Of a DNA stretch of 64,000 nt, positions 1-64,000 are shown piece after piece (the first letter of the stretch is position 1; every line of letters begins with the position of its first letter). The translations under genes were made by a program, and so were the position numbers. The notes beneath the pieces were generated by a model. The model was not told the origin of the DNA, searched no databases, and was given only the letters and a program-made list of their open reading frames with translations. The stretch covers positions 930,001-994,000 of the forward strand of contig NC_089436.1 in the NCBI RefSeq assembly GCF_026210795.1, read 5' to 3'. The DNA comes from Rhizophagus irregularis. Its lineage: Eukaryota; Glomeromycota; Glomeromycetes; Glomerales; Glomeraceae.

Positions 1-746
1 CGAGTAAATATGAAGGTTTACGCTGCAGAAATACCAAAGTATCTCACACCTGGAAGGATAACATTGTATTTAAAAATGCTGCTTCATCTGAATTTGGTGA
101 TTCAATTCTTCGATATGTAAGTGAAGATAGTAATGGGTATTTTTTATGTTTACAATGTAAGTGGATATGGGGAAAAGATTTTCAGATTCCGTTGAAATTG
201 CCTGATTTCGTAGGTGAGCATAGAAAAAATTTAGCTACCTTAGAGAAGTGTGATTCTGAAGAGATTAAGAAGGAAAAGATTATTACTGTATTATTCACGA
301 CAAGAGCGATTGATCCTGAATTGACCTACGACTTCAGTTCTGCTATTCCTGATAATATTCTTCTTGTTTGCAGAGACAATTTTCATCAACACTTTGGTAG
401 GTTGTTCGCCTCCCGAGTTGATTTTGAATTATTGTCCGTCAACGCAAACTACACATGTCCAGATATCCTAACAAAAATCTTTAGTACAGAAATAAAAGAT
501 TCACCAGAGGCTTTGATGCTTAAACGACCATTTCACTCACCTGAGGATTTCAAAGATAGAGTAGCTTTCAATGATGGAGTAACTTTTGACAGTGATGAGG
601 GAATTAAGGCGAAGATTTGCAGGCTCTCATATGTTCCATTTCAAAAACATCAAGTTTCGCAAATTCAAGAGCTACCTGCGTTTGAGCGCAGGGTTTTCCC
701 GAGACTCGCGAATGAAGAAAGAATAAATTATCGTAATCTAGGATGA
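1..746 (+). CDS. 3' part of an unrecognised protein, possible PD-(D/E)XK nuclease-like core
   Basis: One frame is open from base 3 to the TGA at 744-746, so the visible part is about 247 residues and the 5' end lies outside the window. There is no in-frame ATG that must be the start. A stretch with GD, 18 residues later QCK and then W (about residues 45-66 of the visible part) resembles the D...(E/Q)xK pattern of restriction-endonuclease-fold nucleases. A later segment reads LLVCRDNFHQHFGRLF. The function is inferred from this weak pattern only. Upstream exons or domains are not visible. Codon use and composition fit a real fungal gene, and the frame has no internal stop. Confidence 0.6.
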   Translation, partial: SKYEGLRCRNTKVSHTWKDNIVFKNAASSEFGDSILRYVSEDSNGYFLCLQCKWIWGKDFQIPLKLPDFVGEHRKNLATLEKCDSEEIKKEKIITVLFTTRAIDPELTYDFSSAIPDNILLVCRDNFHQHFGRLFASRVDFELLSVNANYTCPDILTKIFSTEIKDSPEALMLKRPFHSPEDFKDRVAFNDGVTFDSDEGIKAKICRLSYVPFQKHQVSQIQELPAFERRVFPRLANEERINYRNLG

Positions 747-1292
747 CTCTAGTTATGATAAATTCACAAATTTTATTATTTGTTGTCACTGAAAGCAACG
801 TTATATTCATTAAATATGATTCCATATTGATAATTAAAATATTGTAATAAAGTAACATACGTTATTATTTTTGCGGTAATTAGAATTCCTGTATTGTATG
901 TTTGTCTATGTATGTGCATGCTTGCTTTTTTCGAATAATGTATTGTGTGATCAGACGTTCATACTTGCTTTCCATAAATATATATAAGAACCGCAAAAGT
1001 ATCGGACTTGACCCTCCGGTCAATTATGCATGTTTATGCATAACAAAAAATTGTATTTCTTGACCCGAAATGTGATAATCGATAATGTGATAAAACAAAA
1101 AAATAAATTAATTGAACAAACTTTCAACAAATTTTAATTTCACAATTTTGACATTTTTGGCATGAAAGTATTTAAAATTATGGTTAGACTTTTTATAATG
1201 AAAGGCTATGTATACAATTTTTTAATTATAGAATATAATATTTACAACGAAACATAATTATATACTTTTTTTTACATTTATATAAATCAGCA
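747..1292. other. Intergenic, nothing recognised
   Basis: AT-rich sequence between the stop of the first gene and the F-box-like remnant. No open frame of note, no terminal repeats and no tRNA-like structure were seen. Confidence 0.5.
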
Positions 1293-1454
1293 CCAACTAA
1301 TCTAAGAGAAATTAGATTTTTTGATGAATTTAATGTTTCTTTGGAAGTCTTGAAAGAATTCTTTGAAAAATGGAAAGGTCGTCCTACACTTTCTATACTT
1401 ACATCTAATTCTATTTATGAAGGAGAAGATAAAAGTAAGTTACAAGATTACTAA
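1293..1454 (+). pseudogene. F-box/LRR-type protein fragment
   Basis: The frame starting at 1293 directly follows a good intron acceptor (aaatcag at 1284-1290). It reads NLREIRFFDEFNVSLEVLKE, then FFEKWKGRPTLSILTSN and IYEGED, and stops with TAA at 1452-1454. The FFEKWKGRPxLSILTSNxIYEGED pattern is one I associate with the C-terminal part of the expanded F-box proteins of Rhizophagus. A GTAAGT donor lies at 1435-1440. No F-box or upstream exons are present nearby, so this is most likely an isolated last-exon remnant. Confidence 0.4.
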
Positions 1455-1543
1455 AAATGCTCTTGAGAAAATGTGTTGTTATCAGAAAAGTTGTTATCAG
1501 AAGCTTGATTAAATAAGAATAAGAATTGGATAACTCAATATGA

Positions 1544-1585
1544 TTATTGTAGGAAAATTGAAAATTGACCGAGATCATTTGGAAT
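1544..1585 (-). pseudogene. Detached C-terminal end of the MULE-type transposase
   Basis: Read on the minus strand and joined to the sequence beyond 4349, with one copy of the 8-bp duplication removed, these bases continue the frame that ends PSIPN with DLGQFSIFLQ and a TAA at 1544-1546. The piece is therefore the original 3' end of the minus-strand gene at 4350-5990, displaced by the hAT insertion. Confidence 0.6.
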
Positions 1586-4341
1586 TAGGGATGCCAAAAG
1601 TTCGGTTATGACCGATCATAACCGGTTTTTACCGGTTCGGTTACGGTTCGGTTCCAGTCTAAAACCGACCGGTTAACCGACGGTTTTATATATAAAAAAA
1701 CCGATCAAAAAACCGATACTGCTAATTGATTATTAAATGACGATATATTACAAATTTGATACATATGATATTAAATAACTTGTTTTTATTATTCTGCGGA
1801 AATTATATAAGCTGTAAATCACTGCACCATTACTAAAATTAGTTTATTGGCTTATTTTCATATGCAAATGTTTTTTTGTAAAGTGCGCTTAAAAAAAAAA
1901 AAAATTTATTAAAATATTTTTATTCTTTTTTTAACAAATCATCAAAGTATCTATTTATTAATTTTTTTTGCCTAAATAATTGATTTTAAAATTAATGGAT
2001 AATTTTGATGTTGACTCAAACTATACTTCAGAAGATGAGAGTGAATATTCTTTTGGGAGTTCCTCTCAACACTCAGCGTATAGTTTAGAAATGCACAGAA
2101 ATGATATGATTTTAGATGATGATAATACAAATCAGCAGGAACTTGATGATGAGGAAAATGAAGATGATGAAAACCAAAGTAATAGAACGCCATCTGATGT
2201 ATGGGAGCATATAGATAAAGTAACAGATCCAGAAAAACCTAAATGTAAGATTTGTAATAAATTTTTTTCAGCAAAAAGTTCTACAACAACATTGCGAAAT
2301 CACATTAAAAAATATCACAAACATATTCATAGAGAAGCCAACCAAACAACTCTTAAATTTAAGGGCAACATTACTTCCTTTTATGATAAAGAAAAAAATG
2401 CTGAATTCGTTAAACTTCTTATTAAATGGATAGTAATTGACATGCTACCATTTTCTCTTGTTGATAGTGTTTATTTCAATGAATTTATACAAAAATTAAA
2501 TCCAAAATTTAGATGTCCAGGTCGTACTACATTAAAAAATGAAATAATGTCTGAATTTAAATCTAGGCGTGAACATATTGTTGATTTTGTTAAAGATATT
2601 CCAGGTCGTTGCTCAATTACAACTGATATATGGTCAAGTATTAAAAATGAAGCATTTATTGGAGTTACAATTCATTTTATTACTAATGAATGGAAGTTGA
2701 AGCATTTTACACTTGAAGTTTTGCGAATAACTGGTTCTCATACTGGAAATGCAATTTATGAAATTCTCAATAAACTTTTAGTAGATTTTGATCTCAAACA
2801 AAAAATTATATCCATTACTACTGATAATGGAAGTAATATGGTTGTGGCTTGTAGATTGTTAAAAAATGATTTTGACATTCAAACACCTGCATTAGATTTT
2901 ATTCATTCTCGTTGTATATGTCATATATTAAATCTTGCAGTAAATGCAGGATTAAAACATGTAGAAAATTTAATTAAGAAGTTAAGAAAAATAGTAAAAC
3001 GTGTTAGGAGAACCCAATTATATCTTGAGGAATTAGAAAGATTAGCAATTGCTGCTAATCATACATTTAAGCATCCAATTTTGGATGTTAAAACCAGATG
3101 GAATTCTGTATTCCTTATGGCTGAACGTGCATTAATTCTTAAGGATGACTTATTAATAATAAAATCTCGACATCAACCACTTCAGGATATTTGGCTTAAT
3201 GAAAGGGAATGGGAAAAAATTGAAGTAAGTGTTAATTTTTATAATAATTATTAAATTATTATTTTATATTTAATTATTAATTACAAGTTTTAATTTTAGC
3301 ATCTGGTTAATTTATTATCACAATTTCATATTGCTACAGCCGAACTTTCCACACAAACATATCCAACAATAGCATATGCAAGAGTAGTACTTTTAGGTTT
3401 ACTTGTTGATCTTAATGAAAATAGAGGTCATAACTATTCTCTTAGTGAAGTTCTTTTGGCAATCCGTAATAAAATTCAAGAATATTGGGCTCACATTGAT
3501 AAAATGACTCATGTTCCAGCATTTTTTGACCCAAGGTACAAAACAATTGCATACAAAAACTTGGAAATCAATGAGATTCTTGAACCCATTCGTAATAATT
3601 TTCCAGATTCAGCTTTAAGTAATTTGCCATCTAATAATAATGCATCTATATTTGTTCAACGTTTATCATCTGTACGTCAACAAAGAAATTCAAATACTGA
3701 TGAATTGTTAAAATACTGGGAATCAGCAGATGCAAGTTTTGATATAGAACCATTATCATGGTGGCATGCTCATTCAACAGAATACCCTATATTATCAAAA
3801 ATGGCCCAGAGTTATTTATCTGTACAAGCTTCTTCAGTACCTGTGAACAATTATTTTCTTTGGCTGGTAATGTGGTAAGTAAAAAAAGAAATAGGTTGGA
3901 TGAGGATACAACTAGGGCATGTTTGTGTTTAAGAAGTTGGATGATTGAAGGAATTGAATAACTTAAATATTTTAATTTAGTATAATGAATTTAAATATAT
4001 TAATTATATATAAGGAGTTTCAATATTTTCCAGCAAAAATTTACTAAATTTAAACATTATTAGCATTATTCATTTATTAACATTTATTAGTATTTTTTTT
4101 ATTGGTTTATTGACAATTATTTAGTTATTTTTTTTTGTAAAAATCATTAATAAAAAACTTTTAATAAGTTTAATGATATTGTTTATTAACGAATTATTAA
4201 TAAATCAATAAAATTTAAAATTCGGTTTTGTACCAGTTTTACGGTTCGGTTTTACCGGTCGGTTATGCGGTCAGTTCAGTTTTGGTTGAAAACCGCGGTT
4301 TTAAAACTGAAACCGAACCGAACCGACCGTTGGCATCCCTA
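1586..4341 (+). mobile_element. hAT-superfamily DNA transposon, 2756 bp, complete ends
   Basis: The ends are inverted: the left begins TAGGGATGCCAA and the right ends TTGGCATCCCTA. The element is flanked by a perfect 8-bp direct repeat TTTGGAAT at 1578-1585 and 4342-4349, the target duplication length of hAT elements. Subterminal regions carry many copies of short ACCGGTTCGGTT-type motifs in both orientations (1597-1700 and 4224-4330), typical transposase-binding arrays. It encodes a BED-finger transposase with one intron. It landed a few codons before the stop of a MULE-type gene on the opposite strand. The perfect duplication suggests a fairly recent insertion, although the transposase frame is already broken near its end. 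Confidence 0.93.
1995..3961 (+). pseudogene. hAT transposase (BED zinc finger), one frameshift near C-terminus
   Basis: The start is ATG 1995. Exon 1 is 1995-3224, the intron 3225-3299 (GTAAGT...TTTTAG) and exon 2 starts at 3300; the join is in phase 0. The N-terminus is acidic. A BED-type zinc finger has C84, C87, H103 and H108. The catalytic core shows ITTDIWSS and ITTDNGSNMV with KTRWNSVF downstream, matching the RNase H-like fold of hAT transposases. In exon 2 the C-terminal dimerisation segment starts normally (YLSVQASSVP) but then leaves frame around 3843-3850. The expected continuation (EQLFSLAGNVVSKKRNRL) is in another frame and ends at 3961. One missing base explains this, either a real lesion or a sequence error. 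Confidence 0.88.
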
Positions 4342-4349
4342 TTTGGAAT

Positions 4350-5990
4350 CGAAGGATAGACCAATTGATCTTGAGAAATATTGAAAGAGATATAATTACT
4401 ATTAGGAATCGCATTAGTTGAAGAGAATGTAGATTGTGAATAAATTGAAGTAGGGAGCAAAGTATTGATGTTTGTATAATAAGGAATATTATAAAGAGTA
4501 GGTTGAAGAGTTGGTTGTGAATTAAAAGATGGATTCAAATCAAAATTGATGTTGTACGAAGCAGGTAAATTAACATTAGGTACAGATGGTCCCAAATTAT
4601 TTTCATTATTCTTGTTATTCCGTTATCCTTAGCATTTTCCTGCAATTAAGATATTAGTGAAACAGTAGATTGGTTTTTATAATTTAAAAAATAATGATTA
4701 CCTTATATGAACGAATTTGTCTTCTAATTCGTTTTGTTTTTCTATGCTGAGTTGAAAAGGCTTCCTTATTTTCCTTATCTTCTTGTAAAATAGAATTACA
4801 TAAAATTCGTCGTGGTTTTGCAGAAGGTTTCGGCGGAGCTCCAATAGCATTAAAATCACGCTTATTGTTTAATTCTGAACAAAAAGGATCTCTATTTAAT
4901 TTCAATGGTTTATTATCTGGCCAAATTTTTTATAATAATTATTTTATATTTAAATATAAATAAAATATCATGAAAAGAAATGAATAATTATACCTTGAAG
5001 TTCAAATAATCTTAAAATTTTATTATAAGCCACATGAGTATCTCCTTCATAAATTAACTAGTTTTTATTTTCTGCAGAAATAACGCATTTCTTATTCTTA
5101 AATAATCATAAAGATTTTCTGCATTTAATGATTCTTTATATATTCTTGCTGCATGACAGTGCTTACCACATCCCAAAAAGATCCATTCCAAATACTGTAT
5201 AATCTAGGCATATTAAGCATTCTCCACTAAAAATATTTGTTAAATAATATCCTTCTAGTTCAGGAACTACACTATAATGATTCTTTGCAAACTTTTGATA
5301 AAGTGGATATAACTTTTCAATAATATTATCATCCATTTTCACAAAACTTCCAACGTATGATGATTCTAATACATTTAATTGATTATGTTTTTTTACATAA
5401 AAATAATTGTTGTTATTTGATGATTTTACGTATCCCATTAAGAAATAGAGTCACCCAAATTAAGTTATTTTAACTTGTCTGAAGAAATATGTTTTGATTG
5501 GTTTTCTTGTATGATAGTATTGATATAGTCAAATTAAATAAATGCTAATTAATAAATTTAAAATTAATTATAATTTATTTATTTGCTCAGCATCAAATAA
5601 AGTACTTAAACCAGCTTCAAAACTTGTTTCTCCGAACCTTTCAGTAATATTTGCTCTATTTAATTTTAGTCCATATAATCTTTCAATAAATTTACAACAG
5701 TTTTAATTCTGCTATGATTTGTTTCAATTGATTGATTCATTCTCTATGTGAAGTTATTAGTTGTCATTAAATTATCCTGTAAAGTTTGAGGAAATCTTCC
5801 AGTATCGAAAAAACCAAGTATCCACTCATCACTAATCCAATTATTATAATATCATTTATAATTTTTTGTTTTACATTATTAGCCAAATCTAAAGAATTTA
5901 CAAATTTCTTATATTCAATAGTTAATTCTTCACATTGTTTAATACTTCTAGCCAAGGTTCTTGTGCCACTAATAAAGTCAATCTTAAAGT
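4350..5990 (-). pseudogene. MULE-type transposase, degenerate 3' half with SWIM-like zinc motif
   Basis: Read on the minus strand from about 5990 downward. First comes a segment with RSIKQCEELTIEYKKFVN, then (shifted by one frame) WISDEWILGFFDTGRFPQ and LMTTNNFT. Next is KNHYSVVPELEGYYLTNIF, leading to GECLICLD and CGKHCHAARIYKE (5150-5240), a SWIM-like C/H cluster. A proline/lysine-rich tail follows (AIGAPPKPSAKPRRI at 4800-4870, then NLGPSVPNVNLPASYN at 4550-4595). At least four breaks are visible: frameshifts near 5830, 5175 and 4620, and a stop near 5060. An intron lies at about 4640-4703. The family call comes from the TTNNFT and SWIM-like motifs. The last codons are displaced to 1544-1585 by the hAT insertion. 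Confidence 0.7.
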
Positions 5991-6917
5991 TTTTTTAGTA
6001 AAAATATTAAATTATTTGATTAAAAATTAATAGATTTATTTATTAGAATATGTATATTTAAAAATTGGTTAATATTTCATTTCTTCTTATCTGAATCACA
6101 AATTAATTTAAAAATCTAATTATTAAATAATATTATATACAGTTTTAAAATATTGAATTATTATTATAATAAAATTTTGAAAAATTCTTATATAAATAAA
6201 ATTTTAGATTTAAAACTATTTTAAATAATCTTAATAAAAAGTATTTCTATTTAATATCTATTTAAAATATACTTAATTTTTTATTTTATGCTTAAACTAA
6301 AAGTTAAATTTACACTTAAATTATATTTAATTTATATTTGAATTATATTTAATTTTTTTTTATTTCAGTATATTTTTAATATATTTTAAGTATAAAATAT
6401 AATTCAAATATATTTTAAATATATTTTAATAAAAATACTTTTTATAGGGATAAAAGTTTTTGTAATTATTATTATAATTGCTAATAACTTTAAAAATTAA
6501 ATAAAAATAAGCAAATTAATTTTCTAATTTAAAAATGAGTATATTTAATTTGAATTATAATAATTTTAGCCAGAATTATAAAAAGTTTTAAGTGTAAAAA
6601 AATGTATTTATATTTTACAAAATATAGTAATTAATAAAAATCAATAATTTTATTATTAATAATTTATAAATTATTTTGATACAACTAATTTCTTTTATAA
6701 TTATACCTCTTGAGACCGTCCAATAGTGTAATTATAATAAAGTATACTTATTAATGAAATTATATTTAGTATTCTTATATAAATAAATATAATTATATAT
6801 ATATATATTTGTCATAATGTAAAATATACTTAAAATTATTTATTTGTTAAAGATATTATAAAAATTTTGAAAAATAAAAACTTTTTCTACCACTGAATTT
6901 AAAGTGCAGACTATATA
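5991..6917. other. Very AT-rich intergenic stretch
   Basis: Long runs of A/T with many partly palindromic TTTAAATATA-like words. No open frame of note. It may be decayed upstream transposase sequence, but nothing recognisable remains. Confidence 0.5.
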
Positions 6918-7262
6918 CTGTATTTTTCCAATATTAAGCACTCCTTTTTGCAGGGATTTTGTGTGAAAAGTTTAGGGGAGTGCTTAATTTCAACAGTTTA
7001 GAAAAATGCCTTTTAAACGTCTTTAAATTAATTTAAAATTCGTTTAAAAAAATTTTGCAAAAAAAAGTTTCAATAGTTAAATTCTTTTATTTGTAAATAT
7101 ATTTTTCAATAATAATGTAATCTTGTAATTTTTGTTTTTTTCAATAATATAATAAAATCAATAAGTAGTCGGAGAGGTGCTTATTTTCAGTTTATGCTTG
7201 ATATCGTGCAAAGTAAGGGGGGTGCTTAATTTCGGAAAATGCTTAATATTGGAAAAATACGG
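6918..7262. mobile_element. MITE, 345 bp, TA target site (Tc1/mariner-type)
   Basis: Terminal inverted repeats of about 23 bases, starting CTGTATTTTTCCAATATTAA on the left and ending in the reverse complement on the right with one mismatch. The element is flanked by TA on both sides (6916-6917 and 7263-7264). Inside are further GTGCTTAATTTC-like words. There is no coding capacity. Related ends occur at 12366-12474 and, as a half, near 16330. Confidence 0.75.
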
Positions 7263-7302
7263 TACTTTATTGGTATTTCATTAAAGACTTTTTCTATTTG
7301 TA

Positions 7303-7648
7303 CACTAGTATGCAAAACACGGATCACGTGTTTATCATACTTTCTGGTGATCTACATAAAAATTTCCTTTTTTGGAATTTTGTGTAATGAATTTTCATTT
7401 TTACTGAGAAGCAAAATTGCCCTTTTTTTGGATGTGTAACATTACTCCAGTTTCCAAAAATGGAAATTCAGGTAAATTTTGGCTGGAATTATAAATTTGG
7501 CCGAAATTATAGGGTGCGACATATAATATGTGACAATTAAGGGGTTTCTTACTGAAAAAAATCTAAGTCCCTAGAATGAATAATAAAAATGGAAAACTAG
7601 AAGGGTGTGACATGGGTGACAAATTAAAGTCACGTGAGCACACTAGTG
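7303..7648. mobile_element. MITE-like element with CACTAGT ends
   Basis: Both ends carry CACTAGT(A/G)TGC in inverted orientation and are flanked by TA. A CACGTG lies near each end. The interior contains TTTTTTGGAATTTTG and its complement, also found in a related sequence at 46640-46975. There is no coding capacity. Confidence 0.5.
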
Positions 7649-7649
7649 T

Positions 7650-8299
7650 ATTTTAAGAAATTTTCTTTATTAAATTATATAATTTATATATTTATACAAA
7701 AGTGTAATTATATTTATAGTTAATAAAATAATTATAAAAAAAATATTTTATATATATAAAAAAATTGGGACTAAAAATATATATTCTAAAAAAAAAAAAG
7801 TTTTTATATAAAAGATTTTTGTTTATAAAGAAGGGTTAACTGTAATATTTTTTTTAAAAATAAATAAAATAAATATAATTTTAATTAAAGAATTAAATAA
7901 AAAATATAAAATTTTAAATATTTTTAATAAATTTTTATTTTTCATTAATAATTTATAAATTTTATAAGAAATTTTAATTATAGTTGTATTGGTAAGACTA
8001 GCAGTAAATATCATTAAGTATATATGCTGTTCAAAGTATTTTAGGATGTCATAATTATAATTTGAGATGTTATAATTCATTTAGTTCATATATAATTTGT
8101 TATGTAAAATGCCAAAATAATATGGGATGCCATAATTGAATTTGGGATTTTACTTATAATTATAGCAGCCTAAAATAATTTAGATAATATATATATTATT
8201 AAGTATAGACTAAATTCTAACAGTAAATACTAAATATTATATAATAATTAAAATTCTATATATTTTAAAAAAATGCTAAAATATACAAATTAATTATTT
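7650..8299. other. AT-rich intergenic, nothing recognised
   Basis: A/T runs and short imperfect palindromes between two inserted elements. An 85-codon minus frame (7823-8080) is lysine/isoleucine-rich low-complexity sequence and not a credible gene. Confidence 0.45.
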
Positions 8300-8307
8300 T
8301 ATATAAT

Positions 8308-9002
8308 TAGGGCTTCGATTGGTTTCGGTATCAGAACGGTTTTGGTATTCTGATTTACTGAACCAAACCTTTTGGTAAATTTACTGATCAGTTTCAGTAA
8401 CTTTAGTTTTGGTATCGGTTTTGCGATTTACCAAACTGATTTACCGAACTGATATTTTCAGTATCAGTTTCAGTAAATTTTACTGATCATTTTGGTAAAT
8501 TTACTGAACTGATTTGCTGAACATTTCGTGACATTGATAAAAAATGTCGTGAAATGTTTTTTTTGACAATTTAATAAAAATGTTGCGAAACGTTTTTATT
8601 AGTTAATTTATTTAAAAAAAAATGTTTCGCAACATTTTTTTTTGATAATTTAATAAAAACATTGCGAAACATTTTTATTTGTTAATTTGATTAAAAAAAC
8701 ATTTTACAACGTTTTTTTTCAATAATTTAATAAAAACGTTGCAAAACGTTTTTATTAGTTAATTTAATTAAAAAAAAACGTTTTTGCACGTTTTTTTAAT
8801 AAAAAACATTGCGAAAACGTTAAAAACTGAACTGATAATGAATCGGTAAATCAGTTCAGTTTTCGGTATTTACCAGTCAGTTTCAGTATTGATGATTACT
8901 GAAACTGATTAGTTTCAGTAATTAATAATACTGATACCAATCAATTCAGTTCAGTTTCGGTTTTGGCAAAAACTATACTGAACTGAACCGATCAGAGCCC
9001 TA
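8308..9002. mobile_element. Non-autonomous hAT element, 695 bp
   Basis: The left end TAGGGCTTCGATTGGTT and the right end (reverse complement TAGGGCTCTGATCGGTT) are inverted repeats with a few mismatches. An 8-bp direct repeat TATATAAT flanks both ends (8300-8307 and 9003-9010). Subterminal zones are packed with TTTACTGAACTGAT-like words in both orientations. The middle (8520-8820) is a ladder of GTTGCGAAACGTTTTT palindromic units. No open frame. Confidence 0.85.
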
Positions 9003-9330
9003 TATATAATATAAAGATTTTTAGTATTATAAAATTTTTATATATTATAAAATTGTTTTATATTAGTTTATATATTTTATTATTAACTCAATTATATTAA
9101 CTCAATTATAATAATTTATTTATGAATATATGAGAGAACTTTTTTTGACGATTACTATGACCACTTTTTTCGCAGAATAAAAAATTTTACTTTTTATTAT
9201 TTTTTAGCGTAAAATGTCTTAAGTGAGAAAATACAATATTAGATTTGACCTGGAAAAGGTCACCCAATGTTTTATTTTTGAAAAGAGTTATCTTGGAACA
9301 CTCAGTACTGTCCTTTAGAATATAAAAAAT

Positions 9331-11472
9331 ACTAATCCAACTGATATTCTTGAATATCACTGGTAAAAAAATGATTTATCCTACACATATCTTACACATA
9401 TTGGGTACTCAAAATGTAGAAAATCATACACAAATAATACACATATCATACACATATTGGGTACTAATATATATATCATACATATATCAGGTACCTGATA
9501 GGTATACTATATATATAAGTACCCGATATGTATATGATATGTGTATTATTTATGTATGATTTTCTACATTTTGAGTACCCGATATATGTAAGATATGTGT
9601 AGGATATGTGTAGGATAGACCATTTTTTTACCAGTGTATGTCAAACTTATTTTACCTGCCGATGAATACAACAGTATAGTATGGAAGACTTTGTTAAGAA
9701 CCACAAACTGTCTTTTAAAGAACTTGGTCTCAAGTCTGATTTACAACTGTCTACTTGCTATATATTCTCACTGACTTTACCGACGAGTTCATAGCTTACA
9801 TTAAAGAACATGTAAAGTATACTTTTCAAGAGCAAGTGGTGCAGTTAGAGTCAATAACAATGACCAATGATATGCTAGTATCATTACAGGCACAGCCAAT
9901 GGAAACAGAAATTTTTGAAAATGTTGAACGCCAATCAATGAATGTAGAACATGATGATCAAAATATTAAACACCAATCAGAGGACGTAATACCTGAATTT
10001 TCAACAAAAAACTCTATTAAGAGTTCCACAAAATTGAACGCTAAAGCCATACCTTATACCCAAAAGGAAAAGGATGAACTGTTACATTTGCAGAAATAGT
10101 CTCTAGGAATTTAGATGTAGGCAGCAACTGTGACACCTCCTAACTCCACCTGATAATAGGGCAAGAATTAATGTGATCAAGCGTACAGCATCAGATAGCA
10201 AGGCTCAGCTGGCTAAGAAGAAACAACAATGTGCTCCTCCAAAAGAAATACAATCAGTAATGACTGGATATGATCCAGTACTCAAGGATAATGTTCGGAA
10301 AATTACTTTATATGATATCCTTCCACCTGGGCTCAGCTCGAAATTCTCTAGCATCTTGAGAAATAGGGTTACATGATCACTTTCAAGACTAAACGTTAGA
10401 AGAAATATTTAACAGTCACTGTCTCAATTGATTTCAACGAGTGGGCTATGAACCTATGAAATCAAGGAGTCTGGACTACTTCTTTAGGAGGCCTTTCTGT
10501 TTAATGGTATCATACTAACTGGAATCTTTAACAAAGAAAGGAACGAGAATGATTTCAGGCTATAATGAAAGATTTACCTAAAAATATCACTACTTCAATG
10601 CTTTATCCCTCAAATCCTACCCAATCACCTTTATCCCATTTGGAATGCAAAACTTTCAAGATAGTTCAGGAGAAAAGTACCTGCAAGATCATCATGTATT
10701 ACAAAAATTGGGTAGATTTGGAAAAAATCATGAATACTAAGCTGAACTTGCAAGAATATGAAGGTGTTTGGACTAGGTACTTCTTGCCTCAACTATCTAA
10801 AAGTCGTAATCGATCACTAAAAAGTGACCGTAATCAAAAGCAGAATCAAGATTTGGCTGACAAGGTTGGATCAAAGACTACAAATAACAAGAATTAGAAG
10901 AGCAATCCTACCAGAAAAGAATTCAGAAACTATAGGAAACTGAAGAAAGGCTTAGATGGTGACGAAACTGGCAAACTTACACTATTAGTAGAAATCAGGT
11001 CGCTACTAAGAAGACTGGAACATTGACAGAATGACAATACCTTTCTTGAAGACTATGCAGGGCGAATGGAACACTATAGTAGAACTTCGTATTTGTAGAA
11101 TACTAATTTTTATTTTATTAGTTCACCTTTTTTTAAATTTTTTTTTTTACCCTGACTTTTTTGTTATTGCCCTTTTATTTCTTTTTGTGTTTGAGTTTGG
11201 GTTTCATCTGCAGTAGCAGTAAGTCCTTCAAGACACTCATAATGTAGACTGGAAGGATGGACTCCATCTAAGAAAGGACACCTTCAAGGTGGCACTTACT
11301 CCCTAGCCTAAGTCCTTCACTGACAGTGCACACATGGTTGCTTTGCCAAAGTTAGTGGGTGGTGTAATTCTTGCAGTAAATTAGGATTTCAATTAGTTAT
11401 ACGTATATTGTATTAGCTCGTCTTTTATAAATCTTAATAAAGAATTATATATGCTGCAGCAAAAAAAAAAAA
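9331..11472 (+). pseudogene. Decayed non-LTR-type retroelement, ORF1-like, with poly(A) end
   Basis: Coding traces run in changing frames. They begin TNPTDILEY...VKLILPADEY around the nested MITE, then a segment at 9755-10099, LKDNVRKITLYDILPPGL at about 10290, and MKDLPKNITTSMLYPSNPTQ at 10565. A basic Q/N/K-rich tail follows, then LVEIRSLLRRLEH near 11000. This order (nucleic-acid-binding core, basic tail, short leucine-rich end) is one I associate with ORF1-like proteins of Rhizophagus retroelements. The 3' end has AATAAA at about 11436 and then A-runs at 11461-11472. Several frameshifts and stops show it is dead. No reverse transcriptase was found. The 5' border is not defined. Confidence 0.5.
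9358..9636. mobile_element. Foldback MITE, 279 bp, CACTGGT ends, 3-bp duplication
   Basis: Ends are CACTGGTAAAAAAATG and its complement; nearly the whole element is a palindrome with arms of about 135 bases. It is flanked by TAT (9355-9357 and 9637-9639). Removing the element and one TAT restores an open frame in the surrounding retroelement (EY joined to VKLILPADEY). That supports the borders and the 3-bp duplication, which is the CACTA-type length. Confidence 0.85.
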
Positions 11473-12365
11473 TAATAATAATTTATTTATTAAAATAATT
11501 CTAATATATATAAAATTTTTTTTTTAATAATAAAATTATAATAATAATATTATATAATTTTTTTTTATATTTATAGTTAATATAAAATATTTTATATTTT
11601 ACATAAATTTATATTTTATCAATCTAAAAAAATTCTAAATTATATAAAATTATAACTTTACTAAATTATACTACTAATACTTAATACTATAATATATAAT
11701 AATAATATTAATTTCCTGTCACACTAAGTGTCATTCATGATCACCTTCATACTAATTTTTAAAAATTGCAAGTGTTTAGCTGAGTTTATAAATGATCAGA
11801 AATCTTTGTTTAGTTATTTTCCAGCTTTATATAGATAGCCAGGAAATTACTAATTCTGGTTAAGTTTAAAATAGTTAATATTTAATGAATGACATGTTCT
11901 AGAGGATGAACATTAGGGATTTTATCTCTTTAGGAAAAAAATCCTATTATTTCCAACTTCCCATGAAATAAATAATACATATTTTTTCAAAAACTATAGT
12001 CTAAACTAAATAAATTATATTGTTTAATATACTTAAAATAATTAGAAAATTTATATATATTGCAAATATTTTTAGTTTTATAATATAAGATAATTAATAT
12101 GCTTACTGGATATATCTATTAGATGAATGTGATGATTTTAAAGAAATGGTTTATATATAAAATTCTATTTTTAATAAAGTTACTGCTTTTATGAAAGTAA
12201 TAAAAAAAAAGATAATTAGTTAATTGGAATCATATTAGTTTTTTTTTTTTGAATATAAAGAATTTGTTTTATCAAGATTTAACAAGAAGATATATATGCA
12301 AAGTGATACAGAATTTATATTTTAAAAAATATATAAAATATATCAATTCTTGTTAATACAATATA
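11473..12365. other. AT-rich intergenic, nothing recognised
   Basis: A/T runs and short palindromic words. No gene, and no terminal repeats that could be paired. Confidence 0.45.
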
Positions 12366-12474
12366 CTTCCGATATTAAGCACCGTAATGCTGGCCAGAAA
12401 CAGCATAACATAATCCAAAATTTTTATAATTCTGGCCAGGGCTACTTATTTTCGGGAGTGCTTAATATCGGAAG
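12366..12474. mobile_element. Short MITE, 109 bp, TA target site
   Basis: Perfect 17-base inverted ends (CTTCCGATATTAAGCAC and its complement) flanked by TA (12364-12365 and 12475-12476). A GGCCAGAA motif and its complement TTCTGGCC sit inside. It shares the ATTAAGCAC core with the 6918-7262 element. Confidence 0.75.
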
Positions 12475-12501
12475 TAAGCATCCTTAACGTACAGCGGGAT
12501 G

Positions 12502-12560
12502 AACGTACGAACTGGCCCGAGTTTATAGCGTTAACGTTAACTCCGGCCAGTTCGTACGTT
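12502..12560. repeat. Perfect 16-bp inverted repeat with 27-base loop
   Basis: AACGTACGAACTGGCC at 12502-12517 pairs perfectly with 12545-12560. The loop includes GTTAACGTTAAC, itself a palindrome. It is much richer in GC than the surroundings. It may be the core of another short element. Confidence 0.6.
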
Positions 12561-13209
12561 AATATCGTACACCCCCACTGAACACTAACTGTTAAGGAAC
12601 CCCATCGGGAATTATACGGTAATTAAAAATGAAATTCTATTGCACTTTTAAAGTATTAAATCTGGATATTTTGGATAAAATATTATGCTAATTTAAACCT
12701 TGCTGACCTTGCACAAATTGAGAATTTACGTTATTTGTACAAGAAACGCCGATATTATTTCATATTTCACAATTGCAAAACTCGTTCTATAACTACCAAT
12801 TTTAATTCTTTGTCCAAATTTCATTAAATATCATTTTATCAATGAGATATCCCTTAAATTGACGTAAACAAATATTATTCTTTAAAAAATCTTGATGTAT
12901 CATAATTAGTCAGCATTATAACTACTAATACCGAGCAAATTTTTTGCGGGGCCCGGTTCAGTATATATCCCGAGCCGGTGCAGAGTAGATAGAATAATCG
13001 AGTACAATATTTATCCGCTAATAAATTATTATATTGTTTTTGTTTCCTAATTTTGGTAATTTGTACAATATCACTAATGTAATTATAAAATTTGGGCAAA
13101 TTGGCAAAATTCTGAATCTAACCTAACGTATATACAGTATTTGATGCATTTTATTACAAATTTCTTATTTACACGTTCCTCTCTCTCTTTTCTGGTGTAA
13201 AATTTCATC
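12561..13209. other. Upstream region of the tail-anchored gene pair
   Basis: Moderately AT-rich with no open frame of note. A pyrimidine-rich stretch (CCTCTCTCTCTTTTC at about 13177-13192) precedes the ATG at 13210 and is a plausible promoter or leader element. Confidence 0.35.
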
Positions 13210-14346
13210 ATGAGCTTAAATTGTCATTGTTATAGATGTAATATCGTTGACTATTCAGCAAACGCTTACTTTTCATTAAATAATGAAGACGAACAAAATC
13301 TTATTTTACAAATTTGTGTAGGAATTCTTAAAGCTATTCAAGATGAGAAGTTCTCTATAGATATTTCTTATAATGGAAGTTCATTGACACACAAACAAAT
13401 TAATAACATTACTCAAGTTGAAAATTGTATCGATAGAGAATTTAATCAACTTTTTAGAAGTAATAAACTACATAAAAAAATAAATAAACTTCCGATCAGT
13501 ATTTGGAGAATCGAATTTGAATGGACCGATAATGACTTCTTAATCAAGCGGCTTTTAAAAATTTTAAGAGAATGGTTTAATCCTTTTACTAATTATCTTC
13601 AAAAGATAGATAATCAAAAGAGAAATAAATTGGTATCAGATCATTCAAATGACGGAAAATTAAAACAATATCTTATGAATAATTTAAAAAATCATTTTCC
13701 GGGATTTGAATACATAATAGAATATTCTTGGAAATCATGCGATAATAATAATTGTTATGGAGATTTTATTTTCGCTTCAGATTCTGGCATTTTCATTGTA
13801 ATTAAAGCTAAATGGTTAAATGTGAGGCGTGGACCTAATGTAAGAAAGTCAAGAATTTCTAGTAATAAAGAAGATAAAATTCAAGTTTCAGAATATAAAA
13901 GTAAAGTTTCAGAAGAATTTAATGGAAAATTTATCATAGTTCTTGGAGTAATATTTACGAATAATCTTGATGAAAATAATGTTATACTTAAATTTGTTGA
14001 TGATGATGGAATGATTGCAAAACATTTTAAAGAAGTTTATGGATTTTCTTATCCAAAGACAAAATATGAATCATATGATGAATGTCAGATTTTTTTACAA
14101 AATCGTGATAATTTCGAAGATTCTTCTCATAATTATCAAACAGCGGCTTCAACCAGACAAGGTAAGTTTTGTATATCCCTATCCTTGTTTCAAAAATGGA
14201 GATTAATAAATATGCAACTGTTTTTTTTAGTTGATGATCCATCTTATGGGTCTGTCGCCACACGTGCACTTTCTGGTATTGCTGCAATTGTGGCAGCTGG
14301 TTATATGTTTTACCAAACATTCATAAAAAAAAGTGATGGTAAATAA
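13210..14346 (+). CDS. Unrecognised protein A: nuclease-like core plus C-terminal membrane tail
   Basis: The start is ATG 13210. The best model joins 13210-14161 and 14231-14346 (355 aa). The 69-base intron has GTAAGT and a T-run ending TAG, but its length is a multiple of three with no stop, so an unspliced 378-aa product is also possible. The central core has D185, then K199-A-K201-W (segment GDFIFASD...VIKAKWLN), matching the D...ExK layout of PD-(D/E)XK folds with Lys where Glu is expected. The last exon encodes a hydrophobic helix (ALSGIAAIVAAGYMFY) and a short basic end, a tail-anchor pattern. It is paralogous to the gene at 14824. Catalysis is doubtful. A membrane-bound role is inferred from the tail only. 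Confidence 0.8.
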   Translation: MSLNCHCYRCNIVDYSANAYFSLNNEDEQNLILQICVGILKAIQDEKFSIDISYNGSSLTHKQINNITQVENCIDREFNQLFRSNKLHKKINKLPISIWRIEFEWTDNDFLIKRLLKILREWFNPFTNYLQKIDNQKRNKLVSDHSNDGKLKQYLMNNLKNHFPGFEYIIEYSWKSCDNNNCYGDFIFASDSGIFIVIKAKWLNVRRGPNVRKSRISSNKEDKIQVSEYKSKVSEEFNGKFIIVLGVIFTNNLDENNVILKFVDDDGMIAKHFKEVYGFSYPKTKYESYDECQIFLQNRDNFEDSSHNYQTAASTRQGKFCISLSLFQKWRLINMQLFFLVDDPSYGSVATRALSGIAAIVAAGYMFYQTFIKKSDGK

Positions 14347-14823
14347 ATCTTATAGTGTTCGAGTAACATAATTTATTTCAAATGATGTATGTTAAAAAAT
14401 AAAATAATAAAATAATATTGAAGTTCTTTACTTATAAGTTATAATATCACAATTATTAGATGATTGGTAAAGATTTGCCCACGTAGTGGTCAAATCAGTA
14501 TGCTAGAATTGGTTATTAATGGTATATTTATCAACGCAACGATATTATCGTGTGACCCATTGCATAGACTTTAGCTTAATTATAGCTTAATTATAGATTT
14601 ATTAACAATTATATTTAATATACGGAGCACGATAATTTATGATAATCTCGTGAATGAATGAATATAACTTGTTTACAACAAGTTCTTGAACGCCCACAAA
14701 ATTTTTTTCATCGTATTTTATTATCCCTTCCTAATTAAAAATGGTACAGCGCTACAGCCAGTGTAACAGTAAATACACTATATTATGCATCAGTAGGTAA
14801 CTTTTCGCTTTTTATATTACAAT
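14347..14823. other. Spacer between tandem paralogs
   Basis: AT-rich, with a tandem TAGCTTAATTA word at about 14572-14595. It probably holds the terminator of gene A and the promoter of gene B. No gene seen. Confidence 0.4.
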
Positions 14824-15736
14824 ATGAATAAAATTTATGATGTTAACGATAATTTACAAAGAAAATCTATTCTAAAAATCTGTTCTCAAATTTTATCTAT
14901 TCCTTTTGCTCAAATAAATTCCTCTATACCTTTGGAGGATGATGGATATTTTAATGAAAACGATGATAGAATATGTCAGGAAGTTTTTCAGAAGAATAAC
15001 GTTAGAGTTGTAAACCGTTATATTTTAAACGATGTACAAAATCGACTTTATACTCGACAACTTTACATTGAATATGATAAAGATACATTGAAAAATATTA
15101 TCCCAATTTGTAAAAGTTGGTTCACACCTCTTATTAGTGATTTGAAGAAAATAGACAAAGAAAAAAGAAATGAATGGACTCAAAACCATGATATAAATAA
15201 TTCAGCAGAAGGATTAAAAAGTTTATTAATCAATAGTCCCATTACGACTATTCCTGGTTTTAATTATCTCATTGATATTCATTGGGACAATGAAGATCGT
15301 AAAAATAGTTTAATATTTGGATCAGATTATGGAATTTATTTAACAGTTGAAACTCAATGGCTTAACATGAATCATGGTCAACGTGCAAAAAGACTTAGAG
15401 ATGATGCTAGAATTGATGTTAAAGAACGAGCACGAAGACTTAAAGAGTTTGCAATTGCGAAATATGGAAATGTTGCGATTAAGATAATTGGTGCTTCTTA
15501 TACGAATGACAATGAAAATGAAAAACTTCAATTTGTAGATAATCAAGATAAAGAGATTGCGAGAATTATCGGACATTTGTATCACGGAGGTAAAAATGTT
15601 CATTTAGGTATTTCGGGTTTTATTTTCTTGATAAAACTAATATTTGAAATTCTTCATTCATTTAGGTATATTTATTATTATATTTGTTGTATTATGTATG
15701 TTGTTGTATTTTTACGCCATTTCAAATATGAAATAA
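14824..15736 (+). CDS. Unrecognised protein B: paralog of A, nuclease-like core plus membrane tail
   Basis: The start is ATG 14824. Joining 14824-15589 and 15666-15736 gives 278 aa; the intron is GTAAAA...TTTAG. Splicing replaces a long read-through tail with GGIFIIIFVVLCMLLYFYA and a short end, again a single C-terminal membrane helix. Shared blocks with protein A include SWFTPLISDLKKIDKEKRN (A: EWFNPFTNYLQKIDNQKRN), PGFNYLIDIHW and the core SLIFGSDYGIYLTVETQWLN. At the aligned nuclease positions B has S162, E176 and Q178, so the Asp and the Lys are changed but the Glu is kept. Tandem duplication is the simplest origin. Without splicing, the frame runs on to 15774. Confidence 0.78.
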
Positions 15737-16689
15737 AAATGAATTGCTTCCAATTCCTAAATTTCCTTAATTAAAGTAGATTGATAATGTACATATCTAT
15801 CTATTAAATAACAATCAAAATCATCTTCAATAAATAGCGGCACTGAATTTTTTAGCCGAGAATTAATTTTTATTTTATTGTTTTTCATTCTTATATATAT
15901 ATATATTATATATATATATTGTCAAGTTAAAATAATAAGTAATTCAAGATCTTTCTTTTTTTTCAATAGTACTGGGCTACCGGCAAGAGCTTTATCCCGT
16001 TTTTGTAATTCATTAGTATTATGCACAGAAAGATGCCAAATCCACACGTACTTTTTTCAGGATTCTCTAATATCCATTTTGAATTTTATTAAAACAGTTA
16101 AAATTTTAATTGGAGGGTAAATGAGAGAAAAATAAACCTGTCTGATAATTAAATATAATGGCCTATAACATAATCATTGTAAATTCAGTTTGCATCAAAG
16201 CAGAACTTATCTTAAATTACATATCTTTTTATAACGAAAAGATTTTGCAATTTACAAACGTCTTTAATAATTTGAAAATATTCAGCTCACTTTTAATCAT
16301 CAGTTTATGATTACAAATTTTCATATTACCCTATATTTCCGAAATCAAGCACCAGAGATTGAGCATTATTCTGGAAAGATTTTGGCCTACATTATACTGA
16401 TACGCTATTATAGTCATGCAAACATGCTTTTAAAGATTTTTTTTCGATAATTAACCTGCCTTTTATATTATAAGCAAAGTTGCTTCCCAAGTTGAATTAC
16501 ATTTATTTTAAAAATTGTATAAATTTCTGATTCAAATCGATGATTATATCTTTTATTAAAAAAAATTAGATTCATAATGAATTTAAAATATCATCAAAAA
16601 AGATTTTGTTTTATTACATCTTTTTTTGTTCCGCTTCGCCAAAAAAAATATAAATATAAGCACAGCTTCTATAGGGTCTTAGGCCGGGC
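15737..16689. other. Intergenic with a partial MITE end
   Basis: Contains a (TA)n run near 15896-15920 and one end related to the ATTAAGCAC MITE family near 16335 (TTTCCGAAATCAAGCACC). No gene is credible here. Confidence 0.4.
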
Positions 16690-17118
16690 CCAGTGTAGTG
16701 TTGGGCAATTGGACAATTTGATGTTTTGGACACTTGTCCAAAACCAAAACCTTTTTCCATTGGACAGACCACATGACAGTAAAATTAATTTGGGCCAGAT
16801 TTATAACTAATTTTCAGTTAATTTAAAATTTAACAGTACAGGCTTTGCATACAAATTGGCGCCCGCTTCAGCTTTTTCTAAAACTATTACATAAGTAGAA
16901 AGTATATGCCTTGGTCAGCCTCCAGTTTTATGTGGCATGAATAAAGAAAAGAAGGTGTGAATGTAAAAATGTAAAGTGTAAAATAAGAAATGGTCAAAAC
17001 GTATTAACTTTATATTCGGGTTGATCAGATTTCCCAAATTTGGGTTTTGGACAATTTTGGACAGTCCAAAATTGTCCAATTCAAAAAACCAATTGGACAA
17101 GTCCAAAACCCACCACTG
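16690..17118. mobile_element. Degenerate hAT-like non-autonomous element
   Basis: The left end reads about TAGTGTTGGGCAATTGGAC and the right end is CCAAAACCCACCACTG, whose complement begins CAGTGGTGGG. Subterminal TTGGACAA/TTGTCCAA words occur many times in both orientations. CAGTGxTGGG is a common hAT-type terminus. No clean 8-bp duplication was found, so the borders are approximate. Confidence 0.45.
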
Positions 17119-18019
17119 TAATAAATTTACAGACAGACTATCTGTCAGTCTGTTAGACTCTCAGAGTTTGTTGGCCTGTGAAAGAGGAAAATTTATACAA
17201 TTATAATAAACAACCCTTCCCAGAAAATTCTCATATAGGTAAGGCTACACTCGATCTCTCAAATTGCCATAATGTGTTATTGAACTGCCATTATACCACC
17301 ATTTCCATTCAGTTTTTTTTTTGCATATAGGGCAGATTCGAGCAAAGTGACTATCATCTGTTCTTTTGAATCATCTACTAGTAAATTAATAACTTCCTTT
17401 TCTTATAAAGAGGAAGGAGCTCTAGACATTTTCAAAATTTGAGATTTGGGTGGTGCCGTGGTGGTACTTACCTGGGATGTGAATAGTACGAGATGTGACC
17501 AATATACTCATCTTTACATCAGGTAATTTTTCGAACTAGAAGAATTGAAAATATTTAACTCAGTTTTCGAAGTCACATGACTGATCGAGGGAACGGTTTC
17601 AATATCTCGAAACTATTGAATTTTAAAAAAATAGCTTATTAGTAAGTGAAATTTTTAATTTAATAATACTATTATCATAGATCAATTGAACTGAATTGAT
17701 ATGAGAATTTTAAGTTGTAGTTAATACTACAGTTTGGTTTTGACTTGGTTAAACTGATGGAATTGATAAGTTGATGGGGTTAAGTCAATAGAAATTACTG
17801 TAATAGTAATAACTCCATAGTTTAACTTAATAGTTCAAATTGACATGCATATGACATTGATTTCGATTTAGAAAGCATTAACAATACTATAATCTTATCA
17901 GATATATCGTATACTTCTAATTATTTTGCAAATATACTGGCCAAATTAGCGTAATTCTAATAAGATATGTTTAATGCTTAATTTCATATTGCAGATAGTA
18001 TATAAAAATGGAAAAATGA
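17119..18019. other. Intergenic, nothing recognised
   Basis: No open frame over 61 codons that is credible, no terminal repeats and no tRNA. It lies just outside the left arm of the inverted duplication. Confidence 0.4.
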
Positions 18020-18357
18020 AAGTGGGTAAATTTGAAAAGTGTTCAAAAAATCTCATATATTGATTCGAATTTTTAAAGATAACGATTGAAAATGAAAATA
18101 ATCACACAAATAATTACCTATGCCTATGAAACATCTATGAATTTTTGTGAGTGAAACATTAAATGAAACGAATTAGTTTTTTTTTGTAAAATGTTCTATA
18201 TAAATCCTTTCTAAAAACGATAACAACTATATACATATATTAATTATAATAATTATTATTACTTTTTACACATATCATAAAATATCATAACCTTATATAT
18301 TCATAAAAAAAAAATGAAGAGGAAACGAAAAAGTTTGAATATAACATATTCGTCGAA

Positions 18358-19739
18358 TTAGATTTTTCCTTTTGCGAAAAATTTCAGGTCGTCATTATGA
18401 CGAAAAATATTAATTAATTCAGGAAAATACAAGTGCCTGCTCGTATAAAAAGCTTGGGGATGGATTTTTTGTTGTCGAAATTTATTTCGTTCTAAATCTG
18501 AGAATTTTTTCTCTTCCGCAATATCAAATTGGTCAGATAGTTCGGATGGATCTGGGTCATCACAAATAGCAGTTACCCAACTTCCTAATAACTCATATAA
18601 TTTAGATGCAGTGGGACGCTTTGAAGGATCAGGATGCCAACATTGTGTCATTAATTGAATATAAACTTTTGGAGTTCCATCAATAATTTCAGGGCGAAGA
18701 CCAAAGCAAATTTCACTAGCTAATCTGAGATCGTGCGGTCTATCGCACCATGGACGAGAACCTGCAGAAAGAGTCCACATGATAATTCCGAAACTATAAA
18801 TATCTGAAGCCTTCGTTGGTGGATTTCCCTTCAAGATTTCGGGAGCAACATAAGGAAGAACTCCAAATATTTCATTGGTATCTCTTTTATCAATTGGACC
18901 ATGTAATCCTACATCTGCAATACGTGTATCGACCGAGTCTGGTTCATTTTCAACCAATAAATTACCTCCATGAAGATGGCCATGAATTAATCCACATTCG
19001 TGAATATTTTCAACACCACCAGATATCCCCCAAAGCATATCTACAATATCTCTCCAACACAGCATTCCTTGTGCTTCATCAAGATATGAATGCAAATCTC
19101 CATTCTCATAATATCTCATGACGAACATGTAATTCGAGGTAGGATCCTTTGTAATGCCAAAACAATCTGCAACACTTCCACTTTGTAGACATCGATGATA
19201 TTTATAAAGCTAAAAAAAAATTTATGTAAATTAAAAATTCAGTGATAATAAAACACTAAAACACTTTAGAAATTATAACTTACTTGTTTAAAATATTCTT
19301 CGCTAATATTTTGCGAATTGTTAAGTCTTTTAAGAGCAACTTTTATAGGTCCATTACGTGTCCATTGTTCAGCATCTTCATCCCACACCCATCTAGGACC
19401 TTCCATCCAAACTGCTGAATAAATAGTGCTAAATGCGCCTCCTTTATTTGTGTTTTCTATGAGATCGAATTGGTCGAAATTAACATATTCCAAGTAATCC
19501 ACACTTTCACTCGCGTGCAACTGTGTGTGTTTAATAAAATTATCCATATTAATATTTCCACTCGTCCAGTTTTTAAAATTATCTTTCAGAGCATTAATTT
19601 CACAATCTTTACACCATCCAACGCTACTTCGTTCCTTCCTACAATCTAAACATTTTCCAAAGTCAATATTCGACTTTGTTTTTGACTCATTCTCAATAAA
19701 ATCCATATAATCTAGATCCCCATTTTGTCGAGAAGACAT
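18358..19739 (-). CDS. Tyrosine-kinase-like protein, probable pseudokinase (copy 1)
   Basis: Minus strand: exon 1 runs 19739 to 19284 and exon 2 from 19209 to 18358 (435 aa; intron GTAAGT...TTTAG). A second in-frame ATG three codons upstream (19748) is also possible. A leader intron seems to end just before the ATG. The N-terminus has a zinc-ribbon-like C30xxC33...C43xxC46. The glycine-rich loop is weak (NKGGAFST) and the VAxK lysine is kept (VALKRL). The catalytic loop reads LIHGHLHGGN, with His230 where the proton-acceptor Asp should be. The metal-binding motif is ADVG, and YVAPE and SDIYSFGIIMW follow. The fold is a protein kinase, but without the catalytic Asp phosphotransfer is unlikely, so a scaffold or regulatory role is inferred. 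Confidence 0.9.
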
Positions 19740-19839
19740 ATTTGACATTCTATAAAAAAAAAAATTTGGTAAGTTACACAAGCCATTAAAAAATTGATTT
19801 ATAAACAAATGGTTTGTTTGTATATTCAATTCACGTCCG

Positions 19840-21189
19840 CTTCACACTCATATGTATATTTATAGTGAAATATTACTCCTGAGAGGATCTACAGATCTAT
19901 CTGTCCATCTTATGATCTGCATGACCATATGAGTCTATGTTTATTGTAGTTATTGGGTGGAATATTATATCATCCGAGATTGCTTTGCATCTCAGCCCTT
20001 ACCAAATAACTAAAATATACAGTGTACATCGGTGTGTCACCAAATATCACGTGGTGCTGCGAGAGCGGCAAAAGTACAGACTTGACTTAATATCGTATTA
20101 AATATATGAGGGGTTAAGTCAATCACATTTACGTTTTGCACGGAAGTTATTTCCATCACGCAAGATGAAAATACAAACAAACCAATTTTATTTCTTAAAC
20201 ACAACCTTATCGGAAATTAAATGGAAAAACTTACAATTAACAAAAATGTTTAGTTTTTTTTTTTAATGGGAGAGGACAGAGGAGTTCAGCTCTGAGCTTA
20301 ATGGATAATTTTTAGCTACTTTTATATGTTTTTTAAGCCTTCACGGTTAGTGACACATGCAAGTTTAATTAAAATTAATCACGCTGTTGTTTTGTTGATC
20401 ACACGTGCGTAACAAAGATCGATAAATTTCTTCTAAATTTTGTTCCAAAATTTGTCTCTTTAACTTTCCAAAAAAAAAGAAAAAATTTACGTTTAAATAA
20501 TAGTGGTAATGGTATAAGAAATACTTTTGCTGCTTTCAATGTTTTCAATAAAAAAAAAAATTATCAAAAATTTTTTTTTTAAGTTGTAGACTATTAAAAC
20601 GAAATCTGTAGGATTTAAAATCATATATTAATATGATCAGCATCCGTGATAGTGCATTTCATATGAGTGAACCATTCTAGCGAAGGTTGTAATGGGATAA
20701 GTGCTTAAAAATTGTTATGTGCAGGAATCTTCAAACTGTCAAAAAATCATCACCATAGAATTAACTACTTTTTTTAAACAGGTATATAAATTGTATTATT
20801 TTGTGTTACTAACTTTAAAATAAAGCTATCAACTATCACGCGATTACGTCAAAAAATTCTCATGAAATTCACGTGAACTTAACTAATTGGTTATATGAAT
20901 GAACGAATGATATTTTTAAATTGGCACATGCAAAGAAACAAAAATTCTTTTTTCGATATTCATTCTAATTAATTAAATGCAAGAGTTTATTGGTGAAAGA
21001 ATCATTGTAATAAAATTTAGAACGATAAACAAGATTAATTAACATGTTATAATTGAAAAATTAGATTAGATGATTTTTTGTTTCATGAATGAATACGAAG
21101 GTAACTATTTCTGACAAATATTACATTAAAATTAACGTCATGTCGCGTAATAGAAATTAAGTGATTGGTAAAATATATAATAAATATTT
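19840..21189. other. Non-coding part of left arm
   Basis: Upstream region of copy 1, conserved in inverted form at 27000-28380, including a short element with GGGAGAGGACAGAGGAG next to GCTCTGAGCTTAATGG (about 20268-20305). Conservation in both arms reflects duplication. No coding frame. Confidence 0.4.
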
Positions 21190-23160
21190 TTCATTCATAC
21201 TTTGAATAAATAGGTCAAATAGTTGACCTGTTTATCGTTTCGAATATTTTCGACCTATTAATAGAATCTTTCAAATAATAAACTTTTGTGAAAATTATCT
21301 GAGGACAGCATTTCAACGGAAGAGAATCTTTAATTAGAATCACGATACCGCATATATTGGACAAATTTGATTCATTCTCTTTAAATGCTAGACTTAATAA
21401 AACTCGGTCTTCACATTTTCATACTGAAAACAACGAAATCTGTATTAGATAATCTGTAAAATTATTTAAGGAATACTTAAACTTTAATAAAAAACATTTG
21501 AATCTTTATTTTCATATGACATCAGGCCGAAATAGTCGGAAGATCCGAGCCTTGTTTAACTTATTTATCCGAAGTGTAATCATTAACACATTCTTAATTA
21601 ATAATTGAATTACATAAAAAGTAATGTCTGAACCCTAGAAAAAAACACGTACTCGTACATGGAAAATTGTATTCATTACATGAAACAATTATCTTATTAT
21701 CTTCATTTACAAACACGTTCATTAAATCCTATAATATATTATAGGGCACGCGGATTATCCATTTTAATCTCATGTAAATAAATATTCAAAATAGAGAATT
21801 CGTTGTGAAATTAGTGATTATAAATTTGGATCACATTTTGAACAACGAGATCTCAAACATCTCTTGATATTTTGATACAAGCTTCATATGTTCTTATGTT
21901 AGACAGATGTGCTGTTAATTATAATAAAAAAAGCGGACATTTACGCGAATTTATTAAAAATTATTAAAACAATAAATTTATTTATATTTAATAATTACGT
22001 GATTTTTTAAAAAAAAAACGTATGATGTCATGCATTATCAATCTTTTATACAGACATATCAGATGCAAGTAAATATTATTAATGCTTTTAATGAAATACC
22101 GTAAAGCCCTTCATAAAGCTAAAACAAAATATATGCGTTGTTCCATAAAAATATAAATCGATAAAATTAATCTTATATTTTTATCCAAATTAATTTGTAT
22201 ATGTGTTACTATTTATGGTTATAATGACCTTCCAAAAAAAGTTACACCATAAGAACAAAGAAAAAAATTATTTCTTTGTCTAATAAAGAATTTAAATATG
22301 TAATTAATTTATCAGTAATTAATTATTCATCATTTGACCTACCCATTTCGTTTAACAACACTATAATTAAATTCGAGATTATTCTGATTTCAGCATGTAA
22401 TTTATAGATGTATCATTCAATTAGATAATATTAAATGAGTAAAAAACCAACAATAATAATCAGCTTAATTGTTTTATTTATGGTAAGTTATAATTGGAAA
22501 TCAAAGGAATTTTCTTTTGAATTTTTTGATTCTTTTTTTTCTATATTTGAAAGTCAAATATCAATTGGTATATTATTAATACACCATTCACGTATTGTAC
22601 ATTTTGATTTTGATTCAGCCACATAAGCCGTATGAATAAACAGGCCGGTTAAATAAATTAGCCGTATATTTAATCAAATTAATACTTTTTTGAATAAATG
22701 AATTGTTTTAAAAATTTTCTTACAAATGTTTGGCGCAAAAACGCTATATCAACAGGTGGAATTGCATGACACGAAAATTTGCTTACGTGTACTATACTAT
22801 ATATTATCGAAATCAATAGAATTAATTAATCGATGTGAACGGAAGCAAAGATTTAACAAAGGCTAATAATCGAAATTTACTTTTCTATTTGTCTATTGCA
22901 AAAAAATAAAATAAAATTACACAACATGACTCTAGCGCATTCGGTTGGTGCAATTTATCACTGTAACCACGGGACATTTGTGTCACAATTCGAGACGTAT
23001 GTATACTGTATATATATTCTGATTTAGTGAAATTACATCATTGAAGCTATTATCAGTAAATTTGCTAAATAGTCACAAAAAAAATACATATTGACGTATT
23101 GGTGTCGCAAATAATTTTCGCATCCGTAAAGGGCTCTTGATAGTTTCACTTCCATCCCGA
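21190..23160. other. Segment present in left arm only (about 1.95 kb)
   Basis: The matching position in the right arm (about 26870-26950) lacks this sequence. No clear terminal repeats or target duplication were found. It has one short frame at 22435-22626 that starts with a hydrophobic signal-like stretch (IIISLIVLFM) directly followed by a GTAAGT donor; this could be the first exon of a small secreted protein but is unsupported. It may be an insertion here or a deletion in the other arm. Confidence 0.4.
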
Positions 23161-23875
23161 TTTTTAAAATTTCTTTGCAAGTTTATTATATAATAATTTT
23201 AAATATTAATATTTACTATTTTTTTGAACAATATTTATTAAGCAGAGAATAATCATTTAAAAAATAATAATAATATGTATATAATTATGCTGTCAAAAAA
23301 TGTCAACAATCAAAATTTTGACACCATTATACTTCGATGTATCTCGATGTAACGATTGTAACGTTATATTATTATTAGGTTTCACAAAATAAACCATACT
23401 GTACATATTCGATAATTAGTATGCAGCTATGCAACATAAAAGTTTTTGTCGCTCTTGTCAATTTATTACAATTAAAGAACTAGTTTTTTTAATTCAAGTT
23501 TCATCAAGAAATCCTTCATATTTTTTTTAAATTCATATATAGCAAAAGTGTCCTATTTTCTGCGGCACAATCACTATAAATAAATAGATCGACATTAATT
23601 AAAATACTAATGCATAAAATAATTAAAAAATCGGAGTTATTATGAATTCTGTTTGTTAATTATAAATTAATTTTTTTGGAAGTTCATTGAACATGTAAAC
23701 ATTATAAATAGTCCATATAAGCCTCACAAGACATGTAAACCCTGTCAAGAGGCAACACTATGATTTTAATGCAAAACAAAAAATCATTTATTTTTCTCCA
23801 CATTTTATTATTGACTTTTTAGAATATTATATCGTATTTTGTCATTTTATATCTCGCATTATACTTTGTGTTACA

Positions 23876-25120
23876 ATGCAAAAGTATTCTCCTGCTGCGA
23901 TTACATATATTTCATTAAATATTATAAATTTGTCTTTGTCAACATTCATTATTATTAAATTATGTATATCACCTAATTATTTCACAAAATATACTCAGTT
24001 CCAATTATTTATAGCATCGTGGGGATATACGATAGGATGTTTACTAACTATAATAAAATATGGCGATGACATCATCAATAAATCGTTCGAGACTCATCAA
24101 ATTTCTATTTGTGTGATTCAACAGATGATTTCTCTATTCTTCTTTTATCCTTTACATATATTCCCTGTCATATTAGGATTTTATATTTGGAACACAATTG
24201 AAAATCAAAACATAAAAATAGAAAAAAAGTTTTTTTGGCCATTTTCAATTCTTATTTGGTGTTTTACAATTTGCTATAATGTATTTTCGTTAGCTGACGG
24301 ATACCAAAAAGACATCCGTGTTACACCCTTGCTTTGTAAACCTCCGAATTCTAACCTACATAAAATAATTTACCTAATAATAATTTCCCCACTATTTTGC
24401 ATAGCATTAATATTTATTTGTAAGAATTTTCTTGTTTATTTATTTATTTAATAATTCTTTATATTCTAACTAAATTTGACAAACAACTCTTTTTTTTTTA
24501 CCAAATATAGACTTCACTGCAATAATATTATGGAAACGTTGGCAGCAATATTCGATAAGGAAAAATAGATGGAATGCACTTAGATTAGGCCATGTGCTTT
24601 GTCTATTCATCTGTGACGTTATTTACACGATTTTACTTGGTACATCTTTATTATCAAGAATTATGTCTCAATATATAAAAAAATCGGAAAACCCCGAAGT
24701 AAACAAAATTGTTATTGAAGATTTCGTTCAACCTTTCATGTACGAATTTTATTTAATCTTAATAATTCTCTTAGTTATTTTTCTCAGATCCAGTAAATTA
24801 ACAATTTTCCTTGCATTTTTTTTTTATAAACTACATACAGAGGAATTATATTATTTTTAATATTCGTCAAAAAGGATTCTCCGACAGTTCTGTTACCTTG
24901 TTTTTATTATGATAGTCCTAAAAAATTATTGATTCAATCGGAATATAGAGATGATAATTTCTTATATGCAAGATCTTCAATTATTTCTTCTTCCAGCGAA
25001 ATCAATCAAATATCAATTACAGTACAACAAGTTACAACAATTACGTCACATACCACACTAGAAATATCATCTATGGACACAACAAATAAAAACACAAATG
25101 AAATTAGAGGAATTGAATGA
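23876..25120 (+). CDS. Seven-helix receptor-like membrane protein
   Basis: The start is ATG 23876. Exons are 23876-24419, 24511-24792 and 24843-25120 (367 aa); both introns are GT-AG, and the second ends at the later of two close AGs (CAGAG), which keeps the frame. Seven hydrophobic segments can be seen, including ITYISLNIINLSLSTFIIIK, LFIASWGYTIGCLLTIIK, a double-length third with FFFYPLHIFPVILGFYI, FSILIWCFTICYNVF, LIIISPLFCIALIF, LGHVLCLFICDVIYTILL and YLILIILLVIFL. The cytoplasmic tail is Ser/Thr-rich (SSIISSSSEINQ). The layout suits a fungal G-protein-coupled receptor-like protein; the ligand is unknown. It sits in the single-copy centre of the inverted duplication, between the two kinase-like genes. 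Confidence 0.78.
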
Positions 25121-26699
25121 AACATCTTTCATAAATATAAATATTTTAATTTAGTGATTATATTACATTATTGTCAAATTTTCATATCGTATTATTGTAA
25201 ATATTTACATAAAGTCATATACATATTATTAATTATTTGAATTTTTCTAAATTAATTTCGTTTCATAATTAAAATTTTAAAATTCAATATCAAATGTTTC
25301 AACACTTAAAAAAATTCTATTTAGAACGTTATCAATCTCATATTCAAATATACTTTTTCGTACAAGAATATTGTTGCTTGTTTAATTATAATTAAAAATT
25401 AATTAACCAAGACATCCACCTGGTAATGGTTCCGTTCCGATTGGTATTTGGTTTAAGTAATATGATAATAAACATTGCAAAGCGCCAAAAAGATTAAACA
25501 AAGACAGAGACGCATGTTAGAATTGCACATAAGGTATTGATAATACATTTTTAGGTTAGTAGTTCTTTCAAATTTTTTTAATGACCATATATGTTTTATT
25601 ATTCCCTTGATGTGGTATAACAATAGATATATGGGGTTATGCATGTGAAAAAAAACTACCCAAATGGAGATCACAATATTTTGACATAGTTCAAGCAATA
25701 TTTTGGTAAATATCAATCACGAAGTTCCTGTAAATTTCCCGATTCGTTCAGATCTATTTTGGAATTTGAACCAATAATTATTTGTACATGTGCAATTGTG
25801 CATGAATGAACGACAAAGAAGCGTATAAAATTAACATTTTTCCATCCACGTGATCTTAATTAATTGGTTCTCTCCGTTCTCTAATGTCACACACTTTTAC
25901 AATTCTTAATGCCGGCTGAATGTCATAATTCTGGCCAAGGGGGGAATTACATGACACGCATAGAATCTCATGATGAATTCAGCCTGCATTATGATGATTT
26001 TGGCCGGAATTATATTAAATCATATGATCAGTTTTACGTAAAAATTTTTGAATTAATTGTCCCAAGAATTTTTTAATAAAAACATATAAATATATATACA
26101 ACAATTAATTCTTTGGGACACGTCTAATTAAATGTTATCCTGGACACGGATATCTAGTTGATCAGTGATCACTATATAAAATAAAGACTTTTGTGTATTT
26201 GTGTATTTGTCAGCTTGACGAAACTTTTTTTTTCTTCTTCCTGACTCTCTTGATTTGGAGGGAATATCACTAATTGTAATGTAACTATAAATATTAGTAA
26301 AAACCGAACATGAATGTATTAAGATGTATTATAATAATAAATTGTAACTATTTAATTAAACTATAACTACTATAGCTAATAATACTGGTTACATGGTTTA
26401 TAAACGGCAAAAAATACTATATACTAGATGCCCATTATTGGCCAGGTGGTAATATTAATTATTCATCATAACAAAAATTGGAATAATTTTTCTTTGATTA
26501 CATAAGAACATTCAATTATGTGGATTTTATTGAAGTCTAATTAAATCTTTGATAATTTCAAATAAATTGCTCCTAAAAATAATATATATTAATGGATATT
26601 TTAAACAAAAGCATTATTTTCTAAATTATTTAGATCGAAATTTTATTGTACAAAATTTAAATAAAGCTTTGGTGTTGCAACATTATGGAATCATAAAAA
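25121..26699. other. Spacer of the inverted duplication, right side
   Basis: No gene. Contains a short region (25905-26010) with three TTCTGGCC/GGCCGGAATTA-type words in both orientations, probably a decayed short element related to those at 7480 and 12390. An 87-codon minus frame at 25453-25716 has no recognisable features. Confidence 0.4.
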
Positions 26700-29600
26700 A
26701 TCAACTTTGAATTACATGCTGCCTTGATTTTGCGAAACCTAATAATAATGGTGCCAAAAATTTGATTGTTGACATTTCTTTGACAGCGTAATTACATGTA
26801 TATACGTACTATTTATTACTAAATTTTCTCTGTTTAATAAAGATAGATTGATCAGCAAAATGGCAAATATTAATTTTTAAAATAAACTCTTAGAAATTTT
26901 TAAATCGTTATAGAAGAGATTTTTGTGAAATTAATGAAATATTTATTATATTTACCAATCACTTTAATTTCTATTATGCGACATGACGTTAGTTTTAATG
27001 CAATAGTTGTCAAAAAAGTTATCTCCGTATTTATTCATGAAAAAAAAAGTTATCCCCGTAAAATCACCTAATTTTTTTAATTATAACATGCTAATTAATC
27101 TTGTTTATCGTTCCTTTCGCAAATAAACATTTGCATTTAATTAATTAAAATAAAGAATTTTTTTTCTTTGCATGTGTAAGTTCACGTGAACTTCATAAGA
27201 ATCTTTTGACGTAAGTTTAAAGTTAGTAACACGAAATAATACAACTTAAAAAAAAATTTCATGATAATTTAGCATTATACCATCACCATTATTAATCGTG
27301 AATTTTTTTTCTTTTTTATTTTGGGAACAAGTAAAACGCGTGATTAGAGGTTACAATAAACCGGTTTAGAACCGGGTATCGTTTAAAACCAACCGGATAA
27401 AGATTTACGACTAGAAATATTAATAAGTTTTATTCATAAATATTTCCAAGTTTATATTACCAACCAATTAGTTAAGTTCACGTGAACTTCATAACGTAAG
27501 TTGATAGATTATTTTAAAGTTAGTAACACAAAAATAATACAATTTATATAATTTTTAAGCACTTACCCTATTGAAATGCATGCTGATCATATTAATATAT
27601 GATTTAAATCCTACAAATGTCGTTTTAATAGTTCACAACTTAAAAAAAATTTCGATAATGTTTTTTATTGAAAACAACAAAAGTATTTATATACCATTAC
27701 CATTACCACTATTATTTAAACGACAACCTTCGGAACAAAATTTAGAAATTTTATCGATCTTTGTTACTCCCGTGTGATCAACAAAACAACAGTGTGATTG
27801 ATTTAATTAAACTTGCATGTGTCACTTAACCATGAAAAGGCTTAAAAAACATATAAAAGTAGCTAAAAATTATCCATTAAGCTCAGAGCTGAACTCCTCT
27901 ATCCTCTCCTATTAAAAAAAAAAAATTAAACATTTTTGTTAATTGTAAGTTTTTCCGATAAAATCAAACAAGTTTGTGTTTAAGAAATTAAAAATGGTTG
28001 GTTTGTATTTTCATTTTGCGTAATGGAATCACTTCACGCGCAAAGCGTAATTGATTTGACCTCATATATTTAAACGATATATGTAGGTTAAGTCCGTACT
28101 TTTGCTGCTCTCGCCAAAACGTTATAGCTAATTCCACTCCACGTGTTGATATTTACTGGTGACACACTATAGTTATTGGGTAAGGGCTGAGATCCTTTCC
28201 CATTTCCTTTCCCTTCGTCCCTTTCCTTCATATTTCCAACATGAATGCCACTTTCCATATAAAAAAAATTTTGAAACTTAATTTTTTTTGCTTCGCGTCG
28301 TGATAATTCCAAAATATTGATCTACCATCTAATGATCTACATGATTTTTAAGTTCAATATACAGTAAATATACAATAAGAGTGTGAAGTTGTTTGGCGGA
28401 CGCAAATTGATTATTAACACAAACAAATTTTTTAGAGTATACTTGAGTAACTTACTAAATTATTTTTTGTTTTTAGAATATTTAAACATGTCTTCTCGAC
28501 AAGATGAGGATCCAGATTATATGGATTTTATTGAGAATGAGTCAAAGACAAAGTCGAATATTGACTTTGGAAAATGTTTAGATTGTGGGAAGGAACGAAG
28601 TAGCGTTGGATGGTGTAAAGATTGTGAAATTAATGCTCTAAAAGATAATTTTAAAAACTGGACGAGTGGAAATATTAATATGGATAATTTTATTAAACAC
28701 ACACAGTTGCACGCGAATGAATGTGTGGATTACTTGGAATATGTTAATTTCGACCAATTTGATCTCATGGAAGACACAAATAAAGGAGGCGCATTTAGCA
28801 CAATTTTTTCAGCAGTTTGGATGGAAGGTCCTAGATGGGTATGGGATGAAGAAGCTGAAAAATGGACACGTAATGGACCTGTAAAAGTTGCTCTTAAGAG
28901 ACTTAACAATTCACAAAATATTAGTGAAGAATATTTTAAACAAGTAATATATAGTTTTAAAGTGTTTTATTTATCATTGAATATTTGAATTTTATGAGTT
29001 TATTTTAATTTACATAATTTTTTATAGCTTTATGAATCTCATCGAAGCTTACAAAGCGGAAATACTGCAGATTGTTATGGAATTACAAAGGATCCTACCT
29101 CGAATTACATGTTCGTTATGAGATATTATGAGAATGGAGATTTGCATTCATATCTTGATAAAGTACAAGGAATGCTGTATTGGAGAGATATTGTAGATAT
29201 GCTTTGGGGGATATCGGGTGGGATTGAAAATATTCACGAAAATGGATTAATTCATGGGTATCTTCATGGAGGTAATTTATTGGTTGAAAATGAACTAGGC
29301 TCAGTCAATGATATATGTATCGCGGATGTAGGATTACATGGTCCAATCGATAAAAAAGATACTAATAAAATATATGGAGTTCTTCCTTATGTTGCTCCTG
29401 AAGTCTTGAACGGAAATCTACCAACGATGGCTTCGGATATTTATAGTTTTGGAATTATTATGTGGACTCTTTCTGCGAGTACTCGTCCATGGTGCGATAG
29501 ACCGCATGATCTCAGATTAGCTAGTGAAATTTGCTTTGGTCTTCGCCCTGAAATTATTGATGGAACTCCAAAAGTTTATATTCAATTAATGACACAATGT

Positions 29601-30160
29601 TGGCATCCTGATCCTACAAAACGTCCTACTGCATCTAAATTGTCTGAATTATTAGGAAGTTGGACAATTGCTACTTGTGATGACCCAGAACCATCTGAAT
29701 TATCTGACCAATTTAATATTGCTGAAGAGAAAAAATTCTCAGATTTAGAGCAAAATAAATTTCAACAACAAAAAATCCATCCCCAAGCTTTTTATACGAG
29801 CAGACTCTTGTATTTTCCTGAATTAATTAACATTTCGTCATAATGACGATCTGAAATTCCTTGCAAAAAGAAAAATCTAATTCGATTATATTCAAACTTT
29901 TTCGTTTCCTTCTTTATGAATATATAATGTTATGATAAAAATTTTATTTTATGATATAATATATAAAAAGATTATAATATGTATATAGATTATTACCGTT
30001 TCAAAAAGGATTATAGAATATTTTCGTTTCTTTTAATGTTTCACTCATAAAAATATTCATAGATGTTCATTAATTATAGGTAATTCGTAGGACTTCAATC
30101 GTATCTTTAAAATTTGAATCAATATATGAGATTTTTTAAACCCACGTTATTTTTTAAGCT
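26700..30160. repeat. Right arm of the inverted duplication
   Basis: Reverse-orientation counterpart of 18020-23410. It is shorter because it lacks the 1.95 kb block and a shorter stretch of about 40 bases near 23335-23375. It carries the second kinase-like gene on the plus strand. The arms differ at many positions, so the duplication is not brand new. Confidence 0.75.
28488..29843 (+). CDS. Tyrosine-kinase-like protein, probable pseudokinase (copy 2)
   Basis: The start is ATG 28488, placed directly after a probable leader intron ending TTTTTAG at 28476. Exons 28488-28943 and 29028-29843 give 423 aa (intron GTAATA...TTATAG). It is very close in sequence to the copy at 18358-19739, with the same zinc-ribbon-like C30/C33/C43/C46 and VALK lysine (K137). 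The catalytic loop reads LIHGYLHGGN, so Tyr230 replaces the catalytic Asp, whereas copy 1 has His. ADVG and YVAPE are retained. A two-base deletion near 29830 shifts the last codons, so this copy ends LINISS while copy 1 continues another 13 or so residues. It is a probable pseudokinase. Confidence 0.9.
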
Positions 30161-30908
30161 TTATTCTATTTATTTTAATATTTTTTTTTTTAATATAAAA
30201 AAATTTCATTAAGCCAACTTTTTCTATTTTTTTAATTATAACCTCAAGATGTAACTTATGAATAAAAGATAAGTTAAATTTAAATATTTAAATATACTGT
30301 ATGTAAATTTTCGTGAAGAATCATATTACTTAATGAATAAAAAGAATAATTTTAGCAAATCTAAAATTTCTTTTTTTTCAATAAGTTAACCAATATTAAT
30401 TTTATTTTTTTTTTTAACGTACACATTAACCTTATATAAATTACAAAATAAATATTAATTTTAGAGAATATCAAAATATTACCACTGGTGATTATCACCA
30501 GTCTAATTTTTTGAATTTATAAGATTAATATTAAATTTAAAAAGCTGTTTCTCAGATAATTTTATAATTTTTAGAAAAATGCCAAAATTTTGATTTTACT
30601 TTTTAAGTTTTTTTTGACAAAAATTTCAAAATCTTGTTATAGTTAACATTAAATCAATATTTGTTAATATATTTATTGATTAGTTTTTTTTAACTTTAGC
30701 CAAAATTATAAACCAGTATTTAAGATTACTGGTAGTGATAATTACTACTGGTTGTATTAGCATAAAATATAAATTACCATATATCATGTGTCATAGCATT
30801 CCTATATATCTTTATAGAAAAAAATATTCAGATGTAATAGAAAATATACTAAATTTTAAATAACTCAAAGATGAGCTATTTCAAAATCTGGTATGTTTTC
30901 TGTTTATA
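30161..30908. other. AT-rich intergenic, short palindromes
   Basis: Contains a pair ACTGGTGATTATCACCAGT (30484-30502) and ACTGGTAGTGATAATTACTA (30729-30748), short CACTGGT-type inverted words that may be remnants of foldback elements. No gene. Confidence 0.35.
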
Positions 30909-31080
30909 CAGTCAACTCTTGTTATAACGAACCCTAGGTTCCAGACCCCAACTTTGCTATAAGGCTATAGTGAAGATTTTAAGAGATTTGATTGGTTAAT
31001 TCGTTATAGCAAGGGGAAATTTATTATAGTTGTCTGAAAAATTCGCTATATCAAGGGTTCGCTATATTAAGGTTTGACTG
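30909..31080. mobile_element. 172-bp pogo/Tigger-like MITE (copy 1)
   Basis: Starts CAGTCAACTCTTGTTATAAC and ends with the complement of CAGTCAAACCTTAATATAGC, flanked by TA on each side (30907-30908 and 31081-31082). CAGTC ends with (T/A)TATA(A/G)CGAA repeats are typical of pogo-like Tc1/mariner elements. Copies of identical length lie at 44609 and 45819. Confidence 0.88.
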
Positions 31081-31082
31081 TA

Positions 31083-32294
31083 CTTAGATATTTTCTGTAT
31101 ATACAGTATCTAGATGTTTTTTGTATATACTATATATACATACTTAAATATTTTGGTTATATTTATACATTTTCTGGATTTTTTTTTTATAGAAATATAT
31201 AATACTTCTTAAAAAAAGAAGTCATATTTTTATTATTTAAATAATCCAACAAATAACTTAAGTATGACATGTAACAATACTTTAATTATTTTATAAGTTT
31301 TAAACATCTTTATTAATAATAAAATTTGTATAATAAAGGAGTATAAGGCTAAACCTTTGAAATTTGCAAGATGTGACTTGCAGTATATAGTACATATTAT
31401 AATACAATACTATTTTATATATAAATAGATACTGTATTTATTAAATTTAAAAATTTTTTATTTATTAAATTAATTATAAAATGTTATTACTGAAAGCATT
31501 TTAATAATTATTAAATTTTAATAAACATTTATATACTGTATAATAATTTTATAATATCTAGTTAGTAAATTTTTATTATTTAATATATATTTATATTATA
31601 TAAAATATTTCAAATTTATTAATTATATTTATATAAATTAATAAATTAATAATTATTATATATTTTATCAGTTAGTTTCTGTTGCTTTACTTTTAATTTT
31701 TAGTAATAATTTTTTTATATAATACTGAAAATCTATACTTAAAAATCTAATTATAATACTTATTACCATTTTCAATTTAATTAAAACTGCAACTTGTCAA
31801 TTAATTATAATAAAAAGACTAAAAATTTATAATTTTGTGAAACTGTACTAATAAAGTATTATATTTCACATATGAATATATAAAATATTTTGATTGAAAA
31901 ATTACAAAAAAAACTCTTTTCTGTAAATCTCACATCCAAATCATTTCCCAAAAATAATTTTGCAAAAGAGTGATTTTATCACTGAACTACATAAGAAACA
32001 CACATTTTTGCTTGCAAAAATAGAACTTTTGACTTTTAATCTACAATATTCAGAAAAACCTGGGGTTTTTTAAGGAAATATTGGCTTTTTTTTTTGTTTT
32101 GCTAATTGTAGTAATAGTATTAGACTAACTACATCTAGTTACTGAACAGAAGGGCTTAGGTCACTTATACGGACGAGTTAACCAAAGAAATACATCAAAA
32201 CATACATATTAACAATAGTTAATAATAACTTTCACAACTTTTAGTATACAAATTTTTCAACTTTCCTTCATTTTTCGTGCTGGATTAACCCAAA
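31083..32294. other. AT-rich intergenic
   Basis: Extremely A/T-rich to about 31900; thereafter slightly richer but without a credible frame until the degenerate gene at 32295. Confidence 0.4.
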
Positions 32295-33120
32295 ATGATT
32301 GACATGAAAAAGAGATTATCCATCAATATTACACATCTAGGGTTAAAAACCCAAATAGATGACTGGTGCAAATGTATTATACAGTACTCACAAAGGCACG
32401 TCATACACCTTACTGGACTTTAACTCTTTAAAGAAAAATAACACGCAGTTTATACAAGTATTTACTAATAATAAAAGGATTATAGAGAGATATAAATCTC
32501 CATCCCGGGATCACCTCAGTAAAACCTAGTTCGTGATTATGAAATTAGTAGTGACAGGAAAATGCAAATATTAAATTTCGTATATTCAAATATCTAACTG
32601 CGGTAATGTTAGTATTATTATTATCTAAAGGGACAAGAACTAAATACTTTAATAGAATTAGATTTTTATTACTGGAAAAATATCAATCAATCTATTTGTA
32701 ATCGGTTATCATCTGAATTGCCCAGAAATAATGAAACAACCACCTATATACGTTTTTCAGTTAAACAGTCTACCTGATATTTTGGATTTCATTTGCCATA
32801 TAATATATGTTTGCAGTTATGTGCTATAGTTTTATCAAGAGACAGAAAAGTATGTGGGAGACATAAAAAGGAGGCTATAGAAAAACTACCTAAGGTTCCG
32901 TTAGAGAAAGCAATTTTTAAAGAAAAAACTCATTAGTTAATGAAACAGATTTTTTCAGCTTAAAGTGGAATTAGTTATATGAAACAACTAGCCTTTGAAG
33001 GCAGAAAATCATATGAACGTCCTAGTTCTAAGTGTAAGAAACTGGTAAAATACTGAGTGATCTACTGATATTATCATAAAACAGACTTAACTCTTGATAC
33101 TAAAAAAGCAGAGTTACTCG
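32295..33120 (+). pseudogene. Unrecognised family, copy 1, 5' part (degenerate)
   Basis: Aligned by eye with the minus-strand copy at 43671-41565. Shared blocks: MTGANVLYSTHKGTSYTLLD with YTGADTIYSTRKEKSYILLH, FRIFKYLTAVM with YRISKYLTSVF, and RTKYFNRIRFLLLEK with RNKYFLRIRQLLLDK. ETTTYIRF is followed by YFGFHLPYNIC...CAIVLSRDRKVC, against QTTTYIKF and YLGFYIPCSFC...CAYVMSRNRKVC. The latter is a Cys-pair zinc-ribbon-like region. In-frame TGA codons fall where the other copy has Trp (before YFGF) and twice near 33056-33070. There are also TAG/TAA stops and frameshifts. The gene continues at 38724 beyond an inserted element. Function unknown. Confidence 0.65.
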
Positions 33121-33709
33121 CACTGGTCGAAATAGTCCAAATCAGCTAAAAATCGGATGTCCAATTTTAGGCTGAATTTGGTGATAAAGATGGCCGAATT
33201 ATCAATTCAAAAAAAGTTCCGATTGGCAGGCCGATCAATGCCGATCAGAATGTCAGAATTGTATCTGAATTGTTTAGTAATTTTTGATCTGAATTGTTTA
33301 AAAAACATTTTCCGATCAAGATAAATTTTGTCTGAATTATAGCAATTTTAGTTTGAATTTTATCTGAATTACGGCAAATTTAGATTGAATGTAGATAATT
33401 TTAGTTTGAATTTTGTCTGAATTATGGCAAATTTTAGATGATTTTTTTCGAATTTTGTCTGAATTTTAGATTGAATGTAGATGATTTTTCCAAATTTAGT
33501 TTTAATTTTATTCAATTTTATTAGACATTTTAAATTACATTGTTATTAAAAATTACATTTAATATATATTCTTTAATTAATATGTCTACCTTTCTAATCT
33601 AAAACACACCTATGCTATATTAATACCTATAATAAATCATTCTAAACTCGCTATTTTTAACCTAGTAAAGAATAAAAAACAAAAAGAATTAATAAAAAAT
33701 TAAGCAAAA

Positions 33710-35510
33710 AACTCACCAACAATTTACATTTCGAAACTCACCTTTAAATTACTTCTATAGCTCCTATACCGAAATCTTGCGTGCCAAATATTCGCCATAT
33801 TTTCATTAATATATCCAAATATACTCTCGTTAATAGACACGAAGGCTGGTCGCCTAAAAAAAGAGTAAAATGAAACGTTAGTAAAAAACGCTTCGTTAAA
33901 TGAATTAATTGAAAGTAATAACTAGTAAAAAATATTCCTCACCAAACTTCCGATGAGTTGTCCAAATATCGAAGAACTGGCTGTTTATAAATAGAAAAAA
34001 AATGATACATTAGAAACGTTTCATTAAGAAAATTATTTATTCAAAAAAACTCTATTCGGTGTTCTGAATAAAAAAAAAACAAGAAAAATGAACGTTATCT
34101 AACGTTCATTATAAAAAAAATTAAAATATTCGAAGTTTTACCTTCGAAATTCTATCTGAAAGAACCGAAAACCTACAAAAAACCAAATGAAATGTTAGTA
34201 ACGTTTCGTATTAAATAAAAACAATATTTTCGAAGTTACCTTCAAATAGAGTCCGGAACCCGTATCTTCCTTCGCGTTCTGGACTTACAAAAAAATAAGA
34301 ACGAATATTAGTCAAATAAACACAAATAAACAAAAAAAAAACTTTTTTTCAAAGTTTCACCTTCAAAATACCGCCCAGGAAGCCGAAAACCTAAAAAAAA
34401 GAAAACCGAAATGTTGGTCAACGTTTCGTTCAAATAAAATAACAAAAAAAAAATTAGAATTTCGAAGAGGTACCTTCAAAATTCTATCCAGATATCCGAA
34501 AACCCTAAAAAAAAAGAAAATCGAAACGTTAGTCAACGTTTCGTTCAAATAAAAAAAGAAAAATGCAGAATTTCGAAGAAATACCTTCGAAATTCCATCC
34601 AGACATACGAAAACCAGAAAGCTAAAAACCTAAAATAAAAGAAAATCGAAACGTTAGTCAACGTTTCGTTCAAATAAAAAAAGAATAAAAAATTGGAATT
34701 TTGAAGAGTACCTTCGAAATTCCATCCAGATATACGGAAACCAGAGAGCAAAACCTAAAAAAAAAGAAAATAATCGAAACGTTAGTCAACGTTTCGCTAA
34801 AATAAAACAAAAAAAAATAAATATCTATGATTGAAGTCACCTTCGAAATGGAGTCTGAACCCATACCTTTGGCGTTCTGGACCTACAAAAAAATAAGAAA
34901 AATGAACGTTAGAGAACGTTCGTTAAAAAAAAAGATTTTTTTTTTCTGAAGTTTACCTTCAAAATGGGACCATTCTGTACCTATAAAAACAAGAAAATGA
35001 ACGTTAGCTAATGTTTGTTAAATAAAACTAAAAAAAAAATTCAAAGGTTTATACCTTCAAAATGGAGTTCAGCGGCGTCCTGGGCCTGCAAAGAAAAAAA
35101 ATAACGTTAGTTACCTAACGTTCCGCATTAAATAAAATAAAAATTCTTCGGGGCTTTACCCTCCTTCCAAGTCTCCAGAAGGTTCCTAAAAGTGAAAAGA
35201 AATTGGAATGTTTAATAGTAATAGTATCTACTAACATTCATAACTTAAAAAAAAAAACTTCTCTCTTTATTTACCTTCTGAGAAGTTTTATCAATTACGA
35301 AGCGTCTTGAGAGTCTACAATAAAAAAAAAGAAAGTGAAACGTTAATAAATGTATACTAACGTTCCAATTTAAAAAATAATCCCTTCTCTCTAATACCTT
35401 CTAAGTGCCGTTTCGTTAGTTCTGAGGTTGTCCTAAATGAATTTTTCCACCATCCGCATGAGGATCAGAATGTGAAATGGTGTCTGGAAGGTCCCTACAA
35501 AATAAAAAAA
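33710..35510 (-). repeat. Array of about 14 micro-exon-like units
   Basis: On the minus strand, short segments of about 30-50 bases are bounded by an acceptor-like (T)nTAG or TGTAG and a donor-like GTACC, GTGA, GTAAA or GTAT (plus-strand CCTAAAAAAA / CCTACAAAAA and TACCTTC / CACCTTC, spaced 100-130 bases). Typical segments end ...GGATGGAATTTCGAAG before GT. The intervening intron-like parts carry AACGTTAGTCAACGTTTCG palindromes. Open frames such as 34545-34751 merely read through segment and intron and are not genes by themselves. Whether the units are spliced is unknown. Confidence 0.6.
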
Positions 35511-36499
35511 GATTGGAATTTTTTTTTATAAAAAAAAGATGGATATCCGATGATCCATCTGATCAATAAAAAAAGAGCTGGTTTTCGGAAATACCGGCAT
35601 ATCAATCTATCGTTAAAAATTAGGCGTTTTTTTTGCATTTATTAAAATATTTTGCAGAAAAAACATTCCGGTATTTTGCCGATTGCTCCAATTGCTTGTT
35701 CATACAATTTCCTTTTTCATTTTGAATAATTTTTTACTCGCTTAACTCCAAACCTCCTCCATTTGAATTAGCTGATTTGAAAGCTAAAGAGAAACAATTC
35801 TGATCTAATAATAAATAAGGAAAAATATCATTAAATTGAAATGCCAGAAATAAAAAAAATTATTATTACCGGCATACCAATATCCATCCACAAAATGGGT
35901 CATTAAATCAGAACATTAGAACCTGCAAATAATAAAAAAAGATATTTTTTTGATACCAGCATACCGATATCATGTACAAATAAAGAATATTTTTATTAAA
36001 TCGGAATGCCGGAACCTACAAATGATATAAAAAAATAAAAAAAAATATTTTTTTATTATTTTCATTTCATTACAGTAAATCAGAATGCTTGGAATAAAAA
36101 AAACTTTTGTTTTCTTCAACACCAGCATACTGATATTTATTAAATCGGAAAAAATTGAGATTCTTTTATCAATTCCCAATTTGAACCATAGAGCAATAAA
36201 AGAGAAATATTTTGTTTTAAGAAAAAAAAAGGTTAAAAGGTTTAATATTTATCCAAAAGAAGCAAAAAAAAAGTAATCTTGAAGCTAAAATTATACTTTT
36301 AATACAATACGCGTCGCGTCTTATTATAATTGATCAGCAAATAGTAATTATTATAATAGTTTAATTTTGATTGATACCCAATTGAAATATGAGCAAATTT
36401 CTAATAAATCAAAGTAAGAAAGTACAATTCAATCATAAATAACATATATCAAATAATATGAAAAGATTCGACCATAAATCATTCAATGTCAAATATATC
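35511..36499. other. Interior of the 5.6 kb element, decayed repeats
   Basis: Contains further weak units with CCGGCATACC(A/G)ATATC and GAACCTGCAAATAA words (35560-36030) at roughly 80-110 base spacing, followed by AT-rich sequence. No credible gene. Confidence 0.35.
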
Positions 36500-36859
36500 T
36501 TATTTCAACTAGTATGCCACAAATCGGAAGTGCCAATTTGTAATTTTAGCCAATATTGAGCAAATTTTAGGCTGATTTGCCATTTTTTTTTTTGATTTTA
36601 ACTAGCCTCAATCAGCCGTCAATCAAATATGATGAATTTTTATCAAATTTTTATCAAATTTTTATTGAATTATCAATTTTCCATAAATCTGAAGTACATA
36701 TTTGAATATTGGGCAAATTTTAGGTTGATTTGCGCATTTTGTCTGATTTTTTTTTTGATTTCAACTAGCATCAATCAGCCATCAATCAAATATGATGATT
36801 TTTTGCCAAATTTTTATTAAATTTTTATTGAATTGTCAATTTTCCATAAATCTGAAGTA
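36500..36859. repeat. Tandem subterminal repeat of the CACTG-ended element (part 1)
   Basis: A unit of about 180 bases with the order ATTGGGCAAATTTTAGGTTG, GATTTCAACTAGCATCAATC, GCCGTCAATCAAATATGATG and TTGTCAATTTTCCATAAATC. It is cut at 36859 by the Tc1 insertion and resumes at 38147. Confidence 0.75.
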
Positions 36860-38146
36860 CAGTCGGGTCCGAAAGTGACGCCCGATTTTGTACGGTGTTA
36901 CGATACACAAAATTTACATTATTTATACCCCTTTTTTTTATTTTTAAATGTTTTCTCACAATTTCATAACCTAATAAACGCGTTGCAAAGTTAAAAAAAT
37001 AATGTCACATAGAACTGAGTTAACTTCTCAAGATAAAGGAAAAATACTAGCATATATGGAGAATTTTAACCCTGCACAAATAGCAAGAAAAATGGGTCGT
37101 GACCCCACCACAATAAGAAGAATTATTGACAGATACAAGAAGACAGGGAAAACTGAAAATTTACTTAGATCGGGGTGTCCACCTGCTCTCAATAATAATG
37201 AGAAAAATGCACTCATAAACAAAGTTACACAAGATCGACGCGAACCTTTACATGAAGTCATTAATACATTAGATTTAAATTGCAGCCTTACAACTGCTAA
37301 AAGAGCATTACATAGTGTTGAAATTTATTCCCATGTTGCTGCAAAAAAACCCTTTATCTCAGAAAAGCATGCATTAGCTCGTATTAGTTGGTGTGAGAAA
37401 TATAAAGAAAAAACAGCTTATGATTGGGCACAAGTTATTTTCTCAGATGAATCAAGTGTTGAGATTGGCAAGCAGTCACGACAAATAAGAGTTTGGAGAC
37501 ACACAGGGGAAAGGTTTAACACTGAATGCTTGACACCTATCTTTAAAAGTGGTCGAAAATCAGTCGTGGTTTGGGGATGTTTTGCAGGAGGGATAAAAGG
37601 GCCATTAATTTTTTGTGATGAAAATAAAGAAGGAAATGAAAAAATCAATTCAAATACTTACATTAGAATCCTAAATTCATATCTGTATCCATTTCAGCAT
37701 ACAGTTCATGAGTTAACAGGAAGGGCTGCAATTTTTCAACAGGATAATGCACCCATACATACCGCGAAAATAACCAAGGATTGGTTGAAGAAGAATAAAA
37801 TTGTGGTTATTGATTGGCCGGCAAATTCTCCCGATCTAAATCCAATAGAAAACATCTGGAAGCAGTTAACGGACAATATCCAGAGTTGTAAAGTCTTTCC
37901 AAGAACTGTGGATGAACTTAAAGTTGCACTAAGTGAAGAATGGGAAAATTTGGATTGCTCCATTTTTGAAGAGGTTGTTGCTTCAATGCCACAAAGAATA
38001 AATGCAATACTAGAAGCAAGGGGAGGGCCAACACATTATTAACCATTTTTAGTAATTATTTTTTATGTGAATTTTAATGAAAATCAATAAAGTTTTGCCA
38101 TTTTTGGCATTAATTTTAAATCGGGCGTCACTTTCGGACGTGACTG
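36860..38146 (+). mobile_element. Complete Tc1/mariner transposon, 1287 bp
   Basis: About 29-base terminal inverted repeats that begin CAGTCGGGTCCGAAAGTGAC on the left and read CAGTCACGTCCGAAAGTGAC as complement on the right, with only two differences. TA lies at both borders (36858-36859 and 38147-38148). It contains one uninterrupted transposase gene. Length and structure are those of an autonomous element. Confidence 0.95.
37002..38042 (+). CDS. Tc1-type transposase, DD34E, intact
   Basis: ATG 37002 opens a 346-aa frame with no intron. The N-terminus holds two helix-turn-helix DNA-binding segments (about residues 8-75; IARKMGRDPTTIRRIIDRY is the first recognition region). The catalytic triad is D149 (FSDES), D248 (QQDNAPIH) and E283 (SPDLNPIEN), with exactly 34 residues between the second Asp and the Glu, the Tc1 spacing. 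VVWGCF and WPANSPDLNPIENIW are typical family blocks. All required parts are present, so cut-and-paste activity is possible. It lies inside the subterminal repeat of a larger element. Confidence 0.96.
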   Translation: MSHRTELTSQDKGKILAYMENFNPAQIARKMGRDPTTIRRIIDRYKKTGKTENLLRSGCPPALNNNEKNALINKVTQDRREPLHEVINTLDLNCSLTTAKRALHSVEIYSHVAAKKPFISEKHALARISWCEKYKEKTAYDWAQVIFSDESSVEIGKQSRQIRVWRHTGERFNTECLTPIFKSGRKSVVVWGCFAGGIKGPLIFCDENKEGNEKINSNTYIRILNSYLYPFQHTVHELTGRAAIFQQDNAPIHTAKITKDWLKKNKIVVIDWPANSPDLNPIENIWKQLTDNIQSCKVFPRTVDELKVALSEEWENLDCSIFEEVVASMPQRINAILEARGGPTHY

Positions 38147-38700
38147 TACATATTTGAATATTGGGTAAATTTTAGGTTGATTTGTCATTTTGTCTGATTT
38201 TTTTTTTGATTTCAACCAGTATCAATCAGCCGTCAACCAAATATAATGATTTTTTGCCAAATTTTTATTGAATTTTTATTAAATTTTTATTGAATTGTCA
38301 ATTTTCCATAAATTTGAAGTACATATTTGAATATTGGGCAAATTTTAGGTTGATTTGTCATTTTGTCCGATTTTTTTTTTGATTTCAACCAGCATCAATC
38401 AGCCGTCAACCAAATATAATGATTTTTTGCCAAATTTTTATTGAATTTTTATTGAATTTTTATTGAATTGTCAATATTCCATAAATCGGAAGTATATATT
38501 TGAATATTGGGCAAATTTTAGGTTGATTTGCTATTTGTCTGATTTTTTTTTTATTTCAACTAGCATCAATCAGCCGTCAATCAAATATGATGATTTTTTG
38601 CTGAATTTTTATTAAATTGTCCGATTGGCATCAATCAGATGTGTCGATTTGTAATGTCAGTTGATTTTGGTCTGATTTTTTGCTGATTTTCCATATGTCC
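38147..38700. repeat. Tandem subterminal repeat (part 2), about three units
   Basis: Continuation of the roughly 180-base tandem repeat interrupted by the Tc1 element. Units begin near 38155, 38330 and 38500 with TATTTGAATATTGGG(C/T)AAA. Small differences between units mark them as old duplications. Confidence 0.75.
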
Positions 38701-38723
38701 AATTTTTTTGATTTCGACCAGTG

Positions 38724-39255
38724 TCACTAAGAGGAGAATCAGAGAATTGAAAAGTAATATAGAAAAATGGAGGTTTCTTAATATTGATGAGGTGAGAATT
38801 CATTCCCAGCTATCACATCATATCTGGAAATTTACAGCAGCCATCATGACAAAACAGTATATTAAGTTAAGTGATCTTACACTTCTATATAGTAAAGTGA
38901 ATAGTCATAATGCTTATAATGAACTAACTGAAGATATCTTTCTCAATCATACATTCGATGAAGATAACTTTGCATTGATACGTGCTTTTAAAAAAGATAG
39001 TACTCTTTCAAAAAAGAAGATTGCAACAAAGGAAGACTATAATATGATACATCATATCTTTACTAAATGTAATTTATCAGTTGCAAAATTGCAGAAGCTA
39101 TGGATCATAGATATAAATGTAGCAGATATGATATCATTTATGATATGAATTTAATAGATCAATGGTATAATGAATTATTACAAGCGATAGAAAGGCGCAA
39201 GGAAGTTAACACCAATCTAGATGTGATAAACGTAATGGTCGTAAATAGTGTATAA
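38724..39255 (+). pseudogene. Unrecognised family, copy 1, 3' part (degenerate)
   Basis: Continues the gene at 32295-33120 after the inserted element. IRELKSNIEKWRFLN aligns with NNLKSNKNKW of the other copy, and MTKQYIKLSDLTLLYSKV with LKKQYISEKEIEFLVDQV. LTEDIFLNHTFDEDNFALIR aligns with LIDDIFMNHSFNEKHFFELR. The first frame stops at 39148, and a +1 frame (MDHRYKCSRYDIIYDMN...) continues to TAA 39253-39255. The end does not align well with the other copy. Confidence 0.55.
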
Positions 39256-39325
39256 TTTATAATTAAAAGTTTACTTTTAAAGTGTGTTTGGTGCGATAAA
39301 TTTTATTTTATTTTTATCTTTTAGA

Positions 39326-40135
39326 TACACAAGACTACAATAAATTACCGGATTTCTTTAAAAATGCTTGGTAATTTTCATATTGCATGAAAGTTTATAA
39401 ATTTCTGATGAAATCGTTCAAATTTTTATTTATTTGAAAGCTAGTCTATTGTAGATTTTAAATTTTAAATAAAAAAAGGATATTTTATAGTATGGAAAAA
39501 AATTGTCTAATTGTTAATTATGACAGCCTTTTTTAGAATTATTTTGTATATTTATTTACATAGATAGGTTTTAGAATGTCAATTATATAACATTTTTAAT
39601 TACATTTTTAATAACTACAACTGATTAGCTTTCAAATAAAAAAAAAATTATTAAAATCTATTGAAAATTGACAGACTTTTGTATATCTAGAAAAATGCCA
39701 ATTTTACTGAAAATTACTAATAAACTTGAAAAATAATAGTAAAATATAGTAAAATAGGCATTTTTTAAGATATATACAAGTCTGTCAAATTTTAACAGAT
39801 TATAATAATTATTTTTTTATTTGAAAGATAATCAATTGTAATTGTTAAAAATGCAAATAAAAATGGTTGACATATTTGAAATTTTAAAAGTTATCTATGT
39901 GCAAATAAATATATAAAATAACCTTAAAAAGTTATCATATTTTATAATCAGATAATTTTTTTTATATCTTATAAACATTTTTTTTTTATTTAAGATATAA
40001 AATCTACGAAGGATTATCTTTCAAATAAAAAAAAAATTGAGTGATTTCATCAAAAACTTATGTATTTTTATGCAATGTGAAAATTACTAAGCATTTTTAA
40101 AGAAATCTGGTAATTTATTGTAGGCTTGTATAGAA
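39326..40135. repeat. Imperfect palindromic (foldback) element
   Basis: The left arm (CAAGACTACAATAAATTACC...AAAAATGCTTGGTAATTTTC) recurs inverted at the right (GAAAATTACTAAGCATTTTT...TCTGGTAATTTATTGTAG). A second nested pair surrounds the centre (GATTAGCTTTCAAATAAAAA with TTTTTTATTTGAAAGATAAT; GACAGACTTTTGTATAT with its complement). There is no coding capacity. Confidence 0.6.
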
Positions 40136-40225
40136 CTAACCTTATATTTTTTCTTTTCATCATTCTATATCTGACAGTATTTATGTGTAGCTAACATTAG
40201 TTAGAAAGAAAAATATGGTTTACAT

Positions 40226-41005
40226 AAAGGTGGTTATTGGTCAAATTTTTAGGTCTATCACCTTTGACCTCAAGGTAACAGGTCAGTCTTTTCCTTCTGA
40301 AAAGGCAGTATATTGATAATGTTTAAATTTATTTAAAATACTTTATTTTATTTTACTTTTGTAAATATATTGTATTACTTTAACATTATTATCAATAAAC
40401 ATGATCGCACCTTTACATAGAAAAAAAAAAAAAAAAAAAAATATTTTGATTGATAAATTATGCCAAACTACTTTTATATTACTTTTATAATCTTTTTTAT
40501 TTTGTAATGTTTTAATAGAAAATTATTAGTAATTCAACTCTAAGCATAATGGAAATTATATAATAGCAAAAACTGTAACTTTACACTAAATATTTTTATT
40601 TAACTGAAGTATTTAACTGAAAATACTTATTAATAATAATAAAGCTTTTGCCAGTATTTTAAATTGTATAGTTTAACATTATTTTAAAAGGTAAACTAAA
40701 TTTTATTATTATATTGACTATACTGTATAATATTAGCAAATAATTTTTTTTTTTTTTTTTTTAAACTTTTATTATAGATGCGATCATATTCTATTATAAT
40801 CACGCTTACTTACATATATAAAACTTACAGAATATAAGATAAAAAAAAATACATATAAGAATTAAGCATTATGAAACAAGACTACTTTTCAAAAAGAACA
40901 AGTCGACCTGTCACCTAAACGATCATATCATTGTTAAAAACCATGATGCGACCTCAAATTCAAAGGTGACTGTCATAATCTACCTAAAAATTTGCCCAAT
41001 GACCG
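40226..41005. repeat. Inverted pair of about 215-260 bp sequences, A-tracts facing inward
   Basis: The left copy begins GGTGGTTATTGGTCAAATTT, includes CACCTTTGACCTC and ends ATGATCGCACCTTTACATAG followed by a run of about 21 A. The right copy is the inverse, starting with a run of about 18 T at 40747, then ATAGATGCGATCATAT and ending CAAATTTTTAGGT-like sequence with ATTGGGCAAA variants. The centre is about 300 bases of AT-rich DNA. This looks like two A-tailed short elements placed tail to tail, or one foldback element. Confidence 0.5.
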
Positions 41006-41564
41006 CTTCGATGGAATGCCAAATCATTCCATTTATTCCAATTACTTTCTAACATCTTACAGCCAACATTTTTAACACCCACTTCAGTGCGATTACTATG
41101 TGACTTAGCTTTTTTATCTTTATCGCTAATACCGCATCGCTTTTCTTTCTTTACTACACGTTATAAATAACGTGCATGTATGATTCTTTCTTTATTAAAA
41201 AAGCTGTATGTACATACTATCGAATACAGAATGATGAAATAAATGAAAACATTTTCTAAATAATTCGATAAAACTACTGGGAAAGTCTATATATTTTTCT
41301 TTCAAATAAAATTTGCCATATGTAAATATAATCAAATATGGAATGATGTGAAACTAAAAATAAATTCGATAGACAAACTGTCTATATATTTTTCTTTCTA
41401 ACCAAATAGCCTTATGTAAATATTATCAGATAAGGAATGATCTAAAATCCTAAAATAATTATTCATTTTTTCCCTTTTGATAATTTGTTTCTTAATAATT
41501 AGCCATCCCACAAAAGAAAATAGAAAAACAAAACAAGAATAACTAATCATATACTTATGTCCCC
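41006..41564. other. Intergenic with a degenerate duplicated word
   Basis: Two diverged copies of a segment around CTATATATTTTTCTTTC...TATGTAAATAT (about 41285-41350 and 41380-41445). No gene. Confidence 0.35.
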
Positions 41565-42285
41565 TTAATACAACATATCTTGCTCTAATTTACGAGCTTT
41601 AATTGCACACTGATTAACCATGTAGTTATGAGTAACCCCATGTCCACGCCTTGCTCTTCTAATCTCATTACAATATGTCGTTAAAAGACTTTTATCTCTA
41701 ATACTATTCAAACCCCGATGAAATTCTGACCTTGTAATAGGTTCTCGTCTATTGAGTATTTCTTGCCAAGGAGTGACATTATCCTGTCCACTAATTTCCA
41801 TTTTCTGAAGGTCCGTAACAATATTATCTATTGTAACACTTTAACCAGCATTACTCGGCTGTTCTGCTAATAACTTAGCATCATTTCATTCAAAAAAAGC
41901 GTCTTTTTTCTTTCTTAATTCAAAAAAATGCTTTTCGTTAAAAGAATGATTCATAAAAATATCATCTATTAACATTTTGTATCCAACTTTACTCGTAACT
42001 TGATCTACCAGAAACTCTATTTCTTTTTCTGATATGTACTGTTTCTTAAGGATATCACCTCTACGTTTCAACTTATGTTTGGAAATGAGTACCTTTGATT
42101 CAATTCCATTATTTGTAACCTACCATTTATTCTTATTACTCTTGAGGTTGTTTTTAAACCTCTTTTTATACTTCTCTTGTTCTTTTGGCGTCTTAAATTG
42201 CTTGTTTATCCGTAAATTTGAATACGTAACTGCATATTTACGTGCTCCACCATCCATTGAAACTTTTTTTGTATAAGACACGCCT
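41565..42285 (-). pseudogene. Unrecognised family, copy 2, 3' part
   Basis: Minus-strand continuation of 43671-43061 once the element at 42286-43050 and one 10-bp duplication are removed; the frame is then unchanged along its whole length. It passes GGARKYAVTYSNLRINKQF, then a TAG near 42118 (after NKNKW, aligned to Arg in the other copy). A TGA near 41885 and a TAA near 41840 follow before the C-terminal part (PWQEILNRREPITRSEFHRG to KARKLEQDMLY). Three point stops and no frameshift suggest slow decay by substitutions. Confidence 0.65.
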
Positions 42286-43050
42286 AAGGTTGCTTGCCGA
42301 AACCTACATCAGGAAATTTGTTTAGGCGTAATTTAGTGTAATATTTCGAAGGTGGTGTAAAATTTCGAAATATTACACTAAAAACGTAATATTACAAAAG
42401 TTTACGCTCTTAAATTTGAATAATTATAGTAATTTAAGAATATCTCGCTATCTACTGATCCAATCAAGACGATCTATAGCTCATTAGAATCAGCTCATCA
42501 AGACGGATCGAATGGTAGTAAATTCACATTTCTACAGTTGATAGAACGCTCTATAGTATGCAGTAAAGTTTTAAATTAATAGAAAGTCATCTATCAAACG
42601 TAAAGATACGATTTTACTACCATTCGATTCGTCTTGATGAGCTGATTCCAATGAGCTATAGATCGTCTTAATTGGATTAGTAGATAGCGAGATATTCTTA
42701 AATTACTATAATTATTCAAATTTAAGAGCGTAAACTTTTGTAATATTACGTTTTTAGTGTAATATTTCGAAATTTTACACCACCTTCGAAATATTACACT
42801 AAATTACGCCTAAACAAATTTCCTGATGTAGGGTTTAGGCAAGATGGCGTTTCGCCGAAAAGTGAAATTCTGCCGAAACTATATTAAAGTTATATTAAAA
42901 AACTGGCAAAACTTTGGAGAAAGGCGAAACTGCCGAAACTTATTATAAATGCTGAAACTGCCGAAACTCTGCCAAAACTATAATAAATCTATAGTAAAAT
43001 TTTGACGAAACTAATCGTAGGATTTTGAAGAGGTTTAGACAAGCAACCTT
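42286..43050. mobile_element. Non-autonomous element, 765 bp, 10-bp target duplication (MULE-like)
   Basis: Ends AAGGTTGCTTG...CAAGCAACCTT are inverted. The direct repeat AGACACGCCT lies at 42276-42285 and 43051-43060. A 9-11 bp duplication is the length typical of MULEs. The outer sequence repeats CTGCCGAAACT words. A separate foldback sequence occupies most of the left half. Confidence 0.8.
42303..42832. repeat. Foldback element, about 230-bp arms, nested
   Basis: The left arm starts CCTACATCAGGAAATTTGTT and the right arm ends with its complement. The arms match almost base for base to about 42533 and 42610, including GTAATATTTCGAA and AAGACGATCTATAGCTCATT. The loop is about 75 bases. It lies inside the 765-bp element and is absent from the repeated CCGAAAC part, so it was probably inserted later. 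Confidence 0.75.
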
Positions 43051-43060
43051 AGACACGCCT

Positions 43061-43671
43061 ATGCGTTTACTTATTACTTGTTTAACTTTACTAAAATTCT
43101 TAAACACATTTTGCGGCGGAGGTGTAGAAGTCACTATCACCTTTGAACGACAATTTTGACAAACTTTTCTATTTCTTGACATTACGTAAGCACAGACGTT
43201 ACTACAAAACGAGCATGGGATATAGAACCCCAAATACCATATTCGTTTACCATGATTAAATTTAATATAAGTTGTAGTTTGCCTGTTCTTTTCTTGTTTC
43301 ATCAATCTATTTTCAATAACTACAAGTTTATCCAATAATAATTGACGTATTCTTAAAAAATACTTGTTTCTAGTTTCTATGTCAATAAGTAACCCACAAA
43401 ATACACTTGTCAAGTATTTTGAAATCCTGTATTTAGTATTCATCATAGGCCGATCTGAATTAATCAAATAAGGCTTATCATATTTCTTTATTATATGTCT
43501 ATTGTTGGTAACAATCGTCAACATATCTTTCTCTTTTTGTAAAGAATCCACATGCAAAAGGATATAGGACTTTTCTTTTCTGGTGGAATATATCGTATCA
43601 GCCCCCGTATACCGTTTCACTTTTTCTGGATGGGAAAAAGTATAGCCGATAAAAATTTCTTTATTCGGCAT
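43061..43671 (-). pseudogene. Unrecognised family, copy 2, 5' part
   Basis: ATG 43671 on the minus strand opens a clean frame of about 207 codons up to the transposon insertion. It is basic overall. Near residues 150-180 a Cys-rich region reads FYIPCSFCSNVCAYVMS then RKVCQNC, a probable zinc ribbon. It aligns with 32295-33120. The open frame then runs into the element and stops at 42943, so the product is truncated. Not recognised as any named family; a nucleic-acid-binding role is only suggested by the basic composition and Cys pairs. Confidence 0.65.
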
Positions 43672-44608
43672 CTTTATCTGATTGGTGCGCCGTATTTATG
43701 CCTTCTTTTGAAAAATTTCGCAAGAAAACAAAACTTTTATGTCTTTAAAGGACTATTAAGCCCTTGTGAATTTGTTCGAACTGAAAAGAGTGATAATAAA
43801 AAGTGTGTTGTTTAAACTAAGGAACACTTTTGTCTTAATACTGAAGTGCTATTTTTCTAGTAATTTAACGAGAAAAAAGCGTAATATTTCTTGTGTGAAA
43901 AATGGACGTGAACGGTACAGGAAAGAGTTTTTTTTAAACTTCATAATATTAGCAAATAATATTAAGGTGTTATTAGATATTACCTAATATCACTTTAATA
44001 TAAAAGCTTATCCTTCTTCCTTTAAGTAAAATATATTATATATATAGTTCCTTATATAGTATTGTATATAACCTAAAATCTTTAGTTATCCTCCTTTCTT
44101 TAAAATATTAGGTAATATTTGATAGTACCCTAATCACTGATTCTTATTATTATTTACTTTATTATAGATTTTATTGGATAAATAAAATATTATTTAAATA
44201 TTTATAATTATAGATAAATACATTGGATAAGATTACAATTAGAAAAAGATTTTTTTTTTTAAAGTAAAAAAATTATTTTTTCATATTTAAATTTCAAATA
44301 TTTAAAAGAAGAAATTTTATTACTATACTTTTTATAATTTTACAATAATCAGAAAATTTTACCAATCATTTAAAAGTAATAATTACTAAAAAGTTATTCA
44401 ATTAAATTACAGATAATTAGAATATTACAATGTTTATATAATTATGATGATTTTTTTCAAAAAAAGTTAAAATCTTAATATTCTGTAATTCAAATAATTT
44501 TTTAATTTAGTATTGATTAACATATGATATTTATAAGTATTTTTGGTATTATATGTATAATATTTATTTATCCTATATTTACTAATAGATATATCAGTAA
44601 TATTAGTA
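43672..44608. other. Intergenic, nothing recognised
   Basis: No credible frame after the start of the minus-strand gene; AT-rich from 43980. Probably contains its former promoter. Confidence 0.4.
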
Positions 44609-44780
44609 CAGTCAACTCTTGTTATAACGAACCCTAGGTTCCAGACCCCAACTTCGCTATAAGGCTATAGTGAAGATTTTAAGAGATTTGATTGGTTAAT
44701 TCGTTATAGTAAGGGGAAATTTATTATAGTTATCTGAAAAATTCGCTATATTAAGGGTTTGCTATATCAAGGTTTGACTG
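44609..44780. mobile_element. 172-bp pogo/Tigger-like MITE (copy 2)
   Basis: Same ends, length and TA flanks as the element at 30909-31080, with only a few base differences. Confidence 0.9.
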
Positions 44781-44889
44781 TATTTATTGAATTATCAAGA
44801 ATTAAAAATCTTAATAGTTCTATAGTATGAATTAAAGTATTTATAGTAGTAAGATATTTTCATTTACTTCTTTATATGTATAAATACCT

Positions 44890-46010
44890 TAAATACTTTT
44901 GTGATCTGTTACTTCCATTATAGCATCTTATAGCATCTTTCAGCATATCAGCATCCTGAAGAATTTGCATAACAGTTTTACAACTAGAGTAATTCATTAA
45001 AATGCTAGGTAGAAGATCTATTTTTACTGATTTTCCAATGTTTTTTATAAAATTTCCTATTCTATTAACTCCACAGTATATTTTCCTATACTAAATACCA
45101 CTTTCATGCTAAAATGAGTTAACTTGTAAGTAAAAATTTTCAGGAGTATCACTAGATCATTTTGAAAGATATTTATTAATATTTGTAATTACTTTTAAAT
45201 CTAAAGAAAGATAAATATCCTTTGCTGAACCTCCTTTAATTTCACGTTAATTATTTTTGCTGTGATACTGGCAAAAAAATTAAATTACCATTAGGTGAAA
45301 AATGAATTGATCAACATGAAGTTCTTAATGTTCTCCATCTTGATATGCAAAATTAGTTGCAATTCAAAAAAATACATGGTATAAAAGACTCTCATAAGTG
45401 TTTGAATTAAAAAATTCATCAGCAAGAATTTTTTGAATTTGTTGTGCAGTTAGTGCCATTGATTCTTCTTTTTTGCCAAATCTATTTTTTTGCAGATATT
45501 TCATTTTACTATTTAATACAGTTTATAATAAATCTGGAAATTCATATTTGTTATATAAATTAATAATTCTATGAATTGGAGAAATTTTTACCAAATAATG
45601 ATTAATAGTATTAACAGCTTGTTTTATTGATTTTGCTTTATATTTGCCAGAATTTTTCTTTTTTAATATTTGAGAATATATTCACAGACTTGCTTTTCAA
45701 TTAGTTTGGAATCTGTGATTTGTTCAAGTAGTATAATATAATTGTATTCCTTGTGAAATTCTTCAAACTGAATAATCCAATTTTGATTTGACTTTCAGTA
45801 TTTGTAACTTTAGCATTACAGTCAAACCTTGATATAGCAAACCCTTAATATAGCGAATTTTTCAAACAACTATAATAAATTTCCCCTTACTATAACGAAT
45901 TAACTAATCAAATCTCTTAAAATCTTCACTATAGCCTTATAACAAAGTTGGGATCTGGAACCTAGGGTTCGTTATAACAAGAGTTGACTGTACTTAGTCT
46001 TCTGATAATA
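44890..46010 (-). pseudogene. Crypton-like tyrosine recombinase, degenerate copy 1
   Basis: Minus strand. A core-binding segment (KYKAKSIKQAVNTINHYL, then SPIHR and YNKYEFPDL) lies at about 45510-45655, followed by KKEESMALTAQQIQKIL (about 45430). The catalytic-domain start reads VFFFLIATNFAYQDGEH at about 45340, where family members have RGGEH, so the first catalytic Arg is gone. A C-terminal part with RIGNFIKNIGKSVKIDLLPS and YSSCKTVMQILQD is at about 44935-45080, where HxxRKT is expected but not seen. Many stops and frameshifts. A MITE lies at 45819-45990 in the upstream part. Family assignment rests on these blocks. Confidence 0.55.
45819..45990. mobile_element. 172-bp pogo/Tigger-like MITE (copy 3, inverted)
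   Basis: Reverse-orientation copy of the 172-bp element, TA on both sides (45817-45818 and 45991-45992). Confidence 0.9.
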
Positions 46011-46629
46011 AAAATCAAGTTTTTCTTTAAGAGATGAAGTTGAATTTGAATATTTTGGAAAAAAAGAATCAACCTGAAATGGAGTAGAAGCTGTGATTTC
46101 TAAATTTTTTGCACTAGTAAATACAGATTTAAAAACTTGGAATTCTTGCAGCTTTTTCTAGGCATTTTTAATAATGAATAAATTTTTAAGGGCAAGTTTA
46201 GATGTGACATGTTTTTAAATAAAATAAGCTTTTTATAATAAAAATGTAATAAAATAAGCTTTTTATAAATTATTTTTATCACAGGACATTAGTCTCCAGA
46301 GGATAAACAGTTATTTTATGGGAATATCCATGAATATCATTAGGCTGTTAAAACTTAATTGTTTGTTTAACATCCAGACCTTTTGAAAAAATTAAGGGGG
46401 AAGGGGGCTTAAGTTAAACAAACTAAATAAATAAACATAGGAAAATTTGAAAATTTCAGAAGGGATTATTTATCATTATATGTTTATTAGCTTTTAAATT
46501 TTTTCAAAAATAGAGGAGGTATTTAATAATATATATTTATTAGATCTCAAATTTTTAAAAAAATAGAGGGGGTGGTGGACGTTAAACAAATAATCAAGTT
46601 GGAACGGCCTTATCTATCTTCTATATATT
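46011..46629. other. Intergenic with G-rich words
   Basis: AT-rich with a loosely repeated unit (TTTATTAGxTxTCAAATTTTTxAAAAAATAGAGG; about 46410-46600) containing GGGGGAAGGGGG and AGAGGGGGTGG. No gene. Confidence 0.35.
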
Positions 46630-46975
46630 AAAAAACACTGCAATCACGTGGGCATTATGTTTAGATTAACCATATAAATAAGTCATTTGAATTGTGTAAC
46701 CCTACTCCTATTCGTCGCCAATATTACACAAGACCAAAAAAGGAAATTTTATTTCTGGCGAAAAACTGAAATTTTGAGTTACGCAGGATTCCATAAAAGG
46801 AAATTGTCGGTTACACAAATTTCCAAAAAAGGAAATTTTGTCTTCTGTTACTTTTCAGAGAAATTAAAAAAAATTGTGTTGCTCAAATTTCCAAAAAAGG
46901 AAATTCTTTGCAGATCTTTTAATTCTGGCCGGAATTACATATTAACTGTTGTCGTAGACAACAGGTGAACACTAG
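46630..46975. repeat. Repeat related to the CACTAGT-ended element
   Basis: The right end reads GAACACTAGTATA and CACGTGG lies near the left. The interior repeats AAAAAAGGAAATTTTG four times and shares GTTACACAA-type words with 7303-7648. The left end is degenerate, so borders are uncertain. Confidence 0.4.
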
Positions 46976-47984
46976 TATATATTGAAAATTAATGATATCC
47001 ACGGATTCACATAAAATAATTATTAGTGCTATACTTTCTTTGATTGTATTATAGTTTTACTTGCTGCCTGCTTGACATAAAATAAATAAATAAAATAAAT
47101 AAAATTTGATTAGTTTCAGTTAAATCGAAAAAATTAAACAAGTAATTTTGTTTTTTGAGACAAATACTACAGTATTAAACTACAAATCAGATTTTTAAAT
47201 AAATATTTAAATAAAAAGTTGTAAGCATTTTAAAATTTTTAATTTAAATGACAATCAATCAGTAAACTTCAATTAGTAGTCCGTATATATATCATAGGAT
47301 CCAGTATTAATACAATGTTAAGAGGAAAGCACCTGGACTGATAAGCTGCATGGACTTCATCTACTTCTACAACAGATAGTGTAGTGTAGTTGAAAATAGC
47401 CCCATTAAGTTGTTTAATTTTGAAAGAAGTGCCTTCTATAGGATGCTGAATGTAATGACGCAGAATTGACTCAATCCAAAACCCACCATTATACCCATAA
47501 GTTATATAAGTAATGATAAAAACTAAATTAAATTCTATAAAATTAATAAAAAATTATAAAATCTATATAAAAGAAAAAATGAAAAGTATAAAAAAGTCCA
47601 CTCCACAGGAAATCCATTTTATCTCAAACTGTAGCTTGTGAAATTCATCAATTATAAAAAGATTTGACTATAAAAGTTTTTATTATGGGTACAGTGGTTC
47701 GAAATATAGTACAGTAAAGTTAATTAGCAAATGGTTAGATAGCAAAGAAAATATTAGCAGTTTAGATAATAATACTGAAGGAACTGCGGGCCATTTTTAA
47801 TTTCATTTTTACTTAGCCGGCCTTTTCTCAATTACTTTCCGATTGATTGTTCTAGAAAAAGTAATGCGATGGTCAGTTGATACATTTGTGAAACACAATG
47901 CATTCATATAGATTGTTTAATCATACTTTTTCAATTTCCCACATCAATTCAAAAAAAAAAATCCTTTCAAAAAATATAATCGAA
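46976..47984. other. Upstream region of the glutathione S-transferase gene
   Basis: Mostly AT-rich. Short decayed coding-like traces near 47330-47470 cannot be assigned. The last 200 bases are the likely promoter and leader. Confidence 0.35.
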
Positions 47985-48707
47985 ATGCCTATTCAACTCA
48001 TTGGGTTTCTAGGAGGTTATACTCATGAAGTGTCCATTACTCTCGAAGAATTAGGATTACCTTATGATTTCAGTGAAACGACATTTAAAGTTCTCGGAAC
48101 TCCAGAGTTCTTGGCCAGTAATCATCCCTTGTAAATACATTTTTTTTCTTTCTTAAAAATATTATCATATAATTTAACTTATTTATGTTTCTTTTTTTAC
48201 AGTGCAAGAGTTCCCGTTCTCATCGATGACGGATTCAAAGTTTATGAAACTGAAGCAATAACTCGTTATCTGGTGAAAAAATATCAAGGAAAGAAAAATT
48301 CCACCGTTCTTATTCCTACTGATGAGAAAAAAGCCGCCTTGGTAGATCAGTTTATTTCAGTAGGAAACTCATATTATATCCCAATTCTATCTAAATTAGT
48401 CGATGAAGAATTAGTCGTAGAATTGAAAGGTTTAACTAAAAATCCTGAAATTATTAAAGAGGCACTTGGAGAAATTGACAACACTTTAACTGTTTATGAG
48501 AAATTATTAGAGGGTAAAGAATATCTTGCTGGTGAATTTTCTTTGGCTGATATTCTTCATGTTCCTTTTACTCAACTTGCTATTATGTGTGGTCATGATT
48601 TTTGGAATGATCCCAAACGTCCTAACGTTGCTAGATGGTGGAAAAATATTAGCGAACGTCCATGTTGCAAGAAAATTGGCGCTGAAATCGGTATACCTAA
48701 AGTGTAA
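47985..48707 (+). CDS. Glutathione S-transferase
   Basis: Exons 47985-48130 and 48203-48707 give 216 aa, the usual cytosolic GST length (intron GTAAAT...TTACAG, restoring NHPFARVPVLIDD). ATG 47985 was chosen because MPIQLIGFLGGYTHEV fits the family N-terminus. An upstream in-frame ATG at 47898 would add 29 mostly polar and basic residues, possibly an organelle-targeting leader. The N-terminal thioredoxin-like half has RVPVLIDDGFKVYETEAITR (the conserved Pro and E-(S/T)-x-A-I glutathione-site motif). The C-terminal helical half has EYLAGEFSLADILHVPF, the N-capping motif region. The predicted role is glutathione conjugation in stress and detoxification. It is phi-like in pattern. No lesions. 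Confidence 0.92.
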
Positions 48708-49289
48708 ATAAATTTTTTTTTTCAAAAAGATCTTAAGTTTTTTTTATAGTTATTCTTTGACTACTATGTATTAAATTTTATTATGAATAAATAAATTATA
48801 CATTAGAATATCTTTCTTACAGCCAACTAATCTAGAATTAGTAAAGTTTTTTTTATCGGAATATCATATCGGAAACATTCAAATAATTATCATAGCAAAC
48901 AAGGTTGGACTTAATTTTGATTATTTAGCCGTTGAAGAAGAAGCGCATATATATCTACTTTTTTTTCTAAGATTCGATTTGCATTTATTTTTGCGTGTCA
49001 TGTCTCCAGTTCGCGCTACTATCATATCTATAAAACAATATCCAGGTATGGATATTTTTTCCGGAAATCAATATTTCGCATATAGGATTTGGGGATGTCT
49101 AATCCTGAAGTCATCTTTATTGGCAAGGGAGATTAACATAGTGACGAAATGCTGTAATTGCTAGTGAAAATCCGGGGAATGTTTTCTCCCGCGAAATTTA
49201 CAAGTGATATAACAACGGGGTGAATGAATCGTGCTGAAAAGAAGTATTTGCAAAGCAAGCATAGTCAATATGTCGGGTATGGATCAAAC
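48708..49289. other. Downstream of GST, nothing recognised
   Basis: AT-rich then mixed sequence with no credible frame. Words near 49180-49215 (GAATGTTTTCTCCCGCG) are locally GC-richer. Confidence 0.35.
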
Positions 49290-49690
49290 TTCATCTGGAC
49301 CCTCTCAACCAAAAAAATCAAGAAAAAAGAAACATTAGTACGTTTCTTTAATATCAAAAAAAATATTCTCCCCCTCTATTCCTTACATTCTAAGTCCGGG
49401 TTTGTCTAAATAATCCGGCAACCTAAAGAAAAAAAGAATTGAAGAAATATTAGTACGTTTCTTCAATATATTAAAAATTTCCCTTTCCGGCTCCCGTTTT
49501 ACGCACTCACATTCCGATTTCCAAGTCCGGGTTCGTCTAAATAGTCTGGCAACCTAAAGAAAAAAAGAATTTGTCAATGTATTAAAAAAATAAAACTTTC
49601 CCTCCCGCTTCCCGCTAACCTACATTTCATTTTTCAAGTCCGGGTTCGTCTAAGAGCTCGTCCTAAAGAAAAAAAATGGAAAGGAACGTT
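49290..49690 (-). repeat. Array of three to four micro-exon-like units
   Basis: On the minus strand CTTTAG acceptors precede segments such as GTTGCC(A/G)GA(C/T)TATTTAGAC with CCGGACTT near the end. Spacing is about 120 bases. Donor-like sites are weaker here (GTTAGC; one GAGTGC). The GTTGCCGGA...CCGGACTT consensus is shared with the array at 55790-56610. Long pyrimidine tracts lie in front of each acceptor. Confidence 0.55.
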
Positions 49691-50199
49691 AGTAAAATAA
49701 TAAATAAGAACTTACCTTTTGCCAATTCGCGTTTTTTAAATAAAAAGTATAAAAAAAATGGCTTTAAAAAACAATCTTTTAACCGTTTTTTTTTTAAAAA
49801 GAAATTTATCAACGATCAGTCATATGACCGATATCGAACTGATCAGAATCTGCAAATCGCAGATTACCGGAAAAAAAATTCTGCAATGTCGGCCTTCTTT
49901 AATTGCTTTAATTGCTAACATTTCAACAGAAGGTGATAGTATGTTTGTTTGACAAGTGTTTTATGAAAATGTTGACGCGTATTTAAATAATTAACGCGTA
50001 TTTTATGGCGAATTTAGCGCGAAATTTTGTTCTTCTCAGTTAAAAAATGAATGAACTATTATTACAATATGTAGTCTTTATAATTAATAGATAAAGAATA
50101 GAAAGGAAAAAATGGGTTTGGTCTTTATATTACTACGCAATCAAAAGCCTGGAAGACCTCCTCTGTATCACCGAAGGGAAACCACGAAATATTAAGATT
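49691..50199. other. Intergenic, nothing recognised
   Basis: Contains overlapping short frames but no recognisable protein. Two ACGCGTATTT(T/A) words lie at about 49975-50000. Confidence 0.35.
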
Positions 50200-50730
50200 G
50201 GATATGCGCAAGTGAGCCCACTATCCACATTTTCGCTTTCTAACAAATTAGAGACATTAATGATGGTTTATTTCTTAGAATCTGGCGCAACTTGAAAGTG
50301 CGTTCCAAACAAATAAGAAAAAACGAACTGCGGATCGAACGACTATTTCGACTATATCTATGGTATTGTGACCACAGGTGTGGAGTGGCATTTTATCATA
50401 TAAACTCCTGATAGTATATACTCTACGAGCGGAAGCGAATGCCAAATTAATCTCACGAAATCTGCCGTTAAAGAAAATTCCGAATTACTTAGAAACAATG
50501 TGAAAAGGGTAATTGGTATAATTGTTGGGTTGTTGAAGGATCGTGTTAGTGTAGATAGTTCTCCGGCTAGCAAGAGGGCTAGAATCAAAAAATTATCAAA
50601 AAATAATAGGCGCTGTCCCAAACTATGTATTTATTTTTTCGCTTGTAATAAAAAATTTTTCTTGGCAATTTCGGCGAACTCGGTTCGCCAAAAATCACGT
50701 GTTTTATTTTATTTGAATGTTTGCATATAG
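50200..50730 (+). pseudogene. Fragment of a Rhizophagus-type family gene
   Basis: Plus-strand traces read DGLFLRIWRNLKVRSKQIRK and then RLYLWYCDHRCGVAFYHINS with a stop at about 50409. The segment from 50413 continues in other frames (RVIGIIVGLLKDRVSVDSSP, then SKRARIKKLSK). I associate the RCGVAFYHIN block with an expanded AM-fungal family of unknown function. It sits just upstream of the coiled-coil pseudogene. Confidence 0.35.
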
Positions 50731-50751
50731 TGTGTGAAGGGTCTTTTCGAA

Positions 50752-51925
50752 ATGGAATCTGAGATTGACTTACTTAGACAGGAGAACGCCAGACTTGTGG
50801 CCAAGATCACTGGGCTTGAGTCCGAGAAGGCTGAGCTTTTAAAGCAGGTTGCGGAAGAGAAAGCCAAGCATGAAGCTGAGAATACTGAGCTCAGGAGTAG
50901 AATCGAGGAGTTAGAGAAGGGTAGGACAGATACTACTGATGCAATTGCCGAGCTTAAGGCCGAAGTAGTGAAATTAAGGGACGACAATGAAAGAAGTGAC
51001 GGGGAAATGGTTTCAGGAAATGAGCAGAAAACTATAGATGGGTTAGAGACTCAAAGTTCTGCTTCCCTGAATACTATTTATTATTCTGGCTTCGAATGTA
51101 TAGAATGTGGGTGTGAGTGATCATAAATCATCGGAGGAAAAAGAGACAGACGCTTTCTTGAACAAAGTGGATAAGGATAGGATTAGTGAAAGATTAGGCA
51201 AAGGAATAGGGAGAAAAAACTTCTGCGAAAAAACGAATAGGGCTTAATTCAAGAAATTAATTCATCCATGAAAGAAAAACATGCTCCGCACCTCTCGACT
51301 GTGACTGAAATTTCAGCGAACCAAGTTCGCCCAAATAGTGAGACTTCATTAGAGAGAAATGAAGAGTGAGCGGTCCTCCCTGATATTATTAGTCTATATG
51401 AAACTGCGTGCGATGCAGAGAAGAAAGCAATCGACCAATAGAGAAGAAACTTTGCGTTGGTGTTTCTATGCTAGAGAATTCAAGAGAATGTATAAAGATT
51501 TTATGGTCAGCAATAAAGTTGGGGAAAAGAAAGCGAAAGGTCAGGTATATGATTTTATTATCAAACAGCTTCCCGATACCAAACGCAAAACTTTATGTAG
51601 GCAAACACAGAAAGCTTTAAGAATTGACGATTTATTCGAAAAAATAGGAATGGACAAGCTTCAATACATAAAAACATATAGTGCGGATACTATTTCAAAA
51701 TTTTCTAATTCTCAGATTCTAACTATTATAGATCAACTTCATCGAAAAACCCAATACGGAATTCACTGATAATCCTGTGGATGAAAAACAAGATGACGAG
51801 GTCCCAGAGAGACCCGATCAGAATAATGTATTGGAAGTCTTGTTTCCAAAGGAATGAAGACAGACGATTCGGATGATGATGGATATAATGGATACGGTGG
51901 ATATGATGAATATGGTGGCCTACTG
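50752..51925 (+). pseudogene. Coiled-coil protein of an expanded AM-fungal family, degenerate
   Basis: ATG 50752 begins MESEIDLLRQENARLVAK, a leucine-heptad coiled coil of about 85 residues (LESEKAELLKQVAEEKAK, ELRSRIEELEKG). The frame stops at 51120, and a shifted frame continues HKSSEEKETDAFLNKVDKDR. The C-terminal block appears in a third frame at 51359-51769 (AKGQVYDFIIKQLPD, LFEKIGMDKLQYIKTYSA). A final Asp/Gly/Tyr-rich tail (DDDGYNGYGGYDEYGG) is in yet another frame near 51875-51920. Local GC is higher than in neighbours. Function unknown; coiled-coil oligomerisation is likely for intact relatives. Confidence 0.6.
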
Positions 51926-52189
51926 TACATAAATACTTTACTGTATATAATTATACCAATTTTAAGTATCTTTCTCATTTATCAATAAAAAATTCATTTT
52001 ATTAACCTGTATATAATAAGTAAATAATATATGTACATTTATTTTAAATTTATTAATACATATTGGAACTAGTAGACACTAAAAAACTTAATTCCAACCA
52101 TTCGGTGACACACTATATACTCTATACTCTACAGTCTACACCGAAAAAAAAAACTACTGGCTAGTTAATCGAAAAACAAAGTCAGTATT

Positions 52190-53750
52190 TTGAGAGTTCC
52201 TGGACCCAAACCTTAAACCTTACGCAATTCTTTGTTTTGCATAAATGTTTAATCAATCTAAAAAAACTTGGCTTGTTTTTTTGTGAATGTAGTTGCCACA
52301 ATAACTATTGTGTGCGATACTTGTGTAACCGCTTTTAAATCTATCACGCTGAGGAAATTTTGTGCAATAAACTACGTTATTATTGTGTGCGATATATCAG
52401 ATATGTGTAACCGCTTTTAATCTATCACGCTGACTCTATAAAAAATGTTTGTCCGATAAATATTCGGAATGGGGTCAATTTTCCGAACACTTGCACGCTA
52501 TTATACAATATTTGTTACAATTTAATACGAGATGCGGAGATTGAGAATTTTTAACCACATAAAAAACGTACAATATCATGAATAAATGTCAAGTAAATGT
52601 TCGGAACGGGGTTGATTTTCCGAACAAAAAACTGTTATAGGGTGAGGATTGAGGAAATTTTGTATTCGCAATTCTTTGTTTTGCATAAATGTTTACATTA
52701 TATTAATAAACCTAAAAAAACTTGGCTTTCTAACAAGTTTTTTGTGAATGTAGTTGTCACAATAACTACTGTGTTCGATATATGTGTAACCGCTTTTAAT
52801 CTATCACGCTAAGGAAAATTTTTTATTCGCAATTCTTTGTTTTGCAATAACTACTACGTTATTATTGTGTGCGATATATCGGATATGTGTAACCGCTTTT
52901 AATCTATCATGCTGACTCTATAAAAAATGTTTGTCCAATAAATATTCGGAATGGGTTCAATTTTCCGGACACACGCTATTATACAATATTTGTTACAATT
53001 TAATACAAGATGCGGAGATTGAGAATTTTTAACCACATAAAAAACGTACAATATCATGATAAATGTCCAATAAATGTCAAGTAAATGTTTGGAATGGGTC
53101 AATTTTCTGAACAAAAAACTGAACAATGTTTGGACAATATTTTTTATAAGGTGAGGAAAATTTTGTATTCACAATTATTAGTTTTGCATAAATGTTTACA
53201 GTATATTAATAAACCTAAAAAAACTTGGCTTTCTAACAAGTTTTTTTGTGAATGTAGTTGCCACAATAACTATTGTGTGCGATATATGTGTAATTGCTTT
53301 TAAATCTATCACGCCGAGGAAAATTTTTTATTCGCAATTCTCTGTTTTGCAATAACTACGTTATTATTGTGTGCGATATATCTTAATCTATCACGCTTAA
53401 GAAAATTTTATATTTGTTTTGCATAAATGTTTCCATTACATTAATAAACCTAAAAAAACTTGGCTTTCTAACAAGTTTTTTTGTGAATGTAGTTGCCACA
53501 ATTAAAGATATTAGCTGTAATTCAAAAAAGTGTTGTAATACAAAATTTTTATATGCCGTAATTAATTAAGGCTATAAAAATCTTATAGCCGTAATTCAAA
53601 ATTTTTTAAAAAATAATTAAGACTAACATCTTTAGCCACAATAACTATTGTGTGCGATATATGTGTAACCGCTTTTAAATCTACCACGCTGAGGAAAGTT
53701 TTGTATTTGTTTTGCAATAATTACGTTATTATTGTGTTAGATATATCAGA
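52190..53750. repeat. Tandem/dispersed repeat array, units of about 230-500 bp
   Basis: Three modules recur in order: (a) TGCATAAATGTTT then CCTAAAAAAACTTGGCTTTC and AACAAGTTTTTTTGTGAATG, at about 52240, 52687, 53190 and 53425; (b) CACAATAACTATTGTGTGCG plus GTGTAACCGCTTTTAA and TCTATCACGC; (c) AAAAATGTTTGTCC(G/A)ATAAATATT with GATGCGGAGATTGAGAATTT at about 52445 and 52925. CAATAACTATTGTGTGCG includes a short palindrome. No coding capacity is supported. An outlying copy is at 57140-57310. Confidence 0.7.
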
Positions 53751-53969
53751 TAAGTATTACTTATCTTCTGGCTAATTAGGAATAAGTAAAATTTTACTAT
53801 TCCAATTAGCCAGGAAATAATTGATTTATTCCCTGCCATTTATATAGTTTAGACTATTTTAGACTATTTTAGACTATTTTAATCTATTGTGTAATATCAA
53901 TAAATATAAATACCCTATTTGTAATCATTTTTTACATTTTTTTCCTCTCCTTTTTAATTTCAAAATAAA

Positions 53970-55485
53970 ATGTCTAGTTTCAAAAAAGCCTCCGAATTAT
54001 TAAATTCAAGTAATGATACTGTCACTATAAATGAATTAAAAGGAAGATTAACTCATTTAGAAAATAATCAACTTTCTGAAATACACAAATCATTATCAAA
54101 ATCGTCTAATAAAGAAACATTTGATCGTCCTTGTATAGAAACTTTACAAAAGTATGTCTCTTCCACAAAACCAAAAAATACCAATAAAAATACACGTTTA
54201 TAGGTTTCTAGATTTGAAAGCTTTGTAAATGACACTTAACCAAACATAGATTTAATAACCCTTTATGACAAAAAGGCCATTATTGCAATGTTGTTATGTG
54301 AATTTATTATAGTTATTCAAACAAAAGATAAAAAGAAATACAAAGCAAACTCACTGTATAATGGTATATGTGCTATAAATCCGTTTTATCAGGAAATGTT
54401 TAAAGATAGAGAACCATTCAATATACATGAGGATTTTAAATTTAGAATAGTGCGTGATACATTACATACAAGAATGATAGAGTTGGAAGAAATCAATAAT
54501 AGTGAATATAATGGAGCTGATCCTCTTACTGATGAAGAAATGGTAAAAATCTTTAAACAATTTGATATATCAAGTAATTCACCAGATGGATTATTAAGAA
54601 GAGTCTTTTTATGGGTAGGATGTTGTACAGCATGTAGAGGAGGATCATATCATAGTATTATGGCTAGCCATTTTAAAAAACGTGATGATAGAGAAGGGAA
54701 GATATTATCACTAAACAAATTCTAATCAACAACCTGTTCATATTATTCTACCAGATGAACCAGGAACATATGGAGCATGTCATGACATTAGAAAATACTT
54801 GAGTTTACGGCCTAATAATAATGCAGAAGAAACTTTTTTCTTCGTATTAATAAAGATATTGAAGGTATAATTTTATATGATTTCTTTCTCTACAATATTT
54901 TTAACACAAACTAATAAATTTAAATATATTATTTAGAAAATTGGTATTTTACTTTTCATTTAGGTCGAGATAAATTATCTGGAATGTATTTGTAATATTA
55001 CGGGTATTGACTGCATAAACAGAAGAATTGTAAATCATTCATTACGAAAACGTACTGCACAAAAGTTAAATGACGAAGGATTGGATTCACAAGCTATAAT
55101 GAATGTAACATTGCACCGGTCCATTGCAGAATTAAATGCGTTAGTATATATTATAATATAATATTTAATTTTTTTATTTTGTCATTAAAATTCATTTATT
55201 TTATAGATATCAAACACAAAATGAAAAGCAAAAATTGGACATCGCAAAGTTAACACTTCCAGGCATTTCAAAGGTATCTAATTAATTCTTTATTATAAAT
55301 TATCATTATAATTATTGATTTTTTTACACTTTAATTATAAAAGGATATTTCAATGCAAGAAAATTTGGAAAAATCTGCCAAAAATCTAAATACGGAACAA
55401 AGAATTGAAAATTTATCATCTCAGAAAGAGACTAAAACAGAACCATTCACTGAAATTCAAAATATCACAATTTTTTTATTTAAAG
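53970..55485 (+). pseudogene. Crypton-like tyrosine recombinase, degenerate copy 2
   Basis: The ATG at 53970 (MSSFKKASELLN) begins an N-terminal part. A core-binding segment has KKYKANSLYNGICAINPFYQ. The catalytic domain starts LLRRVFLWVGCCTACRGGSYHS (Arg-Gly-Gly, first catalytic Arg). After an intron (GTATAA...TTTAG, ending 54963) come HSLRKRTAQKL (HxxR) and LHRSIAELN. After a second intron (GTTAGT...TATAG) comes AYQTQNEKQ, the likely Tyr nucleophile. A last exon (MQENLEKSAKNL...) follows another intron. Lesions: a stop at 54201, another stop near 54240, frameshifts near 54720 and 54840. The end is split by an hAT-like element; rejoined, it stops two codons later. Confidence 0.7.
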
Positions 55486-56934
55486 TAAGGATGACGCCGC
55501 AAATAGGCAATTGCGGAATAATTGCGATTTGCGGTATTGCGGAACATTGTGGATTTTGAAGTCTAAATATCTGCAAATCCGCAATTCACAATTGTTCGCA
55601 ATTCCGCAAATATTTTGCAATTCTGCAAATGATCTAAAGTACCGCAATTCAATTGCAGTACAATTGCGGTACTTTACGAAATTGCGGAACATTTGCGGAT
55701 TTGCGGATTTGCCAATTATAGTCCGCCAGTCTGACACAGATTATCAGATGAATTGCGTAGTACAAATCATCTGATGATCTCTTTTTCTTTTTTATTGAAG
55801 TTTCCGGACAAAAATTATGACTGAACTTTTTAAAATGGAGTCATGTAGATAAGAAAAAACCGGACAGCAAGTTGTTTTTTTTAATAAATTTTTTTTTTTT
55901 TGATTTTGTAGAGTTGCCGGACGAAAAGTATGGCTGGACTTTTGAAATTGAGGTAAGAGAAAAACTGGGAAGGATTTTTGTTATTTTTTTTTTAATTTAT
56001 TTTTTTTTTCATTTTTGTAGTGTTGCCGGATGAAAAGCTCAAGATAAGGGAAGACCGGGAAGGGTTTTCATTATTTTTTTAATAACTAATTTATTTTTTT
56101 TTGTTTTTGTTGAGTTGCCAGGAAGAAAAGCATGACCGGACTTTTGAAATTAAGGTAAGGAAGGACCAGGAAGGGTTTTTGTTGCTTTTTTTTTTAATAT
56201 TTTTAAACTAATTTATTTTTTTTTCATTTTTGTAGAGTTGCCAAACGAAAAGCACGACCAAACTTCTGGAATTGAGGTAAGGGAGGACCGGGAAGGGATT
56301 TTGTTACTTTTTTTTAATAATTTTCACTAATTTATTTTTTTTTTCGTTTTTGTAGAGTTGCCAGATGAAAAGTATGACCAGAATTCTGGATTGAGGTAAG
56401 GGAGGACCGGAAAATTTTCGTTATTTTTTTTTGATAAATTTAATTAATTTATTTTTTTTTCTTTTCGTAGGGTTTTAATAATTAAAGACACGACCAGAAT
56501 TTTGAAATTGAGGTAAGGGAGAGCTGAAGGAAAAGATGTTTGTTGCTAATTTTCTTTAAAAAGAAACGTCACTAACATTTCTTTTCTTTTTATAGGGTTG
56601 CTGGATGAAAATATATATAGCAGGGAGACTTATTTTAAAAATGGACAAAATTGTCCAGAATTTTTTCTAAGAAACGGCACAGTTATGCAATTTAGAAAAA
56701 TATCGGTCTATGCTTAAGACGAATGATAAACAAACAAACAAATAAATAAATAAATTTATTATATTGATTTAAAAAACATTTTTATTTATTTATCGTTATA
56801 AACGTTTAAAAAATAATTTATTATTTAAAAACATTAGCCAATCAGAATTGTGAAATTGCAGATTACTAACCGCAATTTGACTCCAAAATCCGCAATATTG
56901 CGGATTTGAAAAATCATTTGAGGGCCCATCCTTA
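55486..56934. mobile_element. Non-autonomous hAT-like element, 1449 bp, carrying a micro-exon array
   Basis: Begins TAAGGATGACGCC and ends GGGCCCATCCTTA, inverted with a few mismatches. It is flanked by a perfect 8-bp repeat ATTTAAAG (55478-55485 and 56935-56942). Subterminal zones are dense in GCAATTGCGG / CCGCAATT words in both orientations. No transposase. The central half is an array of splice-site-bounded units. It inserted at the very 3' end of the recombinase gene. Confidence 0.85.
55790..56610 (+). repeat. Array of micro-exon-like units inside the hAT-like element
   Basis: Segments bounded by (T)nGTAG on the left and GTAAG on the right lie at 55912-55952, 56236-56276, 56356-56395 and 56471-56512 (40-42 bases). 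Two degenerate units lie between (from 56021, and one ending 56154), and a further acceptor is at 56594-56595. The consensus is AGTTGCCGGATGAAAAG, then GACCGGACTT, then TGAAATTGAG before GTAAG. Intron-like parts are 78-90 bases and begin GTAAGGGAGGACCGGGAAGG. Units are not multiples of three, so reading frame would rotate on splicing. Confidence 0.75.
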
Positions 56935-56942
56935 ATTTAAAG

Positions 56943-57139
56943 CGTAAAGATGATTTAATTGATAATTTTCGTCTTAAGTTTGTTAAATGTAGTAATTTTA
57001 CTATTAACATTACAAAATAAATAATTTGTCTAGTTATCTAGAGTAAATATGTACTAGAAACGCATAAATAAATATATATAAATTGATCATCCAGTAGGTA
57101 TAAGTACAATCGGATAACTGTATAAATGGTGCTGATCAG
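56943..57139. other. Short spacer, nothing recognised
   Basis: AT-rich sequence after the hAT-like element. Confidence 0.3.
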
Positions 57140-57310
57140 GGATATGTTTTAATCTATCACGCCGAGGAAAATTTTGTATTTGATTTGCATAAATGTTTAC
57201 ATTATATTAATCAACCTAAAAAAACTTGGCTTTCTAACAAGTTTTTTTGCGAATATAGTTGCCACAATAACTATTGTGTGCTAATTGAATCATGCTGAGG
57301 AAAACACCGA
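57140..57310. repeat. Outlying copy of the 52-53.7 kb repeat
   Basis: Contains TCTATCACGCCGAGGAAAAT, GCATAAATGTTTACATTATA, CCTAAAAAAACTTGGCTTTC and GCCACAATAACTATTGTGTG in the same order as module (a)+(b) of the main array. Confidence 0.7.
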
Positions 57311-58276
57311 TCTATCACACTTTAGTCACTTTACGATAATGCAGAAAAATGCTATAAGAAAATTACGTTATGTAAGAATGGTAGAATAATTTTCCTTTTT
57401 ATATAATTTCAGCCAGAAATTATACCTTTAATATTATTATCATGCTATTTCATTTAAATTTTTTATTATTATAAACTAATTTAGCAATAATTACGATTTT
57501 GTATCAAATAAAGGTAAACGGAATAGCATATGCAATTTGTTACGGAATATACGTAAAGAAATAACCAGTTGTTGAACTGATTTTAAATTATTGATAAATC
57601 TAAAAAAGATAATGTAATAGTGAAATGTTCCCATGTACGCGAGGTACCAACAAAAAATGATTATCTGTTATCATATGTAAGAGATATATGCTGAAAATGC
57701 AAAAAAAGAAAGAACAGTATTGTTTAAAAATATATATATATGGTGCATAACATCTAAAGACATCAAATAAAATTAGTGATTTTAAAATGTTAACTACTTA
57801 ATAAAATTTTATGATAATTGAAAATATAAACCGATAATATTATACTTTAAGTTCTTCTCTTTCGAATTATCAGATTATTTTTTCCATAACTGTCATATTT
57901 CAGGAGCTATTAAGATTTAAAGTTGATGTATTTTCATATTAATTTATATAATTTTATATGTAAATGGGAAAAATTTGGAATTTTTAATCACGTGAAAATG
58001 ATTTTAACCAATCATATTAATTTAATTTATAATACATAAAATGATCAATATCTTTATTACCAAATTTAGTAATAATCTAACTTTATTTAGTAATGATCTA
58101 ACTATATTTAGTAATGATCGGCATAAAAATAAATTTCGGACTATTGATGCCTTTAGGTGTTATGCACCATACACACGAATTTTCCCCAAGGTCCAAACAC
58201 AGAATTTTTCATTTCAGACAAAATTCGTTGACCTCGAAAGTGAAATTATTATAAAACTCTTTGCTTAATTTAAAAC
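57311..58276. other. Intergenic, nothing recognised
   Basis: AT-rich. A short threefold repeat TAGTAATGATCTAACT(A/T)TATT at about 58065-58120. A 75-codon frame there is low complexity and not supported. Confidence 0.35.
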
Positions 58277-60240
58277 ATGTCTACAGGTATTTATGAAATG
58301 AAAGTTGTATAAATAAATAAATAATGATTTGAAAAATAAAGTATTGAATACTACTATACTTTTAGTCGAAAACGCGTTACTTCAGTTAGAATCTAAAAGA
58401 AATCTCTGGGATAAACACTCTTTCCTTGCGGACCTTTTTAGGGATCATAGCCAGACATTCTGTAAAATTGTTAATAAACTGGTAAAACGTTATCTAATTC
58501 TATTATATCATTTATTTATTTTTACTTGGAAAGTTGAGATTGAAAAAAAACTTTTTATTATTAGGATGATCATCTTATCTATGTTTCAGAACATCAAGTG
58601 ATCTATCAAGATTGGATAAACTGGAACAACGAATCATAAACTCAATTATCGGAGATGATTTGTTGTCTCCACAAATTGCAGTGATCAATAATTGCCAAGA
58701 TTTTGTCGACAAGTTTGTTGTAAAACTTCATAGCCATTTGAAAATAGCAGGAATTAATATTGGGAACGCTTTACCAATTACTGTTGATCTTAAAAGTATC
58801 GATGAACTGGATAAGATCATCAAGTTGTTGATTGGATTATATCCTAAGCTACATATTCTATATATTGATAGAAATGTGGGTACCATTTTAATTGCAAGAT
58901 ATTTTTTTTTTTACAAAAGTTTTAAGTTTTATTAATTTTTTTTTTTATCTTTAGAATTCAATTGTAATGTTTCTTAGTTCAGATAGAAGTATTTCCGATG
59001 ATGTTCTTGAATTTTTTGAAAAATGTTATCCTGATACAAATTCAAAGACATTGAAGGCATTGACCTGGCGGATAAAAGTTTGTATAACACATTTCAAAGA
59101 AATTGTTAATTGATTTTACATTAATTGACATTCATTTTTGTTCTTTTTTTTTTCATTTGATAGGATGATTTATATCATTCCTATGGTGGTGTTGGCCATC
59201 GACATGGATCAAGTTTAAAAGAAGTTATAGAACTTATCAAAGCCATTCCTGGCAAACCATTCTCTTTACCAGCTGTTTCTGGTGATAAATCAAGTTATAA
59301 AGTAATAGAATTAGATGGAAGGTGGATCAAAAAAAGAAAGCCTGAGGATGAACCTAAATTCAAACAAATAACTATCACTAAAATTGAAATTACCGAATAT
59401 TATAAAGAGTTGGTTTTTAAAAAGCTTCAAATGAATGCGATCATTGATGATGTTAACAACATTAAATATTCTCAAAAGAGCGATAGTTCATTACCCTTAT
59501 ATGATATAATCATTAATGAACAACTTCAACTTAAAAAAATCGAACTAGGCAAAACGTTCGAAGAATCTATTGAATGTCGTACTGGAAAAAACATCGGATT
59601 AGATTTGTTAATTTAGGAGACCGTATTTGTTATGGTTTACTTGGAAACCTTTTTTAATTGTTACCATGATGAATGGAAAGATGTTTATGAAAGAGCAAAA
59701 AAATGGATTGATGGTAAACTCGGTCTTTTCAAACAATTCGATCAATTAAAAGTTACTTGTATGGATTACTTGATCGAACTTGGTATAGAATTTAATAAAA
59801 AGCCAATGTTCATTCACACGTTTGAAATAAAAGATGATGAAATTGAACCTGTTTATAAAAGTTTAAAAGATCAAAACGATCTCAATCGCTTACTCGAATC
59901 TGTGTCAGAAAAAGATAGAATTGTTAGTGTCGCTTCTGGAAAATTTAAAATAACGTTTGATGATAAAACCATTGAAGCTCTTAAGTATTATATTGATGCT
60001 TTAGGCGCAAGACGTTTTGATAAAGAGGTTTTGGTCTCTTTTTTTGCTATCGTCTTTTTGGATACTTTTTTAAAAGATGATAATAAATCTAAATCTAAAC
60101 GGGAATCAGCAAGAAATAAGATTCATAATAAGGTGCAAAATACTGAATTAGCAGAAAGTTTAACCAGAGCCTGTGAACAATATTTAAGGAAACAGGTTTA
60201 CGACTTTTTTATGGAAAATGATTTAATGATAGTTTTTTAA
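58277..60240 (+). pseudogene. Multi-exon orphan gene with one frameshift and one stop
   Basis: Suggested exons: 58277-58286 (MST), 58366-58481, 58565-58875, 58955-59077, 59164-60240, all with GT-AG borders. Two lesions break it: a frameshift right after the third exon starts (about 58570; the intended frame is SSYLCFRTSSDLSRLDKLEQ) and a TAG at 59614-59616, after which the same frame continues ETVFVMVYLETFF to the TAA at 60240. Without them the protein would be about 570 aa. Readable blocks include GDDLLSPQIAVINNCQDFVD, GGVGHRHGSSLKEVIELIK, AIPGKPFSLPAVSGDKSSYK and a helical C-terminus. I do not recognise the domain. Either a young pseudogene or two sequence errors. Confidence 0.6.
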
Positions 60241-60325
60241 ATTTATATCGTATTTTATACTTTTATTTCTATACTTTTCTAAATTATTATTTAGCGAATC
60301 TTTGATATTATGTAACTGATAACAT

Positions 60326-60550
60326 TTAAATAAATTCAAATTTATAACCTATTTTTTTAAATGCTATTTTTCTTGGTAAAATTCGTTCAGAACTAATAAC
60401 ATAAATAACAAATCCTCCGAGAATACTAATTCCATGATTACCAGAAACCTGGTTAGCAGTCACGTGTTCGACGCCCAATATTTTTGAATTCGTATCTATC
60501 TTGTGACGACATTTTTTACAAAAATCAGTCTCGAAATAGTTTGGAATAAA
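60326..60550 (-). pseudogene. Possible last exon of a minus-strand gene, unrecognised
   Basis: An open minus-strand frame runs from a TAA at 60551-60553 to the TAA at 60326-60328. It reads ETDFCKKCRHKIDTNSKILG, then HVTANQVSGNHGISILGGF and VIYVISSERILPRKIAF. A CxxC pair and protein-like composition make it more than noise. It has no start codon, and an AG lies just before ACTGATTTTTG, suggesting an exon. Upstream exons were not found. Confidence 0.35.
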
Positions 60551-60642
60551 TTAATCGAGACATTTGTGCAATGTATCTGCGAGTATACAATGATTGACTA
60601 AATCATTTCTTAAGATGTTAAAAATATTTTATTTTGTTTCGT

Positions 60643-60670
60643 ATTTATTTTATTTTATTTTATTTTATTT
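60643..60670. repeat. (TTTTA)n microsatellite
   Basis: About five TTTTA units. Confidence 0.8.
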
Positions 60671-60999
60671 GAAGTGCTAACAACCAAAAATTTGCTAATG
60701 TATTTTGGTCTTGTAGGACATTACATAATATTAATTTATTAACAATAAATTGTAGAAATTTAATTATAAAATACAGTACATTACAAATACATTATCTAAT
60801 GTTCCTCTTGTTATAATTGGATAGCCACGGATTTTTAAGCGATCAATGTACTAAATTTCCATTGACATAGCGCCCCTGGTGATACAACTATAACAAGGTG
60901 GGAACCTGATTTGGACAATGGTATCAATCAAGTCGGAGCTAATTCTTCCCTACAAAAACAAGTTAAAAGCCATTTTTTTAAAGGTTTCCCATGCATCCA
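60671..60999. other. Intergenic, nothing recognised
   Basis: Contains CTTGTTATAATTGGATA and ACAACTATAACAAGGTGGGAA words distantly like the 172-bp MITE interior, possibly a decayed copy. No gene. Confidence 0.3.
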
Positions 61000-61610
61000 G
61001 ATTCACCTAAAAAAGAAAGTGTTGAAATGTTAACGGACGTTTTGTTAAAATAATAAGTTGACTCAAAGAAAAACCCACTCACCAAATTCTTATGCGTCTA
61101 AAGAAATCCGAAGAAACAACCATCTAAAAAAAGGGATGAATGAAACATTAGGAAACATTTTATTAAGAGAAATGAATTAAATGATTTCTCACTGAGATCC
61201 CATGACTCTAGTGTCCGTACTATCATAATATCAAATGATCTTACAAAGGTACTATACTGTATACAGGACGCTTGTCTTTAATTCAATCAACTCAGCTTAA
61301 ATCAACCTTCATATAATCAATCCTATGATAGTACCTCATAGATCTGCCTAAAAAAAAATGAAATATTAATAACCGTTTTGTTAAAGAAACAAAGAAAAAC
61401 TTACTGAATTCATGTACAAAAAGCCAAAGAACTAACTGTCTATTAAAGAAAGAGAACAAACTGTCAGTTAATGTAAATTAGAAGTCGGAGTAAAGAAGAA
61501 AAAGTAATAATTTGCACTTACCAAAATTTCACGTCCAAAGAAACCTAAAGAACCGCCTAGCTAAAAAAATGTAAAATGTTAATAATACTCATTTAAAGAA
61601 GGATAAAATA
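61000..61610 (-). repeat. Array of micro-exon-like units
   Basis: Minus-strand segments preceded by TTTTTTAG or TTTAATAG and followed by GTAAGT or GTGAGT. Examples are the segment ending GGACGTGAAATTTTG before GTAAGT (61521), one ending GTACATGAATTCA (61405), one ending GACGCATAAGAATTTG before GTGAGT (61083), and a longer one of about 155 bases (61200-61345). Intron-like parts contain ATTAACATTTTA or AACGTCCGTTAACATTTC words. The layout is the same as the three other arrays. Confidence 0.6.
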
Positions 61611-61886
61611 AATAAAAAAATTGCACATACTGAAATCTTGCGTCAAAAAATTTTTTTTAAAAAGGAAGTTTTGATAGTTTGATCGAAACTTTTAAAGGTT
61701 TTGATCAAATCGAAACTTTTTATTTTTTTTTTTAAGAGTTTTATTAAAACTTTTTTAACAATTATTTTTTTTATAATTATCGTTAAGCCCTGTGAAACGA
61801 TCTGTGCAGCCAGTGTGCAGCAGTGATCGGACTCAGCGCACAAAAAGTTTTTAGAAAAATTGAAAAATACTGAAATCTGCAGTAAA

Positions 61887-62030
61887 ATGTCCGAAATCAT
61901 TCAAGATTTAAAAATTCACGTTGTCGATCCTATTCATGGAATATATGTGATCGACAACGTGCATGCAGCGGGTCAAGATGTGGTGATGATCACGTGTAAA
62001 GTTCAACTATTAAGGTCATCAAATAAATAG
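61887..62030 (+). CDS. Small open frame or first exon, unrecognised
   Basis: ATG 61887 opens 47 codons: MSEIIQDLKIHVVDPIHGIY, then VIDNVHAAGQDVVMITCKVQ, then LLRSSNK and stop. It could instead be the first exon of the gene continuing at 62293 and beyond. Bases 61917-61961 within it form a strong hairpin (13-base arms CACGTTGTCGATC). A short retroposon has since inserted downstream. Evidence is protein-like composition only. Confidence 0.35.
   Translation: MSEIIQDLKIHVVDPIHGIYVIDNVHAAGQDVVMITCKVQLLRSSNK
61917..61961. repeat. Perfect 13-bp hairpin, 19-base loop
   Basis: CACGTTGTCGATC at 61917-61929 is the exact complement of 61949-61961. It lies within the small open frame, where it encodes the similar words HVVDP and VIDNV. 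Confidence 0.6.
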
Positions 62031-62057
62031 TTTCTTAGTAGATTTCTTTAGTGATTT

Positions 62058-62203
62058 TTTTAATAACGGGCAGGGCGACTTCTTCTGGCTCCTCTAGAGA
62101 GGTTGGGCACTATCTTTAATCTAGGATTTATTAGACTAGTAGTTTATGTTTGTCCTTATGTATTGTTAAGCTCCAGTCGTGTCTATATCTTAAAAATAAA
62201 AAA
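62058..62203 (+). mobile_element. Short retroposon (146 bp) with 16-bp target duplication
   Basis: ATTTCTTTAGTGATTT occurs directly before (62042-62057) and after (62204-62219). The insert ends in an A-rich tail (TTAAAAATAAAAAAA) and includes a hairpin-prone GGCTCCTCTAGAGAGGTTGG. A-tail plus variable-length target duplication indicates target-primed reverse transcription, either a 5'-truncated LINE 3' end or a SINE. Confidence 0.8.
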
Positions 62204-62292
62204 ATTTCTTTAGTGATTTCTTCATGTGATCCCTTAGTCCAACGCGTCCAATTTAACTATAAAATAAAATAAAAATTCCTTAGCCCAATATA

Positions 62293-64000
62293 ATGGCTAA
62301 TTACTTTGACGAAACCGAAGTTGAGCCTGGGATATTTTTCAATACCATAAAATTGGATTAGCACTTACAAAGAGGAACCCGAAAAGCTTACTTATAACAA
62401 GTCCTCTGACAAACTCTTCAAAACTCTCCGTGATATTGTTGATAAAAGTTCAGATGACACGATGACAAGATAATTAGAAAAGCTCACGCTCTTTTGTCAA
62501 CTAGCAAAGGTAAGAATAATTATATTATATTTTGCGGGTGCGGGCGCTGCTTCAGGATAAGAGTCTCCATATGAACTTTTTCATCACAACAAGGAGGTGC
62601 AGCTGTTCGGTGTTCCTCTGATGGACTGTTCGTCCGTTGTGTCGCAGCTACGAGCGAATGGAGATTCTAAATAGCCATTTGATTATCTACGACTAGGAAG
62701 TGCAGCTGTTCGGTGCTCCTTCGATGAACTGTTCGTTTGTCGTAGCCTGCTGCAGCCCAGAGCTTTAGCTTTAGTGAGATACAGAAAGATCAGGAAGACT
62801 TTCCGAACTAATGGCCTTCTTTTTTTGTGATTTTAGAACCAACGTAAAAGTGGTAACGATATAGACAAACTGTCTGTGGCTCATTGTCGAAAACGAGACG
62901 CGTATTCTTTGGATAGAACAGAAAAGACGGATTTGGAACTTCATAAGGTAAAACTTCAATATTAACTGTATAGATACGGAACTGACTACAATTGTATTTG
63001 TAATAGTATAGATTAATGGTGTTATTCAAGCTGTAACGCACGTCCAGTGCTACGCTGATGCTCTGAGTGATGGTGTAATTGCAAACCTGGAACTTGCATC
63101 CGAACCCATAACATCAGCGAGAAGAGTAAGATGTTATTTATGTTTTTTTTACACCTTTTGTTCTGCATCTATAAATTGTACATTACTAACGAATGAATGT
63201 GAATTTCAAGAATGAAAGAAAACGACCAGCCGAGGAATCTTTTACAACCATCACTCCTCCTCCCAACCTTCACAGTCACACTCCTCCTCCCCTCCAAGTT
63301 ATAACTACATGTATAATTCTTATAATGAAGAATAGACCGAAGTTGAGGATACATCAATTGAGGCCTCTCCAGTAATTTTTTTTTCGTTTTATTTGTCGTA
63401 TGATTTGCATAAGCTCGTTTCTAATTTGTATTGCTCTTTAAAGTCAAACGATCGTTATGAATCTGATGTAAGGATTACACGTGAGGTCGACAATAGTCCT
63501 TTTATAGCACAGACAGGGGAAGATTCAACGAAATACAAGGTTAGTGTTAATCGATGATAACATAATCTTTCAAAAACATTGCCACAATTTTGGCATTGAC
63601 TAATTTGGTTCATATTACTCAAGTTTGTCTTGTCATGGAGTCACGCGATTGATAAAGTTGTCATAAATAATGTATCTGAAAATGACGTAAGCATTGAGAA
63701 ATATTGTTTTGTGGTATTTTTATCCTGATATATTCTGATCCTGTCCTCTTTTTGTATAGTGGGTAACACAAAATGGACACAACATCTCTACCGATTTTCG
63801 TAATTTTCAGTTAAAGTCGATTGAAAAATTGAAAACTAATCCGACTTTATCATATGCAAAAGAAATTAGTTTGATATTGTAAGTATTTTTCTATGCAAGA
63901 CTACGGAATTTTGATTAAACTTTATATATACTATTTACAGGTGCCTATCGTCGATTATGTACTGTGAATTTAAACCAGAATACCTTGAATGTTCTGAAAA
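62293..64000 (+). pseudogene. Multi-exon gene running off the window, some lesions
   Basis: Splice-bounded exons: 62837-62947 (KRDAYSLDRTEKTDLELHK), 63012-63125 (INGVIQAVTHVQCYADALSD), one from 63211 that is Pro/Ser/His-rich, one ending 63539 (ending EDSTKYK), 63624-63686 (FVLSWSHAIDKVVINNVSEN), 63760-63878 (WVTQNGHNISTDFRNFQLKS) and 63941 onward (SSIMYCEFKPEYLECSE). Most joins keep frame. A first part at 62293 (MANYFDETEVEPGIFFNTIK) needs a frameshift and passes a TAA at 62470. The exon at 63211 also needs a frameshift and passes a TAG. The family is not recognised. It may be a decaying gene, or my first exons may be wrong. Confidence 0.5.
62594..62752. repeat. Duplicated GC-richer segment in an intron
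   Basis: GTGCAGCTGTTCGGTG(T/C)TCCT followed by GA(T/A)GxACTGTTCGT occurs at about 62596 and 62699, 103 bases apart. It lies between the exon near 62515 and the exon at 62837. Confidence 0.6.

What the first reader, a model, noticed from the sequence alone, without database searches (positions are those of the whole stretch)
55790..56610. Transposon-borne array of splice-ready 41-base micro-exons
At least four segments of 40-42 bases have near-consensus acceptors ((T)nGTAG) and donors (GTAAG) and repeat every 115-130 bases, inside a 1449-bp non-autonomous hAT-like element with a perfect 8-bp target duplication. Splice borders are better kept than the segment interiors, which suggests selection on splicing or recent spread of the unit. 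Since 41 is not a multiple of three, each extra unit would rotate the frame. Such an array could let a transposon be largely spliced out of, or modularly added to, host transcripts. I know of no description of this, but cannot search.
Basis: partly seen in the sequence, partly recalled or inferred. Interest (0 to 1): 0.8.

Follow-up and report, generated by a model that had tools for sequence, protein, structure and literature searches.

The report
Transposon-borne chains of tiny exons
A small mobile DNA element in the genome of a plant-root fungus carries a row of tiny, splice-ready, apparently non-coding exons, and other mobile elements in the same genome carry similar rows of different sequence, which suggests a little-noticed kind of transposon cargo whose splicing still has to be shown with RNA data.

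Summary
The window is from Rhizophagus irregularis. The element (55486-56934, 1449 bp, 8-bp TSD) holds diverged units; four have a 40-42-nt segment with acceptor and donor (55912-55952, 56236-56276, 56356-56395, 56471-56512). Unit 3 has lost its donor, unit 4 its acceptor.

The interpretation needs changing. In recent copies the splice borders are not better kept; insertions decay like the rest, with many CpG changes. The unit also occurs in elements with other ends (TAAGGTTGC). The array lies between a conserved leader and an AATAAA-rich end, with gene-like polarity: first unit without acceptor, last without donor. The window array keeps no reading frame.

The pattern is wider than reported. 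The same strand-specific architecture (exons roughly 25-50 nt, introns roughly 65-100 nt) recurs in arrays of different sequence in three TIR element types and elsewhere in the window. The branch-like CTAAC/TTAAC lies in a small hairpin with differing arms: 20 of 36 introns at P<=0.05 against 0 of 45 controls; 21 of 30 in freshly fetched relatives.

Best reading: non-autonomous DNA transposons carrying a mostly non-coding, multi-mini-exon transcription unit. No RNA data were available; splicing is inferred and function is open.

The parts
55478..55485 (.). left target-site duplication ATTTAAAG
55486..55504 (+). left terminal inverted repeat TAAGGATGACGCCGCAAAT
   Evidence: pair I13
55504..55720 (+). 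subterminal repeats of TTGCGGAATTGCGG type, in both orientations
   Evidence: D8, D11, I3, I4, I6
55738..55780 (+). conserved leader with a 14-bp hairpin (AGATTATCAGATGA / TCATCTGATGATCT, read by eye) and loop ATTGCGTAGTACAAA; shared by elements with other arrays and other ends
   Evidence: 31 genome sites for the pattern, 0 for the reversed pattern
55801..55853 (+). first unit: exon-like start without TAG acceptor (TATTGAAG)
55912..55952 (+). mini-exon 2, 41 nt, TTTTGTAG| ... |GTAAGA
55953..56020 (+). intron-like spacer, 68 nt
56021..56043 (+). unit 3: acceptor present, donor ATAAGG instead of GTAAGG; shortened relative to L012, L014 and L013a
56113..56154 (+). unit 4: border TTTTTGTTG instead of TAG; donor GTAAGG at 56155
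56155..56235 (+). intron-like spacer, 81 nt, branch-like CTAAT at 56208
56236..56276 (+). mini-exon 5, 41 nt
56277..56355 (+). intron-like spacer, 79 nt, branch-like CTAAT at 56327
56356..56395 (+). mini-exon 6, 40 nt
56396..56470 (+). intron-like spacer, 75 nt
56471..56512 (+). mini-exon 7, 42 nt
56513..56595 (+). last intron-like spacer, 83 nt, CTAAC at 56572 in a hairpin (stem score 19.0, P 0.003)
56596..56760 (+). last exon: acceptor TTTTTATAG, no array donor; AATAAA at 56741, 56745 and 56749
56916..56934 (-). right terminal inverted repeat ending CATCCTTA
56935..56942 (.). right target-site duplication ATTTAAAG
33600..36100 (-). second mini-exon chain in the window, not similar in sequence to the array (17 introns in the best chain; detector cluster 34173-34956 with 7 introns)
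49423..49715 (-). small chain (3 introns, exons 39 and 43) whose exon core resembles that of the array
61348..61630 (-). small chain (3 introns, exons 35 and 35) of other sequence

Best explanation
The element is a non-autonomous, hAT-like TIR transposon whose interior is a non-coding transcription unit: a leader, then a chain of mini-exons separated by short, strong major-type introns, then a last exon with an AATAAA poly(A) signal. Shown (sequence level): the anatomy, its recurrence in arrays of different sequence and in other element types, strand specificity, branch-site hairpins, first/last-unit polarity, and absence of a kept reading frame in the window array. Inferred: transcription from the leader, removal of the introns by the spliceosome, and polyadenylation, giving a short tandem-repeat RNA. 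Inferred too: units multiply by tandem duplication and exchange; whole elements spread through a hAT transposase supplied by another element, and each insertion then decays. The most likely reason for upkeep (weak inference) is that splicing itself helps the source elements, for example by making their transcript pass as a normal spliced mRNA rather than one that feeds silencing. A role of the repeated exon RNA is the next guess.
For: Clusters: window +56155-56595 and -34173-34956, against 0 in 3 shuffles and 0 reversed. In 4 of 6 fetched relatives of TE-B/TE-C the detector finds clusters of 5-9 introns on the expected strand, 0 opposite, 0 reversed. Of 6 further leader loci, 3 have clusters of 4-10 introns at the same threshold, 0 opposite, 0 reversed. 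Array consensuses: 8 of 17 TRF clusters have a tested member with P<=0.05 for donor+branch+acceptor against shuffles; the palindrome arrays of elements with related ends do not (6 of 8 tested). Branch hairpin: 20 of 36 against 0 of 45; fetched relatives 21 of 30 against 1 of 6 and 1 of 6. Polarity: first-unit acceptor TTTGTAA in 8 of 8 elements of the 31-nt family, later pattern-matched units TAG in 51 of 55; in the window family the first unit lacks TAG in 15 of 15 and AATAAA follows the last acceptor in 15 of 15. AAUAAA is the main poly(A) signal of this species (PMC10234402, passages). Exons more alike than introns in 43 of 45 pairs of representative units. No kept frame in the window array or L021.
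Against: No RNA was examined. Among 11 recent copies donors (12 of 329 cells) and acceptors (5 of 162) changed at least as often as exon interiors (38 of 1801); 5 of the 12 donor changes lie in two rearranged places (L007, L009), and without them donors are about level with exons, not better. The window copy has lost signals in units 1, 3 and 4. Single intron-like pairs are not enriched over the reversed control (99 against 92; shuffled 62). A stricter hairpin test gave only 8 of 40 against 3 of 58. Between TE-C copies exons changed more than introns (108/661 against 137/1317), the reverse. No joined intron-less copies were found, though none need exist. 100 kb elsewhere: no clusters. 2 of 6 fetched relatives (L072, L073) and, of 6 leader loci, L062, L066 and L067 gave no cluster at that threshold (L066 gave one at the lower threshold). 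Some chains are open at or beyond the shuffled 95% level (L071, TE-B, TE-C, L038, L034, L065). TE-B-like and TE-C arrays fall in one similarity cluster, so families are fewer than loci.
Confidence: 0.66

Rival explanations
1. Ordinary minisatellite inside a MITE: a 120-bp unit that happened to look like an exon plus intron was amplified, and the splice look is chance shared by descent.
For: MITEs with internal tandem repeats are known (PMC9659126, passages); recent copies show no protection of borders; elements with related ends carry palindromic arrays that are not splice-like.
Against: The same architecture recurs on one strand in arrays of different sequence, with branch hairpins whose arms differ, and the first and last units lack exactly the signals that terminal exons do not need.
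Confidence: 0.18
2. The chains are remnants of protein-coding genes with repeated small exons (effector-like), captured by transposons and now decaying.
For: L038-type exons are mostly 45 nt and keep a 15-residue frame (70 of 84 codons open, shuffled 95% level 68); L034 has 70 of 71 open (95% level 70), TE-B 90 and 91 (85, 83), TE-C 116 (96); L065 90 (76); L071 147 (97). R. irregularis has SP7-like effectors with protein repeats (PMC11333574, passages).
Against: Exons of 31, 40 and 41 nt break the frame; the window array (40 of 99 codons open, shuffled median 39), L021 (38 of 152), L019, L063, L064, L068 and L069 lie within the shuffled range. Protein searches of spliced products were not made.
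Confidence: 0.09
3. One reading: the array works inside host transcripts, letting the element be spliced out or added in modules.
For: Acceptors and donors in one direction; ends TAAGG make GTAAGG when the target duplication ends in G.
Against: Only 5 of 12 readable target duplications end in G and 4 of 12 begin with G, so no preference is visible; the last unit has no array donor and is followed by AATAAA, which would end rather than rejoin a host transcript.
Confidence: 0.05
4. DNA-level function: the palindromes (branch hairpins, donor hairpins in two families) are protein-binding sites, for example for a transposase, and the splice motifs are incidental.
For: Regularly spaced inverted repeats; donor hairpins at P<=0.05 in TE-B of L015 (7 of 12) and TE-C (5 of 17) but not in TE-B of L018 (0 of 9).
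Against: Strand-specific poly-T tract, TAG and GTAAG at intron-like distances are not needed for palindromic sites; the detector gives 0 clusters on the opposite strand.
Confidence: 0.05

Closest known systems
MITEs / non-autonomous TIR elements with internal tandem repeats (e.g. Xenopus miDNA4; PMC9659126, passages read)
   Same: Short TIR element without transposase, with an internal tandem array.
   Different: Here the unit has spliceosomal anatomy with gene-like first and last units, recurring in arrays of different sequence.
Introners / introner-like elements (PMC9860276, passages read)
   Same: DNA-transposon-like elements with TSD and TIR linked to splice signals.
   Different: An introner is itself one intron; here many introns and exons lie inside the element between leader and poly(A)-like end. 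The words Rhizophagus and Glomero do not occur in its main text.
SP7-like effector genes of R. irregularis (PMC11333574, passages read)
   Same: Same fungus; modular repeats.
   Different: SP7 repeats are protein repeats, with a conserved intron before the first repeat; the window array keeps no reading frame.
Micro-exon genes of schistosomes (recalled)
   Same: Chains of very short exons.
   Different: Those exons are mostly multiples of three and code for secreted proteins (recalled); here 31-, 40- and 41-nt exons break the frame.
Stwintrons and repeated introns of Hypoxylaceae (search listing only)
   Same: Duplicated fungal introns.
   Different: Nested introns, as described in the listed abstracts, not exon-intron chains in transposons.

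Membership tests
hAT superfamily (non-autonomous member) | 8-bp target-site duplication | tested here: met
   10 of 16 copies perfect, 2 with one mismatch, 4 with truncated or mis-set ends
hAT superfamily (non-autonomous member) | short terminal inverted repeats | tested here: met
   TAAGGATG/CATCCTTA
hAT superfamily (non-autonomous member) | mobilised by a hAT transposase whose element has the same ends | tested here: inconclusive
   hAT dimer domain: 836 first-look candidates, 150 scored, 150 matches; I did not look for TAAGGATG ends around them
MITE with internal tandem repeat | TIR, TSD, no transposase, internal array | tested here: met
   (no ORF of 110 aa or more inside 55486-56934); at 1.4 kb it exceeds the 50 bp-1 kb class used in PMC11075540
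Introner | the element as a whole is an intron of many genes | not tested
   host genes were not annotated; no G preference at 12 target duplications
Micro-exon gene | in-frame coding micro-exons | tested here: not met
   window array; several other chains remain open
SP7-like effector | coding tandem repeats after a signal peptide | tested here: not met
   no open frame beyond chance in the spliced window array; signal peptide and SP7 motif not searched
Major (U2-type) spliceosomal introns | GT-AG borders, CTAAC-like branch site, pyrimidine tract at intron-like spacing | tested here: met
   (sequence only)
Major (U2-type) spliceosomal introns | removal from RNA | not testable with these tools
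   no RNA data held

The most novel reading that the evidence does not exclude
R. irregularis hosts a previously undescribed class of DNA-transposon cargo: non-coding genes made of up to about 20 tandem mini-exons, whose introns carry the branch site in a small hairpin. The class is shared by several TIR element families (hundreds of first-look candidate places) and kept by selection for being spliced.
Probability: 0.44. Interest if true: 0.85.

Novelty: new variant of a known kind. Interest (0 to 1): 0.67.

Why it matters
If RNA confirms it, transposons can evolve dense chains of efficient introns without coding for anything. That would be a natural test of what splicing alone does for a transcript in a genome rich in transposons and RNA-silencing genes, a possible nursery for new introns and micro-exons, and part of the large unclassified repeat fraction of an important symbiont.

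Tried and rejected
Retrocopies: patterns for joined exon-exon junctions found 0 places each; uninformative as absence. Coding: spliced arrays tested for open frames; rejected for the window array and L021; in the 31-nt family 3 of 4 lie within the shuffled range (L065: 90 codons, 95% level 76); not excluded for L038, L034, TE-B, TE-C and L071. Rfam on 54000-58000: four weak matches up to E 1, none near its gathering score. Whole element as an intron through TAAGG ends: no G preference in 12 target duplications. Donor hairpins: TE-B of L015 (7 of 12) and TE-C (5 of 17), hardly elsewhere, so not general. A shared exon 3' motif: 9 of 33 distinct exons at P<=0.05, suggestive only. Lower rate of change of signals between TE-C copies (L068-L069 donor 6/124, acceptor 2/58, branch 7/103, exon 108/661, intron 137/1317; L069-L071 donor 0/108, acceptor 0/54, exon 34/603, intron 37/1250) is weakened because sites were taken from the best chain of one sequence.

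The hairpin test was devised after seeing examples; a first strict version was weak. The version was applied unchanged to freshly fetched loci, but these were picked as relatives of TE-B (1 locus) and TE-C (5 loci), so they show repeatability on new introns, not on new families. Its controls (45) are intron-like pairs, mostly not proven introns. L067 (leader plus a possible further chain) failed the detector and is only tentative.

Rows dropped: one search used 11 of 15 aligned copies (four left out) and skipped columns with fewer than 8 letters. One search tested 1 of 42 members of the largest cluster and 6 of 8 of the palindrome cluster. Searches kept introns of at least 55 nt with branch score at least 5 after redundancy removal (36 of 55 by the count; 30 of 42). 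One search lists only units that match its pattern.

Full report
Origin. G000 has 32 contigs and 146,748,485 bases; its contig C13 is 5,085,394 bases, exactly the scaffold N50 printed for the 32-scaffold R. irregularis DAOM197198 assembly (PMC10234402, passages). The window is C8:930001-994000 of that genome.

Element. The 1449-bp element at 55486-56934 has ends TAAGGATG/CATCCTTA and an 8-bp TSD. Its internal region gave 63 matches in the genome, 40 of 63 candidates scored; a dozen matches including itself are 93-100% identical over nearly the whole query. Of 16 copies scanned, 10 have a perfect 8-bp TSD and 2 have one mismatch; the other 4 had truncated or mis-set ends.

Array. Unit 4 still has TAG in 3 of 15 copies. 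Among 11 close copies the changes per cell are: donor 12/329, acceptor 5/162, exon interior 38/1801 (24 of these in CpG-type columns), intron interior 71/2452, flanks 153/6261, branch-like 5-mers 0/165, poly-T tract 8/1103. Five of the 12 donor changes lie in two rearranged places, in L007 and L009. So borders are not better kept after insertion, and much exon variation is of CpG type.

Relatives. Arrays 65-76% similar, with about ten units in L021, lie in a second TIR family with ends TAAGGTTGCTTGCCGAAAC/GTTTCGGCAGGCAACCTTA; from the flanks printed an 8-bp TSD can be read by eye in all 6 copies looked at. Elements with ends like those of the window element also carry a different array of 31-nt exons with GTGAGT donors (L017-L019; L062-L066; 8-bp TSD found in L018 and L019). 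Others carry palindrome arrays that are not splice-like (L043-L048). A leader (TTATCNRAN{2,10}GCRYAGTACAA) stands before window-type, L021-type, L038/L040-type and 31-nt arrays: 31 genome sites, 0 for the reversed pattern. L067 may carry a further chain behind the same leader, but the cluster detector does not find it. TE-B, about 2.4 kb with other ends and a short duplication of about 2 bp by eye, and the chain at 36100-33600(-) of the window (TE-C; ends not determined) are full of such units; their tandem parts fall in one similarity cluster. First-look candidates, which are rough, number 521 for TE-B and 304 for TE-C, 40 scored each.

Statistics. A donor+branch+acceptor score on TRF consensuses beat 400 dinucleotide shuffles at P<=0.05 in at least one tested member of 8 of 17 array clusters; three of these 8 come from the 100-kb sample and have odd exon lengths. 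Clusters of at least four introns: two in the window, none in 100 kb at ten arbitrary positions, none in three shuffled replicates, none reversed. With at least three introns and a lower threshold: four in the window, none in the 100 kb, none reversed. Single intron-like pairs number 99, against 62 shuffled and 92 reversed, so only the chains are evidence.

Branch hairpin. In non-redundant array introns the branch-like site lies in a small hairpin: mean stem score 13.1 against 7.5 expected, 20 of 36 at P<=0.05; controls 0 of 45. The strongest hairpin of the intron is within 6 nt of the branch site in 27 of 36. Arms differ, for example GAACGTT/AACGTTC, GAAACGTT/AACGTTTC, GAACGGTT/AACCGTTC. Applied unchanged to six newly fetched relatives of TE-B and TE-C, with introns like the earlier ones removed: 21 of 30 at P<=0.05, opposite strand 1 of 6, reversed 1 of 6; the cluster detector fired on the expected strand in 4 of 6 and never on the other. 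An earlier strict version (branch A unpaired) gave 8 of 40 against 3 of 58.

Polarity and ends. In eight elements of the 31-nt family the first unit has TTTGTAA instead of TTTGTAG (8 of 8) and later pattern-matched units have TAG in 51 of 55; the last unit, captured in 6 of 8, lacks the donor. In the window family the first unit lacks TAG in 15 of 15 copies and 3-5 AATAAA follow the last acceptor in 15 of 15. These are shared by descent within a family, so each family counts once.

Coding. The spliced window array has 40 of 99 codons open (shuffled median 39), L021 38 of 152. L019, L063 and L064 lie within the shuffled range, L065 above it; L068 and L069 within, L071 above. L038, TE-B and TE-C exceed and L034 equals the shuffled 95% level; for these coding stays open. 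Between ten representative units of the window/L021/L038 group, exons average 70% identity (shuffled 48%) and intron 5' halves 57% (shuffled 50%), exon above intron in 43 of 45 pairs. Between TE-C copies the order is reversed: exons 108/661 changed, introns 137/1317. So constraint on exon sequence is not general.

Interpretation. The simplest account of chain, strand bias, hairpins, polarity, leader and AATAAA is a spliced, mostly non-coding transcription unit carried by non-autonomous transposons. Insertions decay; upkeep must act on source elements. Which benefit splicing brings is not shown.

Literature. Ten full-text searches listed nothing whose title or abstract start describes transposon-borne mini-exon chains; the library holds only open-licence papers. 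I saw passages only of PMC11333574, PMC9860276, PMC11075540, PMC10639083, PMC10234402 and PMC9659126. PMC11075540 states that two thirds of R. irregularis TEs remain unclassified; words beginning with splic or tandem do not occur in its main text. PMC10639083 reports many minor introns in this species; the donors and branch sites here look major-type to me (judged by eye).

Noticed in passing
window 36978-38039(+): Tc1/mariner-type transposase ORF (DDE_3, HTH_Tnp_Tc3_2) next to the second mini-exon chain; similar repeat sequence lies on both sides of it, including a 173-bp tandem repeat at 38146-38618.
   Followed up: partly
L043-L048 (elements with ends like those of the window element): Internal arrays of short palindromes (e.g. 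GCCGGAACTATTAGTTCCGGC) stand where the mini-exon array would be; not splice-like.
   Followed up: partly
window 1980-3251(+): BED zinc finger ORF with a weak DUF659 match, perhaps a hAT-type transposase relic.
   Followed up: no
window 18361-19209(-) and 29028-29840(+): Two protein kinase ORFs.
   Followed up: no
window 55353-55485(+): Read by eye: an open frame beginning MQENLEKSAKNLNTEQRIENL runs into the element's left target duplication, so the insertion may interrupt a gene in the sense direction; G|TAAGG at the border looks like a donor.
   Followed up: no
L013 (C29:401200-407950): Two inverted copies of the window element flank other array-bearing sequence; one copy is inserted with TSD GTTACTAA in a GGTTACTAA|TAACCG branch-hairpin-like motif.
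   Followed up: no
L027 and L030: A 50-nt exon variant has no donor at the usual place but a GTAAG about ten bases downstream (AAGGACAATTAAG|GTAAG), as if the donor had been replaced.
   Followed up: no
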